A stretch of DNA of 64,000 bases from Capniomyces stellatus (taxonomy: Eukaryota; Kickxellomycota; Harpellomycetes; Harpellales; Legeriomycetaceae). Positions 1 to 64,000 of this stretch are shown here, piece after piece (positions within the stretch are counted from its first letter, which is position 1; each line of letters starts with the position of its first letter). The DNA is taken from assembly GCA_001661515.1 (NCBI GenBank), contig LUVW01000019.1, positions 62,001 through 126,000 of the forward strand, in the 5' to 3' direction. Under the pieces are notes generated by a model that made no database searches, had not been told where the DNA came from, and was given only the letters and a program-made list of their open reading frames with translations. A program made the position numbers and the translations under genes.

Positions 1-402
1 TAAAAAAAAATTCTTGCAATAAAATAAGTGAATATTGTATTAAATAGGCAAATGTATTAGTAGAAATCGTTTTGAGATATACCAAAAACCCCAATCAAAA
101 AAAATCAAAATATCAAAAAAAAAGTCAATTAGTATCAATCAAGAGCATTAGTAAAAATAAGTTGAAACAAAAACATCTTGCAATTTAAAATCGAACCGAC
201 TTTGTTTGGGCTATTAACTTTATAAGTTCCGCCAGCAATAAAGCAAAGCTAAGCTAAGCAAAACTAAACAAAGGAAAACAAAGGAAAACAAAGCAGAAAA
301 CAGAAAACAGAGAAGCTGGATTCCGTTATTTTTGGTTGGATTGATTAAAACTTATAAAGCACAATAGTCCCATAAATTATTTTTTTCACAAAGCGACATA
401 AA
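1..402. other. Upstream region of CK2 beta gene
   Basis: No coding signal is seen. The stretch is AT-rich, with A-rich short direct repeats (aaacaaagg-like) around 250-310, and probably holds the promoter and 5' leader of the plus-strand gene that starts at 403. No distinct TATA element could be fixed with confidence. Confidence 0.5.
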
Positions 403-1693
403 ATGCAGGTTCAAGGATTTGAAAACGATAGCGAACTGGATAAAGAATCGATTGAATATGGTAAATGGTTTACTTTGAGAAAAAGGGCTAGAAATACGAA
501 ATAGAAAAATGAATGGAGAATAGAGAATGGAGAATAGATAATAGATTAGAGAGAGATAATTGAATGTTTACATAAACAAAAGTTGAAGTAGAGTATGTTC
601 ATGCAAAATAGCATCGGAGACTGAGGAAACCGAGGAGGAAGCCACGACTTGGATCGGATGGTTTTGTTCGTTGGACGGACATGAATACTTTTGCGAGATA
701 AACGAGGAATTTATTGATGATGAGTTCAATCTTACAGGATTATCTACGATGGTGAACTACTACAATGAGGCATTGGACGTGATACTGGACATTGAAGATG
801 AGGATGAGGAAGAACGGTTAGATGGGAATGAAATGGCGATGGTTGAGGCGTCAGCAGATGTTCTTTACGGATTGATACATGCAAGATATATACTGACACG
901 GGTAGGGCTGCAACAGATGGCAGAAAAATACGAAAATAGGGAATTCGGTGTATGCCCGCGATACATGTGTCAGGGCACACATGTATTACCTTGTGGTCGA
1001 ACTGACCAGCCGGATCGAGATTCAGTGAAGCTTTTCTGCCCAAGTTGCCTGGACATTTACTCTACACCAAGTTCACGGTACAAGTCGGTTGATGGTGCGT
1101 TTTTTGGAACAACGTTTCCACATCTATTTTTCAACACTTTTCCTGAATATCTTCCAGAGCAAACAAGCAAACTCTATATTCCCAAAATATTCGGATTTGC
1201 TATAAGCGAAAGAAGCAAAATGGGGGGCAGGATGCAGTGGTTGAGGACTTTTTTGCCTGATCAAGCCGAACAAGAAGACTCGGATGCCTCCCAGAACAAA
1301 AATTCTGAAGACGGAAATTACTCGGCCACAAGAAACAATTCTAACAGCAACAATATTGACAGCACCAACATCAACACCAACGAACCTAGCTATCTTGACG
1401 ACTTAAAAAACACCCTAAAAAATATTAATGTTGATAACGACAACTCCTTTGACATGAAAAACTTTATACCGCTAAAACCCACTGGCCCAGGTTCAAACCA
1501 GAACACAAATCTCAACATCAACCACGCATCTAATCCAAAGGCCAAAAACAGTGCCGAATATAATGTTCATAACCAAGAAAATCTAGACTATATAATACAG
1601 GGCTGCGACCACGATTCTTCTGAAAATTCAAATAATGTTGACAAAAACAATATAAAGTTTGGTGCAAAAGAATCTAAATACATTCTATCTTGA
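403..1693 (+). CDS. CKB1: Casein kinase 2 regulatory subunit beta
   Basis: Regulatory subunit of the tetrameric Ser/Thr kinase CK2; the family dimerises through a zinc finger and docks the catalytic alpha subunits. Exons are 403-460 and 612-1693, with a GT-AG intron at 461-611, giving 379 residues. The first ATG is used, and exon 2 joins in frame to give the WIGWFCSLDGHEYFCE region typical of the family N-terminus. The zinc-binding cysteines are at about residues 134, 139, 162 and 165 (C-x4-C-x22-C-x2-C), the family spacing. An acidic patch (DIEDEDEEE) lies upstream. The family core ends near SKMGGRMQWLR. About 120 further residues are an Asn/Ser/Asp-rich, low-complexity tail that does not look like the conserved family. 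Fungi usually carry CKB1 and CKB2 paralogues; which one this is was not resolved. Confidence 0.95.
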
Positions 1694-3229
1694 TTCACGT
1701 TGCTATAACTCTGCACAAACAATCCGGAACTGCATTGCCATTTTTCCTATTGCGCACTAGGTTAAATCCCTCAATAGTTGTTTGTCTTTAAATTTACTAT
1801 ATCTATTTATTTGATTTATACACCTATGACACATCTATGTTTACATTTAAATACTACTACACTTTTTGTTTTACCCTGTTTCTTAATTTTTTTTTTTTAA
1901 AAAAAAAAAAATGAAAGAATGAAAAAAAAAATCGCATTCAGCGAAAAGAGAGGTGAGAGTGCTGCTAAATTTATCATCAAGTTCATCCCTAATGCAGGAT
2001 ACTATTCATGTACTTTATTCGGACCAAGTCAACACCAGCCCTCCTTCCTCACTCAGAATAATCTACATTTAAATGGTAGCCCTTCAGATCAGTGTGGATA
2101 GTGGAAAATAGCCCAGCAGTTACAACAACAAAAATACCAGACTAGATGCTTTTTTGATCAGGCTGGGAATCACTATAAATCACTTCTAAATACAGATACA
2201 TATACACGTTGCTGAATATTCTAGTGTTGTCACATACGAATTGTAAGTTGGCCTAGATTGGGTATCAAGTACACCCAAGTTGTCATTAATATTTTGCTAA
2301 TCCACCACCACTACCTGCCTAAGTTTATAAAGCGGGGACTTTAATCCACCCTTTTGACCTCCTCGTTGGCATTTAAGCATAGTTAAAGTTATGAATAAAG
2401 ACTATGCTCAGTCTAGACTTTGGGCTAAAGCAGGCGTTTACTGGTTTTAATGATGTTTTAGATAAATTCAATAAAACTATGATAATAACAATGTTTTAGA
2501 TCGTTTGTTGACACAGCTTCCTTTACGTTGCTAGCTTGATGTTTATTTATGTATTAGTTGACAATTTTCCTTTTAGCAAAGTAACATATAGTTGTAAAGT
2601 GATTAAAGTAAACCCAAGATTGATGAATGCTTTGTAAGACTTGCTGTGATACCAATACAATATTCCTCCCAATACAACGGGTTTTTGTGAATGGACCTAG
2701 TACTAATAAAAACTGATATAGATTTCAGAACATAATTTTTCCAGCATAAGATTATTTCATTCCATCCAATAAATAAAGTAATGTATTAACAAAAAAATAA
2801 AGCTATATTATTCCAATTAAAAAAAAGAGCATTTATTTTTACTATAGTAACTTTCATAACTTTTCACATTTATTAACGTTCAAATTAATAAATTTCAATA
2901 AAAAAAAAAGAGTATTCAACAATAAAAAGCATTAAAAGTAAAAAGTATTAAAAATAAAAAGTATTAAAAATAAAAAGTATTAACGATATGAATTATTTAG
3001 AATAAAAATATTCAATAAAAATATTCAAATAAAAAAAATGTTCAAAAAGAAGTATTCAAAAAAAATATTCAATAAAAAAGCATTCATTAAAAAAAAAAAA
3101 TGCTTATTTCTATTTGTTCAAGAGTGAAAAAGTGGTTCTTTTACTGAACTTCACTGGTTGGCTATGAATTGAATAGCAAACTAGATAAATTAAGCTTTAA
3201 AATCTCTGTATTTAATATTATACTACCTG
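1694..3229. other. Gene-poor AT-rich spacer
   Basis: No gene supported. The spacer holds the CK2 beta 3' flank with T-rich and A-rich tracts (near 1890-1930) and an A/T-rich tandem repeat near 2921-2983. A 60-codon open frame at 1919-2101 starts in a poly-A tract and has no family resemblance. Confidence 0.6.
2921..2983. repeat. AT-rich imperfect tandem repeat
   Basis: Three to four imperfect copies of a roughly 16-17 bp unit reading about aaaagtattaaaaat, followed by looser related copies (attcaataaaaa) up to about 3100. It is probably a minisatellite expansion in non-coding DNA. Confidence 0.7.
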
Positions 3230-4080
3230 AATGTTCAATGAGCTTAGCCAATACTGCCAACCATATCAAACCTAAAACCGAAATGGAGCAATTACAACAG
3301 CTCTACTCTTTATTAGTTAATTCATTTAAAACAGTGTAGAAATATTAACCAATTTAGCTCTACCCATACACAACATTGGCCAATTACTGCTAGTACTATA
3401 TTCTTCTAGACTTTTAGTGTGGAGTAAGAGTTGCGTTCTTGGTACTGCTGCTTAAATTAAAAGCGATTTACTTGCTCGTCAAACAAAGTTGAAACCAAAT
3501 GCATAACTAATACCACCTCCAGTTTCATAAAGTAATGGTTGATGAAATAAGACGACGCATACCAGTAGCCTCTTGGCTTGTTTAGACTGAACAAAGAGTA
3601 TATTACGCACTCAATTATTGGGATGATGTATATTAAAGTGATAATATCTTAAAGTAACTTACCATGCTGTGATTAAGCAAAGCATCCTATGGAACTGCAC
3701 GAACATCAGTAACAATAAAGGTATTGGATTAAACAGGTATTCGCTTTACAATTAAAACGAAGGGGTGATAAAGTACACCCAAAGTATATGAAGACATACT
3801 GCCATAATGTACAGACTAAAAAATGCCATCTGATCAACTTCAAGTTAAGACATAATACAGAGTAGGCGGTGAAAAAGCAGCAATATACACAATAGTTCGA
3901 GACTAAGAACATATAGCTACAGATGCAGATAAGGCCTCTTAATTAGCAAGCAGTGCTTATCGTGGTTTTGAACCATTTGCGTAAATAAATGGATTAATGG
4001 TTAAAAGAGCTGTGACCTGGAATATGATACCCAATAGCGCTCTCCGCCCTCGACAAAATGAATTAATATATTTTTAGCCT
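3230..4080 (+). pseudogene. Decayed coding sequence, family unknown
   Basis: Reading the plus strand in the frame of position 3541 gives protein-like sequence to about 4077, interrupted by many TAA and a few TAG/TGA codons. Between 3841 and 3984, 20 of 48 codons begin with G while only 3 end with G, a coding-type periodicity far from the local base composition. Between 3340 and 3530 a different frame looks better, so at least one frameshift is likely. Stops at 3583, 3634, 3655, 3730, 3769, 3805, 3817, 3853, 3904, 3940 and 3982 sit where Gln would fit, as CAA or CAG to TAA or TAG changes would produce. I do not recognise the protein; an old transposon or a dead host gene are both possible. Confidence 0.4.
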
Positions 4081-4786
4081 AGTTCAATAGCTTTAACTTG
4101 TCAACTTTATATTAACGTATACATTAAAAATTAAGCTTGTTCCAATAAACTTCTTTTAGGCAAAAAAAAAAGGAGGAAACTGCAATTCAAAGGATTGGGC
4201 TCAAACGCAAAAACACAATGTCTTTATAAAAACTAACTATAAACTATAACATAAAAACACATAAAGAACAAAACCATAAACTATAGTATAATAGGAAGGA
4301 TATATAGAGCAAAATTGTCATTTGACGCAATCTAGAGCGTGTAGAACCTGTGCGTATAATCAGAGTCTGGTCTGTAAGCTTGGAAAAGACTCCGCCTTTT
4401 TATATTACTTATACACAGTTATTAGAAAGTTCAATATAAATAATAACATATGGTACATACTTGCTAACAGTCTTCAATCAATCATAACAATTACAAAGTT
4501 TACAACTCACTTAACATCAATTCTCATTCCCTCTCATAAAAGGAAAACAAAGTGTGTGATTGTATATATAGATATATAGTATAGTGGCTTGGTGATTGAG
4601 TCTGAAGATAATCTTTCTTGCACTTTATTTATCATATTAGACCACCGGGTTGAAGTTTATATTCAACGGTACACAGTCTATAACACTATTTCGGGAATTA
4701 CATGCCATAGCTGAACTATAACTTAGTAAATCTTCAGATTCAGTAAGGTAGAACAAGTAATAAAAATCAGATTAAAACGCAGCAAT
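4081..4786. other. Upstream region of the FYR-domain gene
   Basis: AT-rich with no recognisable gene. An 85-codon open frame at 4322-4579 lacks an ATG start and looks like chance. The 3' part (about 4560-4786) is the likely promoter and leader of the gene starting at 4787. Confidence 0.5.
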
Positions 4787-7700
4787 ATGGATGGATCCGG
4801 GATGAGTGGTCTAGCTGCACTGGCTTTTACAGCAGAGCGTCTAGTTGAGTTTCCCAGCTTGCATAGCTCTGATAGCAACAACGAAGAAGGCATAGGTCAG
4901 AATAAAACAAAACACAACACTAGGAGTAAAAATATTGTCGAATTGGATCCTAAAAGCCTCTCAAGCCAAGCAAAAAAAGCAAAAGGCAAGTACTACATGC
5001 ATGAAGAAAAAAACAAGGCCTATTACGCAAAGATGAAGTACAATAAAAATGCAAACAGTTTTTACGTTGAAAATTCTGGGTTAAAAGGCGGGTTCAAGGG
5101 GGCAGGGAATGGCGGCAGAAAGGTATGTTTGAATTTAAGGATGTTAAAAAACAAAAAATATGGCATTCAGACGGGCAGATCTGATAAATCGGTTCAGAGT
5201 AAGCATGAAACGGGGCCTATAAGTATGGAGGGCAAAGACACTGCAATTAGAAAGCATTTGGGCTTGAATGCCTGGAATAAATCGAAACCACTCACCAATA
5301 AAACCGGTCTAATGGATTTAAGCAAATTTAAAATGGAGCCAGACGGAGACGTGGGTTTTGGGGTTACTTTAGGTGTTGACTCTGATTCGCTTCTGGAGTC
5401 CAGCAACGACCCGGATAATCAGAAGGCTAAAAGAAAGCTACAATACAAGTATAAGCAATTGAAAAAACAATACGACATAGCACTAGGGGTAATATATTAT
5501 TAGTAGATGCTTTGAGTGGCTTAGTGGCCGTTGTACTTTTAGTCAAGTATATAAATGATATAGAACCAAGTGGATGAGTAAGCACTAACCTGAACCAATT
5601 TGAACTGTACTTGGAAAAAAAATAAAAATAGAACGAAGAGTTTCTGTCCAGGAGTTTGCAAGAGGCAAACGATAAAATTAGGTACTTGCTAGAAGAAAAT
5701 AGAAGGTCATATGAATCTAGAAAAGGCAATCTCAGCAATGGTGCAAATGAGTACAGTCAGTATAATACAGGGTTATTTAAAGACAGTACTGGAAATAATC
5801 AGGAAGAGCTAGAAAATGTAGTTGGGACTGATTTTATTAGAAAGATGAACTCGAATTACCATAGAAACAGCTACAACAAAAGAATAGATAGCACTGTATT
5901 TGGACAAGGTTTAAATGGAATCAAGTACAACACAACCGATTCGCTGAATCGCCAAAGCTATAGGCATGGAAGCTTGGATCTTGAAGAATATTCAAACAGC
6001 AGCGACTATTATAACCCAAATAGTACACACGGCTCAAAAAGGTTTCTGGTACATGCACATGAGGATCTTGCACACAACAAATATGTGAATCATGGAAGTA
6101 AAGGCTACTTGCTTAACGCTGGTTTTGGTGATGGATACGGTGGCAGCAGTGAACTCAGTGGATATGACAGAAGGCGTAGGAAGACTTATCCAGGAAACTA
6201 CTTTTTAAACACAAATGAAAAAAACAGCAATGTTGACCCCAACAGCATAGATAGCAGCTCGGGCAGAAACCGTGAAAGAATAATGAATCGGCCACCTATC
6301 TCATCTAGGAGATCAACGCTATATAACATATTAGGCAGAGATGAAAGTGCGGAAGCCTCAACAAATAACTATAGAGATGACTTGAACTCTAATAACACCC
6401 TGTTGAGTGAGTATAACAGCTACGACAATACCGTACCCCAATTTAAACAAGAAAATGGGCAATTTAGTGTTAGAGACTTGTCTCAAAGTAGCAATGTTTT
6501 GTCTACCAGCTCAAAACTGGTCCCCATAGCTTCCTCTGGAATATACAACGTAACTGCAAATGGTGGCAGCGGGAAGAACAAACACAAACTGCCGAGCCTA
6601 TTTCCCAGAGAATCAGAGTATAGTCTGGCTAGCAACACAAGCGCCAACAGTAACGGCTATATAGGCAATAATAAGCCCAGCAACAGCAAAAATAAACTAG
6701 CTCCAAAATTGGCAAGCAGCTTGAACATTATTGAGTCTAAGCTATATAAGGATAGCAATGTAAACTTTGCTTCCAAGTCGGGTGCTGCTATATGCGGAAT
6801 TGGCGTGCCTCAAAGTGGGAAAAAAAGAAAAAGACAAGTAGAGCTTTCGTCTAGAGTAAGATCGGTTCAGCCAGTCCCAAGAGACTCGCTAGGAAACTAC
6901 ATATTGCCTATCCAAGTCGGGATACTGACATTGTTAAACTTAGGGACAATAGTCAGCGATAGAGACACTTTCCATAATGAAAGATACATTTGGCCGGTCG
7001 GGTACATTGTACAAAGGGAGTATGGAAGCATGAAAGACCCAAACAAAAACGTGATATACACCTGCCGAATTAGCGATGGTGGAGATGGGCCAAGGTTTTA
7101 TATTGAGCCTGAGGATATGCCTGATAGCCCGATAGTTGCCCACACTGCAACAGGTGCATGGACTACTGCGGTGAGACTCGTGAATAAAATCAGAAACCGT
7201 GAACACTCAAACTCTGCTTCTGGTCCTGACTACTTTGGGTTTTCGCACCCAACCATAGCCAAAATGATACAGGATTTGAAAGGCGCAAATGAATGCAAAA
7301 ACTATGTATTCCAACAATTCACTGAAATGAAGGAAAGACATGTTAGGGGTGTTATCAAGAAGGGACGAGGCGGTAAGCCCAGCGCGTTGATGCTCAGTCG
7401 AGGCCAACAGGCGTTAAACAAAGTTGCAAAAGCTTCCAAGTTAGCTAAACCGGTGTCAAGTACAGTTAGGTCGAATGTAAGCCAGTCAACAAACGGCAAA
7501 CCTGAATCTGAAAAGGATACCAAAGTTGGCATTGAAAAGTATGATGTTGAGTGCAACTCTAAACGTGATGGTGCTTTAACCGTTGATATGAATGAAGATG
7601 AAAATTGTGATGACAATATCAGCTCAAAAGCAGAAATAGATCCACAATTAAGCGTGGGTGCTGATTCTAAAACCAAAGCTGAAGCTGAGACTAGGAATAG

Positions 7701-7986
7701 TAAAGGCAGTATTGATAACATTGACAACATTAATAGCATTGATAGCATTGATAGCATTGATAGCATTGATAGCATTGATAACATTGTTAATAGTGGAACT
7801 ATTGACAAAACGTGCGATGTTACTAAAACTAGAGAGGACAGTCTTATTAAATCTAGTGCTATTACCGAAACCGTTATTACTACTACTACTACTACTATCT
7901 GCAATGGTGGTTCTGATACTGAAACTAATACTGATGCTGAAACTAATACCGATGCTGAATTCAATCCTGGTGCTGAAATTAATTAG
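4787..7986 (+). CDS. FYRN/FYRC-domain nuclear protein, TBRG1-like
   Basis: Exons 4787-5488 and 5632-7986 (GT-AG intron 5489-5631, phase 0) encode 1018 residues. Removing the intron joins KLQYKYKQLKKQYDIALG to NEEFLSRSLQEANDKIRYLL and makes one continuous coiled-coil helix, which supports the model. The C-terminal third (about residues 655-800) holds an FYRN-FYRC module: LPIQVGILTLLNLG, then FHNERYIWPVGY, SMKDPNKNVIYTC and GGDGPRFYI, closest in my memory to TBRG1-type proteins rather than MLL or Trithorax. FYR modules occur in chromatin-associated nuclear proteins. Residues about 60-650 are low-complexity, Asn/Ser-rich with basic patches (KKRKRQ before the FYR module, a likely nuclear signal). 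The tail after residue 870 is Asp/Thr/Asn-rich and partly microsatellite-derived. A chromatin role is inferred from the domain only. Confidence 0.85.
7711..7788 (+). repeat. In-frame 9-bp microsatellite coding Ile-Asp-Ser/Asn
   Basis: About eight copies of attgatagc-like units inside the 3' end of the FYR-domain gene, coding repeated SID/NID tripeptides. Because the unit is a multiple of three, copy number can change without frameshift. A second short ACT-triplet run lies near 7875-7897. Confidence 0.85.
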
Positions 7987-8516
7987 TGCAAAGTTATAGG
8001 CGATTGGCAAATAAACATTGCTTTTCCCAAAGTTTACTTCTTTTTATAAACCGATTTACTTTTAACAAGTTCTTTTAGTTGCTGCTTTTTCTTTATAAAT
8101 AAAACTGTCTGTAATACTAACGACGGTGTGTTAGGTTAATATGGGCTGCGTGGTTAATATATTGCTAATTACTTTGTCTGTATTCAACACAAACATAATT
8201 GGTCTGGATATTTAAGCAGCACCAGTAAGAGTGTATCGGTTGAATAAGTAAAAGTAAAGCAATATAAATAAACTTGTATAACAGTAATTTTATACAACAG
8301 CAACAAACTTGGAACAGGAATTAAACGATTTATTTTATTAATATTCAAGCTCCCAAGAGACATAACTAGTTCAAATACAGAAAAGTCAAATAAAACTATA
8401 ATATACTCAAAAAATAAATTTATGCTTTGGTGTGCCGTGAGAGTGTAGACATGATTGCTTTAGTATATAAAACAAAAAAAAACCGTTGGATTTAGTCCAT
8501 GTTTGCAAGAATCCAA
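7987..8516. other. Convergent intergenic region
   Basis: Lies between the stops of the plus-strand FYR gene and the minus-strand uL1 gene, so it holds two facing 3' ends. It is AT-rich with several AATAAA-like hexamers on both strands. No coding signal seen. Confidence 0.6.
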
Positions 8517-9459
8517 TTAGTAAAGACGTTGAGCTTTACCCATGGTGCTCTTGATGAACAGGGATCTGACGTTTTGCCAGCGCTTCTTCAACAAAGATAC
8601 CAAGAAGTTGACAGCCAACATAATGTTGGACAACAATTCTTCCTCGGTCATCTTGACGTTTCCGATGGCAACAGCCAAGCACAATACCTTCTTCAACTGG
8701 AATTTGATGGTTGAGCGGAGTTCGTCAGCCTTAGCACCCAAATCATCAGAGTGGGTAACTGGGGTTGGGAACTTACCGGCCTTGTGGAGACCTGGGCCCA
8801 ATAATCTTGGGATCTGTTTGATCAAAGACTCGGAAGCCAAGAAAGCATCAGCGCTAGCAGCCAATTTCTTGACCAATTTCTTGTTCTTGTTGAGCTTCTT
8901 CAAGTCCTCAACAGTTTGGACTGGAATGTTGATAGCCTTGGCTTTGTCAGCATCGTGAGCATCTCCCAACAACCAGACGGACATCTGTGGTCTAGGGATG
9001 TATGGCAGTCTAACGGTACCTGAGAAACGCTTATCTCTCTGAGGATCGTAGTTCTTCAAACCGATTTGCAATTCAACGGTTTCGGTGAATCTACGTTTTT
9101 TTTCGACTGATTCTGCAAGAACAATCTTGACAGATTCTCTCACGGCTGCGACTTGAATTTTACTTCCACTATAACATTTAGTTAAAATTTACCCAAGTTA
9201 ATATAAGCACGTTTCCTCATAAAACTTCCTCTTTTAAATAAAAAGGAAAAAAACAAAGAAAAAAATGACAATATGGATTCAAGTATAATTTCAAATACTC
9301 TAAAGATATTATAAACTTGTTATAATACAAAAAAAAAAGGTAACTAGTCGGATTCGAAGGTTGTTTTTTTAATCGCATTGATCCAATGTTAAAGTCTTTG
9401 AAAAAAATCGAATCCGACCAAACCAAATATTATATAAATAAATAGAGAATTTACCTCAT
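8517..9459 (-). CDS. RPL10A: 60S ribosomal protein uL1 (L10a)
   Basis: Large-subunit protein of the L1 stalk, which handles deacylated tRNA leaving the E site. The minus-strand CDS joins 9459-9455 and 9168-8517, giving 218 residues; the intron is 9454-9169. The main exon begins mid-protein. The first exon is only five bases (ATGAG) followed by a GTAAAT donor, and the splice makes [15 protein letters not shown], matching the short fungal N-terminus. Conserved blocks are [37 protein letters not shown] (here [17 protein letters not shown]), [48 protein letters not shown] and a C-terminal SSMG-type [11 protein letters not shown]. The length equals the family norm. The intron carries an 11-bp inverted repeat. 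Confidence 0.96.
9347..9418 (-). repeat. Inverted repeat inside the uL1 intron
   Basis: GTCGGATTCGA at 9347-9357 is matched exactly by its reverse complement at 9408-9418, so the intron RNA can form an 11-bp stem with a 50-base loop near the 5' splice site. Ribosomal-protein introns sometimes host snoRNAs or autoregulatory structures, but I could not place box C/D or H/ACA elements, so function is open. Confidence 0.6.
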
Positions 9460-9937
9460 GATTAATGATCGACTTTTAAGGTATCAAAGCGTATCTGAAT
9501 TAAAAGAGGGTGTAATAAAAGCTTCGACAATTCCTGACTTTATTTATTTATTTTTATCGAATTTGCTATTTTTTTTTTCGTCACTCGTTTTTTACTTGCT
9601 TTTCTCAACAAATCTACCACAATTAATGTTTTGATTTTAGTGTTTTCGCTAAAGCTTTTTCAAATCACATCAAACTTTCCTAATCGTAGTTTATTAAATC
9701 AATCAAGACCAAAATATATTTAAATAAAAAAAGCCGGCGCCAGTTATTGGCTAATCAAAACTAAACCAGGTATTTGCCAATTTCACCATATGTCGAAGTA
9801 AAAAAAACCAAATTCACACTCAATGACAAGAGTTTTGTTTATAAAGATTCTTAGTCTGTAAACAACAATAAACAGCATCACCTACTTCGTTGGACTATAA
9901 CACTAGTGTGAAAGTAGGTAAAGGGAAATAAAGGGCA
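9460..9937. other. Intergenic region upstream of uL1
   Basis: Holds the minus-strand uL1 promoter and leader (just right of 9459) and the 3' flank of the next minus-strand gene. AT-rich, with a T-tract near 9570. No coding signal. Confidence 0.5.
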
Positions 9938-10963
9938 TTATGCCAAATCCCAGCTTGAAGATTTTAAAAGGATCTTAACCAGGCGCTCAATTCCAAGCCT
10001 GTCAGACTCATCAAATCCACACACAACAGATGAATCCAGGTCAAAAACGCCCAGAATACTCTACAAGAAATGCCATCGATGGTTTAGTGGAGAAAAATTA
10101 TACAAATTGCATAGCTGCTATAGCTTCGTAGATATACTTTTGTTGATATGAAATAATCTGGGTAAACCGGTAATAAAACCAACAACAAACTGATAAATAT
10201 AATAATACGAAATGAACTGGTATAAAATTACCCCGTCCCCGTTTATTATCGGAACAACAAGCTCAGAGTTAGAGGCAGAATCGCAAGCGATATGACCTGG
10301 GAAACAATGGACATCCTTTACTATAATCGATTTTCTTTCCAGTGCACTAGCACCACATACGCCTTTTCCTAGCTTAATTCTAGTACATGCCACCTAATTC
10401 TCCCCAAAAGAAAAATATATATATATATACAGTACAGCAAAAATAAAATAAATCAAAAGAGTTGTTCTGGGTGTTTACAGAGTAATTGTGGCACAGCTAA
10501 AGCTATAAATACATAATGGCCTCAAAAACACATTTTTGGCTCTAAAATAAGCGGGTGAAATAATAGCCTGTGTTTAGATCAATTTATTTTACCTTTCCTT
10601 GAAAGGGTCCTAGACGTAGCACACTCGAGTCTTTTGGGTCTATGTAATAAAATCCAACCCAGTTTACAGGAAACCCCTTTCTGCTTGGTTCATCAAGTAA
10701 TTCGTGGTAGACTAATGCCGATAAATTTGATAAATTCGTAATCTACCATCCAATATCAACAAGGAACAAGGTTAAATCTGGAATAAAGTAGTAACAACAA
10801 CAGTGGTAACAATGGTACTAGCCGTAGCGAATATGAGTGCATTAAACAAAATGTGTTTGTATTGTTGTTTTTTTCTCTTAATTACAATGTCTTCGTTTTT
10901 AAGAAGCCCCTCGGCTTTTGTAGCTAGCTCTTGATAAAAAACTGTTTTTTTACCCTCGTCCAT
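9938..10963 (-). CDS. Free methionine-(R)-sulfoxide reductase (GAF fold)
   Basis: Reduces free Met-R-sulfoxide and so protects against oxidative damage. The minus-strand CDS has four exons: 10963-10886, 10742-10593, 10393-10232 and 10060-9938, each intron phase 0, giving 170 residues. The assembled protein follows the yeast enzyme closely: KKTVFYQELATKAEGLLKNE, then NLSNLSALVYHELL, VNWVGFYYID, LGPFQGK, VACTRIKLGKGVCGAS, FPGHIACDSASNSELVVPI and GVFDLDSS. All three cysteines used by the family are present: in VAC, GVCG and HIACD. No signal or targeting peptide is seen, so it is probably cytosolic. Internal introns are short and carry consensus ends. Only short fragments are open without splicing, so the gene is easily missed. 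Confidence 0.93.
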
Positions 10964-11407
10964 CCTTGACGTATTTATATATATATTTATTTATTCGTTT
11001 TCAAAGCTTTACACTAGCGGTCTTGAAAGGTTTTACAACTTGAAATATATATATAAGAATGAAATGTGTTGGCGATTGCAATTACTTTTCTCCTTAATAT
11101 GCTTGATATGCGGGCCTTGTAGAAAAATGATAAACTGGGAGTTAGTATGTAAATATGAAACAAGTCTAACTAGAAAAAAAAGTTTAATCAAATAAAAAAA
11201 TAAATAAACAAAGTTGAATCTAGTCTTTCAAACTAAGATCAAGTATCGATAAATATTGACTGAAAAATAAAGTGCATCATATATGACAGAATAAAGTTCC
11301 ACAAGCTTATCATTTATTATATTTTATTGACGAAGCTTCAACACAAAAAAGGAAAAAAGAAAAGTATACAAGTAAACAAGAAATATAGAAAAGACGAATT
11401 GGGCTGG
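10964..11407. other. Intergenic spacer
   Basis: Promoter side of the reductase gene and 3' flank of BUB3. AT-rich with TA repeats near 10977-10990 and 11045-11055. Nothing coding is seen. Confidence 0.5.
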
Positions 11408-12560
11408 CTAAGGTTTCTTTGGTTTTGGTTTGGCTTCGGTTTCGGACAACGTTTTGATGAATATCTCATCTTTGGGGTGATCTATTTCGCCCTGATCAAA
11501 GGTGTATGACGAGCCAATAGCCAATAATCTACCATTATTGTTAAAGTCTAGTGAAGAGACGCCTGCAGCATATTTTTGGTATTGTTTTAGCCGCTTTTTG
11601 TTAACACCGTCCCATAAATTGACAACGCCGTCTGACCCGCCTGTAACAAAAGTGTGGTAAACAGGATGAAACGCCACATCGTTTACGGGATATACTATGT
11701 CAGTACCATCTACAGATTGACGGTGACACTTGAAAGCGTATTTAAGAGCCTGTACGCTCGCTGCTGGGTCGAAATACTCAACCGCGACACGTCCCTCAAT
11801 AGATGTTGTCACATACCCTTGACCATTAAGCATGCACTTGATTTTCCTAGTGGGGTACTTGAGTAGACTTTCACGTGTTTCTAATGGCGAGCTTCTATTC
11901 CTCAAGTCGTACAGCAAAATTTGCCGACCAGCCAATCCAACCACCAGCATATTATCAATCGTTGACAATGAGTAAACCCGCTCATTCATCTCTAATGTGT
12001 CTTGAAGCGGCTTTGGCGCTGATGCATCCCATAAACATACCGTTTTGTCCCAACTTCCCGTAACCAACATGTCAATATTTAGGTTGTAGTCCAGTGTGCT
12101 TACAGCATCCTTGTGTTCGCCGATAAAAATATCTGCTTTTCCATCTTGCCATCTAAAGATTTAAAATAGCACATAACATCCCAATGATCAATTTTTCATC
12201 TTGCTTTTCACACTTTGCGCTATTTTTGTTTTTGTGCTACTAAGCCATTTCTAGCGTTGATTTTATTTAATAGATTTCTTAAAGAAAATAAGACTGCCAG
12301 AAAAATCGAATAAAAACTTACAAATTTACAGTACAATCCAATCCTCCGGAATATATTTGCTGTCCAGAGCTAGAAAAACATGCACCTAAAACTGCCGCCT
12401 TGTGGGTTTCGTTTGTCGCGAGTAGCTTGTTCTGCGTTACATCATAAATCCGGATCTTTTTGTCCCATGAGGAAGCAAGTAGAATTTCTGGATTCGTAGG
12501 ATGGAAATGTATACTTGAAATACAATCCGTTGGTGGATCTGCTAGGCAAAAGTCTGTCAT
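11408..12560 (-). CDS. BUB3: Mitotic checkpoint WD40 protein BUB3
   Basis: WD40 propeller protein that binds BUB1 and MAD3/BUBR1 at kinetochores in the spindle assembly checkpoint. The minus-strand CDS joins 12560-12322 and 12152-11408 (intron 12321-12153), giving 327 residues, the usual BUB3 size. The ATG at 12560 opens with a short lead into PPTDCISSIHFHP. The splice gives SGGLDCTVNL-WQDGKADIFIGEHKDAV. BUB3-specific blocks include SSWDKKIRIYD, VTGSWDKTVCLWD, VGLAGRQILLYDLRN, EGRVAVEYFDP, YAFKCHRQ, VYPVNDVAFHP and FVTGGSDGVVNLWD. These separate it from the related mRNA-export factor Rae1/Gle2. The lysine-proline-rich C-terminus (KPKPKKP) is ordinary. Confidence 0.95.
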
Positions 12561-13739
12561 TTATTTTTATTTTGTTATACGGCGTCGCTATTTATTTATT
12601 TTTAGGTCTGATGGCGTCTGGGGAGAAAAGAGAAAGAGGAGAGCGTGAAGTTGGTGTTATGTACAAGGCGAATCGTTCAAATTCAGTCAAAATCCACACG
12701 TTTAACAGCCGCAATTATTATTTTTAGCAAGTAGCCAATTGCGATGAGCAAAACTACAAGTATTTTTTTATTTTTTTTACTTTGATCCTAGTTAAATTGA
12801 ATGTTTTTTTTTCTGCTGATAAAATACAAAAGTTCAAAACTCACGGAGTTTGGAAAAAAAAAAAAAAAAAACTAGCCCTATGACTTTTCGCTATATAGCT
12901 TTGTATTATTTATTTTACTTTATTTTACTTTATTTTACTTTATTGGCAAATTTGGTGAGCTCTTTTTAAAGGTGTTGGGTAATAACTGGAGGTTGGCATA
13001 CGCTGTTATTATGTCAAAATTTACTTTAAAATTATGGTAACCTTTACAGCATTTATTAAATAATATAGTCCAAGTAAGTATTGTTGCAATCGACACCAAT
13101 ATGCGTGATAAATCACACCATGATACTTCAATCTAAATAGATGCATCGAGTTTGAAATACTGATTCAAAAGCAGCTGGTGCTTTGCTCTGTAAAGAACGC
13201 AATAGCTGTCATAAAAGTACGCTGTATGTATATACTGTTTCTTTTTAGAGTAGATTTGACACCTGTATTGCGAAAATTTCTGGAGTCAGGGTTATCTGAT
13301 TAACAAAGAAAAAGTGACCATTTTAAATAATGTCACTGGAAAGTTAAAAATTAAACTGCGCATTCAACAAATCAGGCTGTTTCCTTTGTACCGATTATAA
13401 GCTTGTTCAAAAAGCCAAACACATATCAATAAAAAAACCACTTGTATACATGGCTGTTTTATACACTAAACAGAAGCGTTTATATATTGTACTAATAAAC
13501 AAACCCGAATATACTCGAGTATCCTATCCTGTCAACATCTTATCAAAAATACCGAGCAAAGAAATAGCCTATACGAATTTCAATAAATAATAAAAAGCAA
13601 AAGTCTACAAAAACATTTGAAGCAAACCCTCCCCGCATATAATCGATTTTCACATGCATCGCTTAGTCGGGTAATACCCAACTTGACCGAGCCTTAGTGT
13701 AACATAGTTTGGTTGGTTTGAACATTCAGCAAGAACGTT
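12561..13739. other. Intergenic region with short tandem repeat
   Basis: Contains the BUB3 promoter side and a 10-bp tandem repeat (TATTTTACTT, about three and a half copies, 12911-12944), plus a poly-A run near 12855. No gene is supported up to the LINE relic at about 13740. Confidence 0.5.
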
Positions 13740-14040
13740 CCTAGTATGTTTTTGGATATAAAAAAGGCTTGATGCTCGGTACACTATAAATGTTTTTCCG
13801 AGCATTTGGATGGATAGATAAAACTTGGTTAATAATATGGTATGACAAGAGCTCAATTCTGAGTTACAGAAATAAAAATGTTTGAAAAATCTGACGTTGA
13901 TTCGTAGACGTCTTTCAAAGAGCGAAGATCTAAATAGATCACAAACTAGCATCAACCCGCTATTGTGATTTCTAAACAACAACTTAAATGGAGTTCAAAA
14001 GCATGGCAGTAGTAGAATCACAATCCTTTGAAATAGAGAA
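13740..14040 (+). mobile_element. Degenerate LINE reverse-transcriptase fragment
   Basis: Plus-strand translation from 13746 reads MFLDIKKA, a stop, then CSVHYKCFSEHLDG, the LINE RT block usually seen as FLDIKKAYDSVPH. In another frame about 200 bases on (13951 onward), SINPLL-stop-FLNNNLNGVQKHG matches the later RT block of the type CP-SP-LF--FINDL--GV-K-G. Between them LSKSEDLNRSQT resembles the substrate-binding approach to that block. At least one frameshift and several stops show it is dead. No ends, poly-A tail or target-site duplication could be fixed; flanks may hold more eroded sequence. Confidence 0.65.
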
Positions 14041-14867
14041 TAAAATCTGAACCAACGCCTACTATTACAGCCAAATGAGCTTACTATTAGTAATTGATTA
14101 AATTTAAATGTTAACCTAAGGCTTGTTTGCAGTTAACAAACTACCTCTCATCTCTAGCTTGCAATTGATTATAAGATGATCTGCTACTTTCCAGCTAATC
14201 AAAAGTTAATAAAACATCAAGCCCAATTCGATTAAAAGATTAGCACTTTAAGGGAATGTATAGTGGAGTGTATAGGGGGAGCAATTATACAAGGAAGTAG
14301 ATAACAACCTAGCTAGGCAGACCTCATCTCTATTAATATTTGTGTTAATGCTAGCAATTTGGGATTTTCTGTTTTTCCATTTCACCTTTCAATATTGACC
14401 AATAAAAGCGAAGTAAATAGTGGAAATTATGAAGAAAATTAGCACTAATAAATAAGCAATCTAAAGCTACCAAATTAATAAAATATCACATGTAAAACAA
14501 CAAAATTGGGTATATTCCATTACTAAAGGTGAATTCTTTGCCATTAAACGTAAAAATTATAAACAAAAAAATACGTGTAAATAATCCAGCTAAAATGCTG
14601 TAATCGAAATAAAAAGTAAAGCAACAATCTCAAAATAAAATAAAATAAAAACTGCATTTTAAAACCCAATATATTCTCTATCACCCGAAGGGAAATTAAT
14701 AACGACTTTCTTTTTTAACGCTCTAACGATTATTCTAGCAAAAGCGATTAGATAGACAACTATCCATAATACTACCACTGAGATTCAACACTTTTTGAAA
14801 AGAAAAAAAAACAAAAGCTAAAATCAACCAAACCCAAATAACAACGGAACGATTCACAGCAAACAGA
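14041..14867. other. Upstream region of the acyltransferase gene
   Basis: AT-rich, no gene seen. It could include further eroded element sequence at its left end. The last 150 bases are A-rich and pyrimidine-poor leader sequence for the gene at 14868. Confidence 0.5.
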
Positions 14868-16221
14868 ATGGCTCAAATACCGCTGATTTATGAAGGTTTT
14901 GCGCGCATATTTGCTGCACTTAGATTGAACAAGCTTCCGTTTCAAGCAGAGTATTATCTTAAAGTGACAATACTGACATTTTACACATTTTTATCGGCCA
15001 CATTGGCTATTCTCGTTTCGCCTTACTTCATTTACACGAACAAGCGCAGCCAGCTTAACTGGGTCTTTGGACAAATATACTACTTCCTAGCAAGCAGAAC
15101 TCTTGGACTTGAAGTTGAAATCGAAGGGCATGATATTTTGCTGAACCATGAGGGACCATGTGTGTTTATTGCAAACCATCAAAGCGCCGCTGACTCTATT
15201 TGGCTCAGTAAAGTAATCCCAGTTAAATCGGCTATTCTTGCAAAAGAGTCTGTCAAGTACTTTCCATTGCTTGGTTGGCTAAGTAAGTATTACACCATAC
15301 CATACCATACCATACCATACCACATCACATCACATCCTTTTATTTTTATTTTCCCTTGACTGCTTTTAAGAAAACAAAATCTTGTAAACTAGACACTTGA
15401 CAAATCTTCAACCTACAACTCAATCTGGCTAAATTAGTGGTGCTGGGTGATGATATATTCATCAAGCGCGGGAATAAGCAATCAATTAGTGATATGTTCA
15501 GAAAGGCTTCAACAACTCTGTTGGATAAAGAGGTAATGGACAAGTTAAATGAATCATATTTTAAACGTGCCATTTGATAATTACTACGGGTATTGATGGA
15601 AAAAAAACAAGTGTCGTTATAAAATGGCTTTAACAAACAAACAATCGCATGTACGCGTGTATACTTACGTATTGTGGAAATAGGTCGGCGTATTTGTATT
15701 CCCCGAAGGAACCCGTGCCATCAATCCTGATAAGCCTGGGATGATACCGTTCAAAAAGGGCGCCTTTCTTTTAGCCACTTACTCAAAATGCCCAATTATT
15801 CCTATTGTTGTTTCAGACTTGAATAACATCTACTCGGATCTGTACAAACACTGCTCACCCGGTGTAATTAAGGTCAAAGGTAATGCGTACCATTAAATTA
15901 TAGATGGATGGTTTGGCTAATATGAAGAAATGAAAAAAATTGATAAAATTGAAAAAAACAACATAAATGCTGGCTATAGATAAATATCAATAGTTGTGTG
16001 TTTCTAATGATGAGTTCTATTTACAATCTTATTCTTGAACTTGTATATATATAACAGTTTTGCCCCCAATTTCTATGAAAGGCAAGAAAGAAGATGACCT
16101 TGAAGGGGTTATTCAAAGCACTTGGGATATGATGCACAAAGAATTACTTGAAATCTCGCCAAAGCGAGTTGAGCATGTTAAGAAGCGTGCTCAAGGAGCA
16201 TCAACTATAAAACAGGACTAA
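14868..16221 (+). CDS. SLC1: 1-acyl-sn-glycerol-3-phosphate acyltransferase
   Basis: Acylates lysophosphatidate to phosphatidate in glycerolipid synthesis, normally at the ER. Four exons, 14868-15282, 15438-15532, 15684-15879 and 16058-16221, sum to 870 bases and 289 residues. The N-terminus carries membrane segments (about residues 28-58). The catalytic HX4D motif is NHQSAADSIWL (exon 1), and the phosphate-binding FPEGTR motif starts exon 3 as VFVFPEGTRAINPD. Exon 2 supplies the GDDIFIKRGNKQ block and exon 4 the VLPPISMKGK block followed by the usual C-terminal helix. Intron 1 holds an ATACC repeat (about 15293-15334) that also reads through as a false extension of exon 1. Close to family length; a general LPAAT rather than a lysocardiolipin enzyme is inferred. 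Confidence 0.94.
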
Positions 16222-16583
16222 GTTGCCATAACGCCTATTTATACCGCCTCAGCAAAACAATTTATGACTTGGTTGAGTATAAAAAAATCCCTAGTTTTCA
16301 CTACTTATATATATATATATATATATACTTTACTTTACTTTACTTTGCCTATATAGCATGGGGGCTTTGCTCCAAGATTCCAAAGTACTTTTAGTTTTTA
16401 TTAAATTATGCGATAACGAAAATAAAGAATGCCTTTTTATATCAAATGGTAAAACTGAAAAAATACTTTTAATAAAAAAAAAACTGAGAAAATACACTTT
16501 GCTCTGCCACGTCTAGATATACAGAGCTGAAAGCTGTGTATGTTATACGCGCGTACTACGTACTAAGCCAGACCCGTCCCCTT
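16222..16583. other. Convergent intergenic region
   Basis: Facing 3' ends of the acyltransferase and the OB-fold gene. Contains a TA run (about 16307-16326) followed by an ACTTT repeat (16327-16346). No coding signal. Confidence 0.6.
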
Positions 16584-17842
16584 TTAGCTTGGTTTATATG
16601 CCTGTGACAATACTGATAGATTTGGTGAAGCCATAAATCCAGAGTCATCCAGGTCGATGTTGTCATCTGAGATAATATGGATATCCTTTAAATTCCCATT
16701 CGAGCCATCGCTGGCCCCTTCAATAACTTTGGAAGTTCGTGCTTTTTTATAGCTTGTTTCGGTATCACCCAGCTCGCCACCCAATGTATATTTAGCGCTG
16801 GTTCTTTTGTATGCGTTTTTATTTTTACTCACTGTTTCCAACAGTTTGGCTTGCTTGTGGTCCGGCTCTGGATCCAATACGCCAAAGTATATCGACGACT
16901 GGATATTTAAAGCCTCGATAATTCTCAGGCTGGTTTTGCTGTAATCGTTGCTAAGATCCAAGCTAGAATGTCGGTTCAATGTAGTAACGATAATTGTTTT
17001 TAGACTAAAACACACAAGCACAAGTGCCAACATTGTATATTCTAGTTTAGTCAAGCTTGTTACCTTTCAACCAGAAGGTACTTGTCACTACCTGTTCCTA
17101 ACCCAAGCTCACAATTCCTGGTAACAGGTTTGATTTTTCCATAAATTTCTGCTGTAACCCCTATTAAACTTTTGTTATTTAGATCCTCAATCGACTCCAA
17201 CACTTTATAGTACAAGCACTTTGATTTATGCTTTTCAAAAACATTGGCATCCCTACTATGGCTTTCATAAGTCTCGCTTTCTAATCCCAATACGTCTTGG
17301 TAATTCCCAGCAGATTTAGGATCCGTTCCACTTGGGCTGCTGGATCCACTCTTGAGCTCGTTGAATTTGTTCTTAAATTCTGCAATAATATCCCTTCGCT
17401 CTGTTTTGGCTGGCGACGCTATCGAGCATAGTAGTAGCCCAGTGCCATCGTCTATATATAGCATGGTGGTTTAAATTTTAGAGTTGTCTCGGTAAATAGT
17501 GGAAGTTTCTAGAACCACGGTGCTCGAAGTTGAAGACAGTAAACAAAAATAAGCCATATGACTCTACTTGCCTAACAAAAACTCAATGTGCTCATTCCCC
17601 TCCACATTCACAATCTCGTGTTTAACAATAATGCCAAATACTCTGACATTAACAAAATTTAACACAGGTTTTAACCCCATTCCAGTTCCGATCTTTGGTT
17701 CAAAAGACCAAAAATAGTGTGGGTATCTGTGGCGCTCCTCAGAGCCCAGATTTACACCTTCATTGCCGTGATTTAATTTTGAATTTTGAATCTGGCTGTT
17801 GAACAGCAAAGCCCCGACTTCTTTGTTCAAACTGTGAATCAT
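16584..17842 (-). CDS. OB-fold protein, STN1-like telomere factor
   Basis: The minus-strand CDS joins 17842-17572, 17451-17064 and 17004-16584 for 359 residues. The start is the first ATG after an in-frame stop. The N-terminal 190 residues look like an STN1 OB fold: YPHYFWSFEPKI, then VNVRVFGIIVKHEIV, then HIEFLLDDGTGLLLCSI, where DDGTG is the STN1/RPA2 hallmark. Producing that motif needs a GC-AG intron (17571-17452; donor AG|GCAAGT), which fits the known GC-donor consensus exactly. A Gly/Ser loop and a second strand set (LIGVTAEIYGKIKPV) complete the fold. The last 140 residues are Lys/Ser/Asp-rich with no winged-helix domain that I could see. In the family STN1 binds single-stranded telomeric DNA with TEN1/CTC1. 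RPA2 is the main alternative. Confidence 0.65.
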
Positions 17843-19041
17843 GGATTCCAATACGTAATCTTCAACTTTGTTTTTTTTTATACCTGTTACAGGCGCAAAT
17901 CTCTCGGCTGTGTGATCAACAGGGCTTTTCGATCTCTTTATGGTTTGAATAAAACAGAGTTATCAGAATATTACTCTAGCTTAATTTCGGCGAAGTCGGA
18001 TTTTGGTCAGATTTAAAATAAAATAGGCATTACGCTATAAGCAAATCGAGATTACTTGGGACTAGTAGTTTGATATAATGAAGGGTGGATGAAAATAAAA
18101 TCAATCATGAGTATGCTATTCAATCTACTAGCAGCTATGAATTGGATTTAAATCATACCATCAATTCACAAGGACTGTTTATCTCCAGGTTGAAAGTTAA
18201 TAATGGAATTGTCTTTATTTAAGGGAGCACCGGCAGTAACCCAAGTTGGAATCTTGTGGGCTGAGATCTAAATTGCTGTGAGTGGATGTAGTGCAACTAC
18301 AAAAATAAAGGAAGTGAGGAATAAAAAGGCGAGGAAGGCAAATTGACTAGGATTAAGACTTGAGAATTATAAAAACACTGGTAAATAATAAGATTCGGGT
18401 TTGTACTTGGAAAGAATTAATAAACAAATAAAAACAACTCGAGGCAAACCGTTTATTGGCTGGAGAAAATAAATCGAGGAATTAATAAGGGGGAAAATGT
18501 GATTTAAAGGAACTGTTTGTGAAAATAAATAGGTGTGTAAAGATAAAGCCAAGCAATATGGTTGGCAAAAAATAAAAAACTGAAAAATGAGAGCGGAAAA
18601 TGGAAGCAAAGTATGGAAAAAAGGATTGGAAAAGAGCGCATAATTTCAATTAAAAAGAAAAGTGCTCATAGTTATTAAGAGAATAAATAAAGAACGAGCC
18701 TAGAAAAGCTTGTCACCAAAAGCAAACGTAATTAATAAAATGAGCAAGCAGGAATTGGAATTGGAATTGAAATTGAGCTTTGTCAATTAATTAAATGGGG
18801 GGAAAGAAAACGAAATTTGAAGTTGTCGTTTTATGTTTTGTAATTTGTAGTTTGTTTAGTAAACAAAAAATATATATAAAAAGTAAGGAACGAGTGTTGT
18901 AATTTGTGTAAACAAAGATATACAACTAAGGTATAGTAAATTGTATTCAATAGCAACAATAATAAAAATCAGTGAACTAGAGTAGAAAGCAAAGGGGTCA
19001 AAAAAAATAAAATAAAGACAAAAAAAAAAAGCTGAAACAGA
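17843..19041. other. Divergent promoter region
   Basis: Lies between the starts of the OB-fold gene (-) and the carboxypeptidase gene (+). The frame of the OB gene stays open upstream to about 17950 but has no ATG. The right part (18300-19040) is strongly purine-rich on the plus strand (A and G), as often seen in leaders here. No gene seen. Confidence 0.5.
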
Positions 19042-20622
19042 ATGAAGGGCAAGGATTTAAAAAGCCTGGTGAGTATGCTGTTTATGGCATTGGGGGTGGC
19101 CAACGTGGAAGGTATGGGGTATAAGCAGAAAGTGCTTCGACCAGAAGGAGATATATACGCGCAGAAGGGGCACACATGGGTAAATGAGCCATTTTTGTAC
19201 TCGGAGGGTAGTTTGGAAAGCTATAATGCAAAAAAAAGTATGGTAAAGCAAATGGGAAAAGAGGAGCAGGGCTGGAAAGCAACTGTGGCAATGGAGGAAC
19301 TGAAAGGGTACCAGTTGAGGGTCAAGGAGCCAAAACTGTGTGTTTCTGAAGGAGATCTGAGTTATTCAGGGTATTTGGATATAGAGGAGAAGAAGCACTT
19401 CTTTTTCTGGTTCTTTGAGGCAAAGAATAAAAAAAAGGATGCGCCAATAATACTGTGGATGAACGGGGGACCAGGATGTAGCTCGTTCACAGGATTGCTG
19501 ATGGAGTTGGGGCCATGTAGGGTGAATGAGTTTGGAAATGGAACGGTGCTGAATGAGTACGGGTGGAATAACGAGGCGCATGTGATATTTATTGACCAGC
19601 CAATGAATGTAGGGTTCTCATATGGACAAGATAGGTTTGGGTCTTTGGCAGCAGGCAAAGATGTGTACGCGTTTATGCAGCTGTTCGTTAGCGAGTTCAA
19701 GGAGTACAAAGACAGCAAGATACATGTGTTTGGAGAAAGCTATGCGGGACATTACGTGCCAGCAACAGCAAAAGCAATTAATGAAGGGAACGAAAAGCTG
19801 GCCGAAAAGAAGAGTGGTTCAGATACCACGTTAGTACATTTGAATTTGGAAAGCATCGGAATAGGAAATGGACTGGTTGATCCACTGGAGCAATACAAAT
19901 ACTATGGAACAATGGCGTGTAACTCAACCTACCCACCAGTTCTGAGCCAACAAGAATGTGACAAAATAGACAGCTACTACCCAACATGTGCAAGCCTAAT
20001 TAAGCCGTGCTACCAGTACCAGAACCAGCTTGCATGCGTACCACCATCATACTATTGTAACTCCAAAATGATGATGCCATATTACAACGCAAAACTAAAC
20101 CCATATGACGTAAGAACCAAGTGTGAGGGTGGCAATTTGTGCTATCCAATAATCGACAGTATCGAAACATTTTTAAACAAACCTGAGGTGCAACAAGAGT
20201 TGGGAAGTGATGTAAGCAAGTTTGAGTCGTGCAGCAGGAAAGTGTACACTGGGTTTTTGCTGAATGGCGACTGGATGAAACCATACATGAACGAGCTTCC
20301 CAAACTTTTGAGCAGTGGAATCCGAGTTTTGGTGTTTGCTGGGGATGCTGACTGGATATGCAATTGGATAGGCAACAAACACTTTGTTGATAACTTGGAT
20401 TGGGAATTCAAGTCCGAGTACAACAAGCAACCAGAACTAATCTGGAAGTCGACCATTGTGCCTGACTCCAAGTTTAATAGCTACTCTGGTGGTGGGACTA
20501 TCAAGAGCTTTGGCAACTTGACATTCCTTAGGATTTACGAGGCTGGTCATATGGTTCCTTATGACCAGCCAGAAAACTCACTGGATATGATTAACAAGTG
20601 GATGAAGAATAAACTGGCCTGA
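19042..20622 (+). CDS. Serine carboxypeptidase, family S10 (CPY-like)
   Basis: Secretory or vacuolar carboxypeptidase removing C-terminal residues. Single exon, 526 residues. The N-terminus (residues 1-24) is a short basic start plus a hydrophobic stretch ending VEG, a likely signal peptide; a propeptide-like, charged region follows to about residue 95. S10 hallmarks: NGGPGCSS (141-148) forming the oxyanion hole, GESYAGHYVP with catalytic Ser233, GDADWICN with catalytic Asp437, and AGHMVP with catalytic His503. Several cysteines in the 290-370 insertion are typical of CPY-type enzymes. No C-terminal membrane anchor is seen. It converges on the gene ending at 20806. Whether it is vacuolar or secreted cannot be told from sequence alone. 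Confidence 0.96.
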   Translation: MKGKDLKSLVSMLFMALGVANVEGMGYKQKVLRPEGDIYAQKGHTWVNEPFLYSEGSLESYNAKKSMVKQMGKEEQGWKATVAMEELKGYQLRVKEPKLCVSEGDLSYSGYLDIEEKKHFFFWFFEAKNKKKDAPIILWMNGGPGCSSFTGLLMELGPCRVNEFGNGTVLNEYGWNNEAHVIFIDQPMNVGFSYGQDRFGSLAAGKDVYAFMQLFVSEFKEYKDSKIHVFGESYAGHYVPATAKAINEGNEKLAEKKSGSDTTLVHLNLESIGIGNGLVDPLEQYKYYGTMACNSTYPPVLSQQECDKIDSYYPTCASLIKPCYQYQNQLACVPPSYYCNSKMMMPYYNAKLNPYDVRTKCEGGNLCYPIIDSIETFLNKPEVQQELGSDVSKFESCSRKVYTGFLLNGDWMKPYMNELPKLLSSGIRVLVFAGDADWICNWIGNKHFVDNLDWEFKSEYNKQPELIWKSTIVPDSKFNSYSGGGTIKSFGNLTFLRIYEAGHMVPYDQPENSLDMINKWMKNKLA

Positions 20623-20805
20623 ATTAATTAGAATTTGAGCTATTTGTTTTTCTTGTTTTCTTGTTTATTTATTTGTTTATTTGTTTGTTTGTTTATCTAT
20701 ATATATCTATTGGTTGTAGGCTACTGACTGCATGTTATTGATTGAAGGTTCTAATAAACACTAATCTACGTGAATAAGGCTTTATGGTGCGATTATTTGG
20801 TCATG

Positions 20806-22824
20806 TCAAACTAATTTTGAGTTTGAGCCAAGGCTGTCGCCATTTATCAGCTCCAGCTCTGCTTGGCTAAGAGCAAAGTTGACTTTGGAGTTTGATTTAT
20901 CATCGACAGTGCTGGAGTTGTTATTGCTATTGTTATTGCTTACGATGCTGGTGTTCAAATGTGATCTGGTTCCGGTGTTATATTTTGACCTTAAGCTTGG
21001 ATCAGAGCCAGTATTTGCATTTGTATTTGTGTTCGCATTCATGTCTGCATCTTCATCTACGCGTGTACGCGTGTCTGCGTTTGTGTTCGTGTTCGTGTTT
21101 GTACTAAATCCAAAAGCATTGTCTATTTTTGCACTCGAGTTATATCTGGAAGTGTACTTATATTTGGATTTAGGTTTGGTCTTGAATATGGAGACATTGC
21201 TGATGTTGCCAATATTGAACCTGGAACTAAAATACGTGTTTATGCTCCCATTAGTGTTATCATTGCCGAAATTCTGTTGATTGCTATCCATTCCCCTCGT
21301 TATTGGATGGTTTAGAATTGTCGACTGCTGATACAATGACAAGTCGATTATGGAATCCATATTGTTGTTATTAAACTGATTTGATTGGCTTTTTGCTGCA
21401 TTGCTTGTAAAGTCATCCAGCATCTGTGCAATATTGCTAGTAGCATTGGTATTGTCTTTATTGTTGTAGACATTCCGGTTGTTGGAAGAAGAAAAGTCTT
21501 TATCCTGAATCTCTTCCAAGTCTACTTGGTTTCTGTTGAGTATCTGGATGTCAAGTAATTGGTTTCTTAGCCCAACGTTGAGCGTGCTGATACAGAATAG
21601 AATCGATACAAAAATCATCAGGTCAAGCAGCAGTACTAGAACCAAAAACGATATCAGGTAGTTCTTGTAAATAACATACTGAACGGACTTCTCCCCAGTA
21701 AAGTATGAATTGATATAGTGCACCGCGTAGCTTAAAAGTATCGAAAACCCAAAGTACATAAACAAGCAAATGTACATCAGCCACTTCATCTCTTGGATAA
21801 TCTACAATATGTTTAAGTGTTTATGTAGGCTTCAGTAAAAACACTGTTTCATTTATACTATACCTACAAATGCTAAAATGCCGCACTTACCGAAAACTGT
21901 GTCATTATCAAAGTTCCGCAACAAACAAATAGCAAAAAAACTAGCACAAAAACCGACTGCCCTACTCCTCCTTCATTGATCCGAACATCACCAACAATAA
22001 AAAATGCAGCAAACTGGACAAACAGTAAAAACGAAAACAAAAACTCAAGAATCAACAGTCCAAGCAACACCTGCTGCTTCAGGTAGCAACGCTTTAGTTC
22101 TAAATCTGCACCCAACGCCCTGTACAGTAGCCACCCAAACTCTTTCTTTAGCTTGAAATTGACTATGCTGAATTTGGCTGCTATCAAAATAACCGAGTTT
22201 GTTATTATTAATGCCGAAAGGTAGTTTGTGTTCTGCAGCTTCCCGATCTGCACTGTCTGTGCTACTGTGTATATTACTAGGCCAATGTTAAGCCCCAGCT
22301 CTGTCGCCGCAATCAAGATATTCTTTGCCTTCATCTAATTAATAAACACAAAATGCGCACATTTTATCGACCCGCAGCCCAAGTTTATGTTATTGCTATC
22401 CAACCAACAACCACTTTAGCTATATATAGTTTAGTATTTACCGCATATACTATCATTACAAGCCCAACAACTTGCATAAATATAAACATATATCCATATA
22501 GCTCGTACGGCTGCCTCTCTCCTACATCGTCATCGTCCGATGCTCGTATTCTATATACAACAAAACTTTCCAACACCACATTAATCAACACTTGCATTAA
22601 CCCCACTGCTACATGCACATACATCCACTTTGACCATTCCCGGCCTTTTAGAAACGGATTCTATATTTTATTAATATGTATTAACTATTTGCTTTTTCCA
22701 ACTTTTCTCCTTTATTTTCATTCCTTGCTTTCAAAAAGTAAAAAAAAACAAAGTGATTTGGCAACGGTGGGTAGTTTACACCCATTTTAATTATTTATAT
22801 AAAGCCACTTACATCTAGTGCCAT
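20806..22824 (-). CDS. Polytopic membrane protein, possibly UPF0658-like
   Basis: Minus-strand CDS of four exons, 22824-22813 (12 bases, MALD), 22660-22442, 22334-21891 and 21801-20806; all introns phase 0, total 556 residues. The joined N-terminus reads MALDNPFLKGREWSKWMYVH. About eight hydrophobic segments follow in the first 310 residues: near VHVAVGLMQVLINVVL, YGYMFIFMQVVGLVMIVYA, TELGLNIGLVIYTVAQ, LSALIITNSVILIA, LLILEFLFSFLLFVQFAAFF, FVLVFLLFVCCGTLI, LMYICLFMYFGFSILL and FLVLVLLLDLMIFVSILFC. The remaining 240 residues are a hydrophilic Asn/Asp/Thr-rich tail, with Asn-Thr repeats near residues 470-510. The layout recalls the fungal UPF0658 Golgi membrane family, from memory only; no catalytic motif is visible. 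Confidence 0.7.
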
Positions 22825-25800
22825 TTTTATACTTTACTGCTACTGTGTGAGCTCGCTTTTGTTGCTTGTAACTATATCTCAATTTGTATATATAACTGCC
22901 GAATAAAATCTACTTTTGAAATTCAATAATAAATAAAAAAAACTACTTTTGAGTTTGGCCTTATGCACTCTAAAGTCTGTTTGCACCTCATAAACAGCAC
23001 TCCTTTGCATTTATTTTTAAAAACGTCAACATTTTACAACGATAAAAAAATATATTATTTCTATATTAATGTTTAACTTTTTCGTTTTTTTTCTTCAAAA
23101 CAATTCACTAGGAATACTTCAGCGAAAGAAAAAAAAACAATCCACCAGAGACGCGTTTTAATTATGTTTATTACAAAACTCCATGGATTTTAATTTTTAC
23201 CAGTTACTTATTTAGTTGGCTCTACTGTGCTGAAATCACCCTTTTTTTTACAAACCAAAATCTTCAATTTGCTTTGGCGCAATTATTGTTTTTAATTGGC
23301 CTTTACTTATTTATTTATTTGTTACAAGCGTGATAATTCTTTATGGGTTTTGCTCAAATACCTTCAACTCCCGCAACTTTGATTTCTAAAAAGATTATTA
23401 TGCTCGGTAAAAAAAAAAAAAAAACGTTCAGTAACAATAATAACAATAAAAGCCAGAGCAAGTCGAAACAAAAGTTAATGCTAGCATTAGAGTAATTCAC
23501 CACTATATGTAAAACAAAGTATATGTTATTATCCAGACTTCCAATACATATTCATTTCCACCTCTGTCTGAGTTAAAGAGAACCAGTAACATTTACTTTT
23601 TGGCAGCGTCTCTATAACCCGCTTTAATGGGATTGACGCGGTATCTGCTTATGAATAAATAGCCAGTTTTTCTCGTTACAGGAATATATCTCAATACATA
23701 TACCCCCTCCTCCTCCCTCCACCAAATGCCTACCTTATCGGTATATAGCTTACTGTGGTTTGAAGAAAATCTCACTCAAGTATTTTTTTTCCCTTTAGTT
23801 TTCTTCAAAAGTCCAAATAAACAAACAAATGCGTCAAGTGTGTTAACCAAAGTATACGCATATTATACATGCTTTAATACCTTCCATCAAGATATATTAT
23901 GTCATGTTTATACTTGGACAAAGAAATTGGTTTGGTTTCCAAGTTTACAAAACCAAAGTTTCAATGCTTCAAAACCAACGACCTTGTGCAATAGCTTCGT
24001 CGCTATATTCACAACTAGCTCGATGTCAGTAATTAAGGTACAAAGCTCCATTGATGCGCATTTTTCTGGAGCTGAACTTGGATATAAACATTATTGACCT
24101 GTTCAGTTGAAACACCAAACCACATTGTTTTTTTTTTATGTTTACAAGTTGCGTCTGCCTGTTTTATAATATATTGCGTTACCTGGTTAAAAGAAAAATT
24201 AGCATTCTATTATTTGGATTGATTATTTCCGAAAATCATACACAGAAATAAGCCTATAAGTGAGTTTGGTTTACCATGACAATTTACAATGATTTCTATT
24301 GTCGTAAAACGTGAATGGTTTAGTGTAATCAACTTTATGGCTTTTATTCGAGTTTCTAAATCAATATTGATAGCAATACATATTGACATCGGCACCAACA
24401 TCATATATATATATATATACTGTACGGTTAAAGCTAAATAGTAAGAAAATCGTATAAGCATATACATCAGTAAAGGCGTTTGGTATATTAGTAGAAATTC
24501 CAGTCAACCAAGATATACGGTGTTTGAGTTAATAACAATGGTTTACCACATTATATATATTGGGCATAAATATCACAAAAGTTTGTAAAGCACGACACAA
24601 TTATATTTTAGGGACTATTGTTGTTTTTGTTCATTGTATATGGTTCTGGAAAAACTCCATTGTACCTATTGGTAAAGTTGAGTATTGTTGATATCAGAAA
24701 CAATTACAACTGCTTGAAAAATGAAGTCTACAAATTGTACTCTTAGCCTGTATATTAAGCGACTTTAATTGTCAAGTGAATCAATAATCAAAGGCAATCT
24801 ATTATATAAAAACAAGACTCTTTTAATAAGCTGGCTATTGTTTAAAAAAAAAAAGTTCGGGGTTTTAATTCTTAATTTTTAATTTGCTAACAATATATCA
24901 ACTGTTTGTAACAATCTTGGGTATGTAAAGATACATTGATCACTTGAAACCCTTTATAAACAAATCTGGGCATAGTTTCCAAAATTTCCATTCATCTTTT
25001 TTCAGTTTTAGAGGCTTTTGTGCGTTTTTTTGCTGCACGCTTTTTTGAAAAAAAGGAAAGGTGACCTTTGCCAACAAAAAGTTTATTGAAGAAACGGCCC
25101 TGTGAATCAATTAATTTGTCAAGGAAATATATTTCTGTGGACAATATTATTAATCAATCAAACACCACAATGCAACTTTATTGTACTTTATAACAAATAA
25201 ATGGAAATGCGAGTTTTGCCAATGAATTAAAATAAAACTTTAAATTTTACTATTGTTAATTTCAACCAAATCAGGATATAAAAATACAAAATTCAATAAA
25301 AAAAATATATTACAGCTATTGTAATTAAAGTAAGAAATGTTCAACTCGGTGATTTAGCAAAAACAACATAATACTCTTGGATTTAGGTGGCTAGTTACAA
25401 TCAAATTACATAAGTTTCTTATGTTGTCCAAGTTAATAGGTCTAGTTACGATTTTAAGTATTATTCTTGATTACTAAGGAAACAAATTTTTAGGTTTTTT
25501 CTTGGTCGCAACCACCAATACAATCAACGTTTATAAAAAGCAAGCCAAAAAGCTAACCAACTACCGGACTGTTTAACGCAGTTAGTAGTCCTTTTTATAT
25601 AGTAGTAAAAAAACTAAAGATAAAAGACCGATAAAAGACAGTAAAATAAGTGATAAAAAAAAGCCTGATAAAAAACAGCTCTATAAGTATATAATGCCGC
25701 TAGTAATCAAATTAACTCGAGCCATATTAATTTAATCTCTTTTCTGTTGTATTATATATATCACTGTCTTTTTTTTCTTCCTATATACACATTTTAAATA

Positions 25801-25847
25801 TAGCCACACTTTACACGAAAAACAAACGGAACCGATATATATATAAC
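22825..25847. other. Long gene-poor spacer
   Basis: About 3 kb without a supported gene. Contains homopolymer runs, TA-rich patches and scattered open frames below 125 codons. A 48-codon minus frame at 23908-24051 has coding-like codons (see findings). The last 200 bases hold the trypsin gene promoter, with TATATA motifs near 25755 and 25835. Confidence 0.5.
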
Positions 25848-26954
25848 ATGAAAAGCCCACTCCGCACAAAAAACGAATATCTAACAGTAGGGATTCTTTC
25901 ACTATTAGCAACTGGCTACAGTGCCTCCACAGAGTCCATCAACAGTTCGATATCACAACCATCTTCAGCCGATGCCTCACTGATATCAAGTAACTCTACC
26001 AGACTACCAGGCAACGCTCGAATAATCAATGGCTCACCCGCGAAAATAGAAGAATTCCCATTTGCAGTATTCGTTTACGTCGACTTGGGAGTTGACGGCG
26101 AAGCTTGTGCTGGAGCATTGCTATCAGACACAGTTATTGTAACTGCTGGTCATTGTCTTGTATCTGGTAGTGGTTTACACAAACCATCAATAATCAAGGT
26201 ATCTGCTGGAAGTGCAAACAACATCCAAGGCAACAACAAAAGGTACACCGCCAAGCAGATAATTACCCACCCCAAGTTTAGTCTAACAACTCTGAAGAAC
26301 GACATTGGGCTAATTATTCTTTCTACACCCATTCCTAAAAGTGTTGCAGTTCCTGTGCCTATATTTGACGGCAAAATGGTTGACAACATGTCCGTTACTG
26401 CAGCTGGCTGGGGTGTTACTAAAAATGGGAAAGATGCAATTGTTGCACCTACTCTAAACCAAGTACAATTGGATGTATCATCCTCACCAAATTGCAAAGC
26501 CTTAAATGTATATTGGGTAAACAACAACGACTATAGCGTTTGTACGCTTAACAAGAACAGTCAAGATACATGTTATGGCGACTCTGGTGGACCTTTGACA
26601 TACTCGAGCAATGGAAAAACTACACTTGTTGGTGTCACAAGCATGGGTAACGCTCCTGGTGATGCTGAGCATCCCGACTGCGGATTAACAAATGGCGTTG
26701 CTTATTATACTCGCGTATTCCACTTTATTGATTGGATTTCCTCCACTGCTCGTATCGATAAAAATACTCTTTTGAATATCCCTACTAGTTTGCAGAACTC
26801 GACGTTCACAGACAACACCTTCAATAAAGATGGTCCTGGAAAACAAATGAACAATACCTCGGATCTAAACGCAAACTCAAGTCACAACCCCATACATCTA
26901 TCTACTTCTCTCTATATACTTTTTGCATTTACTTTATACACTGCCTTGGCATAA
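25848..26954 (+). CDS. Trypsin-like serine protease with GPI-type tail
   Basis: Secreted S1-family endopeptidase, single exon, 368 residues. Residues 1-26 look like a signal peptide (KNEYLTVGILSLLATGYSAS). A Ser-rich propeptide runs to Arg58, where cleavage would free the mature IINGSPA N-terminus. Catalytic triad: His102 in TAGHC, Asp152 in NDIGLI and Ser246 in GDSGGP. Asp240, six residues before the catalytic Ser, is the trypsin specificity residue, so cleavage after Lys/Arg is expected. After the protease domain (to about 300) comes a 50-residue Asn/Ser/Thr-rich linker and a C-terminal hydrophobic run (STSLYILFAFTLYTALA) resembling a GPI attachment signal. Wall- or membrane-anchored trypsins fit an animal- or insect-associated fungus, but the lifestyle is inference. 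Confidence 0.93.
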   Translation: MKSPLRTKNEYLTVGILSLLATGYSASTESINSSISQPSSADASLISSNSTRLPGNARIINGSPAKIEEFPFAVFVYVDLGVDGEACAGALLSDTVIVTAGHCLVSGSGLHKPSIIKVSAGSANNIQGNNKRYTAKQIITHPKFSLTTLKNDIGLIILSTPIPKSVAVPVPIFDGKMVDNMSVTAAGWGVTKNGKDAIVAPTLNQVQLDVSSSPNCKALNVYWVNNNDYSVCTLNKNSQDTCYGDSGGPLTYSSNGKTTLVGVTSMGNAPGDAEHPDCGLTNGVAYYTRVFHFIDWISSTARIDKNTLLNIPTSLQNSTFTDNTFNKDGPGKQMNNTSDLNANSSHNPIHLSTSLYILFAFTLYTALA

Positions 26955-29278
26955 CATTTCACATAGAATTATTGTCCTTATTACAATCTCAAACATTACC
27001 GTTTTTTCTATTCGCAATAAGGTTTATAAGCCTATTTTATGGTTATTGGCTCTAATTTACACAGAATTATTGCTAGTTTTAGCAAGGTAGCTTAGTTTTG
27101 ACTATTCGTGGTTTGTAATTTAGAAGCTAGTGGCTGTTGAGCGATAACCATAATTGAATATACGAGTCAGAATATTTTTTTTTATTGACAATGAATATTT
27201 TTTTGAAGAGATTCATAAGTGATCCAAAAGCTAAAGCTTAGCCATTTCTCCCATTTTAATAAAGGGTTATGATTGTTTATTGAATTACGGGTTTTTGTGA
27301 TTATCCAATGTCACTTTTTACAATAGTGGGGTTTCTTTGCTGAATAAATAATTCTGTTTCCAGGAGTTTTTTTATCAAAACATTTGAATCGACATCTTTA
27401 GAAATAAACCATCTCTTTTACCAGACTAGCTATTTATCTTTGCTCCATAACACTTGTACAAATACTAGGTTATGTTGCTGCTGCTTTGAAACATTGAGCT
27501 GATATACACTCTTACATATTACGGCAGATTTTTTTTTTAAAAAAAACGTAAGTATGGCAGAAAATTTAGTGCTGCAAGGGTAGGTTATTGAGCACGGTAT
27601 TATCGCTTGTATCACTATACACAGCATATATTGGGGAATTGGAGGTGTGTGTGTGTGTGTGTGATTTAAGCTACTGGTTGGCTTTGCTAGATTGAGCAGG
27701 TAGAGTTTGCGTATAAAATGGTAGTCTATCCATTGATTATTAATAGGTTAACTATCTATGCTGAATAACTGAAACTTCCAGTTGAGAGTTTGAAAAAAAA
27801 AATGCAGGAGACTAATAGTTTTACTTGAAGGTGCATTATGCAAGGATTCCAAGTTACATGATGTACATTTCGATACCTGATTATCTCACAACATTCACTA
27901 TTTTATTTGTTCTTTGTATTTATCCCTGATTTTAAAACATCGTGTCTAAAATAAGGTTTGATTAAGGTGGCTTCCTTTGCTTTTTAATTGGGTGTATCGC
28001 CAAAACCATTTTTGAAGATAATTGCATGCATTCGTGGAGAATCTATAAATAAATGTGCCAAGCCTTTAAACAAATTTCAAATTGAGAACCTTCAGCATTT
28101 TTGATTTTGATTTTGATTTATTAGGCGTTTTGAACATTTTACACTTTCAATTACTTTTTTTTCAATTGCAATTTAAAAAAAAAAACTCTATTTCATTTGG
28201 TTATTTTTTTATATCTACATTTTTCTTAATTTTTAAACGTTCAAAAAAGGGAATGTTTTTTAAAACGGGCTTTACTATTGGTCAGATACTAACGGATTAT
28301 TCAGCAATTGGCTTTTTGGGATCTCTTAGTTTCTGGAGTACAAAAAGCACAAGTAAAAAAAGTTTAAACGAGTCTGTACAGGTAGATGATGTTGGCAAGG
28401 TGGCCTATTGCAAGCCACGAGCCATTACATGATGCGGCTCACATCAACGAAGTGAAATATAGATACATGTCTATTTTTGATGTTTAAAAACCAGACAGTA
28501 GTGCAAACCTTTGGCTTTTAAAAACAGTATGGTTTTAAAGGCTGTTTATAAATCTAGAAAAAAAGGGAAATCCTATCAGACCGAAGAAATAACACCCAAG
28601 ACACTAATATATCTCAACCACCAATGCTGCGTTTAGTAAAGAGCATAAAGCGATGATTTCAAATCGTCGGATTGGTTCTAATTAAACATGTTTCAGTATT
28701 ATTAGGTTTTGCGGGAAGCAGAAAATAAAACAAAAAGATCACAAATGTTAATTTAAGGTATTATGTGTACAAAACCGAGTTTAAACACAAAGCGCATGTT
28801 CCAAACATACAACGCAAAGGTGTCTGTAAAAGCGGTTGTTGGCTAAATCGACTATCCTAGATTCAGTGTCCATATTTGCTTTACTGGTTTTAAAACCAAC
28901 ACCGCAAAGTACTTTACTACACGGTTTCCTAAATAAAACTAACAAGTAAAACAGCTTTATAGATGGTAGATGCTGTGTCAAATATGAACACTTTATGGCG
29001 GGGAAGAGAGACAGTATATTGCTAAGAGTACATTTACAAGATATTATAGTAAAAATAATGCCTGGTGTTGATTAGTAAGTTTTTTTTATTGTACTTGCAT
29101 ATTTTTTTTAGGGCAATGTTAATTAATGGTAATCGCGGACTTGATAATCACTTTGGCTATAAATACACGACTGATCCAGACTTTAAAAAAAATACAAACA
29201 CAAACTGATATATTCTTCTTCAAGATCTTTTCGCTTAACTACCAACAATAATAACATCAAGAGAAAAGCATACTTCAG
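26955..29278. other. Gene-poor spacer
   Basis: No supported gene. A GT microsatellite lies at 27645-27663. A 116-codon frame at 28082-28432 and a 66-codon minus frame at 28781-28981 have no ATG start and no clear family. The final 120 bases are the likely leader of the GH17-like gene. Confidence 0.5.
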
Positions 29279-32201
29279 ATGAGGCTTCTGTACTTACTTG
29301 CCAACGCACTCAGCGTGACTTTGGCAGCATCAACTTTCAGGGCATTGAGTTACAATCCCAAGAGAGGCGATGGAACTTGTCCAACAGTTGATGACGTCCG
29401 TTCAGATTTGAATAGTTTAAAAAACTATACTGATACAATTAGAATATACAGTCTTAAAGATTGTAACCAGGGTGAACCAGTGCTCGAGGCAATCAAAGAT
29501 ACTGATTGGAAGATTTACCTGGGCATATGGGTAGAGGAGGGTGACACTAGCTTTAATGCCGATAGAGAGGAGCTTATTAGACTTAGTAAAATGTATGACC
29601 TAAACAAAAATGTTAAGGGGCTTATTGTGGGAAGTGGGTCCTATACTAGACGCGAGCAGACTTTAGAGGAAACCATAGATAAAATCAAAAACATTAAGGA
29701 GCTTCTTAAAGAATTAGGCATTGACTCTGTTCCTGTGACTACCTCAGAGACGTTCTATAACTACTTACCACCACTTATAGATGCGGTAGATATGATCATG
29801 GTAGATGGTTATCCATTCTGGGAAGGTGTAGACATAAACAGTGCCGGTAGATTAATGCATCAGCATATAGATGGTGTCAAATCACGAGCCAATGGAAAGA
29901 AAGTAATGGTAGGATCTACCGGTTGGCCATCAGTAGGAAATTCGGTTGGAGCTGCTGTTCCAGGACTTGAGAACTCATTCAAGTACATGAGAGACTTTAT
30001 CTGCGAAGCGCATAAGAAAGATGTGGATTACTTGTACTTTTCAACAAACGATGCACCATGGAAGGCAATTGAACAATACGATCCATATCACGCTGAGGCA
30101 CATTTTGGTGTGCTTAACGAAGACTTTAGCCCCAAATATCCAGGAGACGACTGGTTTAACTGTGACGATTTTGAATCTTTCATCCCACCTGTACAAACAA
30201 TTCCACCTGTACAAACAATCCCACCTGTTGAATCTATAGAAGTGGTTTCTACGATATTATCAGAAGGGGAAATAAGACCAGTAGAGTCAGGGTTTATAGG
30301 AACAGCAACATCTGAGGAAGAGTCATTTGTTTTGTCTGATGTGATACCAAGCAAAGATATTAATATAGAAATAGTAGACAAACCAACAGGAACAGACGAA
30401 TCAGACTTAACTTTGACCAGAACAGGCGAAGACATAATTGTTATAACAGATGCAGATCCAACTAAAAACGTGATTATAGAAATAGTAACTGATATAACAG
30501 ATACCAACGGGCCAATTTCGGGCATACAAGTAGAAACCGGACTAACTGATAACACCTTGCAAACATTAACTGACGTTTTACCAAGCAAGGAGATCATTAT
30601 AGAAATCAGACCAGATGAACCAACCCCAACTGAAACAGGAGCCCCAGAAACAGGAACTGAAGGTGCAGGAGGAGAAACAGGCGCCCCAGGAACAGGAACT
30701 GAAGGTGCAGGAGGAGAAACAGGTGCCCCAGGAACAGGAACAGAAGGTGCAGGAGGAGAAACAGGCGCCCCAGGAACAGGAACTGAAGGTGCAGGAGGAG
30801 AAACAGGTGCCCCAGGAACAGGAACTGAAGGTGCAGGAGGAGAAACAGGTGCCCCAGGAACAGGAACAGAAGGTGCAGGAGGAGAAACAGGCGCCCCAGG
30901 AACAGGAACTGAAGGTGCAGGAGGAGAAACAGGTGCCCCAGGAACAGGAACTGAAGGTGCAGGAGGAGAAACAGGTGCCCCAGGAACAGGAACTGAAGGT
31001 GCAGGAGGAGAAACAGGTGCCCCAGGAACAGGAACTGAAGGTGCAGGAGGAGAAACAGGTGCCCCAGGAACAGGAACTGAAGGTGCAGGAGCTGGAACTG
31101 AAGGTGCAGGAGGAGAAACAGGTGCCCCAGGAACAGGAACTGAAGGTGCAGGAGGAGAAACAGGTGCCCCAGGAACAGGAACAGAAGGTGCAGGAGCTGG
31201 AACTGAAGGTGCAGGAGGAGAAACAGGTGCCCCAGGAACAGGAACTGAAGGTGCAGGAGNNNNNNNNNNNNNNAGGAGGAGAAACAGGTGCCCCAGGAAC
31301 AGGAACTGAAGGTGCAGGAGGAGAAACAGGTGCCCCAGGAACAGGAACTGAAGGTGTAGGAGGAGAAACAGGTGCCCCAGGAACAGGAACAGAAGGTGCA
31401 GGAGGAGAAACAGGTGCCCCAGGAACAGGAACTGAAGGTGCAGGAGCTGGAACTGAAGGTGCAGGAGGAGAAACAGGCGCCCCAGGAACAGGAACTGAAG
31501 GTGCAGGAGCTGGAACTGAAGGTGTAGGAGGAGAAACAGGCGCCCCAGGAACAGGAACAGAAGGTGCAGGAGCTGGAACTGAAGGTGCAGGAGGAGAAAC
31601 AGGTGCCCCAGGAACAGGAACTGAAGGTGCAGGAGCTGGAACTGAAGGTGCAGGAGGAGAAACAGGCGCCCCAGGAACAGGAACTGAAGGTGCAGGAGCT
31701 GGAACTGAAGGTGTAGGAGGAGAAACAGGCGCCCCAGGAACAGGAACAGAAGGTGCAGGAGCTGGAACTGAAGGTGCAGGAGGAGAAACAGGTGCCCCAG
31801 GAACAGGAACTGAAGGTGTAGGAGGAGAAACAGGTGCCCCAGGAACAGGAACTGAAGGTGCAGGAGGAGAAACAGGTGCCCCAGGAACAGGAACTGAAAA
31901 TCCTATTTCAGTAACTTTATCAGATGTACTAACAAGTAAAGATGTAATAATTGAAATAATTCCTGTAACTAGCTCTCCAGCTTCAGAAAGTGAGGGAACT
32001 GCCACCACAAGTACACCAGAAATGTGCCAACCAAATAACTTAGCGTCATACTCTGAAATGGTTGAAGAGTTAAGGACCATAACGGCTGCCACTAGTCTCC
32101 CATTGACCAGATTGTATCACTTTTTGCCAACAGAGTTTGATGATGCAGTTTTGGTACTGAACCCAACGCAAACGGTCAACGAAGTTGTAGCAACAGCTTA
32201 A
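29279..32201 (+). CDS. GH17-fold wall protein, catalytic residues missing, repeat stalk
   Basis: Residues 1-17 are a signal peptide. Residues about 20-295 match the fungal GH17 beta-1,3-glucanase fold: [64 protein letters not shown] and [15 protein letters not shown]17 enzymes need two glutamates. Here the acid site reads VGSGSYTR (Gly120 where family members have Glu), and the nucleophile site reads GSTGWPS (Ser213 instead of Glu). The usual DEPWK is also DAPWK. It is therefore probably a non-catalytic glucan-binding protein. Then come a Pro/Val/Ile linker and a tandem array of [14 protein letters not shown] units. A copy of an IIEI-type motif and a short unique C-terminus end at 32201. An assembly gap at 31260-31273 breaks the frame, so true length is unknown. 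No GPI signal is obvious. Confidence 0.85.
30639..31899 (+). repeat. Coding tandem array, 42- and 63-bp units
   Basis: Units code [14 protein letters not shown] (14 residues, 42 bp) or the same with a GAGAGTE insertion (21 residues, 63 bp). Left of the gap 42-bp units predominate; right of it the 63-bp form is frequent. Units are almost identical, with silent C/T changes (GGC/GGT Gly) and A/T changes (aca/act), plus a GVG variant, implying recent expansion or homogenisation. Being read on the plus strand in one frame on each side of the gap, it is a Thr/Gly/Glu/Pro stalk suited to O-glycosylation. Confidence 0.95.
31260..31273. other. Assembly gap (14 N) inside the tandem array
   Basis: Fourteen unknown bases interrupt the array. 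The coding frame before and after differs, but both sides encode the same repeat, so the gap length is arbitrary and the shift is an assembly artefact, not a mutation. Confidence 0.98.
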
Positions 32202-32831
32202 ATGTTTAGCAATATCATTACCGATTTGCAAGGATTGTTAGAGTGGTATAGAATAAATTTGGTGTGGTGTTGTTATCTATTACTTTTTCAAGTGGTGTTA
32301 GCAAATAACTTGTATTATCTAGTAAATAGCTTATGCAAGTCCAGTTGCTAAACACTTTTCTTTTTTTAAAATTAAAATTCTAAAATTTCTTAAATAATAT
32401 TCAGCTTATTCATTTCAAAAGCAATAAAACTTTAAATACAATTAAGAGGCATGGCTTACTTTCGAGTCTTGATAATTACCTTTAGGTTATGCAGCTAATA
32501 TACAAAGAGGATCATGGTTTTACTAAAAGAGTAAAATGTGCATATACACTACATTACATTTACGGCAGTCAGCTTGATTTCATATAATTAAAAATACGAA
32601 TAAAGTGGCTAGATGCGCACTAAAAAGCTAGACACGATCGTTTAAACAGCGATCAGGCAGTTAAAAAGATGCATGTATACATCTTTATTTTATTGAGGTT
32701 AAAATCCGTATTTCTATAATCGAACTTTATGGCAAAAAATAAAAAAGAGAAAGCCATTAAAAGTAATAAAAAAAAAACCTCACAGTGACTGCTAGTAAAA
32801 CTCATGTAAAAAGTATTAGGAAATAAGACAA
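32202..32831. other. Convergent intergenic region
   Basis: Facing 3' ends of the GH17-like gene and DGAT1. AT-rich; no coding signal. Confidence 0.55.
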
Positions 32832-34580
32832 TTATGTGTTGATAATGTGGAAATGAGTTGCCCAGTCGTAATAGTACCCCAAAACAGCGTAGGGCTGTCC
32901 AACAATGCAGAATAAAACCCAGAAAAAGGCGTTTCCAACTATAGAGTCAGGACCTCTTTTAAAGCTAATCCAATTGGTAAAGCTGATTAGAGGTATTTGA
33001 AGCAACATTCCCCAGAAGGAATAGCCTTTTAGGGAATGTGTTGGGATTCCAAACATAAGTTCATGAAATATGGCTGAAACAAAGAAAGTAGCACAAGTGC
33101 CTTGAAACACAGTGAAGTTAAATGGCGGTGAAGTAAGGGGGATCATTATATGACGCTTGCAGAAGTGGTGAATAGGCAGATTCCAATCACGCCAGTAAGC
33201 CCCCATGGAGTTTGAGTTCCACCACTCGTTATAAAATCTGTGATCAGCAAACCTGAGAAGCTCAGCACTGATGTTTAGCAAGCTATGAAAGATGAGGTAA
33301 AAGCCTGCCATCCAAAAAAAAGTAATGATGACCCCGAGTTTTAAGACGCGCTCAGAGATCATCCATGAATTATGGGTTTGTATTGCCACCACAGAGTTTG
33401 CAAGAGTTGGAAACACGTATTGAACCATAAGAATGTACATAATCGCAAGAGTGCCGGCTGCTTCTACTAACTTTTTGCCTATAAAAACCCAACGGATTTT
33501 TTCCAACCTTGGATAGGTAGGTTGATAACAGATGGTTGGTGCCAAAATAAAGTAGAAAAAGTTTGAAAGCTCAATGTTTTTTGGATACTTGACTTTGTAG
33601 TTAATAAGCGTCAGGTCTGTTTTCAATGTTTCTTCTCCCTTGTTCTTGACCAGCTTGAAGTTTTTTTCGTAAACCATATCTAACATTGCATCGTTCTTGA
33701 AAGAATCGTCGCTTTCTATATATGCTCTTCTCAGGTCATATATTGTTATTGTCAATGAGTATAACTTCAGTCCAACTGAAACCGACAAACCCATGACCAT
33801 TGTTCCAATTAGAGGCTGGAAGATATAGGCATGGACTAGTATTGATGGTACAACAAACGTAAGTAGCACATTAACCAAAGATCCTACTAGCAAATACTTT
33901 GACTTTCTCAACATTCCCTCGACATTATCCTCCAATTTCTTTGATTTAGAATTTTTAAGCTCTGCCTTGCTATCCCTCAGCTTGCTTGCCAGCCCTTGCT
34001 GAGCCTTTTCTATTCCAAATGTTGTCAACACTGATGAAAATATTGCCGCCACAGAGCATATTGCCGGAAGCCAATCCGAGTCCTTTAGCGTAATTCCGGG
34101 CAATATTATCAATAGCCCATATTTCATTACATTCTCTATCACCAGTCTGAAAAGGAGTGCGATCAGCACCAACACTATATCCCAGAAACAACAGAATAGC
34201 CAATACTTTAATTAGAAGAGATTCGGTTTGTTCGTTGCCAAAGTTTTTGGCATTAACAGCAATGCCAAATGAATCAAAATAGAATATATGTAGATATATC
34301 GTGCACTTACTCGCTAGAACCACCAAGCCCTTGATACTCACCGGTGGTGCCTCACTATCTAGTAACGAGATGCGATATTCGTTATGAATCGATAGTGCTT
34401 GGTTGTAGGGAATGAACTTTGTTTTTTTAACTGGCTTCTTTTCCTTCACATCCTTTTCGTCATCGCCAAACTTGGCTTTTACCTCTTCAGGTATGCCATT
34501 GCTCTGCTGATTTGGTTTATTTGGCTTGACTGGAATCTTTTGCTCATTGGCAGCTGTTTTAGCTGTGCGCTTCTTTATAC
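32832..34580 (-). CDS. DGAT1: Diacylglycerol O-acyltransferase 1 (MBOAT), 5' end unresolved
   Basis: Makes triacylglycerol from diacylglycerol and acyl-CoA in the ER. Minus-strand exons 34580-34311 and 34174-32832 join in frame (intron 34310-34175; donor GTAAGT) at LVVLA-MLVLIALLFRLVIEN. Diagnostic blocks are APTICYQPTYPR, LLNISAELLRFADHRFYNEWWN (the FYxDWWN-type motif, here with Glu), AYWRDWNLPIHHFCKRH, the active-site SAIFHELMFG, and PYAVLGYYYDW at the end. These favour DGAT1 over sterol acyltransferase. Roughly eight or nine membrane segments are seen. The upstream coding exon begins at an acceptor (34580) with one base of its first codon missing, and no in-frame ATG exists in it, so at least one more 5' exon lies to the right; I could not identify it. 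The 90-residue Lys/Pro/Asn-rich N-terminus is not conserved. Confidence 0.9.
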
Positions 34581-36775
34581 CTAAGAATTTTTCAAATACA
34601 GGTTACCATGTTAAACATATATGTGCAATTGTGGCTCTTACACAGCAGCAACAGCAGTGGCAACACTCTCCGGCCAATAAAACTTGGCTATATTTCTTTT
34701 TTGAAGAATATTTCTGATTAGTATATATAGACAAAGGCTTTCCATAAAGTCAAAAATGTGTTTCAGCTTGTCTCAATGTGATATGTACGTCAACTTGCCT
34801 GGGTTTGTCATATTTTTACTGCTCGGATATGCGATGATATCCTTCTATACACTCTTGATTATATGGTTGATCTTTAGTTATCTTTTGAAATATAAACTCA
34901 ACACGTGATATATGGGTGTTGTGTATAGAGAAAGAGCCGGACAACTTTTATTTCATTACACGTTTTGTGCTTTATATAGCTTCTTGGTGTTTTTTTTTTT
35001 CCAACATTGTTTTTCGCTTTTTTTTAAAAGTCCAAATCCGACCCAGGCTTCTTAACCAATATCTTGCTAATTGCTTGAAAATTGACTCTGAGGGCAGAGA
35101 ACACACCTAGCTGTAATAGGTTGCATTACAAATCCACAACTAAATAACCTTCCTATTCACATTGGAATTTTTTGCGATTCAGCTGCAAACACCTATTATT
35201 TCTATTAATCCATTTGCTTTTCGGATTTCATGAGCTTTATAGTTTGGGCATCATCAATTTAATACTAAATTACATGTGAATGCTTTATTACGCTTTATAA
35301 TAACTTTACGCCTTTTAGATTTGCTTTTAGTTTGATTTAGGTAACACTAAACCAGGCCTTTGAATATAAAAGCATCAAATTATTAACCATTGGTCCATTC
35401 TGTAAAACTCTACTAAGTTGCATTGCCAGTAATTTGTTAAAACTGGGAATTGGCTCTTTAATTAAATCAATTCATCTATTCCACTAAAAACAACCACTTT
35501 CTATCGTTTTAATTGGAAACAACAAAACCTCAAGGTGCTTTAGAGCCAGTCAACATCACTGAAATACAAATAACTTTTGAGTTTGAGTTTGAAGCTCGAA
35601 TGGTGGAAAAACAAAACCACTTTAACGCTTTCAAAAGAGAGAATACCAGTGTTCTATACTATCACTATATAGTCGAGTAGAACAACTTGAGCTTTAATGT
35701 AAACCAACTAACTACCCATTCTTTAAATTCAAGCATTAATCAGATATTGATCAACACATATAATGGAGATATGTTGAATAGTGTATATCTGGGTGAGTCG
35801 AAAAGCAGATGAGTAGTAACAGCCCAATATCAGTAAAAACATACAATTGAAGTGAATAATAAGGAGCTTTATGAGGGTGTTACTAGGGATATATTGAGAT
35901 TCTGTAATCAACCCGATGTTACATATTATGTACTGATCCTACACTAAACAGTAGTACAAGTGGCAGCATCGTTTTTGTAGAATATTACCCTAAATGTCGG
36001 TTGAAATTTTGCATTAGTAGCAACAGTCACAAACTATTGTGACCTAGGTATATCTTATAATAAGCAAATAAACAAATAAACATCAGCTATGCGGGAGGTC
36101 AGTAATTCAACAGGTTGATGTTTGATATGAAATGTGTTGGTCTAGTATACTGGATCTATAACGCAGCTTGATTCAACCCAGCATGGCCTTTTAAAGGCAC
36201 ACTTATTTTTTTTCATCCAACAAAATGGTGTTGTCTCCAGAGGTTTACGGAATGGATCACCTAAATCAAATTCCAAAAAGCTAAACTCAAATCCAGTGAT
36301 AATAAAAATGCTCAAGTCAAATGCGTGATTTGGACACTTATTAGTCAAATAGTTAGTAAAAGTATAGAGCTAATACTATTGGCTATCCAGCCGAAATTTG
36401 ACTGCTATACTTTGTATCACATTTGCTTAAACAGTTGAAAAATCCACAACATCCAAAAAACAATAGACCTGATGTTTACAAACTGCCCAATCAATGGTAC
36501 TATAAGTCGAGTAAATTTTTTTAAATAAATTTTTTGCGCTTGTAGCATATATTTTTAAGGAAATCGATTTGCGCCATATTTTATTACTAGTAAATGGAAT
36601 GTATATATGTTTTTTTTTCTCGTAAATGAGAGTATTTATCGATAATTATTTCCTGCCTTTTTCTTTGAAAGTAAAACGAGAATACTCAAGGGATCACAAT
36701 TCGTCAAAATAAACAAAAAGCCCGTTCGAATTTGGATTAAATTGATACTAATTCCTCGATCCAAGTAGTAAGGTC
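34581..36775. other. Divergent promoter and spacer
   Basis: Contains the unresolved 5' exon and promoter of DGAT1 on the left and the RRP41 promoter on the right. One small ATG-started frame with a membrane segment sits at 34756-34908. Otherwise AT-rich without gene signals; 35100-36700 holds nothing I can identify. Confidence 0.5.
34756..34908 (+). CDS. Possible 50-residue membrane peptide
   Basis: ATG-started frame of 50 codons. It has a short Cys-containing lead (MCFSLSQCDMYVNLPG), one long hydrophobic stretch (FVIFLLLGYAMISFYTLLII onward) and a polar LLKYKLNT end. Size and position in a promoter region make chance possible; no family recognised. Confidence 0.2.
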   Translation: MCFSLSQCDMYVNLPGFVIFLLLGYAMISFYTLLIIWLIFSYLLKYKLNT

Positions 36776-38294
36776 ATGGTAAGTTTAATTTACATACTCG
36801 TAAATACACCAACGTATATAAATAGATGCAGTAACATGTATACTGTACAATTTAGTCTAAACAAGAACTGATCAATCCTGAAGGTAACACGTGTACTCTT
36901 TTGCGAGTAACATTATATAGCACCAATTTAAATTAAATACTATAACTGATTTTGATTACATTACAACCCAACATTCAAAATTGGCTGTCGAATACTATTT
37001 CTGGTGCAAATTTCAATTCTAACGCCTCAAATGTGCTTTACTGTTTAAATTATATTGGCAGGATTAAGGACGGATGGAAGGCGAGCAAATGAGCTACGGA
37101 AAATAACATGCAAAGCAAATGTGCTACATGCGGCCGACGGTTCATCGTACTACGAACAAGGAAACACAAAAGTACTGGTAGGAGTTTTTGGGCCTCGGGA
37201 GGTATGATCTTGTGATAAATCAATCTTGTTTATTTAGTCAGCACAAATTCAGTCAGCACAACTGGCACCTGTATAACAATATAGTGAATAATATGCTTGC
37301 TTGTTTAGTAATAAAAACAGTCAATCTAACTTTTGACTTGCTGCTTTTTTTCTCTATAAAAAAAAAACGAAACTAAATGGATAAACCACATCTAGCCTCG
37401 CCAAAGAGCAGCTGTACAGACCAACCAAGTAACCTTGAATGTTGAGATCAATATTGCGCCTTTTAGCTCTGGCGAGCGCAGGAAACGAAGCAAGTCGGAC
37501 AAGTAAGTGAATGTGCTTATAACAGCGAATTGGTAAATCCATGGTTATAATAGGCAAAAAAAAGGGTTTATTTTCACCAAAGCAATGATATTTGTCGAAA
37601 AGTGCAATAAACAGCTATGCGGGTTGGATGTACTTTTAGACGATCTTTGGAGATAGCATCTTTTATTAAACAAACTTTCCAGCCAGTAATTATGGGTGCG
37701 ATTTTCCCGCGAAGTCAAATAGATGTGTATATCCATCTGTTGCAGTACGATGGAGGAACTTTAGAAGCATGTATTAACGCTACAACATTGGCGATAATTG
37801 ATGCCGGAATTCCAGTGTCGGACTACGTCTGTGCTTGTACTGCTGGGTGTGTCTCTGGGACACCTATTCTTGATTTAAACTCTATTGAAGAAGGCTCTTT
37901 TGAAACGCCAAATCTCACAGTTGCCATATTGCCACGAACAGGAAAAATAGCTTTGCTTCAGGTAAGACTGGACCCTTTTAGCTTCCTCCATGCTTATATT
38001 AGGTTGCGATTGCCATTTCTTACTGCCATAATAGAATGACCTGGCTGATCTGCGCATGAGTTATATGGCTACCTAGTTGCTGTTTTGCTTTACGTATTAG
38101 TCAACTTGCTTATTAATATCTTTTTTTATGTGTACTTTTCTAATTTGTTTTTGTAGATGGAGTCGAAGATGAGTGTAGATAAACTTGCAGAGGTAATGGG
38201 GCTGGCTGAAGATGGCTGTAAATATGTCCACACCAAATTGGATGAGTCTTTGGTATTGTCCACCGAAAACCTCATTAAAAAGATTATTCTTTAA
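36776..38294 (+). CDS. RRP41: Exosome RNase PH-like subunit RRP41
   Basis: Core-ring subunit of the RNA exosome, which degrades and trims RNA in nucleus and cytoplasm. Six exons, 36776-36778, 36856-36883, 37062-37201, 37396-37502, 37640-37961 and 38157-38294, sum to 738 bases and 245 residues, the size of the human protein. Exon 1 is only the ATG, cut by GTAAGT. Exon 2 is a 28-base microexon giving SKQELINPEG. Exon 3 gives LRTDGRRANELRKI, HAADGSSYYEQGNTKVLVGV and FGPRE. Exon 4 begins PRQRAA and holds VEINIAPFSSGERRKRSKSD. Exon 5 holds FPRSQIDVYIHLLQYDGGTL and CINATTLAIIDAGIPVSDYV. Every boundary is a consensus GT-AG. As in other eukaryotic RRP41 proteins it is expected to be structural rather than phosphorolytic. 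Confidence 0.96.
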
Positions 38295-40214
38295 AGATTT
38301 GATTTCAAATAACAGCTCTAGATTGCTACTCTACCAAAACATGTTTTTTTTTCTCCACCACATAATATATAACTAAGCTTTAACCGGTTCTGTAAATGTT
38401 TATTTATTTGATGCGTGGAGTTTGAAGTTGGGGAGGCTGTTTAGTTATTACTTTACCATTTATTTCATTGTGCAGGAGTTTTGTTGTACTTGTCTTGTCG
38501 GTTTACAAATCACACAGATGCCATTTATTCGCAGCCACACTGACTAATGTTAAAACAAGTTACACGTAGGAAATAGGCTACATGCAGCAAAAAAAAGGCA
38601 TGGTAAAGAAAAGCCTAAAGGACAAGGTGCCAAGGTAAAGTTGCCAAGCTTCTCAGGAAGTTTGATTAACACACAGATGAACGTAGACGCATCAGGATAC
38701 ACACAACAACATATACTATCTTTGGCTCTAGTTATCTACACATATCAGAGCAGTGTAAGACAAAGGAAGTCGCCAACAAAACACCATAGCCTCGGGATAA
38801 ATTTGGCTGTGAGGTTGTGTGTCGACTTTGAGGCAGTATGGCGGAATTACGCTTTAACTAATGGATTAAAACAGCCCCATACGAAATAGTATATCCCTTG
38901 TCTGTTTTGGCAGTAAAGTTGCTGAGGTTTCTGAATGAGATTTTTCTTTTAATTGGGCCTAAAACATCTTCAGCAAGTCACAAGTCTAAAAAAAAGAGCA
39001 TGAATAAAAGCTTGATTAAATATCCGTCCAGCCGAATATTTTTTGCATTCAACAAAAGTTGCTACAACTGCTTGTGTTTACTTTTTTTGGCAGAAAGACC
39101 AATATGTCATATTTATATTTGGCTTTTCTGAGGAAATCATCTTGGTTTGTTTACTAGTTCGTTGCAAGCTTTATCAAAAAATAATATATATTTGTTTATT
39201 TCAAGAAGGATGACTGGACTGGTTCAAAAATTACTTGCAAAAAGTAAAATAAAAAATAAAAAAATACTGGCAATTTGTGTAGTTTTAATTTAATGCGTCA
39301 CACTAAACCTTGCTTAGTAAAGAAAAAAAATGCTACGGCAGTTAATGTACCATAATCCAATCCAATGAAGGTATATAGTAGTGTAAGTTCAAGGCAAAAG
39401 CAAAATGTTTAGTACTTTTTTTCGAATTTGTACGGGATGTTGGTTGGAGTTAATTAATAACTCATTAAAAATGGCCTGCAATTTGTAACTTCAATTGCAA
39501 ACTCTATTGGGCGGATAATTGATACAAATTAATAAATCAAAGTAAAAAAAACCAACCATATTTGCTGTAAAAAAAAATCGCTTAGCACTTTTTTATTTTA
39601 CTATTGTTGAAATGATGGGTTTGACCAATTCAAGATGTTGATATAATAAGAACAAGTAGCTTGAATTACTAAATTCTCGCCGATTAAAGTCACTAAAGTC
39701 AAACGCATTTGGCTTAAAGTCGTGATTTAGTATAGGAAATGTACTTGAAATAGGGTCGTAAAGGAGTAATTAGAAAAATGAAGCTACAAATCAGACTATA
39801 ACAAACCAAGATTTACACTAAATCAGGAAAAATGTGTTTCTGATTTTATTTTATTGAAGAGATTTTGTTTTATATTATTTGATTTTGTTTTTTTAATATG
39901 GTCTGGTATTTATTTTTTAAATACTTGATTTGGCTATAATTTTGCTTTTGGTAATAAATAGGTAGGCTTCAATCAAAACCTAATCATCTCAAAGCATGTC
40001 TGTGGTGAAAAAACTGAAAACGTATAAAAAAAGGTCCAAGAACCTATCGATTTTAAACTTCTAGACTTAAATTTCGTTCTTCTTCCTTTTAAAACTTACA
40101 ACTCCAACAACTTTGTTTAATACATAAAAGTAAAATAGTACTTTTAGTAATTATAGAACAAAGAACACCACAAAGCGACAGAACTAATATTATACATATA
40201 AACAAACTTTGAAA
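38295..40214. other. Gene-poor spacer
   Basis: No supported gene. An open plus frame of about 110 codons ending at 38889 (containing SFSGSLINTQMNVDASGY) lacks a credible start and is of unknown meaning. The last 150 bases are the promoter and leader of the gene at 40215. Confidence 0.45.
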
Positions 40215-40846
40215 ATGAAGACATCCGGACTTTTTGTAGTAGCACTTTCAATGGTTGCCTCAACCTTGGCACAAGAATGCAACAGACTTGATTTCTGTTC
40301 AGGTAGCAGCGAACTTTCAAAGTGCGTAGACGGAAAAACCGTTACCACACCATGTCCAGCCGGTACATCTTGCCAGTATAATAGCGACAATGTTGGTGCT
40401 TGCCTTAACGTACCAGTAACAAGTGCAAATGGAGCCGCTGGCTCAGGCTCAAGCACAAATGGAACCACTGAATCAGGCTCAAGCACAAATGGAACCACTG
40501 GCTCAGGCTCAAGCACAAATGGAACCACTGAATCAGGCTCAAGCACAAATGGAACCACTGGCTCAGGCTCAAGCACAAATGGAACCACTGAATCAGGCTC
40601 AAGCACAAATGGAACCACTGGNCTGGCTCAGGCTCAAGCACAAATGGAACCACTGAATCAGGCTCAAGCACAAATGGAACCACTGAATCAGGCTCAAGCA
40701 CAAATGGAACCACTGAATCAGGCTCAAGCACAAATGGAACCACTGGATCAAACTCAACAAAGACTGGAGGCAGCACATCTTTCACCGTTTCTAAATTTAC
40801 ATTAGTATCAACATTCATTGCTGGTATTGCCATGTACACACTCTAA
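40215..40846 (+). CDS. Small secreted Cys-rich repeat protein, CBM19-like, GPI-tailed
   Basis: Residues 1-20 are a signal peptide (MKTSGLFVVALSMVASTLAQ). Next comes a 45-residue six-Cys module: ECNRLDFC, LSKCVDGK, TPCPAGTSCQY and GACL. This resembles fungal CBM19 chitin-binding modules (the CP-GT-C core), from memory. Then about ten copies of a 10-residue unit, GSGSSTNGTT or ESGSSTNGTT, each with an N-glycosylation sequon. A hydrophobic end (FTLVSTFIAGIAMYTL) after a Gly/Ser/Thr stretch looks like a GPI signal. A single N at 40622 sits in the repeat and the frame shifts there. Both sides encode the same repeat, so this is a collapsed repeat or join error, and the gene is probably intact in the organism. 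A wall or mucin-like surface role is inferred. Confidence 0.8.
40437..40749 (+). repeat. 30-bp coding tandem repeat with single-N join
   Basis: About ten 30-bp units (ggctcaagcacaaatggaac core). Units alternate GSG and ESG before the N at 40622, and are all ESG after it until the last unit. Copy number here should not be trusted. Confidence 0.9.
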
Positions 40847-42138
40847 GTATCATGCAGTTTAATACGATGCTTTGAAGTGATTTATTTATTTATTTGGCAG
40901 AGTTTAAATGTTTTTCTTTTCTCTTCTAACTATATTGTATGTGTTTGGCGCTCTAATGATAATTCATGTACTTTACTTTTGTTTTTCTTCTTCCAAATGT
41001 ATCGAACATTACCTTTATCCACACTACACTTTTACATATATATTCATGTTATGATCTACTCGCTTTGTTTATCAAAGTCAAGGTTTGTGATCGAGATATA
41101 AGTTGCTCGAGTCACACTGTTGTGTTTTTGGCAACTTGAGGTTGCTGGTACCAAGTAGGAAAAAAAAACACAATTTATCGATTGTTGCTTGGTGATAGAA
41201 TTGTATTGCAGTGTGTTATGATATGGTGTGATGCGGTGTGTATGCATGCTGCTTCGAGAGGTGAATGGGTGGTTTGTAATAGTACCAGAAACAGCTTGAT
41301 GCGAAACAGAGCGTGACAAAGTTAAGAGATATTTTATGTTGTGGTTTTCATAATAAAAATGGTAAAAACAAAGCAAAAGGAAAAAAAGGGAAAAAATAAA
41401 AGGCATATTGACGAGTTGCAGTATAGCAAAGCTGTGATGTTTAATTTGCCAATGAAAAGTTAGAGCTTGGTATTAGCCTTATTTAATTGGTATTCTAACT
41501 TTCAAGTAACAATAAATAATGAGAAATAAAAGGCTAGTAAATTAAAGTGGACTTAATTTAAATACAAAAGCGAGAATGTAGGAAAAAATTTAAAAAAATA
41601 AAGTAAATAAATAAAAAGTTGATTACGTGGACAAAAAAAAACAGATTTACAAAGTAAAAAAAGAGTGGTTCAGCGGGCTGATAATTAGTAGGAAAACAAA
41701 TCCGTAGTACGCACTTTATTAGAGAAATTCAGTGAAATAATTAATAGTAATTCAAGAAAAAGAAAGGGCTGAAAAGAAGATAAATAAACCAATATAAAGT
41801 TGGTGGAGTTGGAGATAATATTTGAAATAATTCAACACAAATACTGACTAAGTGAGAACATAAAAAACTCAAGAGTATAGGAAGAAAATAAAACAAGAAG
41901 ACAAAGCAAGCGTTTATCAAAAATAGTCAGAGCTTTGTGGAATTTCTCATCTAAACAAATACATTCAGAACAGCAAAAGAAGTAGAAAGTAAAAAAAAGC
42001 AAAGAAAAGAAAAGAAAAGTTAAATATAAGAATCGAGAATAAAAGAGCGCAAGGAAACAAGAAAAAAAGAAATATCAACAAAAGGGCTAAATTAAAACAG
42101 CGTAAAGTAGAACTAAGAGAGACAAAGTAGAACAAAAG
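40847..42138. other. Spacer with long purine-rich leader
   Basis: The left part is the 3' flank of the repeat protein. From about 41540 to 42138 the plus strand is almost pure A/G with few pyrimidines, probably the promoter and leader of RPN2. No gene seen. Confidence 0.5.
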
Positions 42139-45100
42139 ATGGCAGTGACTTTAACATCAGCGAGTAAGTAGAGGAAAGGGGGGAGGAGGATTGAGTAACT
42201 TGATGGAGGAGAGAAGCAGCAATAAAAGTGGAGAAATAAAGTAAAAGATAAATGGTGGTAAAGTGAATGCAGAAATAAATAAGCTTACTAATAATGACAA
42301 ATAGGTGGATACATTTCGTTACTTTTGGAAAAGGATGTTGAGCTTCAATATTTTGGGTTGGAGAAGCTTAATGAGGTGATGGAAGAGTTTTGGGCGGAGA
42401 TATCAGATTATGTGACACAGATAGAAGAGATAGTCGAGACGACAAAGGATAAGCGTCATAACTTGGCGGCGTTGGTTGCATCAAAGATATATTTCCATCT
42501 GCAAGAGTATAAGGATTCGTTGAATCATGCACTTGAGGCGGGAGAGTTGTTTGACATCAAGAGCAAGACAGAGTTTGTGAAGACAGTGGTGAACAAGGGG
42601 CTTGAGGAGTATATTGAGGGGCGCAAGAGTGTGGGGGAGGTGGGGGGAGAGGTTGACAAGAGGCTGGAGCAGATGGTTGAGGGGGTGTTTAATAGGAGTA
42701 TGGAGAACATGGAGTATAAGATGGTGGTTGGGCTTGCTATTGAGAGCCAGCGATACGACATATTGGAGAGGGTGTTGAGTGAGGGAAAGAACAAGACGGA
42801 GGGGATGATCAAGTATATACAGGAGGAGTGTGTAGAGTATGTGAGATCGGCAGCGGCGTTGGAGTCGTTGTATGAGATACTGATAAGAACGCAGTTGAAG
42901 GAGGAGAATATTGACTATGGGAGAGTGTGCCAGTGCTTTGTAGCAATGAATGCTTGGGAAAAGAGTGCAGAGTTGCTGATGAAGATAATTGGGCAAGGAG
43001 AGGATGGGGAGCTGATGGGGTACCAACTTGGGTTTGATTTGGAGGAAAACGCAACGCAAGAGTTTACATTAGGTATGGTGGAGAGAATTGAGAGGAGAAT
43101 AAAGGAGATTGAGGGGACAAAGGAGGCAAGGGGAGAAGGAGAGGAAGAAGTAAAGGGAGAGGTAAAGGGAGAAGGAGAAGGAGAAGGAGAGGTAAAAGTG
43201 CTTAAAAAGATGGTAAAGATATTGTCGGGAGATTTGCGTAGACAGTACTGGTTGGAAACGCTGTTTAGTAACAACAACTCAGATATGGGGATTCTGAAGG
43301 AAACGAATGTGAGTTTGGACTCAAGAAGTTCAGCGTACCACAGTGTGCTGTCGGTTAGCAATGCGTACATGCACGCAGGGACAACAGTGGACACGTTTTT
43401 GCGGAAGAACCTGGACTGGCTGTCAAGAGCAAACAGTTGGAGCAAGTTCACAGCAACAGCAGCGCTTGGAGTGATCCATAAGGGCCAGACAGAGCACGGG
43501 ATGGAGCTAATGAAGCCGTACTTGCCGCAGGAGGGAGTTTCGTCGTCGCCGTACAGTGAGAGTGGAGCGTTTTTTGCGCTGGGACTGATAAATGCGAAGA
43601 GCGGAAACGTCAAGGTGATAAAGTATTTGCAGGAGGCTCTGACGATTTACCAAACAAAGGACTCGGAGATTCTGCAGCACGGTGCATGTTTAGGGCTGGG
43701 CGCGGTGGCTATGGGAAGGAAAAGCGGCGACCTGTACGAGAGCCTGAAGACGGTACTGTACAGCGACAGTGCGACAGCTGGTGAGGCGGCCGGACTAGGG
43801 ATGGGGCTGGTGATGCTTGGCAGCGGGTCGGACAGAGCGATTGAAGATATGCTGCAGTACGCCAGAGAAACAAACCACGAGAAAATCATCCGCGGACTCG
43901 CTATTGGAATCAGTCTGGTCATGTTTGGCAGCCGCGACAAGGCCGATGCATTGATTGCTGAACTGTGCAACGACGAAGACCCGATTCTCCGGTTTGCTGG
44001 AGTGCTGACAATCACCACCGCATACATGGCTACCGGAAACAACCACGCCATCTCCAGACTCCTGCACATGGCTGTCAGCGACGTCAACGACGATGTTAGA
44101 AGCAACGCCGTTATCGGTCTCGGCTTCCTGCTGCTGAAAACCCCTGAGCAGATCCCCCGCATGGTCCAGCTGCTTTCCGCCAGCTACAACCCCCACGTCA
44201 GGTACGGTTCCGCCCTCGCTCTCGGTATAGGTCTGGTGTCCACCGGTTCATCCGCCGCAATCGACATTCTCGAACCCATGCTGAAGGACTCTGTTGACTT
44301 TGTCCGTCAAGGCGCCTTCATTGCCCTCTCAATGGTCCTTATGCAGTACAACGACGCCATGAACCCCAAGGTTGCTTCAATCAAAGCTAAAATGGCCCAG
44401 GTTATTTCCAACAAGCACGAGGAAACCCTTGCCAAACTCGGCGCTGTTATGGGCCAAGGAATCATCGATGCTGGTGGAAGAAACGTCACCATCCGTCTCC
44501 TCACCAGATCCCAGTCCCCAAACATCCAGGCTTGTGTTGGTGTCCTGCTCATGACCCAGTTCTGGTCCTGGTACCCATACGCACACTTCCTGTCTCTTTC
44601 CTTTTCCCCAACTGCCCTTATAGCTGTCGATTCCCACCTCAACCTCCCCAAACTAAATGTCAACTGCTACTCTAGACCAAACTTTTTTGCATATCCTGCT
44701 CCAATCAAAGCTGCTGTTGTTGCTGCCCCCGAGTCTGTTGCCCCTGTAACCCTTTCTTTCACCAAGAATAAATCCAAATCATCTACTACCACAACCACCA
44801 CTACTACCACTGCCACAACAACTACCATCACTCCTCCAACCACCACCACCACCACCACCACCACCACTACTACTGCCACTGATGTCTCTCCCAACTCTTC
44901 TGCTGCCAAACCCAAACGTGTACGCTCTTCAAATTCAGAGTACCACCCCATTTCTAACCTCGCAAGAATTCTTCCAATCCAAGAATCATATATCTCTTGG
45001 CCAATCGACTCCCGCTACCATCCTGTCAAAAAGGGTGCTGTTTCTGGTATTCTTGTCATGAAGGACTCCACCCCATCTCTTCCATCAGATCTCATCCCCA

Positions 45101-45231
45101 GTGCATTGCCCGATCAATCACCTGCCCCGCCTACCTCCAACCCTTCAGATCCCTCTGCATCTTCTGAAAACAATGACTCTGATGTTGGTCCACCCCCAGG
45201 GCCATTCCGATATCCATTTGGCAACGACTAA
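42139..45231 (+). CDS. RPN2: 26S proteasome regulatory subunit RPN2 (PSMD1)
   Basis: Scaffold of the proteasome base that binds RPN13 and the ATPase ring. Exon 1 is 42139-42163 (MAVTLTSA plus one base), exon 2 is 42305-45231; 983 residues. The splice gives GYISLLLEKDVELQYFGLEK, then LNEVMEEFWAEISDYV, matching the family N-terminus. The central PC-repeat toroid (about residues 380-760) shows repeated GxALGxG-type blocks, for example AACLGLGAVAMG-like GACLGLGAVAMGRKSG and YGSALALGIGLVSTGSS. An Asp/Glu/Gly-rich insert sits near residues 285-310. A Thr tract of about 30 residues (ACC/ACT triplets, 44784-44880) interrupts the C-terminal region after SFTKNKSKSS. The Pro-rich C-terminus (VGPPPGPFRYPFGND) fits the RPN13-binding tail. 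The first half is purine-rich and the second half pyrimidine-rich on the coding strand. Confidence 0.96.
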
Positions 45232-45408
45232 TCTCTTTATTTTCTTATTATTTTTTATATCATCATTATTACTATTACTACTATTGGCTATTTCTTTATT
45301 AATCTCAAATGACATTATACTATATATAAAACTCAAAAGAAAAAAAAAATTAAAAAAAATAATCAAGTTGAAAAGTTGAAACGTTTGAATAAAGCTACTA
45401 GAGTTTCT

Positions 45409-46764
45409 TTATTCCTTAAACATGACTGGGATATCTTGCCATGCCTTGTAATAGTCATCATCAAGATTTCCGCTTTTTTCAAGTGCCCATTCTGTGATTC
45501 GCATTTGGAACATGCTCTCGAACATAAACGCCATAGTTCCATCAGCAACGCGTTCAGGTTTGTCGACTCTATTGGCCTCGCTGTTGACTGTGGCGCTATC
45601 AGGACCATGTGCGACCATCATACTGTGTAGACTGGCGCCTCCAGGCAAGAACCCGTCTTTTTTGGCTTCGTACGAGCCGGTAATAAGGCCCATAAACTCC
45701 GTCATTGCGTTTCTGTGGAAGTAAGGCGGTCTGAATGTATTTTGCTGGACTGCGAATCTGGGCGGGAAAATTGCAAAGTCCGCAACAGCAACACCAGGTC
45801 GTGTTGATTTACATGTCAACACCGTGAATATGCTTGGATCCAAATGATCAAAACTCACAGAGTTGACGACACAGAACTTTGTCAAGTCGTACTTGTACGG
45901 TGTGTAGTTTCCGTGCCACGCAACCACGTCGTACGGGCTGTGACTTTGTTTTGCCTCAAAAAACTCGTTCTGCATCTTATTCACCACCACAAATTCTGTG
46001 TCAACCACGTTTTCGTACTTTGCTACCGGTACCTTAAAGTCTCTTGCGTTTGCCAGCCCGTTTGCCCCAATCGGTCCCAAATCCGGCAGCTCGAAATGCC
46101 CGCTATACACTTCCAACACATACCCCCTACTCATCTCCCTCCCTCCTCCTTCTTCTCTACCACCCCCGCCCCCACCGCTGCTGCTGCCTCCTACTGAATC
46201 CACCGAAAACTTCATCCCGCTCTGTACAACTACTATCTCTAACGGGTCAACAACCATATTCCCAAACTCTGTTCGCACATGCAAGCTACCTTGCTGTGGC
46301 ACTATCAAAAAATCTCCATCCGAATTCACAAAACTCTTGTTTCCCATATCCTTATCAAACATATACATATGAATCCCCAGCCCCTCCCTCATCTCCGGAT
46401 CCCCCGCTCCACAAACCTTCCTCAACCCATCAACAAAATCAATCCCCCCTCCCTTCCTCTCCCCGCCAACTTCCATCTCAAACGGCATCCACCTCAACTG
46501 GTTAGGCGTAACCTTCATCATCTCCAATCCCCCCATCTTATCGTACTTTACAAACGGCTTGTGCATAACCGACGGCCGGATTCTATACAACCAACTACGG
46601 TAGTTCCCCACTGACCTTGGCGCTGTGAACGCTGTTCCAGACAACTGCTCTGCATACAGCCCTCGCGCCACCACCCTTGGCGTGTTTTGCCCAACCGGCA
46701 ACACCCCTTTTATGCTCTCGCTCTCAAACGTGTTTCCAAACCCTGTCATATACTCGTACTCCAT
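45409..46764 (-). CDS. HGD: Homogentisate 1,2-dioxygenase
   Basis: Iron(II) enzyme opening the ring of homogentisate to maleylacetoacetate in Phe/Tyr breakdown. Single exon on the minus strand, 451 residues, ATG at 46764. Family blocks: YMTGFGNTFESE, LYAEQLSGTAFTAPR, NYRSWLYRIRPSV, FLIVPQQGSLHVRTEFGNM, ELPDLGPIGANGLAN and PYFHRNAMTEFMGLI. Iron ligands are His350 and Glu356 in the last block and His386 in MVAHGPD. A Gly/Ser/Arg/Glu-rich insert (about residues 190-212) interrupts the barrel region where most homologues are shorter. The other enzymes of the pathway are not adjacent, so there is no cluster here. The stop lies 177 bases from the convergent RPN2 stop. Confidence 0.97.
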   Translation of the reverse strand: MEYEYMTGFGNTFESESIKGVLPVGQNTPRVVARGLYAEQLSGTAFTAPRSVGNYRSWLYRIRPSVMHKPFVKYDKMGGLEMMKVTPNQLRWMPFEMEVGGERKGGGIDFVDGLRKVCGAGDPEMREGLGIHMYMFDKDMGNKSFVNSDGDFLIVPQQGSLHVRTEFGNMVVDPLEIVVVQSGMKFSVDSVGGSSSGGGGGGREEGGGREMSRGYVLEVYSGHFELPDLGPIGANGLANARDFKVPVAKYENVVDTEFVVVNKMQNEFFEAKQSHSPYDVVAWHGNYTPYKYDLTKFCVVNSVSFDHLDPSIFTVLTCKSTRPGVAVADFAIFPPRFAVQQNTFRPPYFHRNAMTEFMGLITGSYEAKKDGFLPGGASLHSMMVAHGPDSATVNSEANRVDKPERVADGTMAFMFESMFQMRITEWALEKSGNLDDDYYKAWQDIPVMFKE

Positions 46765-48686
46765 TTCCTTTTCTCTCTCGGTTTTTTCCTTTTCCTTGTT
46801 TCTATATTTGTGTGTATTTGTGTTTCTTTACTTCTTTGGTTTCTTTATATATACTGTTATTTCTTGTTCCAAGCTTCTTCCTTTCGGCCACTCCCTTGTT
46901 ACTCTTTATCTTTTATATTTGCGCTTTAAAAGTACCTTCTTTCTTTTTTGTTTTACTATTAAACTGGAAAACTTGGCTTGTTTGCAATTTAATCTACTCG
47001 TGAAATAATTTTACTTTTAAACAACGGAACCAGTACGATTTGTATTCTACTCGACCTTGCCTTCAAATGCTTTTTTTTCTCTATATTCCCCTCCTTATTT
47101 TTCTCCTTTTTTATCAAACTTGTATTTCTACTTTTTTTTCCTTTTCTTTTCCTTTTCTTTTCCTTTCCCATTTTTCTTGTTTTAAAACCCACATTTTTCA
47201 AAAAAAACAATTACCAGCTTTTTAAATGTTCAAAATATGCTTTTTTTATTGTTCATATTCTAATACACATATCCATTATTTCCATTTATATTCCCACGGT
47301 TTTAATTGTGTCTTTTGTACTTTACATCCTTGATTCTCATATTTTAGCATTGAAAGTTAACTCGCCTAGATTCTGATTTGATTCGACAGGGGTCCCTTTT
47401 GGTTTTTAATGTAATTTAAAATTCCAATTCATTTGCAACACCAACTAACTAAAATAACTATCATACAATCTGAAAAAAGCAATAATACGTTTGTTTCCTA
47501 ACCTAATAGCAAGCCTTAAACCAAAAAAAAAAAAAAACACCCCCCCCCTCCTTTTCAAATCCTACAAACAACAATTAAACACAATACCTGTGCTTTATAA
47601 TATTTCTACACCCTTCCTTATTCTTACGCAATACCCTCTCAGTAATACACAACACCGCCCTCTTCTACCCTTTACACTTATCACATGACCTCACTATACA
47701 TTTAACTTCAAACCCCCCCCCCCTCCCCTTAATCAATTTTTTTTCAACCTACAAATGCATCGTATGATTGTTGTCTGCTTACCATCTTCACTCAAGCCTT
47801 TTGTATCAATCATTTGCTCCAAGTTGTAACATCCATTACCAAATTCCTTGCATTTTATGTTTTACTCCCAACCACGCCTTTGTTTAATTGCGTTTATCTC
47901 GATGCATTTTTCTTCCGCTTGAACTTGAATTTTTTTTTAGCATGAATCAAATTTAACAATTTTCAATTTTGAGGGTTCCTTTTTTGTCCTTAATAGTACC
48001 CCCCGTACTTAGAATTTAATACTAAACTCGCATAATCAAGAGATCCTTTTATTCTCGTTTCTATTTACCCGTTTCGGTGTCTCTACCAAGCCGTTTTATT
48101 AATCAGTTCCTTGAGTAATCAAATGTGACTTGCCAATTTTCTACGTTAAATTTTTATCCATCAAGTTTAACGTATACTCCATTGGTTGTAACATATCGAC
48201 TCGTTGATCAAATATAGATACCTCAAACTACCCAACCTGTATACATTGCCCTTGTACTTTAAAATACCTTCTAAGGCTTGGTGCCAGAATATTACCATTG
48301 TATGGTTTATTACTTGGCCTACTTGTTTTGGTTGTGCTACCCATAAATGTCTAGTTGATCTTGCCAATTGGTACAATAGCCATACAGTCAATCCCAATTG
48401 ATTGTTTTTTTTCTTATTCCCAACCGGCTATTTAGCAATTTTACTTTTTCTCTCAAGCATTGTTTTCAACCACTAAATGTATACATTTACTAAGCTCTAA
48501 GCTAATGTTTACCATTACACCAACATCTCTTGATGATACACGTATAATATTTATAGACTAACTAAGCAAAGTTTGTTTATTAAATTGAGCCAAGGCTCAA
48601 ATATGGACATAGTAAAAGTAATTAAATAATATTAAACAGATTATTTTTTTTAAAAAAAAATATAGATCTACCACTAGATATCAATT
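46765..48686. other. Spacer, pyrimidine-rich
   Basis: HGD promoter side and YPT7 3' flank. The plus strand is T/C-rich from about 46770 to 47230 (the same as a purine-rich leader on the HGD strand) and holds C-runs near 47540 and 47715. No gene seen. Confidence 0.5.
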
Positions 48687-50077
48687 CTAACAGGCACAGT
48701 TGTTGTCCGGCTGAGATTCAATATCCACTCTAATAGGGTCGGGAAACTCGCTAAAATATAGTCACAAAGTTTTTGGAATAAATACACAAAAATCAAAGAC
48801 ACAGAATTTATATAAACCGTCCCATTGCATCTTTTATATATAAAGCCTTCAATAAATTCATTCTCTTATCTTCTCCTCCTTCACTTCTTTTGTCGCTTTA
48901 TTTATTTGGGTTGGTGTTTGATTGTGTAACGCAAGTTGAAATGCCCAGCTTGTATGCTTACCTATATATCTCTACTTCTGACTCTTGGGATAGTGCGTTT
49001 TTAGCAATGGTTTGGAAGGCAGACTCTACATTTATGCCTTCCTTAGCACTTGTTTCAAAGTAAGGAGTGTCGCCTTTGGATTGGCACCAAGCTAGAGCTC
49101 GTTTGGCAGAAACCTACAATGTAAAGTAAATAGATGTTATTATGGCGTATATAAACCCCAACGGTCCACCAGGTGTACGCCACAACAACACTTACCGCGC
49201 GTCTTGAGTCTTCTAGATCGATTTTGTTACCAAGTACAACGAAAGGGAAATTCTCTGGGTCACGAGGCCCAGCCTGCAAAAGAAACTCGTCTCTCCAACT
49301 ATCCAGATTTTCAAAAGAACGAGAGTTGTTTACATCAAAACAAAGAACACAGCAGTCAGCGCCACGATAAAACGCGACGCCCAAGCTCTGGAATCTCTCT
49401 TGCCCAGCAGTATCCCAAATCTATGATTTTACATGTATCTTATTTACTCGTCCACTTAAAAATCACTGGTAAAAGAAATGCGACAGTTTTAATTGCCATT
49501 TCAAACCCAATTACATTTCTAAATCTAAACCCAATTTCATTCCTAAATCTAATTCTGACTCGAATTCCAACTCGAGCTCAAATATACTTGTCTTTGCTTT
49601 TGCTTTAAATAATAACAATTAAGCTTACCTGCATTGTTACTAGTTTACCATCAACCAAGACCTCTCTTGTTAGAAAGTCGGCCCCAATTGTAGCTTTATA
49701 CTGGCCCGTGAACTTTCGATTGACATATTGATTCATTAACGAAGTTTTACCAACCCTAGATTTTTTTAATAATAAATAAAAGCAACATAAAAACCAAGTT
49801 AAACCCAAGAAACCGACACAGGGGATAATAAAGCTTATTGAAAGTATTTAATTATAGAATTGCAACCAAAGCTATTTATGACTGCTGTAAACTAGCTGTT
49901 ATTGCTAAGCAATTATACCTACCCACTATCGCCCAGAATTATAACCTACCAACCAATGTTAAACAAAGTACAAAAATTGCTTTGAAATAAATGCTTTAGA
50001 ACCAGCGACAAAGCAATATAAATGAAGTTGATCGACTCTTGGCTTACCTTTAACAAAACCTTCTTTCTCGATGACAT
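48687..50077 (-). CDS. YPT7: Rab7-type GTPase YPT7
   Basis: Small GTPase of late endosome and vacuole fusion. The minus-strand CDS has six exons: 50077-50048, 49945-49923, 49755-49629, 49420-49196, 49113-48962 and 48750-48687, totalling 621 bases and 206 residues, the family size. Exon 1 gives [11 protein letters not shown] 23-base microexon gives VIILGDSG, the first half of the P-loop. Exon 3 gives [15 protein letters not shown] and the switch I segment YKATIGADF. Exon 4 gives [20 protein letters not shown] and the GNKID guanine-binding motif. Exon 5 gives the [11 protein letters not shown] motif. Exon 6 ends NNCAC, a CXC prenylation motif. The match to Rab7 is close throughout. Confidence 0.97.
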
Positions 50078-51125
50078 TTATAAGCCCTTTTTATACTTGG
50101 ATTTTGGTCAAACGGTACAAATGGTGAATAAAAACAACAAGTATTTTTAGAAATAAGAAACCAAGCTATTTTCTTGGAATAGTTTAGTAAGTAATACTTA
50201 AAGCTATACTACGTAAAATGCAAAGGCCTTTTTATTAGTCAAGACGGAAAACAAACTTGTTGCGTTTTTTGGTCACCCAAATCCCAATTAATAAATTAAG
50301 CTATAATGTTAGGCATTTTGTTATTTGACATTGATTGTCGAGTTTGAAGTTTTAATTCTCCATTACTACTTTATAAAGAAAGATAAAAGTCATTTAATTT
50401 AAATCTTGAATTCCATTGAAGAGAAAAGAAAGCGTGAACTCTGATATAAGCCAATTACCTTTAATATGTGACTCCAAAAAAACAAAATATGATATAATAG
50501 TTGACTGTATAGGCAATTTATGGGCATGATATAATTATACAGCCAATGGATTTTAAAGCATTTGGTTGCAGGCTTTGACCAATGTAATACAATTACAATT
50601 AGGCAGTGTTTAATATTCCTGTTTAGCCTTTTCTACTACCAAAAACGTCAAGAGGACAGCAAAAGCCATTAAACAGAAGTCTCAGGAGCCCAGTGAAACA
50701 TCATTTGCTGTCAAAACAAATAACGCAGAATACACACTTAGTAGACTTGTACAATCAATAGTTAGGTTCAAGGAATTAGAAAGTGTGCCCGTCATAGCCA
50801 AATTTGTAGATTATATCGGCGTACCAAATTGCCCCTAGCGTATCAAATTGTGTCTTTGACCATAAACCTCAGTACAAGAACAAATTAGTGGTTGGTACAA
50901 GTGTTGGTGGATAATATTTATAAACAATTTAATAGTACAAAAATATAAATATAATAAATCGTAGTAGTAGGAGTAGTAGGAGTAGTAGGAGTAGGAGGAG
51001 GAGGAGGAAGAAGAGGAAGAGGAAGAAGGGGAGGAATAAACAAAGTTCTAAAAACAATAAAATAATAATAAAAGTAAAAAAAAAGGTCTATTATGAATTC
51101 TGTTGTGAAAAATGTTGTGGTCAAA
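50078..51125. other. Spacer with triplet repeat
   Basis: No gene seen. A purine-rich imperfect triplet run (gta/gga, then gag/gaa) lies at 50961-51035, in the 3' flank of the coiled-coil gene. The rest is AT-rich. Confidence 0.5.
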
Positions 51126-54100
51126 TCAAGTATTGATACCAAAGTCGTACATACTCTCCTTGTTTACTATTGTGCTGGCAACAGAACTGGTATTGCTTGT
51201 ATTGCTGTCTTTTGAATAGAGATTGTTGTAGTTGAAGTTGATGTAGTTTAGTTTTTTTTCCAGGATGTTCCGCGTAACTATTAAAGACTTTCTGTTGTAT
51301 GCAGCATCAGTTAATACATTCTCGTTTTTTGGGCAAGTGGTTACATCGAGTGGGAAAGTTTCTGAAACCTGTGTTAACTCTGAGCCGGTGGGACCACTGG
51401 CTGTTGCTATTTGTGGAGACTCAACTAATGTTGCTATTTGTGAAGACACATCTACTGTTAGGTTTTTGGAGGGCTTCGCTTGCATTTGTGTGGCTGAGGA
51501 GTTGGCCAAAGTCTCCAAACTTTGGCCCAGCATTGGTAGTGTACTTTGATCAGGAAGAGCGGGATGTTTGTAAATCCCTAAGCCGTTAATTGAGCGGTTG
51601 TTGTATTTTGCAGCAAGTCTCAAAGACTTTGGGCGAGGAGTCAGTTTCTTGAACACGTTTTGGCTAAGAGGTAGAAGCCCACCGCTTTCTAGTTGCGAGA
51701 AAACAGTGCTCCCAGATTCGCTTACACTTCTATCAGTGAAATTGCTTTTACTGTGTTTATCAGCTGTTTGTGACGATATCCTGTTCAAAAAGGCAACGTT
51801 GTTAAATACAGAGGTCTCAGACGCCGTCTTGATGGTATTCTGTATCTGGCTTAGCCTTAGGTATATATCGTTTGATGCTGCCTCAATCCTGTGGTTGGTT
51901 TCATTGATAGCGCTTATCTCCCGGATATCATCTATGCTGGTTGTTGAATACAAGGCTTTGCTATGGCTTGGGAGGTCCGCTGTTTGGTCTCGGTAGTCAT
52001 ACTCGGCGTTTCTGTACTGGTCGCACATCTTTGTAAGGTACTCAATCTGCTGAGCCTGTTTGTCTATTTTTTCCTGACTAATTGCTTTGATGTTGATGAT
52101 TTCTTTTTCCAACGTTTTTACATCGCGCATGCACCTTGAATGGCTCACTAACTCCAGCTGCTCTGACTGAGACTTGTATTGGGATATCAGCCTCTTTAGC
52201 TCAGAGTTCTGATCCAAAAGCCTTTTGTTCTGCAACCTTAGATCATCGATGATCTCCTTATGCCTGATATTTTTGCTACGTTCTGGCATAGAACCTGACC
52301 CTTGGCTAGTTTCAGTTATCTCCTCAAAACCAATACCATTCTCGTTTTTTGATATAATCGTGCTCACCATAGCTTCCAGCTCACTGATTGTGCTTAAATC
52401 TGACTTTTCAGACAGTTGGCTTTCTTTTGAACTTGTTCTCTTTAGAAAATCGTCTGTGTCCCCCAATGTTTTTCGCCTTTGGAAAGGCATGAACATTGTT
52501 GGTTTTAAGCCATTTCCGTTTTTCACAACCTTTACATTTCTCTTTTCATCTCGGATATGCATTTCGCTAAACTTTAAATGATCTATCAAGTCAACAAGTG
52601 ATTTGTTCTTTCTGCTTTCCTGAACCAAATCTGAGTCGCTGGTTGTGTTAAGATTGTATATCCCGCTTTTTAGCTCGTTTTTCCCTCTGCCTTTACCCAT
52701 GTTGGCTAGTCTCAAGTTACTCATGAGTATACTCAAACTATTGTCCACGCCCTTGCCAAGAGCGTCAGCCTCGGAAGCATAATCAGCGCGCGTTTCTTTC
52801 AACCTCAGCTTGGGGTTTCTTTCCGTTTTTTCTCTACCTTTGTTGGGTGTAGCCCATTCGCTTTTGATATTAGCGCCTTCACCTATACTGAGTTTTCTTA
52901 AAGTAAAGTCTTCAAATTTACTGCCTATAAACTTTCCTTCTGTAGAATAGGACTGTTGCTCGTAGAACTCGGCACTGTTCCTTATCAGTCGTTTTGAGTA
53001 GTTTTCGTTTTCTTTGATAAACCTAAACCGGTCGTTTTTAGAGAATAATTTGTCGGTTTTCTCTTTTCGAATAACTGGAAGCAAGCCATCTTCAATTGTT
53101 TTTTTCTCAGAATAATCCGTTGACCTGCTTTTACCCCTGATGGTTCCCTTGCTTGCTTTATACCTCACGGATGGCTCTGTACATCTTCTCTCTAACCCAA
53201 TGTTGAAACTAACAGCCGGTTTGTTCCTTGGTTCTAATACCCGTGTTTTTGACCATCTTATTCCTGTTGGCTTTTCAACCGTTTTTTTCGCCAATAAGTT
53301 GTCGATTGTCTCAATTCTTTTAGTATACTTATCCTTGTCACTCGGCGCGTTAAAATCATAGTCTATTGCTTCAATACCCCCTAAGCCAATATCAAACAAA
53401 AATGGCGGTGAACTTGGCTCCTTTATTTCGCTGACTATAGTGCTTTTTGCGACTTTTTCCTCTGTGGTAAACATCATCTCTTTGTTCTTTTTCAAAGTTT
53501 GGTACTTGAACATTTCAAAGTTGTTCTCCCAAGTGTCGGGTGCGTTTTCCAGGTCTTGTTCATTGTAATGCGTACTGCTTATTCCCTTCAAATCAGTATG
53601 CTTGAGCTTTTTGCCACTTTTGTTATTACCGTTGCCTTTTTTTAGCCTGTGCAATTTATCGCCTCCAAACAGCTCAAACTTGAACTTTTTGTTATTTTTC
53701 ACCTCGGTCTTGTTTTCGTGTGTGGGAAGCCTCTCGCTTTCGTCTATGTACACGTAGTTTTCGTCTGTGTATTTGTGTTTTGACGTGTTCGTATTTAAGC
53801 TATCCATGTCGTCCTTATTCACTGGATTTCTTTCTGATACTATATAAATCCCGCTGGTTTCGCTTGTTCTTGCTGTCTTTTTTTCTAGTTCCAGTAGCTC
53901 AAAGTCGCTAGCGTTGCTATCAAAAGACAATTTGGAATGCATTTTTGACTCCTTAGGGGTGATATTTGCTTTTGAGTTCGCGACTTTTGCAAAACCCTTC
54001 TCTTCATTGCCTCTTTTGGTTTTAAAGCCAAGCATCGTATTGTTCGTGTCTTCTATAATATTCTTTTCTTGCACACCGCTGCTATAGAATGGCTCTATAT

Positions 54101-54218
54101 CTTCGAAGTTTAGTCTGTTTATTTTACGAAGGTCGCTACCTGTGCTGACCGAGTTTAAACTGATAAACTCTCTGTTACTAAACACAGTTTCGGGGTTTTG
54201 GACAATAATTGTTGACAT
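51126..54218 (-). CDS. Large coiled-coil protein of unknown function
   Basis: A single uninterrupted minus-strand frame of 1030 codons from ATG at 54218. It is not recognised. Residues 1-640 are hydrophilic, Lys/Asn/Ser/Glu-rich and probably disordered, with many basic clusters (for example KKNKEMMF, KTRVLEPRNKP, SKGTIRGKSRS). Residues about 670-770 form a probable coiled coil (HKEIIDDLRLQNKRLLDQNS, then ISQYKSQSEQLELV and TLEKEIINIKAISQEKIDKQ). A second helical stretch lies near 790-830. The C-terminal 200 residues are Ser/Thr/Asn-rich. No transmembrane segment or enzyme motif is visible. The layout (disordered basic region plus central coiled coil) resembles cytoskeletal, spindle-pole or cell-polarity scaffolds, but that is only an analogy. 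No introns are needed. Confidence 0.85.
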   Translation of the reverse strand: MSTIIVQNPETVFSNREFISLNSVSTGSDLRKINRLNFEDIEPFYSSGVQEKNIIEDTNNTMLGFKTKRGNEEKGFAKVANSKANITPKESKMHSKLSFDSNASDFELLELEKKTARTSETSGIYIVSERNPVNKDDMDSLNTNTSKHKYTDENYVYIDESERLPTHENKTEVKNNKKFKFELFGGDKLHRLKKGNGNNKSGKKLKHTDLKGISSTHYNEQDLENAPDTWENNFEMFKYQTLKKNKEMMFTTEEKVAKSTIVSEIKEPSSPPFLFDIGLGGIEAIDYDFNAPSDKDKYTKRIETIDNLLAKKTVEKPTGIRWSKTRVLEPRNKPAVSFNIGLERRCTEPSVRYKASKGTIRGKSRSTDYSEKKTIEDGLLPVIRKEKTDKLFSKNDRFRFIKENENYSKRLIRNSAEFYEQQSYSTEGKFIGSKFEDFTLRKLSIGEGANIKSEWATPNKGREKTERNPKLRLKETRADYASEADALGKGVDNSLSILMSNLRLANMGKGRGKNELKSGIYNLNTTSDSDLVQESRKNKSLVDLIDHLKFSEMHIRDEKRNVKVVKNGNGLKPTMFMPFQRRKTLGDTDDFLKRTSSKESQLSEKSDLSTISELEAMVSTIISKNENGIGFEEITETSQGSGSMPERSKNIRHKEIIDDLRLQNKRLLDQNSELKRLISQYKSQSEQLELVSHSRCMRDVKTLEKEIINIKAISQEKIDKQAQQIEYLTKMCDQYRNAEYDYRDQTADLPSHSKALYSTTSIDDIREISAINETNHRIEAASNDIYLRLSQIQNTIKTASETSVFNNVAFLNRISSQTADKHSKSNFTDRSVSESGSTVFSQLESGGLLPLSQNVFKKLTPRPKSLRLAAKYNNRSINGLGIYKHPALPDQSTLPMLGQSLETLANSSATQMQAKPSKNLTVDVSSQIATLVESPQIATASGPTGSELTQVSETFPLDVTTCPKNENVLTDAAYNRKSLIVTRNILEKKLNYINFNYNNLYSKDSNTSNTSSVASTIVNKESMYDFGINT

Positions 54219-57200
54219 TATTGAACTATTAGCTATCTATACAAGTATAAAATACTCGAGTCCAGCCAATATTCGTTTCTATAGTATAATTATTAGTACG
54301 CTTATCTATCTTTCCTTCTTTCTTTCTTTCCTTCCCTCGTTCTCACTATGTATTTTAGTGCTATGATAAACAGGTGTGTGGAGGTCCCTCGAGCTCTTTG
54401 TGTTTGTAGTTAGTAATTTCGCTAATAACAGTGGCGGTGGTCAGTAAAGTTACGAAACAAAAACAAGCAATGATTAATCAAGTATACCTTATTAAATCTA
54501 AAAGTATAACACAAGTTTACTAAACAGGGATGATTTTTAGTAAAGTGTTTAGCATAGAGTACTGTTTACTTTTAATTTATCTATATTTCTCAAGTTTGGC
54601 TTGCCCTTGCCTTTAAAAACAATATATATTGTAAACCAGGCTTTCTGCTAGCTTGTACTGGTTTGCTTACTCAGCTTCTGAACTCAAGCTAAAGTATCAC
54701 CCAAATTCGAACTTTTTTGCTTCAAGGCATTTTCATTAAACAGATGCCCAACACAAGTTTTTTCTTTTAATCCACTTGTCATCCACTTAATTTTTTTTTG
54801 ATTTTAGTTAGCTAAAATATGTCCTGTGTTTGTTTACTTGATATCACATTTGCTTTGGTTTATTTAGCACCTATTTTAATCTTTTTAAATTGCCAATTTA
54901 TGTAAACGTATATTAACGGGTTTTGGTTTTCACTTTTTTCCCTTCTCTCTCACTAACAGACTTGCCAAAAGGCTAAGTTGCCTTTGATTAATTTAACCTT
55001 TATTTCAGAGTTATAACTCAATTACCTTAACAAGTACTGTTTTTACATTTTGTTCAACCGTTTGAATCTTTAAAGTTACATTACAACTGAATATTTATTA
55101 ATGAATCAACTTTTTTTTTTTGTGTAAACTCCAAATAGCCAAATTAAAAAATTGCGCTGTTTAGCAAATTCTCAATAAATCATTAAAGTCTTGTAAAGTC
55201 TGAAATTACGCAACACAAAATTAAAAATTAAAACCCCCCAGCAATTTAGCTTTAAACAGCTCCTATTTCTCAAATGGATGTTTCCATTTAGCTTTATAGC
55301 AGAAAATGCTTTATTAGCCAATCTACAATCACATTTCTTTCGCAGTTGAATTTCTCTATTACGCTATAGTAATATTGTTACTACCTTGTAACTACAAAGT
55401 TCTGCAAAAACGGATTTTTGTGTCACATACAAGATTTGCTACTTTAATCCTCAACGAACCAAAATCGCAGTTGGATTACAAACTATTTCAAGTCAAAATC
55501 AAACTTTTCCTTTTAACGTGGAAATACTATCTTTCGAATCTTTTCCACTCCTCGTTAAATCTACGCTATGTGATGCTAATAACCATAAAGAAAACAATAA
55601 ATGAGCAAATAAAACAAATCACCGTTAGTTCTCACCATCATAGCCAAAATAAATCAAACACTAAACTGACTTGTTGGCACTCCCCCCCCTAGTACTATCT
55701 TTACCCTACACAATAAAACTAAATATATTGCCTTTTTTCCCAATTTGATTTCAGGAGTAAGCTAGCTCTATTAAGAACAACTTTAGTTTATAGTAGTAGT
55801 ATCTCCCATAATTTCGTCGATGTTATCAGTGTCTTGTTTAGCGATTATACCGCCGGCTGGCCCAATCTGCCTTAATATAGCGTTTCTATTAGGCTTACTA
55901 GACAGATAGCTAAGCTCTAAATTCGATATTAGCGCTAGAGCTGGTTTCCACAACTTGGTAGAGAAACACCTCCGTCCCACCTTTTGGCTTTGTAGTGTAT
56001 TTTATTTTATTTTATTGTATTATATTGTATTTTATACAGTCAACTGCTCTCCTTGATTGGTTAAATCGCACAATCTCAATAAAAGTTGGTGATAAAGTAT
56101 TAGACTTCATGCTAAAAGTCAACATTTCTTACACAAGTGCAGCAAACTACTGAATGGGCAAGCTCAGATTTTAAGTTGGTCAAGTTGCAGTTATGACGTA
56201 GATGTGTTTACAGAGATGAGTCAATAAAAAATAATAATGAGTGAATGAGTGAAAAGCAAACCCTGCTTTAACACTGCTACTTTAATGCAACAGCGACCGC
56301 AAGTGAATCAGTCTAAATAATAGTAACCTTCAATAATCGCATTTTAAAGTAAAAGTAAACAAGGGTTTGTATATCTTTAAATTATTACAGAATACTTTAA
56401 AACACCTTTTGATGCATATTTTCTTCATCCAACAAAAAATATCAATCAGTTGGGCTTTTTAAGCCAGCCCAAATGGGACTAGATTGGCTTGAACTAAGTG
56501 AATATCAAGTAGAGTAAACATAGCAGGGTGACAATATGTTATATTAGACCGATTCTAACAAACAAACAAAAAACAAAAACAAACAAAAAAAATCCTATAT
56601 TAATATGTTGTTCAAGTGGAGTTATGTCCAACACTAACCCAACAGAGCACATTTACAATATAAAAAAACAGCGAGTTGATAAGGGAAAAGAAAAGATCAC
56701 AGCGTGCCCAACCAACAGCCACAGAATCACTTGATTAGTAAAGCTGTGTTTATTAATATATCGAAACAAGAACTTCAATATTTCCTAAATCAATGTGTGA
56801 CTATCAAGCCGCTAAATGAATACCAATTTCAGCGACCAACAGATTTCCATGCCCACAAAATATACAAGCCATTCAAGTTCAGCTAATAAAGCACACATAA
56901 AAAAAAACAAAACGAAAAAACAATGTCAAACAGACTATCGATTATTAGGCAATGTTAAGATGTTACTTGGACGTTATTCAGGTAAGATAAACGTACTTTA
57001 TTTTAAATGTGCCGATGTTCACCACGTTAGCGTGTCCAAAAACCTGCATATTCTGTGCAATAGCTCCTGTACTCTTACTCTTCAATCAGCCGACAATTCT
57101 ATGCTCTGGTTTATTTTGCTATGAACACGCTATAAATGTGTTAGGATATATGCCAAGGGCATGGGTGGAATTAACCCGACTAGCAAAAAAATATGTGGTG

Positions 57201-58370
57201 GCGCTGAAAAAAAAAATGACAGCTATAACTTAGCAAGCCTAGCAACATTTCACAACTACTGTTACGCTAGAATATACGCGCATGTATACCTACCAAATCT
57301 AATATTAACAAATGCAGTTCATATTTTATACAAATGAAATAATAGTAATTGTACAGGAATAAGCTGGTACGAACAAATTGATCAGTTCAGTAGTATACCT
57401 CACATTATCATAAATATATCGCTAAACTGAATAATAAATCCAAATTGGATATGATTTCGACAGTTTCTTAAAAGTAGATTGATGGTGCTGAGAAAAAGCA
57501 GCCTGCTTTGGGGCTAATTTGATTAAGTGAAAACTAAAATAAAATAAAGTGAAAAAAATACCAGAGGTTTGCGTTAAATAAAAAAACAATCTAACCAATC
57601 TGCTAAGTTTGCTGTGATTTAAACCAGCGAGTTTATTCGTTGTAAAGTCGAAAAAGGGCCCAAAGTTCCTTGAGAATGATCCGAATTAACATAGGAGCAC
57701 AGTTCTAGTTAAACCACGTTACACTTTGACCAATGTATAAATATATAAATATATGAATGTGTAAACTTTGATATTTCGGTATTTTTTTTCTCACCTTGAA
57801 AATCACAGTTGCGAAACTAGCTACCAATATCCATAATCTCAGCAGGGTGTGTGAGGTTTTTTACTTGGAGCCCACTTTTAAAATAGTGACTGATTTGGCT
57901 GCATTCTGTATGTATTTAGTAAGCAGAAATCAGGTAATTAAGACCAATAGAGAGTGTAACAATAGGACAGAGTCAAAGAAACCAATGTTGACTAAAGACA
58001 TTTTTTGTTGTTATTGGCTAAATAAACAGGGGAGAGTGGGATTCGTTTTTTGATTTAAACAAGACGACTTCAAGTCCAAACTTGAGATATGTGGCAAATT
58101 CAAAGAACGGAAGACTTGGTTGGTTTTGTATTAGTCTCTGGCTCAATAAGCATACTTGATCCAAGCACACAAAAGAAACACATCCAAGTTTCACGACCCA
58201 TTTAACAATATAGGCTATAAACGATAAAGCTAAAATTATAAAATGCCTCGAAGCTTTCAAGCTTGAAAATCGCGTCAATTTAAGTCGAGTAAATATTTTC
58301 TTTTTTTTATTATTGAAATTCGAGCAAATATTTTCATAAAGACGCAACAACAGCAATAAAGAATTCTACC
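54219..58370. other. Longest gene-poor spacer of the window
   Basis: About 4.1 kb with no confident gene. The left end is the promoter of the coiled-coil gene with a pyrimidine run (54302-54346). AT-rich repeats occur at 55993-56035. A coding-like minus fragment lies at 55783-55980 (separate entry). Frames at 56528-57233 are short, overlapping and lack family resemblance. Confidence 0.45.
55783..55980 (-). pseudogene. Orphan coding-like fragment
   Basis: About 65 codons, no ATG, ending TAA. The translation has balanced composition and looks helical (KLWKPALALISNLELSYLSS, then AILRQIGPAGGIIAKQDTDN). It could be an exon of an undetected gene or a relic of a dead element. No family recognised. 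Confidence 0.25.
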
Positions 58371-60360
58371 ATGCATAAAGACGAAGAGATCCAAATATGT
58401 ACTTTGCCACTATTTAGTAAGGCACAAGCTCAAGCTCTAAAGGATGGTCAGCATCCAAACGGAGAATCGAGTCATAAAGTTGCGATAGCTGATAGGACCG
58501 GAGATTATACATACAAACAACTCTTGGACAGTGCATTGAAAGTCTGCAAAGTACTTGAAAGCAAGTAAGTAGGCGCTTTGAATTATTTTGGCAGATATAC
58601 TCAAGTAGACAGTCAAAGAAACCCCCCCCCCCCTTTGGTCTGCGTTTGGCGCTATAATGTTTGCGTAATTCGGCTTTTATACTATTACACGTTATATACA
58701 TAAAATAGTGAGGCCCAAGGCGAAAATGTTGCTATGCTGCTCCCAAATGGATTCAAATATGTGGCAGTACAGTTGGGAATTTGGCTATCAGGCTCGGCTA
58801 TTGTACCACTAAGCATGTAAGCTACTTGGTGCTTTTATTTTAGCGATAAAGGATACCTAAACAGGCGCCAAATTTAAATAAGAAGAGCATAAAGGTGTAT
58901 TTTCCAAAGAGAATGTGTTTAGAGTGTGACAAAGCTCAATAACGTTAAAACTACCGCAATAGGATGCACGTAAAACATGAGCTCGAGTACTTTTTGACTA
59001 GCTCAAAGTGTAAAAGCGTAGTTGTTTCGCCAGAGACTTCTGATAGGGTCCAAGAAATGCTGTCAGAGTTCAGGACACCTAACGGCGAATGTCTACGCTT
59101 TTACCAAATTGAAGATATGCTTGACACAGCGGAAGTCGAGGATTACACGACTAAAGTAATCGATGTAGAGTCACGGGCTCTAATGATCTATACTAGTGGA
59201 ACAACAGGTAGGTTTTTATACAGTCTTACCATTTTTAAGCTCTAGTGCCAATCTAACGGGTTCGGTATGTATTCGAATACAATGATTTTAAACTGCAAAT
59301 AGGATCGCCAAAAGGCGTGGTACTGAGCCACAAGAATTTAGATGCGCAACTCAAGTCACTAAATGAGGCCTGGGAATGGACAAGCAAAGACAGGCTGCTT
59401 CACTTTTTACCACTCCATCATATACACGGGATTGTTGCAGCATTGTATAGCGCGATATACGCGGGTGCTACTGTAGAAATGATGCCAAAATTCTCGGTCA
59501 CCGATGTGTGGAACAGAGTTCTAAACAAAGAAAGAAACTTGACATTGATAATGGGCGTGCCTACAATGTATAAGCTATTGCTGCTAAAGTTTGAGTCAGA
59601 GGATGAAAAGTCTAAAAAAAGGGGACATGAGGCTTTTGGTCAGTTTAGGCTAACTGTGTCAGGATCAGCCTCACTTCCAGTTTCTGTTTTCAACCAATGG
59701 CTCGAATTTACTGGCCAATCGATGCTTGAAAGGTATGGCATGTCTGAAATTGGGTTTGCTATCTCCAACAGTGCAGAGGATCCAGCAGGCCGCAGACCAG
59801 GGAGTATCGGGGTCCCAATGCCAGGGTATTGTATCAGACTAATAGCAGATGATGGGACCGATGTCACGAATGAGTTAGACACTCCAGGTGAGGTGGAGGT
59901 CAAAGGAGATGCCGTGTTTAAGCAGTATTACGAGTTGGTTGAAAAAACCAAAGAAGCCTTCAGCAAAGGTGGGTGGTTTAAGACAGGTGATATTGGGTAT
60001 AGAGATGCCGAAGGTGCTTATAGACTAATGGGCAGGAATAGCACAGATATTATCAAAAGTGGAGGGTATAAGCTATCAGCCTTGGAGATTGAGCGCTCTT
60101 TTCTTGAAAACAAACATATCCAGGACATTGCTGTAGTCGGGATTCCAGATCCGATATTTGGCCAGAATGTTGGTGCTGCCATTATACTCCAACCAACGTC
60201 GCACGGACTTGCAGTAAACGAGCTAAAGAAATGGTGCAGCGAGGTTATGAGCCCTTATAAGATTCCAAAACAAATATTATTTGTCAATGAACTTCCAACC
60301 AATTTGATGGGGAAAGTGGACAAAAAGAAGGTACTAGTTATGTTTGAAGGCAATGCTTAA
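58371..60360 (+). CDS. ACSF3: Malonyl-CoA-synthetase-like acyl-CoA ligase (ACSF3 type)
   Basis: ANL-superfamily ligase that activates a carboxylic acid through an acyl-AMP. Exons 58371-58564, 58709-58816, 58963-59207 and 59303-60360 sum to 1605 bases and 534 residues. Splicing rebuilds the AMP-binding P-loop across the last intron: MIYTSGTTG-SPKGVVLSHKN. Other motifs are LHHIHGIVAALYSAIYAGAT, ERYGMSEIGFAIS, GGWFKTGDIGYRDAEGAYRL, GRNSTDIIKSGGYKLSALEIE and the C-terminal catalytic-lysine region NLMGKVDKK. The whole resembles ACSF3/malonyl-CoA synthetase more than 4-coumarate or acetyl-CoA ligases. ACSF3 is mitochondrial in animals; the N-terminus here (MHKDEEIQICTLPLF) is acidic and does not look like a mitochondrial presequence. 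Substrate assignment is from family resemblance only. Confidence 0.9.
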
Positions 60361-61085
60361 CTAAAACCAATCAACCAAACCTATCTTAAACCATCTTGGC
60401 TTGGTTTAATTTAGATTGGTCTGGCCTTTCTTTGTACGTTTTAGCATATGAACTTGTATTTGAACTTTATTTGTATTAAGGCCAAGGAAAAATATTTGGT
60501 CAAATAAACAAGTAAATTAATAAGCAGGTGTAGTGTCAATTCTTAGGCGGTTTACTATATTGCCAACATTGCTACTATATACTTTACAACGCCCGTGTTT
60601 ATGCAATAAAACAGCAAATATTCATATACTCTCAGTCAGCTTCAATGTTATCTGAAATAAGATAAAACAAATGTGTCATTATAAACTAAGCCAAGTTACA
60701 AGCAACTGAGTCTTATACTACCAATATATCAAATTCAAACCAAAATAATACTCTAAACCAGGCTAACGGTGGTGGAGAGAGTGAGAGATAATGCTACTTT
60801 GCCTAATTGTTGATGATAGTTAATGTGTAATACGATGGTCAAAAGCTTTAGTTGGTACGAACCTGTAAAGTAGAATATATAAGCATAACGTCTTTTAACC
60901 ACACACAGACTTTAAAAAGCCCTTGCGAATTTATAGCAAGTATTAAAATACAATATCAAATATGCACTAGCCATTTAATATTATATTTTACGAAGTTATA
61001 TTTGACAATTTGAAAAAAACAAAATAATCTGATTAGTAAAGCAAAGCCAAAAGAATACTTTGTAATAATTTCTATCATAAAAATA
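60361..61085. other. Convergent intergenic region
   Basis: Facing 3' ends of the acyl-CoA ligase and eL18. AT-rich; nothing coding seen. Confidence 0.55.
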
Positions 61086-62200
61086 TTAAACTTTGTAGCC
61101 ACAGCTTGAACGACGACCACGAGCCTTTTCGAATTTGCGTCCCTTTGACTCGACATATGGTCTATTGAAAAGAGGATAAAAAAATTCAAGTGTTAGGAAT
61201 TGTACAAATACAGTCATAATTAAAGTTATTCAAACAGAATACACAATTCTTAAGCAAGCAATAGTAAAAGCAGAGCCAATAACTTACTTGGTGGTAGATT
61301 TTGGTACACCTGGAGCTGGACCGAAATGCTTGTTGGCTTCACGGGAAGTTCTCTTTCCGCGCAACAAGATGGTGTTGGCACCAGTTGGTGATCTGATAGC
61401 AAGTTGGTCCAAGGTAAGACATTCACCTCCAGCAGCAACAATGCGTGCACGAGCAGTCTTGGTGAATTTAAGGGCAGCAATAGTCATTTTTGGGACTTCG
61501 AATGAACGGATATCATCGGTAACGGTACCAACCAAGACAATAATCTTGTTTCCTTGGACATGGCTAGCAAGCTTGGATGCAGACATTGGTGGACGGTGCA
61601 TCTTTGACATGAATAGACGCTTCAACACAACTCTGTTGAAGTCAGATCCGGTACGACGAGCCAAAAAGCGGTACAACTGTTTTTAAAAAAACAAGAAGAA
61701 AAAAGAAAATTAACATATAATCCGCTTAAAAAGAACAAGCAATAGTGTAACAGATCGTGATTATTATACTACTGTAAAATCGATTAAATCATTTACCTTG
61801 ACCAAGAGACCAAGGTATACGTTCTCGCTCTTTGGTGCTGATCGCTTTTTGTTTTTGTTGTTACGGTTAACAAGATCAATACCCTAATTGTAACAATAGA
61901 CAACGTTAGTTTTTTTTTACTCTACTTGTGATGTTTTACCAGTAGTGATAAAATACATGCTTTTGATTTGGATGCATTTGAGGTTATTAAGCATGGCTAG
62001 CCACCGCTTTTATAGTTCCAGCAAAAGTATAGCGATTGAATCCGTATATTTAAGGGAAAATATAAAAGTAGCGATTCGACTCGTATAGCTTTGGATTCGA
62101 AAATTTTCTGTTAATCCTTTGCATATTCTTGGCCAGCGACTGTATCTATTTTCCGTGTATGCGCTTATAAACTCGTATTAAACTAGTATATACTTACCAT
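61086..62200 (-). CDS. RPL18: 60S ribosomal protein eL18
   Basis: Structural protein of the large subunit. The minus-strand CDS has four exons: 62200-62198 (ATG alone), 61883-61797, 61676-61288 and 61161-61086, totalling 555 bases and 184 residues, the fungal norm. Exon 2 gives [20 protein letters not shown], then NVYLGLLVK. Exon 3 gives [67 protein letters not shown] and [11 protein letters not shown]. Exon 4 gives [19 protein letters not shown]. All splice sites are GT-AG. The final residues (CGYKV) are as in fungal homologues apart from the extra Val. The start codon is separated from the rest by a 314-base intron. Confidence 0.97.
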
Positions 62201-63635
62201 TTTTATAGATTATTCAAAGGTTCTTCAAAAATTAAATATGCCTTACAGAGAGGGAGCTCCTACAATCAACCAAACCAACTATTTAGAATGCTCTCAAGTT
62301 TTTTTTTTCTTTTTTTTTTGTGAATTTTATTTTCAATAGCTTTATTTCTATTCTTTATTAATTGTGACATTATTTCGATTATTTAATCCTTGGTTTTAGC
62401 TCAGGTTTTTTTTTACTATCCTAATGGCTTAATTGATTAGGCTAGGTTGTATTTTGATTTGCTCATCAACTCTTTCAAAGTAAATTTTCCAAAGTGTGTC
62501 TTTATACCAATGAGTGTCGAGTGTAGTCAAGTTTATCCATTTCTATTAAGCCATTTGACAAAATCGGCAAAAAATAGCTGTGTTTTCTATGTTACTATTG
62601 GCCCTATTTAATACAGTTTTTTTTTATTTGCTTAATCAATCCAAACCGATTTTGTAGGCTTATCCAACTCAGCTTATTACTTCAACTTGCGCCTCGAATG
62701 TATCACACCAAGTAGCTGTTACTGCTTGTAGAAGACTTGTTCAAAGTAGACTATATGGTTTTACATTTATAGAATATTGTTCTATATTGCAAGCAGCGAC
62801 GATGTTGTTTTGTATTTGGACATTGATACTTAAATGCAGGTATAAAAACATGTTGGGTCTGGTATTTGTTGCATGTTAGATAATACTCCCCATCCAGTTT
62901 TAAATCTCAAATTGCAAAAAGGAGTTAGGGGAAATTAAAGTCTTTACTATAGCACTGTTTGGAATCTCAACAGCACCGTTGGTCAAAATATACAAATGAT
63001 ACTGGCTTTAAAAAAGGGTCAGGTTACAAACTGGGTAAATAGTCAGCCCGTTCATTCAGCGCAGTTTTTCACTGAGTTTTTGGTCAAGTATGTTTCATCC
63101 ATATGTTTTAACTATGCAAGTCAACAAACTCTTACTTTACTCGCTCGTTTTTACAAACCGAACCTGAATGAATAGTTGCGTTATTATGTCAACTATTTTG
63201 GTTTTCAACTATGTAACAATACTCTTTTTGCCTGTCAATTTTGTCAACTGCTCCCATGTGAAAAAGTTGGTGCTTTTTAATGAAGCTTGTCCCAAAGCAT
63301 ATCTCTAAACGCTTTAGTCATAACTCCAGATTTACCCCACCTTATACATTTTATTTTCCAAAAGCAAATCGAACATATACTTTATAACAAACAAATAAAT
63401 AAATAAATAAAAATACAACTATACTTTAGGTAGAGTCGTATCTCCAATTCTTGCCTTTACTCGACTACATTACACATTAACTTTTTTTCTACTTTTTTTA
63501 CTTTATTTTAAAAAGCAAGAGTACATAACAAACCGTTGTCAGCCATCGATCAGAAATCAGAAAGAGAATTTAACGCAACTTTTATTTGCTTATTGTAACA
63601 ATAGAACGATCGCATTTTCAGTAATAGTTCTCATA
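62201..63635. other. Divergent promoter region
   Basis: Between eL18 (-) and the partial gene at 63636 (+). AT-rich with T-runs near 62300 and 62405. Probably contains both promoters; no coding signal. Confidence 0.5.
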
Positions 63636-64000
63636 ATGCTAGAAAAGAGTACGGCTTTTTCTAAAAATATTAGAAAATACAGATCTCAAATACTGATCTT
63701 AAGCTTGGTTTCGGTGCTTGGAGTTGTAATATATAAATACTTGAGCGGCGGCGAATATCTTCTTAATTCAGAGGACACTGATCCAGATTCCAAGCCAGAC
63801 GACAGGGACAGTAGCAGTGATAGCGAGCTATCCAGCACAAATGACAAAAATGTAGCGAGCGATTCAGAGAAATGTTCTCAATCGAGTAAACGAGGTACTG
63901 AATCTCTATCGGATTTAAATTCAAGTAAATCAGAGCCTTTCAGAAACAATGTATTAGACGCTAAACCGCGACTTACTATTTCGGCTGAGCAGGCAAGTAT
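63636..64000 (+). CDS. N-terminal part of a membrane-anchored acidic protein (PEX22-like?)
   Basis: The frame from ATG 63636 stays open to the window edge (121 codons). Residues about 18-34 form one hydrophobic segment (QILILSLVSVLGVVIYKYL) after a basic N-terminus (KNIRKYRS). A long Asp/Ser/Glu-rich hydrophilic stretch follows, and near the edge is AKPRLTISAEQ. This order (short N-terminal anchor, acidic linker, a beta-strand start like RLTIS) is reminiscent of peroxin 22, the anchor of PEX4, but the diagnostic domain would lie outside the window. The final bases could also include a splice donor (GCAAGT). Confidence 0.5.
   Translation, partial: MLEKSTAFSKNIRKYRSQILILSLVSVLGVVIYKYLSGGEYLLNSEDTDPDSKPDDRDSSSDSELSSTNDKNVASDSEKCSQSSKRGTESLSDLNSSKSEPFRNNVLDAKPRLTISAEQAS

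Follow-up and report, generated by a model that had tools for sequence, protein, structure and literature searches.

The yeast glucanosyltransferases Bgl2p and Scw are GH17 proteins of the fungal wall, as the protein described here would be, and to our knowledge they have no tandem-repeat stalk of the kind reported below. Bgl2p is active, with the catalytic residues Glu124 and Glu233, and its active centre itself helps to hold the protein in glucan (PMC11677059). Replacement of the nucleophile (E233A) strongly weakens the attachment of Bgl2p to the wall; tight attachment is nearly gone, but attachment is not abolished (PMC11677059). The structurally characterized GH17 beta-1,3-glucanosyltransferase RmBgt17A of Rhizomucor miehei (PDB 4wtp, 4wtr, 4wts) has Glu99 as proton donor and Glu189 as nucleophile. 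Its Tyr102 forms the platform for the +1 sugar and is required for transglycosylation, and alanine at Tyr102, Trp157 or Glu158 abolishes transfer (PMC11005184). The same paper prints the nucleophile of its own bacterial enzyme both as 223 and as 233. Pseudoglycosidases are a known kind of protein, and chitinase-like proteins such as YKL-39, which are GH18 pseudoglycosidases, show how a hydrolase can become a sugar binder by the loss of catalysis (PMC7828330). They differ from the protein described here in family, ligand, and organism. The glucan-recognition receptors of animals are descendants of beta-1,3-glucanases that lost at least one catalytic residue and recognise beta-1,3-glucan (PMC2375007), and the best-studied of them has a separate N-terminal glucan-binding domain (PMC13251364).

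Here, we describe a GH17 gene, C11, from Capniomyces stellatus, which lives as a symbiont in the gut of stoneflies (PMC4974312). The gene is located in the window, by which we mean the whole 64-kb stretch of DNA analysed, with a GC content of 36.9%. The genome searched comprises 24,510,316 bases in 59 contigs; harpellalean genomes are of low GC and include a class of 25-28 Mb (PMC5954228).

Fold and catalytic sites of C11

The descent of C11 from GH17 enzymes is indicated by similarity to RmBgt17A across the domain (34% identity). Residues 17-286 align to its PDB chains in phmmer, with E-values of 5.8e-49 for 4wtp and 4.2e-49 for 4wtr. The Pfam profile Glyco_hydro_17 (PF00332) matches C11 with 44.7 bits against a cut-off of 28.2, its best stretch covering residues 208-287 only. 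The AlphaFold2 model of residues 20-298, calculated from a 15-row alignment, has a mean pLDDT of 93. The modelled (beta/alpha)8 barrel superposes on solved GH17 structures, and RmBgt17A was ranked first by both Foldseek and VIA-align. C11 probably belongs to the Bgl2/RmBgt17A branch of GH17, as a pseudo-glucanosyltransferase that is likely to be secreted.

Active GH17 enzymes carry a glutamate donor after strand 4 and a glutamate nucleophile, in the motif ETGWP, at strand 7; C11 has Gly120 and Ser213 at these places. In the phmmer alignment with RmBgt17A, the two residues are paired, free of local gaps, with the glutamates of the motifs VGSE and ETGWPS, respectively. The 4wtr chain itself has Ala as the nucleophile, and 4wtp has Glu. 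A MAFFT alignment of the 12 GH17 frames of this genome places Gly120 and Ser213 in the same catalytic columns. The codons, phmmer, and MAFFT agree, so the assignment of both residues to the catalytic sites in the original prediction was correct. The acceptor platform corresponding to Tyr102, Trp157, and Glu158 is incomplete: Trp181 and Glu182 are kept, and Tyr102 is replaced by Thr123. Trp65, Arg103, Phe230, and Glu242 of RmBgt17A are kept in C11 as well.

The Ser213 codon TCT differs in all three bases from both Glu codons, and the paralogue C31 has GGA and TCC at the donor and nucleophile positions. The three-base difference and the same loss in C31 place the change beyond chance or a sequencing slip, and sequencing error was rejected as its cause. 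Misalignment of the active site was likewise rejected, because phmmer and MAFFT are gapless there; the structural aligner gave no residue pairs. The structure-based check of the prediction succeeded in so far as the model superposes on RmBgt17A and the sites are gapless; the further point, that there is no conserved Glu nearby, is read from sequence columns only.

The prediction also counted alanine in place of the DEPWK glutamate as part of the loss, which does not hold. This position is Ala in nine of the 12 C. stellatus frames, among them the intact C2, C39, C6a, and C45, and in one of six intact Kickxellomycotina proteins (Zancudomyces). Conversely, C27 keeps the DEPWK glutamate in the alignment although both of its catalytic glutamates are gone.

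Gene organization and assembly gap

The N-terminal frame of C11, which opens at 29279, runs from a signal-like start through the GH17 domain (to approximately residue 298) and a linker into the tandem repeat (Table 1). The original prediction treated 29279-32201 as one open frame. As assembled, these 2923 bases include 14 N; the frame from 29279 terminates at 31309, and a second frame, beginning within the repeat, runs to 32201. We infer that the break reflects a gap of estimated length and not a natural frameshift. The copy number and the frame of the stalk are uncertain because of this gap. A 500-residue frame on the minus strand (30578-32080) spans the repeat and was taken as an artefact, not a gene. 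An N gap also interrupts the 42-base repeat of the tandem pseudo-GH17 gene C5a (region L016, 947-2248); beyond it, as in C11, the frame apparently shifts.

Table 1. Positions of sequence features of the C11 gene in the window
Feature	Position	Strand	Remarks
TATA-box-like element TATAAATA	29158-29165	+	About 115 bases 5' of the C11 start codon; by eye, consensus resemblance only
Putative signal peptide, residues 1 to ~19	29279-29335	+	Hydrophobic N-terminus, judged by eye
GH17 barrel domain without either catalytic Glu, residues 20-298	29336-30172	+	
Gly120, proton-donor position (Glu99 of RmBgt17A)	29636-29638	+	Codon GGG
Thr123, at the Tyr102 position of RmBgt17A	29645-29647	+	From alignment
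Asp176, acid common to C11 and paralogue C31	29804-29806	+	Column is Asn/His in 11 of 11 intact enzymes
Ser213, nucleophile position (Glu189 of RmBgt17A)	29915-29917	+	Codon TCT
Linker with Pro-Pro-Val-Gln-Thr-Ile repeat and three motif copies like LSDVLPSKDIIIEI	30179-30631	+	Motif by eye
Linker motif copies	30332-30373, 30443-30484, 30566-30607	+	By eye, positions checked
Tandem-repeat stalk, acidic	30632-31898	+	14- and 21-residue periods, AGTEGAG inserts
Assembly gap, 14 N, inside the stalk	31260-31273		Breaks the assembled frame
C-terminal segment	31899-32201	+	Fourth motif copy (31917-31958) and ~60-residue tail; stop codon 32199-32201

Three other frames of the window have features of their own. 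The plus-strand frame at 25848-26954 encodes a trypsin-family serine protease (Pfam E 1.6e-37), which is of interest in an insect-gut fungus. At 40215-40805 on the plus strand, a 196-residue frame with one N at 40622 and no Pfam match contains approximately 11 copies of a 30-base tandem repeat (NGTTESGSS-like by eye), and looks like another mucin-like repeat protein. The minus-strand frame at 51126-54218 has 1030 residues, no Pfam match, and a 27-base repeat near 51402.

Stalk, linker, and C-terminal tail

The near-identical repeat announced for C11 was found, with periods of 42 and 63 bases. One repeat pattern has 33 exact matches in the genome, all 33 at the C11 locus. The two stalk pieces flanking the gap contain 25 GAP-type units and eight short AGTEG-type units. 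Their 417 residues consist of 177 Gly, 86 Thr, 63 Ala, 61 Glu, 26 Pro, and 4 Val, with no Ser and a net charge of -61. At the DNA level, 24 matched units sort into five types, which points to recent expansion of the repeat.

The array is flanked by four motifs resembling LSDVLxSKDxIIEI, three in the linker and one behind the stalk, which are beta-rich as judged by eye. Such beta-rich strings recall aggregation-prone segments of adhesins, and the motifs are possibly self-associating. At an E-value threshold of 0.001, the linker with its three motifs matched nothing else in the genome. The last ~60 residues of C11 are matched in this genome by C31 only (45%). No Pfam match was found for the C-terminal segment, and an NCBIfam search gave no match; the model of the tail is of low confidence (pLDDT 52). 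Neither a GPI signal nor a hydrophobic tail was seen by eye at the C-terminus.

Adhesins of the Als/Flo type consist of a signal peptide, a folded N-terminal domain, and a long tandem-repeat stalk; their ligand domain is not a hydrolase, and their Ser/Thr-rich stalks are GPI-anchored. C11 has a tandem-repeat stalk behind a modelled N-terminal domain, and its signal peptide, judged by eye, is putative. Its stalk contains no Ser, and no GPI signal was recognized by eye. The protein may serve as a surface adhesin.

Paralogues and history of the double loss

The search of the genome with the C11 domain yielded 12 candidates, C11 included, all of which are GH17 matches. Both catalytic glutamates are absent from six of the 12 copies, and none has lost a single one. 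The donor/nucleophile pairs of the six pseudo copies are G/S in C11 and C31, D/Q in C5a and C5b, H/Q in C6c, and N/D in C27; C2, C39, C6a, C6b, C45, and C22 have E/E. The claim of inactivity is weaker for C5a, C5b, and C27, because an acidic residue remains at one catalytic place in each. The pseudo copies also differ in their repeats: C5a and C5b carry repeats of their own (42 and 36 bases), those of C27 are weaker, C31 has none in its coding part, and C6c, with 291 residues, has no stalk. Since a Thr-rich repeat is present in the intact C2, a repetitive tail is not peculiar to dead copies.

Over the domain, C11 and C31 differ with dS of 0.91-1.28 and dN of 0.12-0.14, and four methods give omega values of 0.10-0.15. 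For the intact pair C2/C39, omega is 0.12-0.22 (three methods) at dS 1.5-2.7. In most of the remaining pairs, synonymous sites are at or close to saturation, and these comparisons carry little information. The shared Gly and Ser residues suggest that the loss occurred before the duplication of C11 and C31. If it did, the sequence comparison suggests that the dead domain has been under constraint ever since. The original prediction of a double loss on a scaffold preserved by selection is thus supported by the shared loss in C31, the low dN/dS, and the six of 12 paralogues without both glutamates. Loss of catalytic residues and a scaffold kept by selection are among the features of a pseudoglycosidase, or glycan-binding pseudoenzyme, and C11 has both.

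A tree built without C45, C22, and the three catalytic columns unites five of the six pseudo copies in one group (support 88/94). The sixth, C6c, has a long branch and falls close to RmBgt17A, a placement that was marked as possibly artefactual. A single origin occurs in 3% of 200 bootstrap trees, and grouping of all six is not rejected (p-AU 0.095). In a 19-row tree, the same five copies group at 81/95, and a single origin occurs in 16% of 200 bootstrap trees. The best trees require two changes for the double loss; one or two losses fit the data, two somewhat better.

Retention of the putative glucan-binding cleft

Residues conserved in intact enzymes were determined from 11 sequences: four from C. 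stellatus, six Kickxellomycotina proteins, and RmBgt17A. C45 and C22 were excluded as a distant branch. The term intact refers to sequence, RmBgt17A being the sole row known as assayed. Thirty-seven columns are invariant across the set, of which 31 are retained in C11 and in C31, 29 in C5b and C6c, 28 in C5a, and 20 in C27. The columns of Asn7, Glu99, Tyr102, and Glu189 are changed in all six pseudo copies. When sequences are left out one at a time, the ten Kickxellomycotina sequences keep from 37/37 to 37/40 invariant columns and RmBgt17A keeps just 37/65, so that the figure of 37 depends on the inclusion of RmBgt17A.

Positions in contact with glucan were taken from the text of PMC11005184. 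Of the 17 positions given there besides the two glutamates, Val10 was omitted, leaving 16, Tyr102 among them. Similar residues occupy 13 positions in C11, C31, and C5b, 12 in C5a, ten in C6c, and five in C27, compared with 13 or 14 in the four close intact paralogues, 12 in C45, and 11 in C22. Identical residues are fewer, at eight positions in C11 and in C31 compared with 10-11 in those four paralogues, which weighs against the proposed binding. Thus C11 and C31 retain the cleft, unlike C27. Judged from sequence, the pattern in C11 is one of chemistry removed and most of the chain-holding groove left. Three distant relatives with both glutamates (P0008, P0009, and P0013) have Leu in place of Tyr102; as Tyr102 is not universal, its loss alone says little.

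Glucan binding cannot be assumed for all six pseudo copies, because of the low similarity of the contact positions in C27 and C6c. C27 (region L010, 864-2948, minus strand; 694 residues) has lost both glutamates and most of the glucan-contact residues and has kept the DEPW Glu. Its pattern is one of wider decay or new function, and its function may differ from that of the other pseudo copies.

Relatives in other organisms

The five best database matches of C11 are proteins of Zancudomyces (52%), Smittium (50%), Coemansia (two), and Mycoemilia. All five are Kickxellomycotina. Zancudomyces and Smittium are Harpellales, which are insect-gut commensals (PMC5954228). No pseudo relative was found among 11 distinct database proteins, which were obtained in word-based searches of limited lengths that required shared 5-residue words and gave 8, 7, and 5 matches; the first of them, which gave the five best matches, scored only candidates sharing most words. 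Both glutamates are present in the six Kickxellomycotina proteins and, according to pairwise BLASTP, at both catalytic places of P0008, P0009, P0010, and P0013. P0012 has the nucleophile Glu; its pairwise alignment shows Gly at the donor position, which was taken as an alignment slip, VGNE being visible by eye. The double loss is, from these sequences, known from the paralogues of one genome.

In the largely open-access literature searched, no report of a natural GH17 pseudoglycosidase was found, including in the excerpts of PMC4176579, PMC9099982, PMC10237404, and PMC13251364. A survey of early-diverging fungi dropped proteins whose catalytic residues carried invalid substitutions (PMC8778642), and sets of pseudo-GH17 proteins can be filtered out unseen by such exclusion.

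Proposed function and alternatives

The most likely reading, to which we give somewhat better than even chances, is that C11 is a glucan-binding pseudoenzyme. Because both carboxylates of the double displacement and the acceptor-holding Tyr are replaced, it would be expected neither to cut nor to join beta-1,3-glucan. Because the chain-cradling cleft (subsites -3 to +2) is mostly preserved, binding of beta-glucan is plausible, and C11 would most likely be a lectin for beta-1,3-glucan of the fungus's own wall. Binding at +1 may be weak, since Asn7 and Tyr102 are also lost. The long acidic Gly/Thr/Ala/Glu/Pro repeat would form an extended spacer or coat, perhaps O-mannosylated, and the C-terminal tail in common with C31 could be a piece for attachment or partner binding. 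The strongest observation against this reading comes from Bgl2p E233A: as this variant nearly lost its tight attachment to the wall, a dead GH17 protein may bind less tightly. The long tail of C11 could supply its own attachment.

The occurrence of six intact and six pseudo copies in one genome would also suit a helper or regulator, in which the dead domain pairs or competes with intact GH17 transferases and tunes wall remodelling, with the tail common to C11 and C31 as its possible partner-binding part. However, the long repeat would suggest placement at the surface, and a competitor would still bind glucan and so overlap with the lectin reading; we regard this role as unlikely. Slightly more doubtful is a shield or decoy facing the arthropod host, which would cover beta-glucan or absorb gut glucanases, inhibitors, and recognition proteins. 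The long acidic repeat and the presence of insect-gut Harpellales among the best matches (PMC5954228) agree with it, but the same features suit a plain wall protein.

Residual or altered catalysis, by a migrated carboxylate or by substrate assistance, is very unlikely. Some pseudoenzymes may carry migrated catalytic residues (PMC10211241), selection on the domain is strong, and Asp176, located at the end of strand 6 in the model, replaces Asn or His in both C11 and C31. Nevertheless, neither protein has a carboxylate at either canonical position. New acids are found in both proteins at eight columns, of which only that of Asp176 adjoins cleft residues, as judged by eye, and Tyr102, needed for transfer by RmBgt17A (PMC11005184), is also lost. 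It is highly improbable that C11 is a duplicate decaying into a pseudogene. The lost catalytic residues, the expanded repeat, the frame broken in the assembly, and the loss of cleft residues in C27 could be signs of decay. However, the GH17 frame is open, two copies with the same loss show omega of 0.10-0.15 at a dS of approximately 1, the break in the frame coincides with the N gap, and a TATA-like element is positioned upstream.

Implications

A broader speculation, which we consider rather unlikely, is that half of a GH17 wall-transferase family was turned in one or two steps into non-catalytic glucan lectins, several of them stalked, that coat the fungus's own glucan and hide it from host receptors. 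The animal glucan receptors are immune receptors and, in contrast to C11, descend from the GH16 fold, not GH17. If the speculation were true, both partners of the symbiosis would deploy a dead glucanase, since the glucan receptors of the host are dead glucanases too. Comparison of the intact with the dead copies of this genome could show cleanly which cleft residues are enough to hold beta-1,3-glucan when catalysis is absent. The same comparison bears on whether the catalytic glutamate anchors GH17 proteins in walls, as Bgl2p E233A hints.
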